DNA of 33,556 nt from the NCBI GenBank assembly GCA_012960105.1, contig DUBV01000023.1, positions 1 through 33,556 of the forward strand. Reading direction: 5' to 3'. The translations under genes and the position numbers were made by a program. The notes beneath the pieces are model-generated. The model was not told where the DNA came from and made no database searches. It was given only the letters and a program-made list of their open reading frames with translations. Positions 1 to 33,556 of the stretch are shown here, in pieces. Origin of the DNA: Thiotrichaceae bacterium. GTDB taxonomy: Bacteria > Pseudomonadota > Gammaproteobacteria > Eutrophobiales > Eutrophobiaceae. Each line of letters begins with the position of its first letter. Position 1 is the first letter of the stretch.

Positions 1-1956
1 GGTAAGCGTTGTAGCTTATTACCCATTGCAAAAGAAGCTTTTCATCATCCGGACGACCATTGTTTTCAAAATGAGCAATCGCTGCTGTGCCTAGATACAA
101 ATAACTCAAGGCATCACCGAGTCTTGCTGATACACGTTCGCGGCGTTTTAGTTGACCACCAACGATGGTTAATACCAACTCTGTTGAAAAAGCCAGGGCT
201 GCTGATAAATGCGCCATGGTTCTTTTGTTCACACCACCTTTGGCAATACAGATATTCGTTAGACCCAGTACAAAAGCACGTGCACCACTACCTATAATAT
301 GAACAATATGACGCGCTAATGTTTCATCAAATTTATCCAGACCTTCCTCGCCTTCATTCGCGGCTAATATTTCATCCATCAAACACGGATGACAACGCAT
401 TGCACCTTGACCAAAGATGATCATGTTTCTTGTAAGTATGTTTGCACCTTCAACGGTAATAGAAATTGGCAAAGCTTGATAAATACGCATTAAATAATTT
501 GTTGGGCCGAGCATAATGCCTTTGCCACCGTGAACATCCATAGCGTCATTAATAATATCGCGCATCATTTCTGTTAGATGATATTTAACAATGGCGGTCG
601 CGACAGAAGGTCGCACATGTTGATCTAACATTGATAAGGTTAATTGTCGTGATGCTTCCATTAAGTAGGTCTTGCCTACGATACGTGCCAACACTTCTTC
701 AACACCTTCAAATTTGGCAATAGGGTTGCGAAACTGTTGTCTTACTCGTGCGTAAGCCGAAGTCGTATGGCAAGCCAATTTTGCTGCCGAGACACTTAAC
801 GCAGGTAATGAAATACCACGTCCTTCGGATAAACACTCAACCAACATACGCCAACCTTTACCAGCGTATTCCGTCCCACCAATAATCCAATCAACAGGAA
901 TAAAAACATCTTTACCCCAGTTAGGTCCATTTTGGAATGGATTTGCACCGGGCATGTGACGACGTCCAATTTCTACGCCTTCGGTATCGGTTGGAATTAG
1001 AGCAAGCGTAATACCGATATCTTCTACATCACCAAGCAGATGTTCTGGATCATATAATTTAAACGCTAAGCCTAATAAGGTAGCGACCGGACCCAAGGTT
1101 ATATAGCGCTTTGACCAATTAAGTTTGATCCCAAGCACATCATCTTCACCATTAAACGACTGCCGACAAACAACACCATTATCAACCATGCCCGTAGCAT
1201 CGCTCCCGGCCTCAGGCGCGGTTAATGCAAAACAGGGGATGTCTTCGCCGCTAACAAGTCGCGGCAAGTAACGTGCTTTTTGTTCTTCGGTTCCATACTC
1301 CAATAATAACTGACCCGGACCGAGGGAGTTAGGAACCATGACAGTAACTGCCGCAGTAATACTTCGACTGGCTAACTTTACAACGACAGCGGAATGTCCT
1401 TGTGCCGAAAAACCCAAGCCACCATTTTCTTTAGGAATGATCATGCAGAAAAACTTTTCCTGGCGAATGTAATCCCATACTTCTTTTGGCAAATCATGTA
1501 ATTGATTTGTGATCTTCCAATCATCAATCATGTTGCACAACTGATTCACTGGCCCATCGAGGAAAGTTTGTTCTTCATCAGACAACGACGGCTTATATTG
1601 TTTTAACTTTTCCCAATCCGGATGGCCGCTAAATAATTCAGCTTCCCAACCTATGCCACCGGCTTCCAATGCTTCTTGTTCAGTTGAAGACATCGACGGC
1701 ACCTGACTTCTAAACCAGTTAAAAATATATTTTGTTAAAAATGTTTTTCTAAGATTATCGTTCTTTATAACAACGATAATTAATCCAACGATCAAACAGC
1801 TTACAAGTAACACAGGCAGGGCAACACGTGTAACAACGCTGATTAAAACCAACGCTAGTATTAAGCCTATAGACCATACTGAACTATTAGCATTTACATA
1901 AGCCAGTACCAAGCAGGTTATTAACAGCAATAGTCCTGCATAGATCAACTCGCCCA
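1..1956 (-). CDS. fadE: FadE-type acyl-CoA dehydrogenase, C-terminus cut by window edge
   Basis: This gene encodes the flavin enzyme that makes the first oxidation of acyl-CoA in beta-oxidation. About 652 codons are visible and the 3' end lies beyond base 1; E. coli FadE is about 814 residues, so roughly 160 residues are missing. The first 60 residues form two hydrophobic segments, as in membrane-associated FadE. The dehydrogenase core follows, with recognisable stretches such as LTAPEAGSDATG (substrate/FAD region), GRGISLPALS and DVHGGKGIMLGP. The ATG at 1956 is preceded by a very good ribosome site (AGGAGGAG, 5 bases upstream). The gene overlaps the stop of the upstream acyltransferase/hydrolase gene by 12 bases, so the two are probably translationally coupled and work in the same fatty-acid pathway. 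The family assignment is confident; acyl-chain preference cannot be read from the sequence. Confidence 0.93.
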
Positions 1957-4275
1957 TTTATGCTCCTCCTTGATTATTTTTTTCTGATCCGTCTTATCCG
2001 GCGACGACTCCGGCAACTGCTTTACGTATCGCATTATCAATTTGTGCGCACCAGCTTCATTTTCATACAAGATGCCATGACGATTAGAATCGACTTCGTA
2101 ATAAGTTACATCTGCATTAATTAACCCGTCTTGTAAAATTTTTGAACTATCTGCAGTGATAATGGGGTCACTGGAAGACTGCATGAGTAAACAGGGACAT
2201 TGAACTCTTTCTAGTTGCTTAATAACAACTTCATTCATGCGCACCAATTCATGTAAACCTCTTACCGGAATATTTCTATAATTAATCCTTGGATGCTCTG
2301 GATTATTAGATCGATAAGGCATGATGCCTTCAAACGAGGGTGCCCAACGCACAAGGCGTGACACACCATGTAGTAAAGGCACAAATATCATGTTCTTATT
2401 TTTAAACTTAACTGGTGGATTAACAACTACAGTGGCCGCGAGTTTGTGCGGACGTTCAGAAGCAAAAATTAATGACAACACACCACCGGTAGAAAAACCC
2501 ACAAGAATAATTTTATCGACATGAGCTGCCAATATTTCATAGCCATGTTCAATAGCACGCAACCAGTCTTCCCAACTGCGTTCACGTAAATCTACCGGCG
2601 AGGTTCCATGACCGGGTAAGCGCACGCCATAGACAGGATAACCATCTGCAAGGAATTTATCCGAAAGCGATTTCATTTCTGCTGGTGACGCCAGAAAACC
2701 ATGAACCAGAACAATACCTATGTTGCGTTGTTCTTCCTTAGGCACATCAAAAAATGGCCGGCCACTTTCCGTTGCAGTTTCGTGTCTATTGATATCATCA
2801 AAGCGACGTTTATTGTAGTGATGATGATTCCAATCATAACGCCGCAATTCATCATCGTATCGATATTGGGCAAGAGCAATATCACTAATTGTTTCGAATT
2901 CATTAATTGCCTGTTGTATGGCAATTATGCCACCAGCAACTGGCGCCATTTCATTTGCATAAACCTGTATCGTGTTTTCAATACGAACGGCATCAACATC
3001 AAATTCTTCTTCAAGTTTACCAAGTAAGATCAAACGTCCCTGCCTAAGTTCTATCAATCCGTTTTCAACAGAAAACTCAAGGAACTGTTTCAATGATTTT
3101 TTCTTGCCAAAAACAAGTTCGGCATAAACATCAGGATTTCTCAAGCTCCGATGTAAATGTACATCGGGTTGCTGCTGTATATTTTTAACTGCAAGATAAA
3201 CAATTAAATAAAATTGCTTTGCAGCCAGCTCGTTTATATTGTTATCCAGCAAATTTAAAATAATCGTCGAAGTAACATGACTTAAGTTAACGGTCACTTC
3301 TTTATAAATACATTCCATGTAGCTATCGCGAATCTTTTCACTGCTATGTCGAATGCTTCCCCTAATAATTTTTTCTATCCAGGGGCTGTTTAATCCTTTA
3401 AGAGTAAAAAATTCTTCAACCGTATTCAGGTTTCGCGCCATATACTTTTGTAAATTTCTTTCCCACCATGGCCTACCTTCACCCAGGCAGATAGGCTTGC
3501 CCAAACGCATATCCATATCCGTATTTTTTAATAACAGGTTGGCCTCTACTGTTAATTCTTCATTAACTCTCTGGCTTAATTCAGAATTGAATAAACTGGC
3601 ACCTTTATTTAAAAAATTATCGCCGGTGTTAATTGGATAAAATGTAATGTTTCCCGGAATAATTCTTGTTGTTCTTCTTGCTGAATATAATAAATGTTCC
3701 CTGTTTTTTAATTTCAACATTTCAACCCATGAATCAAGACGCTGCCAATCCTGTGCTTGCTCTGCAGTACGAACGGCAAGCTTGAAAGTATCAACCGCAT
3801 TAGCCAGTACTGCCGCACCAGCATGATGTTTTCTGTATGCCTGAGCCTTATGAGAATAAATGCTGAATTTTCCCTTGGCATCCAGCACGCGTCTGTCCTT
3901 AATCATACCACCTTCAGGAAAGATAACGACTTTACGACCACGAATGATCTCTGCTACCAGCATCGGCAGAAGTTCATCATGATCATTCGGTATGACGCCA
4001 ACACGACAGAGATATTTTCTAAAGGATTCATTGCCTTTGAATATTGCTTTTGTAGCAATGCATCGACAAAAAGCACCAGTCTCCAAATAGATCAAATAAT
4101 GTGGAAGAAAGGTCTCAATCCGAGCGAAATGATTAAACAGAAAGATCTCGCCCCGTGCCAGTAACGCTGGATCTCCATGAAGCTTGATATTAATACCAAG
4201 TACTTTTCTCAGTTGACTAAATAATCTGACTGTCCACTCATATGTTGGCGGGTGCAGTTGATATTCTTCATCCAT
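1945..4275 (-). CDS. Fused acyltransferase (PlsC-like) and alpha/beta hydrolase
   Basis: This is a 776-residue two-domain protein. Residues about 30-230 resemble glycerolipid acyltransferases: NHFARIE at 48-54 sits where the NHX4D catalytic motif is expected, and FPEGG at 119-123 matches the substrate-binding motif. The usual Asp is replaced by Glu (HX4E). Residues about 240-510 are a linker or helical region I do not recognise. Residues from about 517 form a lipase-like alpha/beta hydrolase with an oxyanion HGF motif, nucleophile Ser595 in GFSTGG, Asp703 in SSSDP and His733 in NRHGI. I chose the ATG at 4275 because AGGTGAG lies 6 bases upstream of it; the longer reading starts at a TTG at 4299 with no ribosome site. 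The gene overlaps fadE by 12 bases, so a role in acyl-chain release or transfer coupled to beta-oxidation is a reasonable inference. Substrate is unknown. Confidence 0.88.
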   Translation of the reverse strand: MDEEYQLHPPTYEWTVRLFSQLRKVLGINIKLHGDPALLARGEIFLFNHFARIETFLPHYLIYLETGAFCRCIATKAIFKGNESFRKYLCRVGVIPNDHDELLPMLVAEIIRGRKVVIFPEGGMIKDRRVLDAKGKFSIYSHKAQAYRKHHAGAAVLANAVDTFKLAVRTAEQAQDWQRLDSWVEMLKLKNREHLLYSARRTTRIIPGNITFYPINTGDNFLNKGASLFNSELSQRVNEELTVEANLLLKNTDMDMRLGKPICLGEGRPWWERNLQKYMARNLNTVEEFFTLKGLNSPWIEKIIRGSIRHSSEKIRDSYMECIYKEVTVNLSHVTSTIILNLLDNNINELAAKQFYLIVYLAVKNIQQQPDVHLHRSLRNPDVYAELVFGKKKSLKQFLEFSVENGLIELRQGRLILLGKLEEEFDVDAVRIENTIQVYANEMAPVAGGIIAIQQAINEFETISDIALAQYRYDDELRRYDWNHHHYNKRRFDDINRHETATESGRPFFDVPKEEQRNIGIVLVHGFLASPAEMKSLSDKFLADGYPVYGVRLPGHGTSPVDLRERSWEDWLRAIEHGYEILAAHVDKIILVGFSTGGVLSLIFASERPHKLAATVVVNPPVKFKNKNMIFVPLLHGVSRLVRWAPSFEGIMPYRSNNPEHPRINYRNIPVRGLHELVRMNEVVIKQLERVQCPCLLMQSSSDPIITADSSKILQDGLINADVTYYEVDSNRHGILYENEAGAHKLIMRYVKQLPESSPDKTDQKKIIKEEHKWAS

Positions 4276-4479
4276 ACAGAACTCACCTATGCCATTCAAT
4301 ATTTCTCATGACTTCTCTTTAAAGTATAGGCATTAACGCAAGTAATGTGCCTGCTTTGCGGCACTGTTATTTAGAGAGAAATAAAATTTATAAAACCGAC
4401 GCTTCTTGGCACAGTTTCTGAATAATTAAACCTTTTAGGATAACTAGTCGATAGCTATTAAAAGGAAGGAGCTATTATC

Positions 4480-5325
4480 GTGTCGAATACACAAGAATAT
4501 TTAATTGATGTTGCAAACCTAATCACCCTGCCAGATATCTATATTGCGGTAAAAGAAGCAGTAGATGATCCTGGTATCGGCATGCTAGAACTAGCCGGCA
4601 TAGTTTCATTCGATCCTGCAATTTCAGCAAAACTGTTAAAAATTGCTAACAGCCCTTTTTACGGGCAAGTGTCAGAAATTGAGACTGTAAATAGAGCCGT
4701 TTCCTTGTTGGGAACAAAAATGGTTCACGACATCGTTCTATCCATCTCCGTTTCACAGGCATTTCAATCAATCGTTGGCGTAAATTACGATGTTGCCACA
4801 TTTTGGCAGAACTCAGTTATGCGAGCGGTGGTCGCAAAATGCTGCGCCATTGAGCTAAATATTCCGGAACCGGACAGATTATTCACCCTCGGACTATTGT
4901 CGGATATTGGTCATATGATCATGTGTATCCGTGCACCAAGCTTAATGCGGAAAATCTTATCTCAACATCAAAAAACCGGTTATCCACTTCATATCTTCGA
5001 ACGTTCAAGCTTTGGCTTTGATTCTGGCGAACTTGGAGCAGATTTACTTGAAGGCTGGTCTATACCCGATTCCATCGTCACCGGTATTCGTTATCAAAAC
5101 TGTCCGGAAATAGCACCGGAATATGGACAGGAAGCCGCTATTATTTATTGTGCAGCGCGATTACACCTAGACGAGAAAGAATTCCCAAATATGCTTGATT
5201 ATGAAGCACTTAAGCAACTAAACACGGAACATCTGGACTTTGAAAACATTCGTTTTGAAGCCGATTTGCTCTATAACGAAGCCTTATCCTTATTTCCAGT
5301 ATCTCAATTAAAGAAAGCTGTATAG
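4480..5325 (+). CDS. HDOD-domain signalling protein
   Basis: The 281-residue product is almost entirely an HDOD domain, a degenerate HD-fold module found in bacterial regulatory proteins. The region LLKIANSPFYG (residues about 52-62) followed by VNRAVSLLG is the family hallmark. The metal-binding HD pair is absent: the expected GLLHDIG reads GLLSDIG, so no phosphodiesterase activity is expected. Translation starts at a GTG with a strong ribosome site (AAGGAAGGAG, 8 bases upstream). There is no transmembrane segment or extra output domain, so it probably acts through protein contacts in the cytoplasm. It stands alone, divergent from the acyltransferase/hydrolase gene and 120 bases before a cytochrome gene. 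Its signal and target are unknown. Confidence 0.9.
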   Translation: MSNTQEYLIDVANLITLPDIYIAVKEAVDDPGIGMLELAGIVSFDPAISAKLLKIANSPFYGQVSEIETVNRAVSLLGTKMVHDIVLSISVSQAFQSIVGVNYDVATFWQNSVMRAVVAKCCAIELNIPEPDRLFTLGLLSDIGHMIMCIRAPSLMRKILSQHQKTGYPLHIFERSSFGFDSGELGADLLEGWSIPDSIVTGIRYQNCPEIAPEYGQEAAIIYCAARLHLDEKEFPNMLDYEALKQLNTEHLDFENIRFEADLLYNEALSLFPVSQLKKAV

Positions 5326-5351
5326 CCCATATAAAACACCTCAAATACACA

Positions 5352-5369
5352 GCCTATCCACAGATAGGC
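5352..5369 (+). other. Short perfect hairpin between HDOD gene and cytochrome gene
   Basis: GCCTATC and GATAGGC form a perfect 7-bp stem around a CACA loop, 27 bases after the HDOD stop codon. No T-run follows, so it is not a standard intrinsic terminator. It may stabilise the upstream mRNA end or act as a weak terminator. Confidence 0.4.
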
Positions 5370-5445
5370 ACAATATGTATACTCCGCACTTGAGATACAA
5401 ACGAAACACAATAAAAATTCGGGATATTACCCCTGGGGATGAGTT

Positions 5446-5958
5446 ATGAGTAAAGAACAAGATAAAATATTTTTCAGAAATTTTTCACTAGCGCTAAGCG
5501 TAATCGCGGTATTGATGGTGGTATTTTACGTTATCGCACAATACGCAGCTGGCGGTGACGACGAAGCAGCAGCAAGTGCACGTGCTGAAGTAGTTGCAGA
5601 AATAACAGCTCCTGTAGGCGAAGTTACCGCTGTTGGTGATGAAGCTATGGAAGAAGCTGTCGAAGAAGTGGTTGCAGATGCTGGTGGCGAAGCAAGTGGT
5701 GATGTTGGCAAAACTGTTTATGACGGTCTTTGCGTAAACTGTCATGGTATTGCTGCTTTGGCGGCGATGATTCCACAATCAGGTGATGCCGCAGCATGGG
5801 AAGCACGAATTGCAAAAGGCATTGATGTTTTATATGAAAGCGCAATCAATGGCTTCACTGGCGATATGGGCATGATGCCTGCCAGAGGTAGTAACCCAGC
5901 TTTATCTGATGATGAAGTTAAAGCAGCGGTTGATTACATCATGAGCCAAGTTCAGTAA
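5446..5958 (+). CDS. Membrane-anchored c5-like cytochrome c
   Basis: The 170-residue product is a class I cytochrome c exported across the inner membrane. Residues about 13-35 form one hydrophobic segment with no obvious cleavage site, so it is likely a membrane anchor. Residues about 37-88 are an Ala/Glu/Val-rich acidic linker with almost no aromatic residues. The haem domain starts near residue 90, with CVNCH at 96-100; Met143 or Met144 in MGMMPARG is the probable axial ligand, a pattern typical of the c5 family. A good ribosome site (GGGGATGAG) precedes the ATG. The gene is monocistronic, closed by the terminator at 5987-6014. It probably shuttles electrons in the periplasm to a terminal oxidase or reductase; the partner is not in the window. 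Confidence 0.9.
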   Translation: MSKEQDKIFFRNFSLALSVIAVLMVVFYVIAQYAAGGDDEAAASARAEVVAEITAPVGEVTAVGDEAMEEAVEEVVADAGGEASGDVGKTVYDGLCVNCHGIAALAAMIPQSGDAAAWEARIAKGIDVLYESAINGFTGDMGMMPARGSNPALSDDEVKAAVDYIMSQVQ

Positions 5959-5986
5959 GAACTAGGTCTGTTTTTAAGTAGTATAT

Positions 5987-6014
5987 AAAAAGGGAGCTTC
6001 GGCTCCCTTTTTTT
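5987..6014 (+). terminator. Intrinsic terminator after the cytochrome gene
   Basis: AGGGAGC and GCTCCCT pair around a TTCG tetraloop, preceded by an A-run and followed by eight T. It lies 29 bases after the cytochrome stop codon. The matching A-run and T-run would also let it work in the reverse direction. Confidence 0.93.
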
Positions 6015-6042
6015 GTGTCATCAATTAATTAAACAGTGAGTC

Positions 6043-6210
6043 ATTCCCGCGAAGGAGGGAATCCAGTGATTGTTAATTAGGCACTATCTTTAGAATTAGA
6101 GAACAACTAAAAATACTCTGTACCAATCCGTATTGATAAAGAAATGGCGGCTTGAATATATATCTTCAACACATTTGCCATCGCAACTAGATTCCCGCCT
6201 GCGCGGGAAT
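6043..6210. repeat. Inverted pair of dRS3-like 20-bp repeats
   Basis: ATTCCCGCGAAGGAGGGAAT lies at 6043-6062 and ATTCCCGCCTGCGCGGGAAT at 6191-6210. Each is itself an ATTCCC...GGGAAT inverted repeat, the form known from Neisseria as dRS3. The flanks also match once the second copy is reversed (GTC before the motif, C-AGT after it), so the copies face each other across 128 bases. The spacer carries no gene I can support. The right copy lies 21 bases past the TRAP gene stop and could fold as a hairpin in that mRNA. Similar palindromes are scattered in many proteobacteria. Confidence 0.7.
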
Positions 6211-6230
6211 GACAAGTATGAGTTTTAAAA

Positions 6231-7337
6231 TCACTCCAATTTCAAACTATTCTGATAGGCCTGTTCGGATAATTCATCCCAACCTTTATAACTAGCCCGG
6301 AAATTTTCATAAGCATCGTAAACATGTTTGAATTTTGGATTGGCTTCCGCTTCTTCATCCAGCGTTACTTTTGTTAAACGTCTTAACTCCAGCAAGACCT
6401 CATCTGGAAACTGAATTATCTCTACATTCTTTTTCGTTTTTAATACTATTAACGCTTCCTGATTATGAAATTCCATTTGCGCATAGATCCATTCGCTGGT
6501 TGCCGCTGCAGTAACTTCAACAATCTTTTGTAAATCCGCAGGTAACGTTTGCCACTTACTATCATTGATCATTAATTCGAAAACCGTACCCGGCTCATGC
6601 CAGCCCGGATAATAATAATATTTCGCCGCACGATTTAAACCGAGGCGCATATCATGAAACGGCGCAACCCATTCCGTCGCATCAAGCGTGCCGCGTTCCA
6701 ATGCCGTATAGATTTCACCACCAGCCATTAATACCGGATTACCACCGGCTTTCTTAAATACCTTGCCACCCAAACCAGGAATACGCATACGTAAACCTTT
6801 TACATCTTCCAATGAATTAATCTGTTTATTAAACCAACCGCCCATTTGCACACCGGTATTACCCATAGGAAACGTCGTTAAATTAAACGGCTTATAAATC
6901 TCCTGCCAAATCTCAAGACCACCACCATTATACAACCAGGCATTCATGCCTTTCGCCGTCATACCAAATGGCACGGTAGAAAAGAATTGTGCCTCCGGCA
7001 CTTTACCCGCCCAATAATAAGCCGAACCGTGACCCATCTCAGATACACCTTGTGACACCGCATCAAACACTTGCAACGGTGGAACCAACTCACCACCGGC
7101 ATATACACGAATATCCAAACGACCATTACTCATCGTCCGAACATCATCAGCAAATTTCTCCGCACCCTGCTGAAAGATCGGAAAATTCGCCGGCCACGTT
7201 GTCACCATCTTCCATTTAAATGTTTTAGAAAGATCAGCGCTAGTCTCATCAGCACCTTGAGTAGCATCAGTACCACTGCCACATGCAGTAATAAAGATAC
7301 TGATCAATAAATAAAATAATATTTTTCGTTTGTTCAT
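6231..7337 (-). CDS. TRAP transporter substrate-binding lipoprotein (DctP family)
   Basis: The 368-residue product is a periplasmic solute receptor of the TRAP family. The ATG at 7337 starts a lipoprotein signal peptide with a lipobox ending ITAC (Cys19); a longer in-frame start at 7385 would put charged residues before the signal and overlap the neighbouring gene, so I reject it. The mature protein opens with KMVTTWPANFP and contains the conserved LRMRIPG and TLDATEWVAPFHD regions, the latter resembling receptors for alpha-keto or hydroxy acids (TakP-like). No DctQ or DctM permease gene lies next to it, which is unusual because TRAP components are normally clustered. The permease may be elsewhere or the protein may serve another role such as sensing. 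Ligand is inferred only at the level of an organic acid. Confidence 0.9.
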   Translation of the reverse strand: MNKRKILFYLLISIFITACGSGTDATQGADETSADLSKTFKWKMVTTWPANFPIFQQGAEKFADDVRTMSNGRLDIRVYAGGELVPPLQVFDAVSQGVSEMGHGSAYYWAGKVPEAQFFSTVPFGMTAKGMNAWLYNGGGLEIWQEIYKPFNLTTFPMGNTGVQMGGWFNKQINSLEDVKGLRMRIPGLGGKVFKKAGGNPVLMAGGEIYTALERGTLDATEWVAPFHDMRLGLNRAAKYYYYPGWHEPGTVFELMINDSKWQTLPADLQKIVEVTAAATSEWIYAQMEFHNQEALIVLKTKKNVEIIQFPDEVLLELRRLTKVTLDEEAEANPKFKHVYDAYENFRASYKGWDELSEQAYQNSLKLE

Positions 7338-7362
7338 AATTGTTTTGCCTTTAGTAAATAAT

Positions 7363-7659
7363 TTATATCGCCACCGACATTTCACTTTCTTTTTTTGTAG
7401 GATAATATTTTTTCTTATTATCTAATTCATAAATAATTGTTCCGTGCAGTCCTTCCATTTCTTTTTTATTAGTTGGCAACTTCCAAAGCCTTTTATTTAG
7501 TTCGATAACTCCTTCTTCACCTAATCTGCTTTCAAGATCTGAATTAAATTCTATATCCTGATCTTCCAGAGGAAATATTATATTAAAATCATCATCTGAA
7601 ATTGTATAAACACTGTAAGCACAGTTATCGGCACTATCAATTATTAATATGTTCTTCAT
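7363..7659 (-). CDS. Small acidic protein of unknown function
   Basis: I do not recognise this 98-residue product. It is rich in Asp, Glu, Asn, Ile and Lys, with no signal peptide, membrane segment or clear motif, and looks like a compact cytoplasmic protein. It lies 25 bases upstream of the TRAP receptor gene on the same strand, so the two could share a transcript. There is no clear ribosome site before the ATG and the region is very AT-rich, unlike the flanking core genes, which would fit a recently acquired gene. The full-length frame and protein-like composition support it as real, but not strongly. Confidence 0.6.
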   Translation of the reverse strand: MKNILIIDSADNCAYSVYTISDDDFNIIFPLEDQDIEFNSDLESRLGEEGVIELNKRLWKLPTNKKEMEGLHGTIIYELDNKKKYYPTKKESEMSVAI

Positions 7660-7684
7660 ATATATTTATACATATAGTATTTAA

Positions 7685-7806
7685 TAAGAATGAGATAGTT
7701 TGTTCGAGTACGAGGCACGGTATTTTTGAGAAGCGGAGTTGACACTAGTCAATGAGCATCGGAAAAAATAGCGTAACGAAGTACTCGGGCAAAATATCCA
7801 TTCTTA
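7685..7806. repeat. 122-bp near-palindromic element overlapping the uvrD stop
   Basis: The left arm (7685-7711) and the reverse complement of the right arm (7781-7806) agree at about 23 of 27 positions, both running from TAAGAATG to CGAGTAC. The centre is a perfect hairpin, TTGAC-ACTA-GTCAA at 7739-7752, whose midpoint coincides with the midpoint of the outer arms. Between them, ACGGTATTTTT on the left pairs with AAAAAATAGCGT on the right. The outer right end includes the TAA stop of uvrD. No ORF is present. It looks like a small non-autonomous palindromic element (MITE- or REP-like) that also serves as the 3' end of the uvrD transcript. Confidence 0.75.
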
Positions 7807-9969
7807 GGCTGGTTGGAGATTGGCATACTGTGCCACTAACCACTTCGACCCCGCCCTTTCAAAATTAACCTGTATCCGCATATGGCTACCATTACCTTCT
7901 ACATTAAGCACCGTGCCTTCACCAAACTTCGCATGTCTCACACGTTGGCCTAATGATAACTCACCATCGTTAGAAGAGTCGTTGCTGTTACTACGACTAA
8001 ACAAAGCTTCTGTAACGCTGCCACCCATACGAATATCATTGAGTAATTCTGATGGTATCTCATCAATAAAGCGAGAGGGTTGCGGATAATAATCCGATCC
8101 GTGTAAACGTCGGTGTTGCGTGTAAGTCATCGTCAGTGTTTTTTCTGCGCGGGTAATACCTACATAACAAAGTCGTCGTTCCTCTTCTAACTGCACGATA
8201 TCTTCGCTACTGCGTTGATGTGGAAACAAACCTTCTTCCATGCCGACTAAATATACATCAGGAAACTCCAGGCCTTTTGCAGAATGCAAGGTCATCATGT
8301 GTACACAATCAGAGCTATCGCTAGATTGTGTCTCGCCTGACTCCAATGCGGCATGCGATAAAAATGCAGACAAGGCATCCATGTCTGCAAGCTCTTCATC
8401 ATCACCAATTTCAAATTCACCGGATGCGGTAACGAGTTCCTCAAGGTTCTCAATTCGCGTTAAACCTTTTTCGCCTTTCTCTTTTTTAAAATGTTCAATC
8501 AAGCCGCTTAACTGAATCACTTGTTCTACATGTTCATTTAATGTAGATTCAGATTCCGCTTGTTTCATCTTTTGTATTAAATGAATAAAAACTTCTAATG
8601 CATTTAGCGCGCGCGCAGTCATTAACTTATGTTCAACTATGTGTAACGCCGCTTTCCATAAAGAACAATTATCTCTTCTCGCAGTAACACGTAACTCTTC
8701 AACTGTTTTGTTACCGATGCCGCGTGTTGGTGTATTAATAATGCGTTCAAACGATGCGTCATCTTCAGTAAAGCGAGCTAGGCGCACATAGGCGAGGGCA
8801 TCTTTAATTTCCGCACGTTCATAGAATCGCATGCCGCCATAAACACGATAGGGAATACGCGCTTGCATTAAGGCTTCTTCAAGTACACGAGATTGGGCAC
8901 TGATTCTATATAATATGGCATAGTCGGCAAAAGATTTACCTTGTTCCGGCGCTTGTTTCATACGATCGATGACGTAACGTGCTTCATCAGTTTCGTTATA
9001 GGCCATGTAAACGCCGATAGGCTCGCCATCTTCACCATCCGTCCAGAGATCTTTACCCAAACGAGAATTGTTATTGGCAATGAGTTTATTCGCGGCTTTA
9101 AGAATGGTCGCAGTTGATCGATAATTTTGTTCCAACTTTAATAATCGTACGCCTTCAAAATGACGTTGAAAATCTTGCATGTTTTCAACACGGGCACCGC
9201 GCCATGAGTACACAGACTGATCATCGTCTCCCACGGCAAATAAAGTACTGTTCTCACCAGTTAATAATCGTAACCAACCATATTGCAACGAATTAGTATC
9301 TTGAAACTCGTCAACTAGTACATGTTTAAAACGGTGTTGGTAATGCTCACGTATCGCACCTTGATCTCGAAACAGTTCATAAGTTCTTAATAATAATTCA
9401 GCAAAATCGACCAAACCTGATCGTTCACAAGTTTCTTGATAGACCTTATAGATATGCACCATTTGTTCAGTAGTGACATCATCGTGTGCATCGATATGTT
9501 CGGGTCTTAAACCTTCATCTTTACGCGCATTAATAAACCATTGCGCCTCTCTGGGTTTAAAATTTGATTCATCCAGATTCATCGCACGAATGACGCGACG
9601 TACGGTGCGATATTGATCTTCATTATCCAATATCTGGAATGCTTCCTGTAACCCGGCTTCTTGCCAATGCGCACGTAACAAACGATGCGCCAAACTATGA
9701 AAGGTACCCACCCACATGCCGCGTGTTGGCTGGTCGATGAGTTTTTCTATGCGCGAACGCATTTCCGCTGCGGCCTTGTTGGTAAAGGTTACCGCCATGA
9801 TGCTGTAAGAACTGGCTTGGCCGGTTTCGATGTACCATGCTATGCGATGTACTAATACACGGGTTTTACCACTACCCGCACCCGCGAGTATCATCATATT
9901 GCCCGGTTCGGCACCCACAGCTTCACGCTGGTCGGCATTCAGCGAGTCTAAAATGTAAGATATATCCAT
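7804..9969 (-). CDS. uvrD: DNA helicase II UvrD
   Basis: The 721-residue product matches the 720-residue E. coli UvrD in length and motif order. It is the 3'-5' superfamily 1A helicase of nucleotide excision repair and mismatch repair. Visible motifs are GAGSGKT (Walker A), VDEFQDTN (motif II), GDDDQSVYSWRGA (motif III), QNYRST (motif IV), a motif V/VI region ending YVGITRAEKTL, and a C-terminal segment (LGQRVRHAKFGEGTV onward) matching the Tudor-like domain that contacts RNA polymerase. The ATG at 9969 gives MDISYILDSLN, matching E. coli; a TTG 18 bases upstream adds six residues without better ribosome site support. It is divergent from pmbA. I see no good LexA operator in the upstream gap. 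Confidence 0.97.
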   Translation of the reverse strand: MDISYILDSLNADQREAVGAEPGNMMILAGAGSGKTRVLVHRIAWYIETGQASSYSIMAVTFTNKAAAEMRSRIEKLIDQPTRGMWVGTFHSLAHRLLRAHWQEAGLQEAFQILDNEDQYRTVRRVIRAMNLDESNFKPREAQWFINARKDEGLRPEHIDAHDDVTTEQMVHIYKVYQETCERSGLVDFAELLLRTYELFRDQGAIREHYQHRFKHVLVDEFQDTNSLQYGWLRLLTGENSTLFAVGDDDQSVYSWRGARVENMQDFQRHFEGVRLLKLEQNYRSTATILKAANKLIANNNSRLGKDLWTDGEDGEPIGVYMAYNETDEARYVIDRMKQAPEQGKSFADYAILYRISAQSRVLEEALMQARIPYRVYGGMRFYERAEIKDALAYVRLARFTEDDASFERIINTPTRGIGNKTVEELRVTARRDNCSLWKAALHIVEHKLMTARALNALEVFIHLIQKMKQAESESTLNEHVEQVIQLSGLIEHFKKEKGEKGLTRIENLEELVTASGEFEIGDDEELADMDALSAFLSHAALESGETQSSDSSDCVHMMTLHSAKGLEFPDVYLVGMEEGLFPHQRSSEDIVQLEEERRLCYVGITRAEKTLTMTYTQHRRLHGSDYYPQPSRFIDEIPSELLNDIRMGGSVTEALFSRSNSNDSSNDGELSLGQRVRHAKFGEGTVLNVEGNGSHMRIQVNFERAGSKWLVAQYANLQPA

Positions 9970-10112
9970 GGCAGCGATTGTACGCAATGTTGGCGGGAAC
10001 TAAAAATGCCGGCTATATATTTATACTAACTAACACCCCCCAAGAGATTGACCTAGGTGCTAATTAGCCTGAATGCTAGAATATATCGTTTATAAAATTA
10101 GATTAGAGAATT

Positions 10113-11462
10113 ATGGAAGCCATTAGTACTAACGAATTTGCAGAAAACCGAGAGGAACTCACTCGAATCATTGATTCCGTCTTAACTCAGGCAAAAACCA
10201 TGGGTGCCAGCGCGGCGGAAGCAGATGTTGGTGTCGGATCGGGTTTGTCCGCCAATGTTCGCAAAGGTGAGATCGACAAACTCGAATATGAGCGCGACAA
10301 GGGACTCGGTATTACTGTTTACATTAATGGCCAAAAAGGTAATTCCAGCACTTCTGATTTTAGCGAAGATGCGATTAAAAAATCCATAGAGGCCGCCATT
10401 GGCATTGCAAAACATGCTAGCCGTGATGAATTTGCCGGATTGGCTGATGCAGAATTAATGGCCACGGAATTTCCAGATCTGAATTTATACCACCCTTGGA
10501 CAATAGCTCCAGAGGCGGCAATTGAACTTGCTATCGAATGTGAACAATCTGCATTCGATGCGGATAAACGTATCTCAAACTCGGACGGTACTTCCGTTAG
10601 TACTTATTCCGGGTTAAATCTTTATGGTAATACTAATAATTTTATTAATGGCTGGAGCTGGTCGAGCCATACGATTGATTGCACCGTCATAGCTGAAGAT
10701 AGTAATGGCATGCAACGCGATGGTTGGTATAGCAAAGCGCGCGATTTTAATGACCTACAATCAATTAAGGATATTAGTCAGGAAGCCGCGAGAAGAACCG
10801 TCGTTCGTCTTGGTTCGCGCAAATTAAAAACTTGTAAGGCACCGGTTATTTTTGAAGCGCCTATTGCTTCAGGTCTTTTTTCAGCACTCATTACCGCCAT
10901 CGCTGGTGGCAGCTTATATCGCCGAGCCACCTTTTTGCTCGACAAGAAAGGCGAACAAATATTTTCCGACCACATCAACATTTATGAACAACCCTATATA
11001 ATGAAAGCACTCGGTAGCGCGCCATTTGATAATGATGGTGTGACCACCAAAGAACGCGACATTGTTAAAGACGGTATGCTTATGGATTATGTATTGAGTG
11101 CTTACTCAGCTCGTAAGCTAGGCTTACAAACAACAGGCAATGCCGGCGGCGTTCACAACCTGGTTATTGAACCGGGCACAGACTCGCTAGATGATTTAGT
11201 TAAGAAGATGGATACAGGATTGTTGATCACCGATATGATTGGCTTTGGTGTTAATCAAATTACCGGAGACTACTCGCGTGGCGCATCTGGTTTTTGGGTA
11301 GAAAATGGTGAGTTAGCTTACCCGGTTGAAGAAATAACCGTTGCTGGAAATTTAGCTGACATGTATAAAAATATTATTAGCATAGCTAATGATGTTGACC
11401 CTCGTGGTAATGTTTTAACCGGATCAGTACTAATGGATACGATGACGATAGCAGGAGAATAG
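10113..11462 (+). CDS. pmbA: PmbA/TldE subunit of the TldD-TldE protease
   Basis: The 449-residue product belongs to the TldD/PmbA family and matches the TldE (PmbA) side: it lacks the HEXXXH zinc motif of TldD. Characteristic stretches include VRKGEIDKLEYERDKG near residue 50 and GNAGGVHNLVIEPG near residue 345. In E. coli TldD and TldE form a heterodimeric metalloprotease that trims unfolded peptides, acts in microcin B17 maturation and degrades the CcdA antitoxin. TldD is not in the window. The gene starts a run of plus-strand genes; the MoxR gene begins 9 bases after its stop, so they are probably cotranscribed, although pmbA-moxR is not a pairing I know as functional. Confidence 0.95.
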   Translation: MEAISTNEFAENREELTRIIDSVLTQAKTMGASAAEADVGVGSGLSANVRKGEIDKLEYERDKGLGITVYINGQKGNSSTSDFSEDAIKKSIEAAIGIAKHASRDEFAGLADAELMATEFPDLNLYHPWTIAPEAAIELAIECEQSAFDADKRISNSDGTSVSTYSGLNLYGNTNNFINGWSWSSHTIDCTVIAEDSNGMQRDGWYSKARDFNDLQSIKDISQEAARRTVVRLGSRKLKTCKAPVIFEAPIASGLFSALITAIAGGSLYRRATFLLDKKGEQIFSDHINIYEQPYIMKALGSAPFDNDGVTTKERDIVKDGMLMDYVLSAYSARKLGLQTTGNAGGVHNLVIEPGTDSLDDLVKKMDTGLLITDMIGFGVNQITGDYSRGASGFWVENGELAYPVEEITVAGNLADMYKNIISIANDVDPRGNVLTGSVLMDTMTIAGE

Positions 11463-11471
11463 GGAGATTGC

Positions 11472-12419
11472 ATGAACATGAATGAGCCAGCAATTGCACG
11501 CCATATAATAAATATTGATAAGGCTATCGACGCTATTGGCAATATTATACTTGGCAAAGAAAACGCAATACGATTGGCTCTGACATGTTTAATAGCTAAA
11601 GGTCATTTATTAATTGAAGACACACCCGGTGTCGGCAAAACAACATTGGCGCATACGTTGGCTAAAGTTCTGGGACTGGATTATCAACGTATACAATTCA
11701 CCAGTGACTTATTACCGGCAGATATCCTCGGCGTTTCTGTTTATAACCGTGACACCTGTAAATTTAATTTTCATCCGGGGCCGATTTTTTCTAATATTAT
11801 ACTCGCTGATGAAATTAATCGTGCGACCCCAAGAACACAAAGTGCCTTGCTTGAACCTATGGCGGAGCACCAAGTCACTGTTGAAAGTGAAACCCGTGAT
11901 CTACCTGAACTTTTCTTTGTTATTGCAACTCAAAATCCAACGAACCAAATTGGTACGTTCCCATTACCTGAATCGCAACTCGATAGATTCCTGATGTGCA
12001 TAGAATTAGGCTATCCCGATAACAATGCTGAACGTGAATTATTAAAAGGCAAGAATCGCAAAGATTTATTGGCTGACTTACAAGCAAGCTTATCGATTAC
12101 GGATCTCTTAAAACTACAGCAACAAGTCGAACAGGTTCATGTTTCTGATGCCATACTCGATTACTTACAAAGCTTGCTCGACTATAGTCGCACGTCTGGT
12201 AGCTATATTCATGGCTTATCACCACGTGCTGGCATTGCCATATTAAGTGCCGCAAAAGCCTGGGCAGTTCTTAATTCACAACAATATATACTGCCTGAAG
12301 ATGTACAAGCTGTATTACCCAGTGTGATTGGTCATCGTCTACAGTTTGTTTATGAGGTCTCTGATAAACAGGCAACTAAACCTGCAGAACATTTAATCCA
12401 GCACGTTGTTATTCCCTGA
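11472..12419 (+). CDS. MoxR-family AAA+ ATPase
   Basis: The 315-residue product is a MoxR-type AAA+ ATPase: Walker A GVGKTT at 53-58, Walker B LADEIN at 111-116, sensor 1 ATQNP at 152-156, and a C-terminal lid containing LSPRAGIAIL. These proteins act as chaperone-like remodelers and nearly always sit next to DUF58 proteins, as here. An AGGGAG ribosome site precedes the ATG. The order MoxR-DUF58-transglutaminase is conserved in Pseudomonas and relatives, where the transglutaminase is the TgpA protein. The remodelled substrate is unknown. Confidence 0.95.
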   Translation: MNMNEPAIARHIINIDKAIDAIGNIILGKENAIRLALTCLIAKGHLLIEDTPGVGKTTLAHTLAKVLGLDYQRIQFTSDLLPADILGVSVYNRDTCKFNFHPGPIFSNIILADEINRATPRTQSALLEPMAEHQVTVESETRDLPELFFVIATQNPTNQIGTFPLPESQLDRFLMCIELGYPDNNAERELLKGKNRKDLLADLQASLSITDLLKLQQQVEQVHVSDAILDYLQSLLDYSRTSGSYIHGLSPRAGIAILSAAKAWAVLNSQQYILPEDVQAVLPSVIGHRLQFVYEVSDKQATKPAEHLIQHVVIP

Positions 12420-12464
12420 CTCCTGATTTCTAATTAGATAGTGACTTATTAAAGATCTAATCAG

Positions 12465-13457
12465 ATGGGAACCCGAGTTTATTTAGAACGACTCCCCGCC
12501 GACCCTGAAAACATTGGCGGCAATATTGAATATAATCTAGAACAACTCAAACGACATCGCGTTTACATCATTCCAACAGCGCATGGTCTGGTTTATGGCA
12601 TCATGTTAATCGTCATGTTGTTAGGCGCAATAAATTACAATAACAGTATGGCTTACACGCTGTGTTTCTTACTTGGTAGTCTTGGCATCGTTTGTATGCT
12701 GCATACTTATCGCAACCTAAGCGGACTAATCCTATCTTCTTCAAGACCTAACGCCGTATTCACTGGTCAACATGTGATGTTTCCTATACAAATTGATAAT
12801 CGTTTTGGGCAGGAAAAATTTTCTATTCAAATAGAAACCAGTAAATCATTAAAAATATTATTTCAAAAGAAAAAAGAAAGTTTAATAATTTCTCTAGGAA
12901 TTAGTTCAGAAACACAATCGACACATCATTACTCAATGTTATCTGGCCGTCGAGGAACACTAAACTGCGAACGTTTGAAAATTTCTAGCGACTTTCCCTT
13001 GGGAATATTTGTCGCATGGTCTTATTTTGAATCTGACTATCACTGTCTGGTTTATCCTGCACCTAAAGGTCAAAAACAATTACCGCCACATACTTTATGT
13101 AAAGAAGATACGGATTATGGAACACAAGCCGGCACCGATGACTTTGCCGGATTCAGAAAATACCGACCGGGTGATCACGTTAATGCAATTGCATGGAAAG
13201 CATTTGCTAAAGAACAGGGATTATTAGTTAAACAATTTAGTGGTAAAGGCGCGGAGACATTAATACTTAGTTGGGAATCTGTTGCTCACATTAACAATAT
13301 TGAATCACGACTATCGCAATTATGTTATTGGGTATTACTCGCTGAACAAACATCATTGTATTACGGATTGGAAATACCCAATACCAGTATTGAACCCGGC
13401 CACGGCTCGCAACATAAAGAACATTGTCTTGAAGCATTAGCACGCTATGGAAACTAA
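12465..13457 (+). CDS. DUF58 membrane protein
   Basis: The 330-residue product has two transmembrane helices at about 41-57 and 62-80, then a cytoplasmic or periplasmic beta-rich region, then the DUF58 signature at about 225-249 (DDFAGFRKYRPGDHVNAIAW; Arg, Pro-Gly-Asp and Trp-Lys positions conserved). The fold is related to von Willebrand factor A modules, although this protein seems to stop shortly after the signature. It lies 45 bases after the MoxR gene and its last 11 bases overlap the tgpA-like gene, indicating tight coupling. No good ribosome site is visible at the ATG. DUF58 proteins have no settled biochemical role; linkage points to envelope biogenesis. Confidence 0.92.
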   Translation: MGTRVYLERLPADPENIGGNIEYNLEQLKRHRVYIIPTAHGLVYGIMLIVMLLGAINYNNSMAYTLCFLLGSLGIVCMLHTYRNLSGLILSSSRPNAVFTGQHVMFPIQIDNRFGQEKFSIQIETSKSLKILFQKKKESLIISLGISSETQSTHHYSMLSGRRGTLNCERLKISSDFPLGIFVAWSYFESDYHCLVYPAPKGQKQLPPHTLCKEDTDYGTQAGTDDFAGFRKYRPGDHVNAIAWKAFAKEQGLLVKQFSGKGAETLILSWESVAHINNIESRLSQLCYWVLLAEQTSLYYGLEIPNTSIEPGHGSQHKEHCLEALARYGN

Positions 13458-15447
13458 AGAACAATTAAATCTTAATCACATTATCTGGCTTGCACTTGGC
13501 GTGGCTTTAGCTAGCTTGCCACATTGGCAACGTCTACCACTGTGGATTCCCATTGCGCATATTAGTTTATTGGCAGCGCGTATATATATTCCTTTGCAAC
13601 TACCAGACTTTTGGTCTCAACAAAAGGGTACGATTAATATTATACGTGTGCTCATCATGTTTGCTGGTGTCGCTGGTGTCTATGGTAGTTTCGGCAGCCT
13701 CACAGGACGTGATGTCGGCGTGGCACTATTAGTTTTATTAGCGGGCTTTAAAATTTTTGAGAGTAAGGGTAAACGTGATTTTTACATCAGCACTTATCTT
13801 GGTTATTTTTTGATCATTACTAATTTCTTTTATACGCAAACTATTCCAACAGCCATCTATATGATGATTATCATCATCATTATGACAACGGGGCTCGTTG
13901 CCTTTAATGATACAGAACAACAACTGACACTTATTAAACGTTTTAAATTTTCAACAACATTACTACTACAAGCTGTGCCTATCTTATTAATTTTGTTTGC
14001 ACTGTTTCCACGTGTAAATGGGCCTTTATGGGGCATGCCTAAAGATGCTTTTACCAGCACCACAGGTATTGATGATCAAATGTCACCTGGCACCATTAGT
14101 AATCTCGTACAATCCCGCGACGTCGCTTTCCGCGTGACGTTTGAAGACACTATTCCGCAACAATCAAAACTCTATTGGCGTGGTCCGGTACTTTGGCAAA
14201 CAGATGGTCGCAAATGGACGAGTGGCAAAGATCACTCAGAACAAGAACCCGCTGCGATTGAATTTATTGGGCAAGCAACACGTTATGACATCACTATAGA
14301 ACCCAGCAATAAAAAATGGTTGTTCGGTCTGGAAATGGTGTCGGAACTACCAGCCAATACTTTTTTTACCAATGACTATCAGCTTAAGACGCACGAACCT
14401 ATACGCAAACGGCAGGCTTACACATTAAGTTCTTATAGTAGCTTCCACATAAATAAGGATGATTACTCTAATTTGGAGCGAGGTTTAACATTGCCTGAGT
14501 TAAGTCACCCAAAAACTCGTGAACTTGCGTCAAAATTACGTGGCCAGTTCAAAAAACCGACACTAATCGTACAAGCCGCGCTGGAATGGTTTAAAAGTGA
14601 AGATTTTGTTTATACGTTAAAACCACCATTAATTAGTGGCGATATGATTGATGGATTTTTGTTCAATACACATCAGGGGTTTTGTGAACATTATGCTGCC
14701 GCATTTACCGTACTGATGCGTGCAGCAGGCATACCTGCGCGCATCGTCACTGGTTATCAAGGTGGAGAGGTGAACCCTCTAGGTAATTATTTAATCGTTA
14801 GACAATACGATGCTCATGCCTGGGCTGAGGTCTGGCTTGAGGAACAGGGCTGGGTTCGCATAGACCCAACCGCTATCGTATCGCCAGTTAGAATCAACGA
14901 GGGTATTGATGATGCCATTCCGGACGCTATTATCAACATTCCACTTGGACTTAAAAACAATGCTATGGCATATCGTCTTTGGCAAAAAATGCGTAATACC
15001 GTCGATATGGTCAACTACCAATGGGCACAATGGGTATTAGGCTACGGGCCAGAGCGGCAAAAACGTTTCCTGAGTAACCTAGGTTTTAAAGCTATAAACT
15101 GGAAGACCTTATCTTTTTATCTTTTTGTCTTTCTTGGCATTATTGTTGCTGCCATATCTGCATATATATTTAAAAGAACGCTTAATACAACTGAACCAGC
15201 AAAAATTTACTATAATAAATTTTGTGCAAAGTTAGCTATGGCTGGGTTTCAAAGGAAATCATATGAAGGTCCTGTTGATTATGCGAACCGTGTCTCAACA
15301 ATGAGACAGGATTTGAGAACTGATATACAAAACATAACAAATTTATATGTACTTATTCGTTACTGTTCTAAATTTAATGACAATAAATTATTTCAATTAA
15401 AGGCGGCCATTAAATCATTCACTTCAGCCAAAGAAACCTCGAATTAG
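13447..15447 (+). CDS. tgpA: TgpA-like membrane transglutaminase (DUF3488-transglutaminase-DUF4129)
   Basis: The 666-residue product matches Pseudomonas TgpA (about 668 residues) in length and layout. The N-terminal 190 residues hold about six transmembrane helices (DUF3488). A periplasmic transglutaminase-like domain follows, with catalytic Cys413 in GFCEHYA, His457 in DAHAW and Asp473 in DPT, all intact. A further transmembrane helix at about 558-578 leads to a cytoplasmic DUF4129-like tail. TgpA is reported as essential in P. aeruginosa, and the periplasmic domain is thought to modify or cleave an envelope component. The start overlaps the DUF58 gene by 11 bases. The symbol is transferred from the Pseudomonas homologue; the substrate is unknown. 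Confidence 0.93.
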   Translation: METKEQLNLNHIIWLALGVALASLPHWQRLPLWIPIAHISLLAARIYIPLQLPDFWSQQKGTINIIRVLIMFAGVAGVYGSFGSLTGRDVGVALLVLLAGFKIFESKGKRDFYISTYLGYFLIITNFFYTQTIPTAIYMMIIIIIMTTGLVAFNDTEQQLTLIKRFKFSTTLLLQAVPILLILFALFPRVNGPLWGMPKDAFTSTTGIDDQMSPGTISNLVQSRDVAFRVTFEDTIPQQSKLYWRGPVLWQTDGRKWTSGKDHSEQEPAAIEFIGQATRYDITIEPSNKKWLFGLEMVSELPANTFFTNDYQLKTHEPIRKRQAYTLSSYSSFHINKDDYSNLERGLTLPELSHPKTRELASKLRGQFKKPTLIVQAALEWFKSEDFVYTLKPPLISGDMIDGFLFNTHQGFCEHYAAAFTVLMRAAGIPARIVTGYQGGEVNPLGNYLIVRQYDAHAWAEVWLEEQGWVRIDPTAIVSPVRINEGIDDAIPDAIINIPLGLKNNAMAYRLWQKMRNTVDMVNYQWAQWVLGYGPERQKRFLSNLGFKAINWKTLSFYLFVFLGIIVAAISAYIFKRTLNTTEPAKIYYNKFCAKLAMAGFQRKSYEGPVDYANRVSTMRQDLRTDIQNITNLYVLIRYCSKFNDNKLFQLKAAIKSFTSAKETSN

Positions 15448-15506
15448 AAGACACAATTACTGACTCTTTAACACCTTTAGAAGCGTTAAAGATTAGTGAT
15501 CAGGAA

Positions 15507-16415
15507 TTGTTTAACAATGTTAATTTCAATTCGATCATGCCGCTTCTGACAGATTGTGCTGCACGCAATATGGCCAAAGATGAAATGCTAATTAAGTCCG
15601 GCGATACCAACAACAATGTTTACTTAATATTGTCAGGTTCATTTAATGTACATCTGACAGCTGATAATTCTGATCCAGTAACAATACTTAAACCCGGACA
15701 AAGCATCGGCGAAATAGCTGTAATAGATCATCAACCAGCTTCAGCTTATGTCTCCGCTGCCGAAGACTCTCGCATACTCATCATTGATGAAGAAGTCATG
15801 TGGTCATTAATCGGCAGTTCACATGCAATTGCTAACAATCTACTTGTTGTCTTATCCCAACGTTTACGTCATGGCAATTCGGTTATCAATAAAATTAAAG
15901 GATTGCTTATAGAATATGAACACAACGCAACGGTTGATGCATTAACAAGTCTTTATAATCGTCGCTGGCTAGATAACACCATGATTCGTGTTATGCACCG
16001 TTGCTATAAAAACCATGAGGCACTATCCGTGATGATGATCGATATTGATCGTTTCAAAGACTACAACGATAACTATGGACATCTTTCCGGTGACATTGCT
16101 TTACGCACAGTTTCGCAAACTATTAAACAATATTTACGACCTGTGGATATGGTAACGCGTTATGGCGGCGAAGAATTATTTGCCTTATTACCCAGATTAG
16201 ATATCGATGCCACTCTAACCATTGCCGAACGCTTACGAGAGGCTATTAAAGAAACTGAGATAGCAAATGAAAAAGGCCAGCCTTTACCCCATGTTACCGT
16301 ATCAATTGGTGTTGCTGAAATGATTGATCATGATGACCCGCATAAATTAATCGAAGCTGCTGATAAAGCGATGTATGAAGCAAAACATTCGGGGCGTGAT
16401 AAAGTTTGTAGCTAA
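15507..16415 (+). CDS. Cyclic-nucleotide-binding-like and GGDEF diguanylate cyclase
   Basis: Residues about 15-105 form a cyclic-nucleotide-binding fold (GD..NNVYLILSG, then IGEIAVIDHQPASAYVSA). The Arg that normally contacts the cyclic phosphate is missing, so cAMP binding is doubtful. Residues about 142-300 form a GGDEF domain with DALTSLYNRRWL, the active site GGEEL at 220-224 and an inhibitory I-site RPVD at 211-214, so cyclic-di-GMP synthesis with product inhibition is expected. The start is uncertain: the only usual start codon before the domain is the TTG at 15507, with AGGA too close to serve as a ribosome site. The frame stays open upstream to 15414 with protein-like sequence but no ATG, GTG or TTG. 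It is 59 bases after the tgpA-like gene. Confidence 0.9.
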   Translation: MFNNVNFNSIMPLLTDCAARNMAKDEMLIKSGDTNNNVYLILSGSFNVHLTADNSDPVTILKPGQSIGEIAVIDHQPASAYVSAAEDSRILIIDEEVMWSLIGSSHAIANNLLVVLSQRLRHGNSVINKIKGLLIEYEHNATVDALTSLYNRRWLDNTMIRVMHRCYKNHEALSVMMIDIDRFKDYNDNYGHLSGDIALRTVSQTIKQYLRPVDMVTRYGGEELFALLPRLDIDATLTIAERLREAIKETEIANEKGQPLPHVTVSIGVAEMIDHDDPHKLIEAADKAMYEAKHSGRDKVCS

Positions 16416-16422
16416 ATACGTG

Positions 16423-16522
16423 TACTACCGAGCGCATTACTTCGTTGTTTCGGCAACTGTTCCCTGCATCGCCTAAAGCGCCTAAAGCGCCTACTGTTGG
16501 TGCTCTACCGCCCACATCCATG
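16423..16522 (-). repeat. Copy A of an intergenic repeat family, with a 9-bp tandem duplication
   Basis: Read on the minus strand this 100-bp stretch runs CATGGATG, GG-GGTAGAG, CAACAGTAGGCGC, TTTAGGCGC, TTTAGGCGATG, GGGAACAGTTGCCGAA and ATGCGC. The ends match the repeat at 33.3 kb (GGGAGCAGTTACCGAA there, 14 of 16 identical) and the middle matches 28527-28550. GCCTAAAGC is repeated twice in tandem at 16471-16488, and the second unit is absent from the 28.5-kb copy. It fills the gap between the convergent GGDEF and msbA genes. Confidence 0.65.
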
Positions 16523-16556
16523 TGTGCGTCTAGCTATCACACATATTTTTAATATT

Positions 16557-18302
16557 CTAATCTTGAAACTGTACTTGATGCAGCTTGGCATAATAATTTT
16601 GAAGTTTTAATAACTCTTCATGTTTGCCTTGCTCAACGATACGTCCTTTATCAAGCACAATAATTCGATCAGCATTTTCTATAGTCGACAAACGATGCGC
16701 AATAATTAAACAGGTACGACCTTTTTTAACATTTTCCAAAGCCGATTGAATATGCCGTTCTGAACGTGTATCTAATGATGAGGTTGCTTCATCAAGAATT
16801 AGTATAGGCGCATCTTTTAATAGTGCGCGTGCTATAGCAATTCGTTGTCGTTGACCGCCTGATAATCGCGTGCCATCTTCACCAATAATGGTTTCCATTT
16901 TCTCTGCTGGTTCATTAATAAACTCTGTTGCACATGCCGCTTCTGCTGCTGCCCAAATAGCATCATCGGAATAATTTTTCAATTCACCATAAGCAATATT
17001 ATTTCTCACCGTATCATTAAATAACACGACATCCTGACTTACGTAGGCAATATTGCTACGTAAGGATAATAATGACAGTTCATTGATATCTATATCATCA
17101 AGAAAAATCGAGCCGGACTTAGGCTGATAAAATCGTGGCAATAAATTTGCTAATGTTGTTTTGCCGCTGCCGGACTCACCAACCAGAGCAACCGTTTCTC
17201 CCGGCGCAATACTAAATGAAATTGTTTGTAAGGCATCTGTCTTTGCTTCGTCATAGAAATACGAGACACCTCGAAATTCAATTTTACCTTTTACATTTTT
17301 TAATTCCTTGTTTCCGAGTTGTGGCTCTATATCAGTATCAAGTATGGTAAAGACACTTTCGCATGCTGCCAGTCCTTTTTGTATATGTTCATTAACACCA
17401 GCCAAACGTTTTAGCGGGCCGGTTATCATTGCAATTGCTGCGAAGAAAGAAACAAAATCACCTACAAGTAAACTACCCGCTGCGGCTTGTCTTGTTGCGA
17501 CATAAATAATTATGGCGAGAAGAATAGCAACGATCATTTGAATTGCTGGGCCTGTGGCCACTGATGCCTGAATAAATTTCATCGCAAAACGACGATAGGC
17601 GTTAATGGTATTAAAAAAACGTTGTTTCTCTACTTCCTGTCCGCCGTATAACTTAATGACCTTCTGTGCATCGAAACATTCACCAAGGACATCGTGAAGA
17701 TCACCCATCGTACCCTGAACTTTACGACTCATTTTACGGATTCTACGTTTAATAATTGTAACAATGACTGCTATGACTGGTGCGGCAAATAAACAGATTA
17801 ATGCAAGTGTCACATCAATATAAAACATCCAGGCAAGTAAACCGATAAGCGACAAGGTATCGCGAACCAATGTTGAAATAGCATTGGTGGAAGCTTCCTT
17901 TATTTGAGTAACGTCATAAGTAAATCGCGACATCAAACTACCTGAACGGTGCTGATCAAAATAATGAGTCGGCGCATCAATCATGCGATTAAACATCGCC
18001 TGTCGTAAATCCATGATGACCATATTCGCCACCCAATTTAAGGACAGATTACTAACATAGGCAGCAATGCCACGTACGGCAAATAAGGCAATGAATAGAA
18101 ACGGCATAAGCATAATCAGTTGTGGATCTTTTTCAATAAATGCGCCATTTAACAAGGGTTGCATCAAGGCGGGAATAGCTGGGTCGGTTCCTGCCAAAAC
18201 GATCATGCTAAGGATGGAGAGTAAAAATACCCGCCAATAGGGAACAACATGGCTCAAAAGCCTTCGATATAAGCCCATATCTGTACTAATTGTTGAAGCC
18301 AA
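16557..18302 (-). CDS. msbA: Lipid A/phospholipid flippase MsbA
   Basis: The 581-residue half-transporter has an N-terminal six-helix ABC exporter domain and a C-terminal nucleotide-binding domain with GESGSGKTT (Walker A), LSGGQRQR (signature), ILILDEATSSLD (Walker B) and AHRLST (H-loop). Length and sequence match MsbA (E. coli 582 residues), which flips lipid A-core across the inner membrane at the cost of ATP. The TTG at 18302 has a good ribosome site (AGAGAGGA, 4 bases upstream), while the next ATG at 18278 has none, so I keep TTG. The lpxK gene, which often follows msbA, is not here: the next thing downstream is a repeat. Divergent from the phosphoribulokinase gene. Confidence 0.96.
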   Translation of the reverse strand: MASTISTDMGLYRRLLSHVVPYWRVFLLSILSMIVLAGTDPAIPALMQPLLNGAFIEKDPQLIMLMPFLFIALFAVRGIAAYVSNLSLNWVANMVIMDLRQAMFNRMIDAPTHYFDQHRSGSLMSRFTYDVTQIKEASTNAISTLVRDTLSLIGLLAWMFYIDVTLALICLFAAPVIAVIVTIIKRRIRKMSRKVQGTMGDLHDVLGECFDAQKVIKLYGGQEVEKQRFFNTINAYRRFAMKFIQASVATGPAIQMIVAILLAIIIYVATRQAAAGSLLVGDFVSFFAAIAMITGPLKRLAGVNEHIQKGLAACESVFTILDTDIEPQLGNKELKNVKGKIEFRGVSYFYDEAKTDALQTISFSIAPGETVALVGESGSGKTTLANLLPRFYQPKSGSIFLDDIDINELSLLSLRSNIAYVSQDVVLFNDTVRNNIAYGELKNYSDDAIWAAAEAACATEFINEPAEKMETIIGEDGTRLSGGQRQRIAIARALLKDAPILILDEATSSLDTRSERHIQSALENVKKGRTCLIIAHRLSTIENADRIIVLDKGRIVEQGKHEELLKLQNYYAKLHQVQFQD

Positions 18303-18415
18303 ACTATCCTCTCTTTGTAGATCTACGTACTATTTAGCGTATGATTGTGCAACGTATTGATTATAAATGAAATAATGATTAGGGATGACTTTTTTTAAAG
18401 ATAGTCTAAAAACTT

Positions 18416-19291
18416 ATGTCACGTAAACACCCAGTAATTGCGGTAACAGGTTCTTCAGGCGCTGGCACCAGTGTCGCCAAAAGCGCATTTGAATACATGT
18501 TCAAAAAAGACGGAATCAAAGCTGCCATTTTCGAGGGCGATTGTTTTCACCGTTATAATCGTGCGGAAATGGATCAACACAGCGCAGAAGCTGAAAAAAA
18601 AGGCGAAAACCTGACGCACTTTGGCCCAGAAGGTAATCTATTTGAAGAATTGGAAACTTTATTCAAGAAATATGGTGAAAATGGCTCTGGCAAACGCCGT
18701 TTTTATGTTCACGATGAAAAAGAAGCTTCTCAACATGGTCATCCACCAGGTAGTTTAACGCCCTGGGAAGATATTGAAGATGACACAGATGTGCTGTTTT
18801 ACGAGGGATTACACGGCGGCGTGGTAACAGACACCGTTAATGTCGCCCAGCATGTTGATTTGCTAATTGGCGTCACACCAATCATTAATCTGGAATGGAT
18901 GCAGAAAATTCACCGTGATCGCTCTATTAGAGGATATTCGGCGGCTGATGCGACCAAGTTGATTATGGACCGCATGTACGATTATACACATTACATTACT
19001 CCACAATTTTCCCGTACTGATATTAATTTCCAACGTGTGCCGACGATCGATACCTCCAATCCATTCAAAACCGACTATATTCCAAGCAATGATGAAAGTT
19101 TTAGCGTCATTCACATCCGTAATCAGGATAGAATTACCGTCGATTTTCGCTACCTTCTGGAAATGCTAGAAGGCTCTATGATGTCGACTCCAGATACAAT
19201 AGTCGTACCTGCGGGCAAGAAGGTATTTGCCATGCAGCTAATATTGATGCCAATATTGCGCAAATTAATCGCTCAAAAGAGTGCTCAATAG
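18416..19291 (+). CDS. prk: Phosphoribulokinase (class I, proteobacterial type)
   Basis: The 291-residue product phosphorylates ribulose 5-phosphate to ribulose 1,5-bisphosphate, the CO2 acceptor of the Calvin cycle. It has a P-loop GSSGAGTS at 12-19, the EGDCFHRYNRAEMD segment, HFGPEGNLFEELE, FYEGLHGG and SRTDINFQRVPTIDTSNPF, all hallmarks of the proteobacterial enzyme. E. coli has a similar protein, PrkB, without a Calvin cycle, so the gene alone does not prove autotrophy. A ParA gene follows after 24 bases. No other cbb gene is in view and no CbbR site is evident in the 113-base gap to msbA. No clear ribosome site is seen. Confidence 0.93.
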   Translation: MSRKHPVIAVTGSSGAGTSVAKSAFEYMFKKDGIKAAIFEGDCFHRYNRAEMDQHSAEAEKKGENLTHFGPEGNLFEELETLFKKYGENGSGKRRFYVHDEKEASQHGHPPGSLTPWEDIEDDTDVLFYEGLHGGVVTDTVNVAQHVDLLIGVTPIINLEWMQKIHRDRSIRGYSAADATKLIMDRMYDYTHYITPQFSRTDINFQRVPTIDTSNPFKTDYIPSNDESFSVIHIRNQDRITVDFRYLLEMLEGSMMSTPDTIVVPAGKKVFAMQLILMPILRKLIAQKSAQ

Positions 19292-19315
19292 CCTGATTTA
19301 TATGAGAATAGCCCT

Positions 19316-19972
19316 ATGCGTACTATTTTAATCCTGAATCCAAAAGGTGGGAGCGGCAAAAGCACACTAGCGACGAATATCGCCAGTTATTTTGCTCTCA
19401 AAGGAAAAAATGTAACCCTAGCGGATTGCGACCCACAATCTTCTAGTATAGATTGGCTTGCAGTAAGACCCGAATCCCGAGATACCATCAATTCCTCAGT
19501 CCTGAAAAAAGACCGCTTGGATGTACCGAAAGGAACTGAGGTTCTGGTTATGGATACACCGGCCGGTATCACCGATAAGCGATTAACTAAATTTTTAGGC
19601 CAGGCACAAACCATGGTTATGCCGGTTATTGCTTCGCCAATAGATATGCGTGCCGCTGAACGCTTTCTTGAAGGATTATTTTCACTAAAGGGTACGGTTA
19701 ATAATAAAATAAAAATAGCAACTGTCGCAAACCGCGTACGCGAAGACACCTTGGTCGCAGCAAAGCTTGAACATTATTTGAGTCACATCAAATTACCAAA
19801 TGGAAAAAAGTTGCCTTTCATGACGATGCTACGCGCAAGTCAAAATTATATTCATGCAGCCGAACGTGGATTAAGTATCTTCGAATTAGCGCCATCAAAA
19901 ACATATTATGACCGGGAACAATGGGAACCTTTACTTCGTTGGTTAAACAGCAGTAGAAGCATTCCAAAATAA
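19316..19972 (+). CDS. Orphan ParA/MinD-type ATPase
   Basis: The 218-residue product is a small ParA-family ATPase with the deviant Walker A KGGSGKST at 10-17 (signature Lys present), the Walker A' region ADCDPQSSS, and VMDTPAG as Walker B. It lacks an N-terminal helix-turn-helix, so it resembles position-setting ParAs (for example those moving carboxysomes, chemotaxis arrays or storage granules) more than chromosomal ParA. No parB-like partner lies beside it. Its closeness to phosphoribulokinase (24 bases, same strand) suggests co-expression. A McdA-like role in placing carboxysomes is a possibility, but no carboxysome gene is visible. Confidence 0.88.
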   Translation: MRTILILNPKGGSGKSTLATNIASYFALKGKNVTLADCDPQSSSIDWLAVRPESRDTINSSVLKKDRLDVPKGTEVLVMDTPAGITDKRLTKFLGQAQTMVMPVIASPIDMRAAERFLEGLFSLKGTVNNKIKIATVANRVREDTLVAAKLEHYLSHIKLPNGKKLPFMTMLRASQNYIHAAERGLSIFELAPSKTYYDREQWEPLLRWLNSSRSIPK

Positions 19973-20033
19973 AATAATTTCATCCATAAATACTGCCCTT
20001 GAGTGTGTCATCTCATCGCTAGCTTAAATCGTC

Positions 20034-21044
20034 ATGTCATACAAAATACAACTTACAGAACAAAACCTTAGTTTCGATATTGAAAAAGAAGAAACTGTGC
20101 TTGAAGCCGCATTACGTCAAGGACATAACTTACCTTATGGTTGCCGTAATGGCGCATGTGGTTCATGCAAAGCAAAATTAATCAGCGGTAATATTACTTA
20201 TGCAGATACCTTGCCCGAAGGTCTTTCAGAAGAAGAACATCAACAAGGTAATGTGTTATTGTGTCAGGCACTCGCCTCTAGCGATCTATCAATAAAAAGC
20301 CGTATGATTGAAACATCTACTGATATCAAACTCAGACAGTTCCCATGCCGAGTTACCACATGTGAAAAACTGAATGCTGATGTAATTCGTTTGACACTTG
20401 AACTTCCAAAAACAGAACGACTGCAATTTTTAGCTGGGCAATATATAGATATCATCATGAAAGATGGTAAGCGCCGCTCATTTTCACTGGCCAATCCACC
20501 GCACGAAGATCAAGAGCTGGAACTTCATATTCGTTATTATGAAGGAGGGCTCTTTTCTGAATATGCTTTTAAAGATCTTAAAAATAAAGCCCTATTGCGT
20601 ATTGAAGGCCCCTTGGGCCAATTTACTTTACAAGAATCTGACAGACCCATCATTATGATTGCCGGCGGCACTGGTTTTGCACCAGTTAAAAGTCTGGTTG
20701 AACATGCTCTTGAAAAAAAGGATTACCGTCCTATACACATTTACTGGGGTGCTCGCGCTGAAACTGATTTATATTTTGACAACGTTGTTAAGCAATGGAC
20801 TATTGATCATTTACACATTAAATATATCCCTGTTTTATCAGAAACGGATAGTTTGGAAAATTGGCGGGGAAAAACTGGTTATGTCCATGAAGCTGTACTG
20901 GAAGATCATGCTGACTTATCTGGATACGACATCTATACCTGTGGCCCACCGCCCATGGTTAATGCCGTAGTAGAATCATTCCCGAAACAGGGCCTAAATC
21001 GAGAACGACTTTTCTCAGATTCATTTGAATTCGCAAGCAATTAA
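20034..21044 (+). CDS. Ferredoxin-domain NAD(P)H oxidoreductase
   Basis: The 336-residue product has an N-terminal plant-type [2Fe-2S] ferredoxin domain (Cys37, Cys42, Cys45 and Cys77 as cluster ligands), then an FAD-binding domain with RRSFSLAN, then an NAD(P)-binding domain with GGTGFAP and YTCGPPPMV. This architecture passes electrons from NAD(P)H through FAD to the iron-sulphur cluster. Such proteins are often labelled CDP-6-deoxy-delta-3,4-glucoseen reductase or phenol hydroxylase reductase, but no sugar or aromatic pathway is nearby, so those names should not be adopted. It follows parA by 61 bases; whether they share a transcript is unclear. No strong ribosome site precedes the ATG. 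Confidence 0.92.
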   Translation: MSYKIQLTEQNLSFDIEKEETVLEAALRQGHNLPYGCRNGACGSCKAKLISGNITYADTLPEGLSEEEHQQGNVLLCQALASSDLSIKSRMIETSTDIKLRQFPCRVTTCEKLNADVIRLTLELPKTERLQFLAGQYIDIIMKDGKRRSFSLANPPHEDQELELHIRYYEGGLFSEYAFKDLKNKALLRIEGPLGQFTLQESDRPIIMIAGGTGFAPVKSLVEHALEKKDYRPIHIYWGARAETDLYFDNVVKQWTIDHLHIKYIPVLSETDSLENWRGKTGYVHEAVLEDHADLSGYDIYTCGPPPMVNAVVESFPKQGLNRERLFSDSFEFASN

Positions 21045-21256
21045 TCACTCCTCTCATACTCATTTATAATAAATATTATTTTTATTAGAAAACGATATTA
21101 AGTTCTATGAAATTATTGGCGATACTATTTAATAGGGCATAAGCTATTTTAATATATTGGTAGTTTGTAAAAGGTCATATTACATTTATGGCCCATATTG
21201 GTTCGAAAATAATGATTTACTACTTCTATGAATGATTGCTTTGGATAGAGCTTAAA
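21045..21256. other. AT-rich intergenic stretch without recognisable content
   Basis: This AT-rich stretch after the reductase gene holds no ORF of note, GC-rich hairpin, tRNA or repeat matching the other intergenic elements. It may contain a promoter for the small ORF that follows, but I cannot place one. Confidence 0.5.
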
Positions 21257-21385
21257 ATGAGTAATGTAAAAAACTTTGTTAACGAAAAAACAAGAAAAAT
21301 CATAGAAGATGAAGAACGCACATTTGCAAACTTAAAAGATTTTCAACAACAAAAAGCCGCTAAAACTAATCCTTCACCCCTGTAG
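21257..21385 (+). CDS. Possible 42-residue charged small protein
   Basis: An ATG at 21257 opens a 42-codon frame starting MSNVKNFVNEKTRKIIEDEE and ending in TNPSPL. The product is strongly charged (many Lys, Glu and Asp) and predicted helical by eye. Its last 20 bases overlap the end of the convergent hemY gene. There is only a poor ribosome site (GAG, 6 bases upstream). The coding-like composition stands out against the surrounding AT-rich intergenic DNA, but a chance ORF is quite possible. Confidence 0.4.
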   Translation: MSNVKNFVNEKTRKIIEDEERTFANLKDFQQQKAAKTNPSPL

Positions 21386-22556
21386 CAAGAGCAAGACCTT
21401 TTTCATAACACTCGGCCGCTTCTTCGCTACTTCCTTCATACTCATGTAATTGAGCTAATTCATAATAAGCTTCAGGAATAGCTTGCACTTCAATACCTTC
21501 TTGTAAATAATCTTTTGCCTTACCCCATAATTTATTTCGCATACAGATTCTACCTAGCGATAATAATAAAACAGGCTCACGCGGATGATTTTGCAACCAG
21601 GTTTCAGCAACAGCTAATTGTTTATTTGCCTCACTACCAACAACCAACCCATATAAACGAACCAGCATATTATCCCATTGTCGTTTTAACGCACCTCGTA
21701 ACAATAATTCACAATCCGCCGTATCATCAAACTTTAATCGTTCATTAATATAAACTTCTATTAAATAGAAATGTTGTTTCAACTTGCGCGGAATACTCAC
21801 CCAAATCGTATTGAGCTTTTCCTCATCGTCAAGCTTACCTGCTTCCTTTAATAAGCCCGCATAGGCATCGAGTTGCTTTGCCTGAATTTGTTCACGCGAA
21901 TAAAGATTACTTTTCTCTACGAACGGAATTAATTTTAAAACAGATTGCCAATCATTTAGACCGGTATAAGTATCTAGCAACAACTGCTTCACCTGAAGTT
22001 GTTCCGGCTGTTTGTATTGTAGATGTTTTAATGTCGCTAACGCCTGTTCAGTTTGCTGCTGACTTAATTGCAACTCAGCTTGCGTTATACCGACAGCAAT
22101 ACTTGCGTCAGGATTATGATGATAGGCAAGACGCAAATATTCATCGCGCCGATCAACTGCTCGTAATTCCTGTGCGGCGCGAGCTGCATAAAGATAATTA
22201 ACATGCGGCGACCGGCTATAAGGTGCAGCCTTACAGAAATCATGCTCGGCTTTTTTCCAGTTTCCTTCTGTCATATAAATCAAGCCTTCCGTTAAATATT
22301 TTTCAGCTCGTCGTTGATTTCGATGATGATGCCATATTTTTATCTGTTTTGGCATTTGCCAAAAGCGTACCAAGCTACGCACAGAAAAATAAACGGCGAC
22401 AAAGCTCAAAAATAAAATGATAACGAAAAAAGTAGCACTGGTTTTTATTGTCCAGCCAGAAATAGTCATTATCACATAACCAGTATCTGAACCCGCTACA
22501 GAACCAATAGCAACGGCCAGGAATAAAGCCAGCAAACTTAGGAACAACAGTCTCAT
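21366..22556 (-). CDS. hemY: HemY-like membrane TPR protein
   Basis: The 396-residue product is the HemY protein of gammaproteobacterial haem operons (not the oxygen-dependent protoporphyrinogen oxidase of the same name in Bacillus). Two transmembrane helices lie at about 1-22 and 40-62, followed by a helical region of TPR-like repeats, for example ALATLKHLQYKQPEQLQVKQ and the last repeat near residues 360-390. Its start overlaps the hemX stop by 4 bases (ATGA). It is the last gene of hemC-hemD-hemX-hemY. Its exact role in haem synthesis is unsettled; a scaffold at the membrane is usually proposed. Confidence 0.93.
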   Translation of the reverse strand: MRLLFLSLLALFLAVAIGSVAGSDTGYVIMTISGWTIKTSATFFVIILFLSFVAVYFSVRSLVRFWQMPKQIKIWHHHRNQRRAEKYLTEGLIYMTEGNWKKAEHDFCKAAPYSRSPHVNYLYAARAAQELRAVDRRDEYLRLAYHHNPDASIAVGITQAELQLSQQQTEQALATLKHLQYKQPEQLQVKQLLLDTYTGLNDWQSVLKLIPFVEKSNLYSREQIQAKQLDAYAGLLKEAGKLDDEEKLNTIWVSIPRKLKQHFYLIEVYINERLKFDDTADCELLLRGALKRQWDNMLVRLYGLVVGSEANKQLAVAETWLQNHPREPVLLLSLGRICMRNKLWGKAKDYLQEGIEVQAIPEAYYELAQLHEYEGSSEEAAECYEKGLALATGVKD

Positions 22557-23641
22557 TGTAGTCGCATCAATCCTTCTTCATCGACAAGGGCATTACTTTC
22601 ATCCTGATAACGACTAAGCGCACGTACTGACTCTAGCGAGGAATTAATGTCGACATCAGGAAATATCAGCTCCGTTTTTTTTATACTAGACAATGAATCA
22701 TAAATATTTCGAACAGCAGCATCTGTCAGATCAAAATAATCATTCAACCAAAGATGTATATTATTAATTGATGCATGCAAATTTTCTGTGTCGCGATTAA
22801 ATACAGCAAAACGCGCATTCGCTAACTCAAGTTTTAAATTAGCATGAAGAAAATAAACTTCATCGGGTAACAGGCGTACTTTACTAACATTCTCATCATG
22901 CGTTATGACAACCAGACTTTTTAACTCTTTAAAGACTAATGCTAAAAAATGCTTTACCCCTTCCACTTGTTCTTCAACAGGCTTGGTTTTTATTTCCAAT
23001 TGTTCCATTAGCATATTTTCTTTTAATGGAAGTTCATCAACACGATTAATTAAATCAGATAAGAATAAAGCCATGCCACTTAAGTCGGCCTGGTTTATAG
23101 ACCGTAGCACATTCATGTCGGAGATCAATTGTTCACGAACACTCAAAACAGCGGGATCAGTCAAGCCGGCTAATCGTGCATCAGCTGACTCCATTGCTGA
23201 CAAAGCTGTAACAACATTGTGATCAAGCTGTAGATTATAGCTTGCTATAATTAGCAGATGTTCGATCTCTGCTAAAGCATAATCTTTATTAACATGAATT
23301 TGTTGTTCTTGTGGCTGAGAAATAGAATAAGAAAGCTCATCCTGTTTTGACTCAAGCTCTAATAATTTATTCTGCACACTCGCAAACCTTGACAAGGTTT
23401 CTTTTATTTTATTATTACTATCCAGAACTGTATTGTTATTTTTTATATTGCTTTGATTAAGCTTCTGTTCAATTTTGTTAAGCTGATCATTTATAAAAAC
23501 AAACGCAACAGAAAGAGCAATTATAAGTACGGTCGATACAATAAAAGTGATCTTGCTTGTTGATATACTTTTTCCGGAAGAAGTGTTTCCCTCGGCTTTC
23601 TTTGTTACAGACTTATTCTCTTTGTTTTTTTCTTCACTCAT
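22553..23641 (-). CDS. hemX: HemX-like membrane protein
   Basis: The 362-residue product has a polar, Lys/Ser-rich N-terminus, one transmembrane helix at about 30-50, a coiled-coil segment at about 50-110, and a periplasmic helical domain. This is the HemX pattern. Databases often label it uroporphyrinogen-III C-methyltransferase, but no SAM-binding methylase motif is present. Both ends overlap their neighbours by 4 bases (ATGA with hemD and hemY), so the operon is tightly coupled. It probably interacts with HemD or HemY at the membrane. Confidence 0.9.
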   Translation of the reverse strand: MSEEKNKENKSVTKKAEGNTSSGKSISTSKITFIVSTVLIIALSVAFVFINDQLNKIEQKLNQSNIKNNNTVLDSNNKIKETLSRFASVQNKLLELESKQDELSYSISQPQEQQIHVNKDYALAEIEHLLIIASYNLQLDHNVVTALSAMESADARLAGLTDPAVLSVREQLISDMNVLRSINQADLSGMALFLSDLINRVDELPLKENMLMEQLEIKTKPVEEQVEGVKHFLALVFKELKSLVVITHDENVSKVRLLPDEVYFLHANLKLELANARFAVFNRDTENLHASINNIHLWLNDYFDLTDAAVRNIYDSLSSIKKTELIFPDVDINSSLESVRALSRYQDESNALVDEEGLMRLQ

Positions 23642-24432
23642 ACTTCCTGATCTCCAACAAGTTGTAAAAGTGCTGACACCAAACCTTCATCATTTTTACT
23701 TTGTGCAATTCCTATCTCCGCAATAAAACCCTTTTCTTTTGCAATGCCCACCGTACGCTCTGACATAACAACTAATGGTGTACTAAACAATTGTTTCTGA
23801 TCGACGACTGGTGTTAGTTCTAATAAATTATTAAGCCCTTCATTACTACTAACAATAATAGCTTCCAGTTTATTGTCTTGCCATACTTCATGACATTTCT
23901 GCTCATCGTATTCCGGCAAACAACGCTTATAAACTTCAGCGTAATCAACTATAGCGTCACGCGCTTTTAAACCATTCGCTAGCAACTCTCGCCCACCAAC
24001 ACCTCGTACAATTAATATTTTCTTACTCTGGATAAACTCGCTTTGCAGCTCATCTAAGCGTAATAAATTTTCACTGTCTGCCTGTGCTCCTGCATGTAAG
24101 ACATCCGTTAAATTCATATCTGCTAAGGCTGCAGCGGTACCAGTCCCAATCGCTAATAGCTGAATTTTCTCGGATAATAAACTAGATTGGTCAATAAAAT
24201 GTTCAAAAACCATCTTTACTGCATTACGACTAACAAAGATAATAAAGTCATACTCGTTTATATTATTAAAAATGCTTAATAACGTATCCGAGTTTAAAAC
24301 TACTTGAATTTCAATCGTCGGAAAAAGAATACTCTCTCCAGCTGACTGTGAAATTAATTCACATAAATGACCGGCTTGATGTTCAGGCCGGGTAACTAAT
24401 ATTTGTTTGTTGTTTAACGTCGCTGTCAACAT
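23638..24432 (-). CDS. hemD: Uroporphyrinogen-III synthase
   Basis: The 264-residue product cyclises hydroxymethylbilane to uroporphyrinogen III with inversion of ring D. HemD proteins are poorly conserved; the support here is VTRPEHQAG at the N-terminus, FVSRNAV near residue 68, AIGTGTAAAL, LIVRGVGGRELL and IIVSSNEGLNNLL, together with position directly after hemC. Three bases separate it from the hemC stop, and it overlaps hemX by 4. Confidence 0.94.
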   Translation of the reverse strand: MLTATLNNKQILVTRPEHQAGHLCELISQSAGESILFPTIEIQVVLNSDTLLSIFNNINEYDFIIFVSRNAVKMVFEHFIDQSSLLSEKIQLLAIGTGTAAALADMNLTDVLHAGAQADSENLLRLDELQSEFIQSKKILIVRGVGGRELLANGLKARDAIVDYAEVYKRCLPEYDEQKCHEVWQDNKLEAIIVSSNEGLNNLLELTPVVDQKQLFSTPLVVMSERTVGIAKEKGFIAEIGIAQSKNDEGLVSALLQLVGDQEV

Positions 24433-24435
24433 AAG

Positions 24436-25356
24436 CTATTGCATCAATTCTTTTAAAATTTTATCACCGCCTCGTTGCAGCAATGTTTCAGCCAAACTAG
24501 TTCCTATATCATTACTATCAGCAATATTTCCTTTCAAAGTAGACTTAATCACTTCATTGCCATCAACTGAGGCAATTAAACCAACTAGCTCAACTTCATC
24601 ACCATTAACAGAAGCTTGCCCTGCTATAGGTAATTGACAGCCACCAAACAAACGCCGACTGAATGCGCGCTCTGTCTCTACACACAAAGAAGTATCCGAA
24701 TGATTTAATGGTGCAATTAATTCATGCACAACATCATCGCCAGCACGACATTCTATGCCTATTGCACCTTGACCGATGGCAGGCAGTAATATGGAAGGAG
24801 AAATAAGCTGTGTTATGCGCTCACCTAATCCAAGTCGAATAATCCCGGCCGCAGCAAGTAAAATGGCATCATATTCACCCGAATCTAGTTTTCCCAATCG
24901 CGTACCAACATTACCACGTAAATCTTTTAATATAATCTCAGGATGTAAGGCTTTAACTTGTGACTGACGACGAAGACTCGAAGTGCCGAGTACCGTTGCC
25001 GTGGGAAGATCTTCAATTTTTTGATAGGTATTGGAAATAAATACATCTCGTGTATCTTCGCGCTGCATTATCACCGGTAACACCAGTTCTTCAGGTAACT
25101 CAATCGTCACATCTTTCATCGAATGCACTGCAATATCAGCTCGCCTCTCTAATAATGCCTGCTCAAGCTCCTTAATAAAGAGACCTTTGCCACCAACTGC
25201 TATCAAAGGAGCATCAAGAAAACGGTCACCTTCTGTTTGCATACTGACTAACTCTACGGATAAATCAGAATGAGCCTCTAATAACTGTTTTTTAACATGT
25301 TCAGCTTGCCATAAGGCAAGTGGGCTTTTTCTAGTCGCTATTTTTAGTGTTTTCAC
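24436..25356 (-). CDS. hemC: Porphobilinogen deaminase
   Basis: The 306-residue product joins four porphobilinogens into hydroxymethylbilane. Key features are Asp82 (HSMKDVT), the substrate-binding Arg pair in SSLRRQSQ at 126-133, LRGNVGTRLGKL at 146-157, and Cys240 in FGGCQLP, which carries the dipyrromethane cofactor. It starts at a GTG with no visible ribosome site, and no other usual start lies in frame nearby. It is the first gene of the hem operon and divergent from gshB across 107 bases. Confidence 0.97.
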   Translation of the reverse strand: MKTLKIATRKSPLALWQAEHVKKQLLEAHSDLSVELVSMQTEGDRFLDAPLIAVGGKGLFIKELEQALLERRADIAVHSMKDVTIELPEELVLPVIMQREDTRDVFISNTYQKIEDLPTATVLGTSSLRRQSQVKALHPEIILKDLRGNVGTRLGKLDSGEYDAILLAAAGIIRLGLGERITQLISPSILLPAIGQGAIGIECRAGDDVVHELIAPLNHSDTSLCVETERAFSRRLFGGCQLPIAGQASVNGDEVELVGLIASVDGNEVIKSTLKGNIADSNDIGTSLAETLLQRGGDKILKELMQ

Positions 25357-25463
25357 AATGTATTTATATATTCTACGAAATGTTATTGATGTTTATTATC
25401 ATACACTTTGGGTATTATTCAGAGAATTATTTATATGCTCAAATAGCTTAACTAAATTAAAAA
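25357..25463. promoter_or_regulatory. Divergent promoter region between hemC and gshB
   Basis: These 107 AT-rich bases must hold the promoters of both the hem operon (minus) and the gshB operon (plus). I cannot place confident -35/-10 pairs or an operator. Neither gene has a visible ribosome site in this stretch. Confidence 0.5.
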
Positions 25464-26411
25464 ATGAAGATTGGAATAATCATGGATCCCATCAGCGGGA
25501 TCAACATTAAAAAGGATAGTTCGTTTGCCATGCTGTTGGCTGCGCAAAAACGCGGTTGGGAACTTAATTATATGGAAATGCAGGATCTCTACATCAACAA
25601 TGATGTTCCTATGGCGAAAATGCAAGACCTGCAAGTAGAAGACAAGCCGGATGCCTGGTTTACTTTGTCAGAGAGTCGTGCGGAAGAACTTGCCAGTCTG
25701 GATATCATTTTGATGCGCAAGGATCCTCCTTTCGATCTGGAATATATCTATTCAACCTACATACTCGAACATGCTGAACGATTGGGAACATTAGTCGTCA
25801 ATAGCCCTGCGGCGCTTAGAGATGCTAATGAAAAAATGTTCATTACGCATTTTGCAGATTGCATTGCACCAACACATGTCAGCCGCAACATAGATATTCT
25901 GATGGGTTTTATAAGGCAGCATAAAAACACCATCATAAAACCACTCGATGGTATGGCAGGACAGAGTATTTTTCGCGTCAATGCCGCTGATCACAACTGT
26001 AAAGTAATCCTGGAAACTATGACCAATGATGGAACAGCCTATGTCATGGCACAAAAGTTTCTTCCAGAAATTTCTGCTGGAGACAAACGCATACTGTTAA
26101 TCGATGGTAAACCGGTACCTTACGCTCTGGCAAGAATACCGGCAGATGGCGAAGTTCGTGGCAACCTGGCTAGAGGCGGAACCGGCAAGGGAGTTGAACT
26201 TAGCGACCGTGATCGCTGGATATGCGAACAAATCGGCCCACGCTGTCGTGAAATGGGATTATTATTCGTCGGTGTTGATGTAATTGGTGATTATTTAACT
26301 GAAATTAACGTCACTAGTCCCACCTGTATTCGTGAATTAGATAGTCTGTATAATCTTGATATTGCCGGCCAATTAATGGACGCTTTAGAAAAACAGAAAC
26401 GATCGATATAA
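25464..26411 (+). CDS. gshB: Glutathione synthetase
   Basis: The 315-residue product ligates glycine to gamma-glutamylcysteine using ATP. It matches the E. coli enzyme (316 residues) from MKIGIIMDPI onward, with LMRKDPPFD, NSPAALRDANEK, the ATP-grasp segment IIKPLDGMAGQSIF, the glycine-rich loop region NLARGGTGKGVEL and EINVTSPTCIREL. It opens the gshB-tonB-yqgE-ruvX-pyr string, whose order I recall from Pseudomonas. Here the divergent neighbour is the hem operon instead of the pilG cluster. Confidence 0.98.
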   Translation: MKIGIIMDPISGINIKKDSSFAMLLAAQKRGWELNYMEMQDLYINNDVPMAKMQDLQVEDKPDAWFTLSESRAEELASLDIILMRKDPPFDLEYIYSTYILEHAERLGTLVVNSPAALRDANEKMFITHFADCIAPTHVSRNIDILMGFIRQHKNTIIKPLDGMAGQSIFRVNAADHNCKVILETMTNDGTAYVMAQKFLPEISAGDKRILLIDGKPVPYALARIPADGEVRGNLARGGTGKGVELSDRDRWICEQIGPRCREMGLLFVGVDVIGDYLTEINVTSPTCIRELDSLYNLDIAGQLMDALEKQKRSI

Positions 26412-26475
26412 TTCCAAACAACATAATCATGAATTCTTTTTTACAATTCTCACTTTCAGGCAAACAACGCTAAAC

Positions 26476-27492
26476 GTGGCAACAGCACAAGCCGTTAAAC
26501 CCATTATTACTCCGCTAGATCGATTCGGTCTGACCTTGAGTATTGCCATCTTATTTCATGCTCTACTTATTTTGGGTATTACCTTCGCTGAAGAAGATCG
26601 CTCGCGCGCGCGCTTCAATACTATGGAGATTGTTTTAGTTCAGCAAAAAAGTCCCGAACCTAAAGAAGCAGATATGTTGGCACAGGCAAGTCTTGAAGGC
26701 GGTGGTGATGTTGAAGAGCAAATGAATCCGGCAGCACCAATGCCAGCTCCATTTCCAGATCCGGAACCAGAAATAACCATGCCACAACCGACGGAATCTG
26801 AGCCACCACAACCACCTGAATCAGCAACAACTGAAGCTGTAGTCGCGAAACCTGAGCCTGTAAAAAAAGACGTAATTGAAAAATTAACCGTGGAAGATAC
26901 TGAAAGCCCGAACCCCATAGTCGAAAAAGTCGAAACACCTAGCGAAGAAAAACAAATCACCGAGACTAAAGAAACTAAAACGGATGAAAAGATAGAGACA
27001 CAAGAACAGCAAGAAAATCCGGTGAAGGAAGTCATCAAAAAAATAATTACACCCACGGCAGCACAATTACTAACCAACAGTTTTAAAATTGCTTCTTTAA
27101 GTGCGGAAATAAGACGCAAAACAGAAGCAAGGGCAAAACGCCCAAGACGAAAATTTATCTCTGCCAGTACAAAAGAGTATAAATATGCCGCTTATATGGA
27201 AGCTTGGCGTGCAAAAGTGGAACGTATTGGTAATTTAAATTACCCCGAACAAGCAAGAAGAAAGGGATTATCAGGCAGTCTGGTATTGGATGTGGCTGTT
27301 AGACGAGATGGTTCCATTGATGAAATTACAATCCGCAGATCATCTGGAGAAAAGATGTTAGACGATGCCGCAATCCGAATCGTTGAGTTGTCCGCTCCTT
27401 TCTCACCATTTCCACAACACATTAAAGATGAAACCGATATTCTGCATATCATGCGCACTTGGCAGTTTCTTAATAAGAGGGGTTTTAAATAA
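26476..27492 (+). CDS. tonB: TonB-family energy transducer (TonB3-like)
   Basis: The 338-residue product has a short cytoplasmic N-terminus, one transmembrane helix at about 18-38, a long Pro/Glu-rich periplasmic linker (about 60-185), and a C-terminal TonB domain with YPEQARRKGLSGSLVL and a helix-strand end around residues 255-335. It starts at GTG, 64 bases after gshB, without a good ribosome site. No exbB or exbD gene is adjacent. In Pseudomonas the TonB at this locus is TonB3 (PA0406), reported to affect twitching motility, so a role other than iron uptake is possible. Confidence 0.92.
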   Translation: MATAQAVKPIITPLDRFGLTLSIAILFHALLILGITFAEEDRSRARFNTMEIVLVQQKSPEPKEADMLAQASLEGGGDVEEQMNPAAPMPAPFPDPEPEITMPQPTESEPPQPPESATTEAVVAKPEPVKKDVIEKLTVEDTESPNPIVEKVETPSEEKQITETKETKTDEKIETQEQQENPVKEVIKKIITPTAAQLLTNSFKIASLSAEIRRKTEARAKRPRRKFISASTKEYKYAAYMEAWRAKVERIGNLNYPEQARRKGLSGSLVLDVAVRRDGSIDEITIRRSSGEKMLDDAAIRIVELSAPFSPFPQHIKDETDILHIMRTWQFLNKRGFK

Positions 27493-27556
27493 GTATTTTT
27501 AAATTAAGTGAAAACCGGACTTGTGAAAACTCTGATTCCTGCCAATACTTAGTAAT

Positions 27557-28117
27557 ATGCAGCAAACAAATCTAACTAATCAGTTTTTGATTTCCATGCC
27601 CAGCCTCAAAGATCCTAACTTTGAGCAAACCGTCACTTATATCTGTGTCCACAATGAAGAAGGTGCGATGGGGATTATCATAAATAAACCTCTGGAAATA
27701 GAACTAGGCGAAATTTTCGAGCAAATGGATATTGTCGTAAACACACCTGAAGTAAATGACAAAAAGATTTATCTCGGAGGGCCGGTACATACTGATCGAG
27801 GTTTTATTCTGCATCAACCTAACAAGGAATGGGATTCATCTATCACCGTTTCAGATGAACTTTGCGTGACAACTTCAAAGGATATTCTCAAAGCGATAGC
27901 CAACGGTGACGCACCTGGCGAATCACTTATTGCATTAGGTTATGCCGGTTGGTCTGCAGGACAACTCGAACAGGAACTAATGGATAATGCCTGGTTAAAT
28001 GGCCCCGCTAGTTTAGAAATTATTTTCAACACATCAGCCGAACAATGCTGGCAATCTGCCGCAAATAATATGGGAGTGGATATCAATAAATTATCCTCTG
28101 ATATTGGCCACGCGTGA
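27557..28117 (+). CDS. yqgE: YqgE/AlgH family protein
   Basis: The 186-residue product belongs to the YqgE/AlgH family (E. coli YqgE 187 residues). Hallmarks are FLISMPSLKDPNFEQTVTYI, GAMGIIINKPL, YLGGPVHTDRGFILH and ALGYAGWSAGQLEQEL. The biochemical function is unknown; AlgH was named for an effect on alginate in Pseudomonas. The stop codon overlaps the GTG start of ruvX by 4 bases, the usual coupling of this pair. Confidence 0.96.
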   Translation: MQQTNLTNQFLISMPSLKDPNFEQTVTYICVHNEEGAMGIIINKPLEIELGEIFEQMDIVVNTPEVNDKKIYLGGPVHTDRGFILHQPNKEWDSSITVSDELCVTTSKDILKAIANGDAPGESLIALGYAGWSAGQLEQELMDNAWLNGPASLEIIFNTSAEQCWQSAANNMGVDINKLSSDIGHA

Positions 28118-28518
28118 GTGATCAAGCTAACCAAACTCTACTCAGCTTTGATTGTGGGAAAAAACGAATTGGTGTCGCTGTTGGTCAAACCATTACTGCT
28201 ACTGCAACCGCGCTTGAAACCATAAAAACCATTAATGGCAAACCTGATTGGGACAATATTTCACACCTAATCAAGGAATGGAGTCCAAATAGACTTGTTG
28301 TCGGCAATCCATTGCAACTTGATGGCTCTCGACAGGAAATGACAGACATTGCTGAACGCTTTTCGCGTCAACTTGAAGGCCGTTACCACATTCCCGTAGA
28401 TATGATTGAAGAACAGCTCTCATCTTATGAAGCCAGACGCGAACTAAAATCGACTTATGACCTCGATGCAGTAGCCGCCCGTCTTATTCTTGAAACATGG
28501 TTGAACGAAAATCTATAA
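28114..28518 (+). CDS. ruvX: RuvX/YqgF Holliday-junction resolvase-like nuclease
   Basis: The 134-residue RNase H-fold protein has SFDCGKKRIGVAVG with the first catalytic Asp, LVVGNPLQLDG, EEQLSSYEA with the conserved acidic residue, and DAVAARLILE with the C-terminal Asp. In E. coli the homologue is essential and involved in 16S rRNA processing and termination control. Translation starts at GTG inside the yqgE stop (GTGA). A 299-base structured gap separates it from pyrR. Confidence 0.95.
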   Translation: MSDQANQTLLSFDCGKKRIGVAVGQTITATATALETIKTINGKPDWDNISHLIKEWSPNRLVVGNPLQLDGSRQEMTDIAERFSRQLEGRYHIPVDMIEEQLSSYEARRELKSTYDLDAVAARLILETWLNENL

Positions 28519-28526
28519 AGATACAG

Positions 28527-28550
28527 CAACAGTAGGCGCTTAAGGCGATG
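28527..28550 (+). repeat. Copy B of the intergenic repeat (short core)
   Basis: Nine bases after the ruvX stop, this 24-base core runs CAACAGTAGGCGC then TTAAGGCGATG. It matches the minus strand of 16467-16499 except for one base and the lack of the extra 9-bp unit (TTTAGGCGC). Sequence diverges on both sides, so only part of the repeat is present. Confidence 0.65.
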
Positions 28551-28589
28551 TCACGAACTAAGGCTAGTCGAGACAAAGCTTCTGCTTCT

Positions 28590-28791
28590 GCTCGCGGCTC
28601 TTGCCTACTTCCCTGTAGGCAAAAAAGGATGACAAATTCGTCTGCAACGAATTTGGGCAATATACATTGCTCGTAAGAGTGAAATAGAGAGATGTATTTC
28701 ATCCAAAAGCGCAATGTACGAATAGTACATGAGCATTTTGAATCCTTTTTTAACGAAGAGGAGCCGAGCGTAGTAATTGTATCGACAATTA
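28590..28791 (+). promoter_or_regulatory. Chain of hairpins in the leader of the pyr operon
   Basis: The gap before pyrR holds at least four perfect stems and one weaker one: GCCTAC/GTAGGC (28603-28620), CAAATTCG/CGAATTTG (28633-28655), GAAATA/TATTTC (28681-28700), ATGTAC/GTACAT (28714-28730) and TAATTGT/ACAATTA (28774-28791). AAAAAAGGAT at 28621 also pairs with ATCCTTTTTT at 28742, and ACATTGC at 28664 with GCAATGT at 28711, giving alternative long-range folds. This could be a regulatory RNA leader or a mosaic of palindromic repeats; the sequence alone does not decide. Confidence 0.5.
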
Positions 28792-28817
28792 GCGGTAAAT
28801 AGGGAAAACTAACGCTC

Positions 28818-29336
28818 ATGTCAGATGCTATCGATATTGACCAACTACTAAGCGAGATGACCGAGGCCACGCAAACACATTGCAATGCTAATGGTTATGA
28901 CAATCCGTTAATGATCGGGATACAACGAGGCGGTGCCTGGGTAGCAAATCGGCTACATCAATCACTTAAACTTGCAGAGCCATTAGGCGAATTAAATATT
29001 GCCTTCTATCGTGATGACTTCAGTACCTTAGGTTTACATCCAGAAGTCAGCCCGAGTAAATTACCCGCTGAATTAAACAATCGTCATATCATTCTAGTTG
29101 ATGATGTTCTATATACTGGCCGAACTATCCGCGCAGCAATGAATGAAATTTTTGATTATGGACGACCTGCCAGCATTACATTAGTTGTCATGATTGATCG
29201 TTGCGGAAGACAATTGCCAATACAAGCGGATGTCGTTGGAAAAACTATGACGCTGAATACGGGAGAACATGTTAAGCTCTCCGGACCAGAACCGCTGACA
29301 TTATCTTTTGATAATGTTGAGGGCACTGAAACATAA
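28818..29336 (+). CDS. pyrR: PyrR bifunctional pyr regulator/uracil phosphoribosyltransferase
   Basis: The 172-residue product has a type I phosphoribosyltransferase fold with the PRPP motif [17 protein letters not shown] near residue 95. PyrR family features also include [13 protein letters not shown] near the N-terminus. In Bacillus PyrR binds pyr mRNA to attenuate transcription; in gammaproteobacteria the gene also precedes pyrB, but an RNA-binding role is less established. It starts the pyr genes and is followed after 8 bases by pyrB. Confidence 0.95.
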
Positions 29337-29344
29337 ACTACGGG

Positions 29345-30325
29345 ATGACTGGAAACATAATTCAACTCGACAACAATGGCAATCTAAAGCATTTTCTTTC
29401 CACAGAAGGTCTTAGCCAATCATTACTCCAAAGTATTCTTGATCACGCTGAATCATTTGCCGGTGTCGGTGAAAGAGCTGTAAAAAAAATTCCATTACTA
29501 CGCGGCAAAACCATTGCCAATTTATTCTTCGAACCTAGTACTCGAACTCGCACGACCTTTGAACTAGCAGCGAAACGATTATCTGCCGATATTCTTAATT
29601 TAAATATATCAACATCGGCTACCAGTAAGGGCGAAACACTCAGCGATACCTTACACACACTAGAAGCCATGCATTGCGATATGTTTGTTGTTCGCCATGC
29701 GAATAGTGGTGCAGCACATTACATTGCCACACAAGTCGCACCGCATATTAGCGTTATCAATGCGGGTGATGGCCGCCATGCACATCCAACGCAAGCGATG
29801 CTGGATATGTTTACCATCCGTCGACATAAGAAAAGTTTTGAAAATTTACGCGTCGCCATTGTTGGAGATATTTTACATTCACGTGTAGCACGATCAGAAA
29901 TTCATGCTTTAAATACCCTGGGTGTACTGGAAACAAGAATTATTGCGCCGCATACCTTAGTACCCAAGGGCGTCGAAGATTTAGGCGTTCAGGTATATAA
30001 CGATATGGATACCGGACTTGAAGGTATTGATGTCATTATGATGTTAAGACTACAAAAAGAACGGATGCGCGGCGCACTCTTACCTAGCGAACAAGAATAC
30101 TTCCAACGTTATGGTCTCACTAGTGAACGTCTCGCTATCGCCAAACCCGACGCGATAGTTATGCATCCGGGCCCAATTAATCGTGGCGTGGAAATTTCTT
30201 CCGAAGTTGCTGATGGTGAACAATCCGTCATCCTGCAACAAGTCAGTCATGGTATTGCCATACGCATGGCGGTGATGGCGATGACCATGGGGCGTAGTAA
30301 TGATGATATGGAAAATACGGAATAA
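29345..30325 (+). CDS. pyrB: Aspartate carbamoyltransferase catalytic subunit
   Basis: The 326-residue product condenses carbamoyl phosphate with aspartate, the committed step of pyrimidine synthesis. It carries [14 protein letters not shown] (carbamoyl phosphate site), [38 protein letters not shown] and [11 protein letters not shown]. Its stop shares one base with the pyrC' start (TAATG). No pyrI regulatory gene is present; together with the following inactive dihydroorotase this points to the class A (Pseudomonas-type) holoenzyme. Confidence 0.98.
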
Positions 30326-31611
30326 TGCGTATTCATATTGAAGGCGGACGTTTACTCGACCCAGCGAATAATCTTGATGCCAAACAAGACCTGTTTATTG
30401 CTGATGGAAAAATCGTTAGTATTAAAAAGAAACCTGATGGTTTCGATAGTGATTTACAAATTAATGCAAAAGATAAAATTGTATTACCTGGGCTAGTCGA
30501 TCTCTGCGCAAGGTTACGTGAACCCGGTCTGGAATATAAAGGCACCATACAAACGGAAAGCCTTGCAGCAAATAGTAGCGGCATAACCTCCATCTGTTGC
30601 CCGCCGGATACCGATCCGGTTATAGACACACCGGCAATTATAGAATTAATACACCAACGCTCACGTGATGCCGAACGAACCAATATTTATCCCTTAGGCG
30701 CTTTAACTAAGGATCTAAATAGTGAACATCTTGCTGAGATGCATATCCTCAAGCAGGCAGGTTGTGTTGGTGTCAGTAATGCTTATAACGCAATTGATAA
30801 TGCTGAAGTATTACGTCGTGCTTTTGAATATGCGCATAGCTGTAATCTAACCGTATTTTTATACGCCGAAGATCATGCCTTAAAAAATAACGGCGTAGTT
30901 CATGAAGGCGCGCTTAGTACTCGACTTGGCTTGCCACCAATACCTGAAACCGCAGAAACAGTAGCAATATGTAGAGCTATACTATTAGCCGAACAAACTC
31001 AGGTACATTTACACTTCTGTCGATTATCGACAGCTCGAGGTGTTCAATTAATCAAAGCAGCTCAAGCACAAGGTTTGCCGATAACGGCTGACGTTGCCAT
31101 CTGTAATTTGCTCCTCACCGAAATGGATATTGCTGATTACAATAGCGACTGTCACCTGCAACCACCTTTACGTAGCGAACGCGATCGTTCAGGATTAATT
31201 GCCGGCATTAATGATGGAACTATTACCGCTGTCTGTTCAGATCACCAACCCCATGATGTTGATGCAAAAGCAGCACCTTTTAGCTTAACTGAATCAGGCG
31301 CATCTACTATTGAACATTTATTGCCGTTAATGATGCACTTGGTAAATCGCGAAGAATTAAAATTAGAAAAAGCAATTTCATTACTCACTTCACAGCCCGC
31401 GAATATATTGTCTATCGATAAAGGCTCATTGGAAGAAGGTAAAGATGCCGATGTTTGTATTTTTGATAACGAAGAAAGCACGAGTATCGACAAAGACAAT
31501 TTATTGAGCATAGGTAAAAACACACCGTTCAACGGCTGGGAAACACAAGGAGCCGTTTCACACACCTTACTTAATGGTAGAGTCGTCTTTGATAGAAGTG
31601 AATTTAAGTAA
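30325..31611 (+). CDS. pyrC': Dihydroorotase-like PyrC' (predicted catalytically inactive)
   Basis: The 428-residue product has the amidohydrolase layout of type I dihydroorotase, but its metal site is broken. The HXH pair that should follow DL in DLHVHLREPG reads Cys61-Ala-Arg63. The next metal His (HAED in active enzymes) is Tyr (YAED), and the HVS His reads Arg (FCRLST). The late Asp in CSDHQPHD remains. This matches the PyrC' subunit of Pseudomonas, which does not catalyse but is needed to assemble an active aspartate transcarbamoylase dodecamer with PyrB. A working dihydroorotase must therefore be encoded elsewhere. The TAATG junction with pyrB suggests coupled, near equimolar synthesis. 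Confidence 0.94.
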   Translation: MRIHIEGGRLLDPANNLDAKQDLFIADGKIVSIKKKPDGFDSDLQINAKDKIVLPGLVDLCARLREPGLEYKGTIQTESLAANSSGITSICCPPDTDPVIDTPAIIELIHQRSRDAERTNIYPLGALTKDLNSEHLAEMHILKQAGCVGVSNAYNAIDNAEVLRRAFEYAHSCNLTVFLYAEDHALKNNGVVHEGALSTRLGLPPIPETAETVAICRAILLAEQTQVHLHFCRLSTARGVQLIKAAQAQGLPITADVAICNLLLTEMDIADYNSDCHLQPPLRSERDRSGLIAGINDGTITAVCSDHQPHDVDAKAAPFSLTESGASTIEHLLPLMMHLVNREELKLEKAISLLTSQPANILSIDKGSLEEGKDADVCIFDNEESTSIDKDNLLSIGKNTPFNGWETQGAVSHTLLNGRVVFDRSEFK

Positions 31612-31644
31612 CACTTTATATTAGTTTAGTTTTAAGGAATTAGA

Positions 31645-32532
31645 ATGGCCCACCCTGCAACACGTAACACTTTATATGTAGAACAAGCAGAACTGCTTTC
31701 ACAAGATGCTTATGATGATGGTCAATACCATCTTCGACTACAAGCAGCTGAAACTGCAGCACATGCAAAGCCCGGTCATTTCATTCACATGCAGTGTGAT
31801 TCTTCATTGGCCATGCGTCGCCCGATGTCGATCATGCGTAGTAACCCGAAAACAAAAATTATTGATGTGCTCTATAAAGTACATGGTCAAGGCACAGACT
31901 TATTATCCAAGCGTGAAGTCGGCGACAAAATTGATTTAATAGGCCCAATAGGCCAATCATTTAAAATGGAAGACTATAAAAAACGCCCCTTGTTAATAGG
32001 CGGTGGTGTCGGTATCCCTCCTATGGTTTTTCTTGCAGAACATATTAAGAACACAGCAAAAGAAATTAGCCCGTTAGTTATTATGGGATCAGAAATTCCT
32101 TTTCCATTCAAAAGCCGTCCGTCTCAAATCATGGTAAAAGAAATGCCATCAGACGTAATCGCCAGCATGCCGCTATTGGATGATTGGGGCATACCTTCAA
32201 GATTAACCAGTTTACAAGATTATCCCGGTTGCTTTAATGGCTACGTCACAGACTTAACCCGTCATTGGTTAGATAATCTTGGTGAAGACGAACGCAAAGA
32301 AGTAGAAATATTTAGCTGTGGCCCAACACCGATGTTAAAAGCTGTTGCACAGCTAGCAAAAGAATATGACTTGCCTTGCCAAGTATCATTAGAAGAATAC
32401 ATGGCCTGCGCTGTCGGTGGCTGTGCAGGTTGTACAGTATTAATAGAAACAGATAATGGCCCCGCAATGAAACGCGTCTGTGTTGATGGCCCGGTCTTTG
32501 AAGCCGAAAGTGTAATCCAGTTTCACACCTAA
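31645..32532 (+). CDS. pyrK: PyrK-like dihydroorotate dehydrogenase electron-transfer subunit
   Basis: The 295-residue product belongs to the ferredoxin-reductase family. It has RRPMSI (FAD site, residues 58-63), GGGVGIPPMVFLAE (NAD site region) and a C-terminal [2Fe-2S] ligand set Cys255, Cys260, Cys263 and Cys279, the C-X4-C-X2-C-X15-C pattern of PyrK. PyrK passes electrons from the PyrD flavoprotein to NAD+. A good AAGGA ribosome site precedes the ATG, 33 bases after pyrC'. No pyrD gene is visible. Most gammaproteobacteria use a membrane quinone-linked PyrD without PyrK, so either a class 1B enzyme exists elsewhere or the protein serves another oxidoreductase. Confidence 0.88.
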   Translation: MAHPATRNTLYVEQAELLSQDAYDDGQYHLRLQAAETAAHAKPGHFIHMQCDSSLAMRRPMSIMRSNPKTKIIDVLYKVHGQGTDLLSKREVGDKIDLIGPIGQSFKMEDYKKRPLLIGGGVGIPPMVFLAEHIKNTAKEISPLVIMGSEIPFPFKSRPSQIMVKEMPSDVIASMPLLDDWGIPSRLTSLQDYPGCFNGYVTDLTRHWLDNLGEDERKEVEIFSCGPTPMLKAVAQLAKEYDLPCQVSLEEYMACAVGGCAGCTVLIETDNGPAMKRVCVDGPVFEAESVIQFHT

Positions 32533-32536
32533 CATT

Positions 32537-33199
32537 ATGTCTAATGCATCAAGCATTGTAACGAGCAACCAAACCGGTGTTCATAACGATCTTGAAAGCA
32601 GTATAAAAAAACATCTCGCCAATCCTTTCAGAAAACCTTATCGGCCATTCAGCGCAGAAATATTTCATCAAGCGAATGAAATAATAAGCGATGCAAACTT
32701 ACCCGTTATTCTAGACTCCGGTTGTGGTACTGGTGAAAGCAGTTTTATCTTAAGCGAACAAAATCAAGACGCCTTAGTCATTGGCATTGATAAATCAGAA
32801 AAACGACTGGATAAATTTATTAGTGATGAAAGCATTTATAATGAAAACAATTTAATCCTAATAAGAGCCGATGTCATCGATATCTGGCGCATGATAAAAC
32901 AATCAAACTGGAACATTAAAAAACATTATCTTTTATATCCCAATCCATGGCCAAAAAAAGATCAACTAAAACGCCGCTGGCATGGCCACCCTGTTTTCCC
33001 TGAAATGTTAAGTTTGTGTAATCAAATTGAATTAAGAACCAATTGGCAAATCTATGCAGAGGAATTTAAATTTGCATTAGAGTTAGTGGTTGGTGAATCT
33101 GTTTCTATAGAAACAATTAATGCTGATAGCTTTATTAGTCCATTTGAGAAGAAGTATTATGAAAGTGGGCATGAGTTGTATCGAGTTGTTACTTCTTAA
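32537..33199 (+). CDS. TrmB-like SAM-dependent methyltransferase
   Basis: The 220-residue product has a Rossmann SAM motif LDSGCGTGESS at 59-69, GIDKSEKRL at 83-91 (acidic ribose contact), and YPNPWPKKDQLKRRWHGHP at 134-152, which corresponds to the tRNA m7G46 methyltransferase motif (usually DPWPK with KRRL). The Asp before PWPK is Asn here. In TrmB that Asp takes part in guanine binding, so this may be a diverged paralogue with altered target. It begins 4 bases after the pyrK-like gene. Function as tRNA methylase is plausible but not assured. Confidence 0.85.
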   Translation: MSNASSIVTSNQTGVHNDLESSIKKHLANPFRKPYRPFSAEIFHQANEIISDANLPVILDSGCGTGESSFILSEQNQDALVIGIDKSEKRLDKFISDESIYNENNLILIRADVIDIWRMIKQSNWNIKKHYLLYPNPWPKKDQLKRRWHGHPVFPEMLSLCNQIELRTNWQIYAEEFKFALELVVGESVSIETINADSFISPFEKKYYESGHELYRVVTS

Positions 33200-33257
33200 T
33201 GCCTTGCAGATATTAAGCTTCTCAATTCTCCATTAAATCTATTTCGCTTGATAGCTA

Positions 33258-33375
33258 GCCACTTCTTTTTGCGTGGCCAAAGCGAGAGTGCATTAGGACA
33301 CGACTGCATGGATGAAGGTGGTAAAGTAACGCCGGGAGCAGTTACCGAAGAGTCCGTATGCGCGTACCGTTAGCA
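33258..33375 (+). repeat. Copy C of the intergenic repeat, with flanking hairpin
   Basis: GCCAC and GTGGC form a hairpin at 33258-33276. The repeat then contains GCATTAGGAC (33290-33299), which pairs with GTCCGTATGC at 33352-33361 at 8 of 10 positions, an inner GTAAC/GTTAC stem, CATGGATG at 33307 and GGGAGCAGTTACCGAA at 33334-33349. The last two blocks and the final ATGCGC match copy A at 16.4 kb in the same order. No gene is present. Confidence 0.6.
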
Positions 33376-33430
33376 ATGTAATATTACCTCGGGTACCCGC
33401 AGGGCAAGGCATTTGGGGTGTGTACGAACA

Positions 33431-33470
33431 GGGACATAGGTAACAAAAAAGTACAGGCACATGGGTTACA
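33431..33470. repeat. Direct-repeat pair resembling an insertion-sequence end
   Basis: GGGACATAGGTAACA at 33431 and GGCACATGGGTTACA at 33456 are near-identical blocks 25 bases apart. The block spacing and the sequence type recall the ends of IS481-like elements as I remember them. No transposase is present in the remaining 86 bases, so this may be a solo end or the edge of an element extending past the window. Confidence 0.35.
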
Positions 33471-33556
33471 CTTTTAAGCTCCAATACTTCGTATTCTGAC
33501 CTTTTACATCTCTAATATTAAATTGACCTAACTGTATCGATCCATAATAAATCATC

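Follow-up and report, generated by a model that had tools for sequence, protein, structure and literature searches.

The stretch of DNA analysed here (hereafter the window, 33,556 nucleotides of contig DUBV01000023.1 from a Thiotrichaceae bacterium) carries related intergenic sequences in three places. The insertion at the GGDEF-msbA intergenic site (approximate bounds 16416..16544, no strand assigned) consists of an outer repeat containing a host repeat and a short core unit. On the minus strand it reads ACACATGGATGTGGGCGGTAGAGCA + CCAACAGTAGGCGCTTTAGGCGCTTTAGGCG + ATGCAGGGAACAGTTGCCGAA, i.e. the left part of the host repeat (ACGCACACATGGATGTGGGCGGTAGAGCA, 16501..16529, minus strand) terminates at the insertion point and is followed by copy A of the unit (CCAACAGTAGGCGCTTTAGGCGCTTTAGGCG, 16470..16500, minus strand, 31 nt with one extra internal 9-mer) and by the right part of the host repeat (ATGCAGGGAACAGTTGCCGAA, 16449..16469, minus strand). 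Paralogous empty sites have the form GGTAGAGCA|AYGCAGG. Between ruvX and pyrR lies a repeat cluster on the plus strand (28526..28785, approximate bounds), which carries copy B of the unit (28526..28547, plus strand, GCAACAGTAGGCGCTTAAGGCG, two mismatches). Copy C (33301..33352, plus strand), finally, reads CGACTGCATGGATGAAGGTGGTAAAGTA|ACGCCGGGAGCAGTTACCGAA and is the same kind of host repeat without the core, i.e. in its empty state; the point of insertion, GTA|A, falls between positions 33328 and 33329.

The first-pass annotation had grouped these places into one intergenic repeat family, the copies of which were said to show a consistent series of blocks, to contain a variable 9-bp unit and to differ by whole modules. 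The three places do exist, the CATGGATG and GGTA-AG blocks are shared by copies A (minus strand) and C (plus strand), the core is present in A and B and missing from C, and A contains an extra TTTAGGCGC. The block series does not extend to copy B, which consists of the core and at most a decayed right flank, and the exact tandem form of the 9-bp unit occurs only in copy A among the loci examined and is thus no variable feature of the family. Moreover, the sequences are dispersed and modular as described, but the three "copies" are two things, namely a hairpin-forming host repeat and a separate 22-nt insertion unit within it, the host being an independent repeat. Judged from the sequence, copy A is a filled host and copy C an empty one, and copy B consists of a 22-mer adjoining a flank that has decayed. 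At up to three mismatches the 22-mer is found twice in the window, as compared to 0.00 expected occurrences, and no terminator or promoter role was found at 16380-16600.

The host repeat has the general form CATGGATG ... GGTAGAGC ... GCCGA and is able to form a hairpin. CATGGATG constitutes the hairpin centre and is flanked by stems that vary in sequence while maintaining pairing, both in the window (16515 and 33307) and at many other loci. At least three complementary flanking pairs are present in 61 of 193 distinct occurrences of CATGGATG versus 3 expected, comprising 26 stems, although these loci had been chosen for the 22-mer and the fraction is not a genome-wide rate; the control word CATCGATG reached the same number of pairs in 2 of 100 cases. 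Other hairpin centres observed are CAAGGATG, CATGAATG, and CATCCCTG.

The unit itself comprises 22 nt, CCAACAGTAGGCGCTTTAGGCG. As the first-pass annotation had anticipated from three places in the window, there are many copies in the 2.54-Mb genome, i.e. 30 at up to three mismatches, 13 of them exact, with no control hits. In this genome the unit also lies between genes, as had been claimed: 27 of 29 copies are in no open reading frame (ORF) of at least 100 aa and the remaining two fall within short ones (103 and 133 aa), the 29 leaving out copy A (L001), which is situated between listed ORFs. In other organisms, by contrast, the unit also resides inside transposase-like ORFs and is thus not confined to intergenic DNA outside the window genome. 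Within the genus, 7 of 12 genomes contain the 22-mer (up to three mismatches), in 30, 20, 13, 9, 9, 4, and 2 copies, again without control hits. A looser pattern, CAACAGTAGGNNNTTTAG, identified 14 of 369 genomes of the class (the window's own included), corresponding to 13 of 271 genera, with one control match, and eight of the other positives of the class harbour 5 to 43 copies each at up to three mismatches, with one control match in total. Other genomes also contain the exact core, a scan of genome contigs having located it in at least 117 stretches. According to their titles, these include records that are not marked as metagenome-assembled genomes (MAGs) and come from Methylobacter, Methylotuvimicrobium, Methylomicrobium, Exilibacterium, Spongiibacter, and Oceanospirillum, and the unit is therefore not a MAG artefact. 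A few positive MAGs bear the labels Nitrospinae, Halobacteria or Ardenticatenales and are possibly misbinned; one labelled Ardenticatenales holds several exact copies (L049, L058, L070, L074), one of them self-nested. A phage origin was considered and rejected, as IMG/VR contains no exact 22-mer; a 71-nt query of host plus unit matched nothing among plasmids or phages, and four 15- and 21-mers of the unit did not occur in open-library papers.

Removal of the 22 nt from each copy and a search of about 1 Mb of loci for the rejoined flanks yielded a core-less, gapless site for 62 of 136 distinct exact copies, compared to 8-15 in ten shuffles in which the flanks were swapped; looser terms raised the number to 73 copies. 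One of the 62 is a nested case, the "empty" site of which is itself a 22-mer of another locus. The base preceding the insert (A or G) is retained in the empty sites, e.g. TGGGCGACTG|AAGTCGCCCC, so that there is no target-site duplication. Grouped by their surroundings, the 157 distinct exact copies form 48 context clusters, and with one representative per cluster (n = 48) position -1 is a purine in all 48, position -2 a pyrimidine in 41 and position +1 an A in 44, while little else is conserved. The only C at +1 among the representatives stems from copy A of the window, where the extra 9-mer comes next. Over 134 copies, a purine precedes the unit in 131 and an A follows it in 125. Copies near locus ends were left out of the sets of 134, 136, 140, and 157 copies, and copies with N in the flanks out of those of 134, 136, and 157. 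Together with the transposase-like ORFs elsewhere, the 48 contexts indicate that the unit does not depend on any single repeat. Flanking inverted repeats in its immediate vicinity are enriched, a score of at least 8 being reached by 7 of 134 copies versus an average of 0.6 and a maximum of 3 in flank swaps, yet they accompany a minority of copies, and we rejected the idea that insertion occurs only at hairpin tips.

Cases in which the unit interrupts a gene were chosen among the joined ORFs of 140 copies, of which the 25 longest were considered, plus two copies at L142. Five of the seven cases tested (L031, L036, L053, L063, and L131) are transposase-like ORFs that are in frame without the 22 nt, whereas both L142 copies, which were left out of the domain scan, fail the frame test. 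When the halves of L053 were searched separately, the DDE_3 profile was matched at 26-86 and 89-142 on the two sides of the insert, and for L063 the profile of the IS91 zinc domain was matched at 3-54 and 57-87. Two of these four split-domain matches, namely the weaker one in each gene, are below the Pfam cut-off. The two halves of L131 contain DUF772 and DDE_Tnp_1, respectively; in L031 and L036 an integrase core is found in the 3' half only and the 5' halves show no good domain. Most simply, the comparison of these transposase-like genes suggests that the empty state is the older one. Inspected by eye, the IS91-type transposase sequences of L063 and L142, from two organisms, contain the 22-mer at apparently the same codon. 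In a single case, L049, the unit is inserted into another unit, and a MITE-like element shared by two MAGs is filled in opposite arms and in opposite directions (L037 versus L044).

These results bear on the possibility that the unit is a conserved functional motif, such as a protein-binding site or an RNA element, which is kept by selection and is not mobile. The identity of the 21-22-mer across distant genera would fit such a motif. On the other hand, near-identical repeats exist entirely without the unit, it interrupts transposase-like ORFs with a frameshift, and neither an Rfam match (none in the window at gathering score) nor a fold signal was obtained, so that we regard a selected motif as most unlikely. 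Predicted structure, to which the first-pass annotation had drawn attention, is not supported for the unit: its stem has at most four pairs and it folds no better than shuffled sequences. In a possible mini-stem the signs of covariation are weak and mixed, as 90 variants include two TA variants for pair 12-22 and nine A:C mismatches at position 13. Two mini-hairpins had appeared plausible because three copies looked compensatory, but they were discarded, as the count over the 90 variants was unsupportive and folding did not surpass that of shuffles.

The cleanest filled/empty case, as far as sequence comparison goes, is provided by the MITE pairs of Methylotuvimicrobium buryatense 5G. A copy in Methylomicrobium sp. 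wino1 (L116) lies inside a MITE-like element, for which, flanks included, 61 matching pieces were found in the M. buryatense 5G chromosome (G271). From this chromosome 20 pieces were sorted into 8 filled ones, 8 empty ones of the form GGGCA|ATGCAGG, and 4 without the host segment. Alignment of the filled L339-L341 with the empty L343 and L344 reveals one internal gap of exactly 22 nt at GGGCA|ATGCAGGG, the sequences being otherwise 97.9-98.9% identical over 278-288 aligned nt (3-6 mismatches), apart from differences at the ends and a 1-nt gap in both pairs with L341. In the same chromosome, 9 of 12 placeable copies are on the leading strand, which is not significant; the other 5 of the 17 copies could not be placed, as the skew signs sampled lie on either side of them. 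Other small pieces are, to judge from the alignments, stacked in these MITEs in the same way as the 22-nt unit. Comparison of L344 and L356 shows a hairpin-like token of 49 nt positioned cleanly between GCAGG and AGCA, with 231 of 231 positions identical otherwise, except at the ends.

At the GGDEF-msbA site (site A) one congener (G001) has a bare spacer, another (G004) a similar outer repeat alone, and the window genome the outer repeat, the host repeat and the unit, while the other congeners differ more widely. At the ruvX-pyrR site (site B) the spacer is short and devoid of repeats in 9 of 11 congeners; the exceptions are another insertion (L196) and a different upstream sequence (L202). 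In congeners (L166 and L292) the unit is part of a MITE-like element that has the ends ATACCCGTGATAYYTGGAAAT and measures about 180 bp in total; at the orthologous sites, G007 and G005 lack this element altogether. One host consensus was found in its empty form in six of the 12 genomes of the genus, each of which also has the 22-mer, and three of the places are in the window genome. Among the loci examined, which derive from one-genome-per-species sets, no orthologous site differing by the 22 nt alone was found.

The unit might be a passive passenger that was inserted by rare illegitimate events and then spread by carrier MITEs, carrier hairpin repeats and conversion between repeat copies, with no mobility of its own. 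All orthologous contrasts inspected in the window genus involve the whole host repeat, the consensus host repeat in its empty form is likewise missing from the five genus members that do not have the unit, and two context clusters hold 51 and 21 of the 157 copies. These two host clusters account for almost half of the copies, so that independent 22-nt events should be about as numerous as the contexts rather than as the copies. What speaks against a passenger is that the 22-nt ends are identical, and the target is mostly the same YR|A, in 48 contexts, including the five transposase-like ORFs and the one self-insertion, since exact ends are not expected from illegitimate events. We therefore consider a purely passive spread improbable, and the core is probably a very small mobile insertion unit of 22 nt that inserts between R and A of a mostly YR|A target without duplication. 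The sequences themselves show, as outcomes, the precise filled and empty sites, the many unlike hosts, the interruption of transposase-like ORFs, the one self-nesting and the carriage by MITE-like and hairpin repeats.

The unit shares certain features with known repeat systems. Like REP elements and REPINs, it belongs to short dispersed intergenic repeats, and it contains GTAG followed by a tiny hairpin, raising the possibility that it is a GTAG-type REP element moved by a RAYT. A passage of PMC3733652 describes some GTAG repeats within longer palindromes, and RAYT as well as Y1_Tnp matches (E 0.001) are present in all 13 core-positive genomes of other families. Among the genomes of other families that lack the core, however, 18 of 19 have RAYT matches as well, i.e. 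these show no association with the unit, and the window genome (98.5% complete) has no match to RAYT, Y1_Tnp or RVT_1 at E 0.001. Seven genomes of the genus contain the core, among them that of the window, and of these six lack Y1_Tnp and five lack RAYT. Moreover, the GTAG of the unit is internal and not terminal, and its stem of at most four pairs differs from a palindrome of REP size, all of which makes a RAYT-driven element very unlikely. MITEs, in turn, resemble many of the hosts, which are MITE-like with terminal inverted repeats, whereas the 22-nt unit has neither such repeats nor a target duplication.

The nearest known kind of element are the SDR elements of cyanobacteria. SDR elements have a length of 21-27 nt, are found in unlike contexts and often inside minitransposons, and two families are self-nested; three families show compensatory stems. 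An RNA copy and its reverse transcription have been proposed for them. SDR elements of Nostoc and its relatives were reportedly the subject of work by Elhai et al. in 2008. By this description the 22-nt unit works like these elements and is a candidate for membership of their class. The unit has fixed ends and falls within the SDR size range, its 48 context clusters include MITE-like hosts, and one copy (L049) is self-nested. It differs from SDR elements in that it occurs in another phylum, as one sequence common to many genera of Gammaproteobacteria, and in that it has no supported secondary structure, in contrast to the compensatory stems of three SDR families. According to PMC4390886, the insertion point of SDR5 in HIP1 (GCGATCGC) lies precisely between nucleotides 3 and 4; this site, CG|A, fits YR|A, which is a lead and not a test.

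Movement via an RNA copy and reverse transcription, of the kind proposed for cyanobacterial SDR elements, would be in line with the shared size class, the minitransposon hosts and the self-nesting. RVT_1 was found in 8 of 25 genomes overall: of the seven genomes of the genus that contain the core, six, among them the window genome, lack it and G004 has one match at 3.6e-9, and it is present in 7 of 13 core-positives of other families. As there is no clear structural covariation either, we consider this SDR-like route rather improbable as an explanation of the unit.

Based on these findings, we suggest that the mobile unit multiplies in two ways. Many copies would be carried within MITE-like and hairpin repeats that move as wholes, and in rarer events the bare 22 nt would be placed at a YR|A site not previously occupied. 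These events might be assisted by an enzyme that acts in trans and cuts after YR at both ends, i.e. at YR|C... on the left flank and at ...CG|A on the right end, and no host function would be required of the unit. As to the reaction, a single-strand cut-and-join on hairpin-forming DNA is the likeliest candidate, albeit a tentative one, followed by a dedicated recombinase, which is possible but less probable; an RNA-templated route appears unlikely, and template switching during replication equally so. Speculatively, active YR|A insertion may be due to an enzyme other than Y1/REP transposases and reverse transcriptases, a reaction of this kind may also be behind the SDR elements (CG|A in HIP1), and other short tokens, e.g. 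the 49-nt one of the MITEs, might move likewise.

If mobile as we read it, the 22-nt unit would be among the smallest mobile DNA units known. The work on cyanobacterial SDR elements is said to have left open how DNA pieces of about 20 nt move, and this question becomes directly testable with a unit whose sequence is invariant, whose ends are exact and whose target follows a simple rule, which occurs in many genera and of which a cultured methanotroph offers near-identical filled and empty sites. Furthermore, a class of mosaic intergenic repeats is explained as stacks of small nested insertions, as at site A in G001, G004, and the window genome.

Two further features were observed in the window. 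At 6040-6067 and 6186-6213 a 28-nt inverted repeat, GTCATTCCCGCG...GGGAATCCAGT, with arms 118 nt apart, has a MITE-like appearance and resembles the dRS3 type. Near the contig end, at 33427-33476, the sequence AACAGGGACATAGGTAACA...ACAGGCACATGGGTTACACTTTT looks like the remnant of another repeat or insertion sequence.
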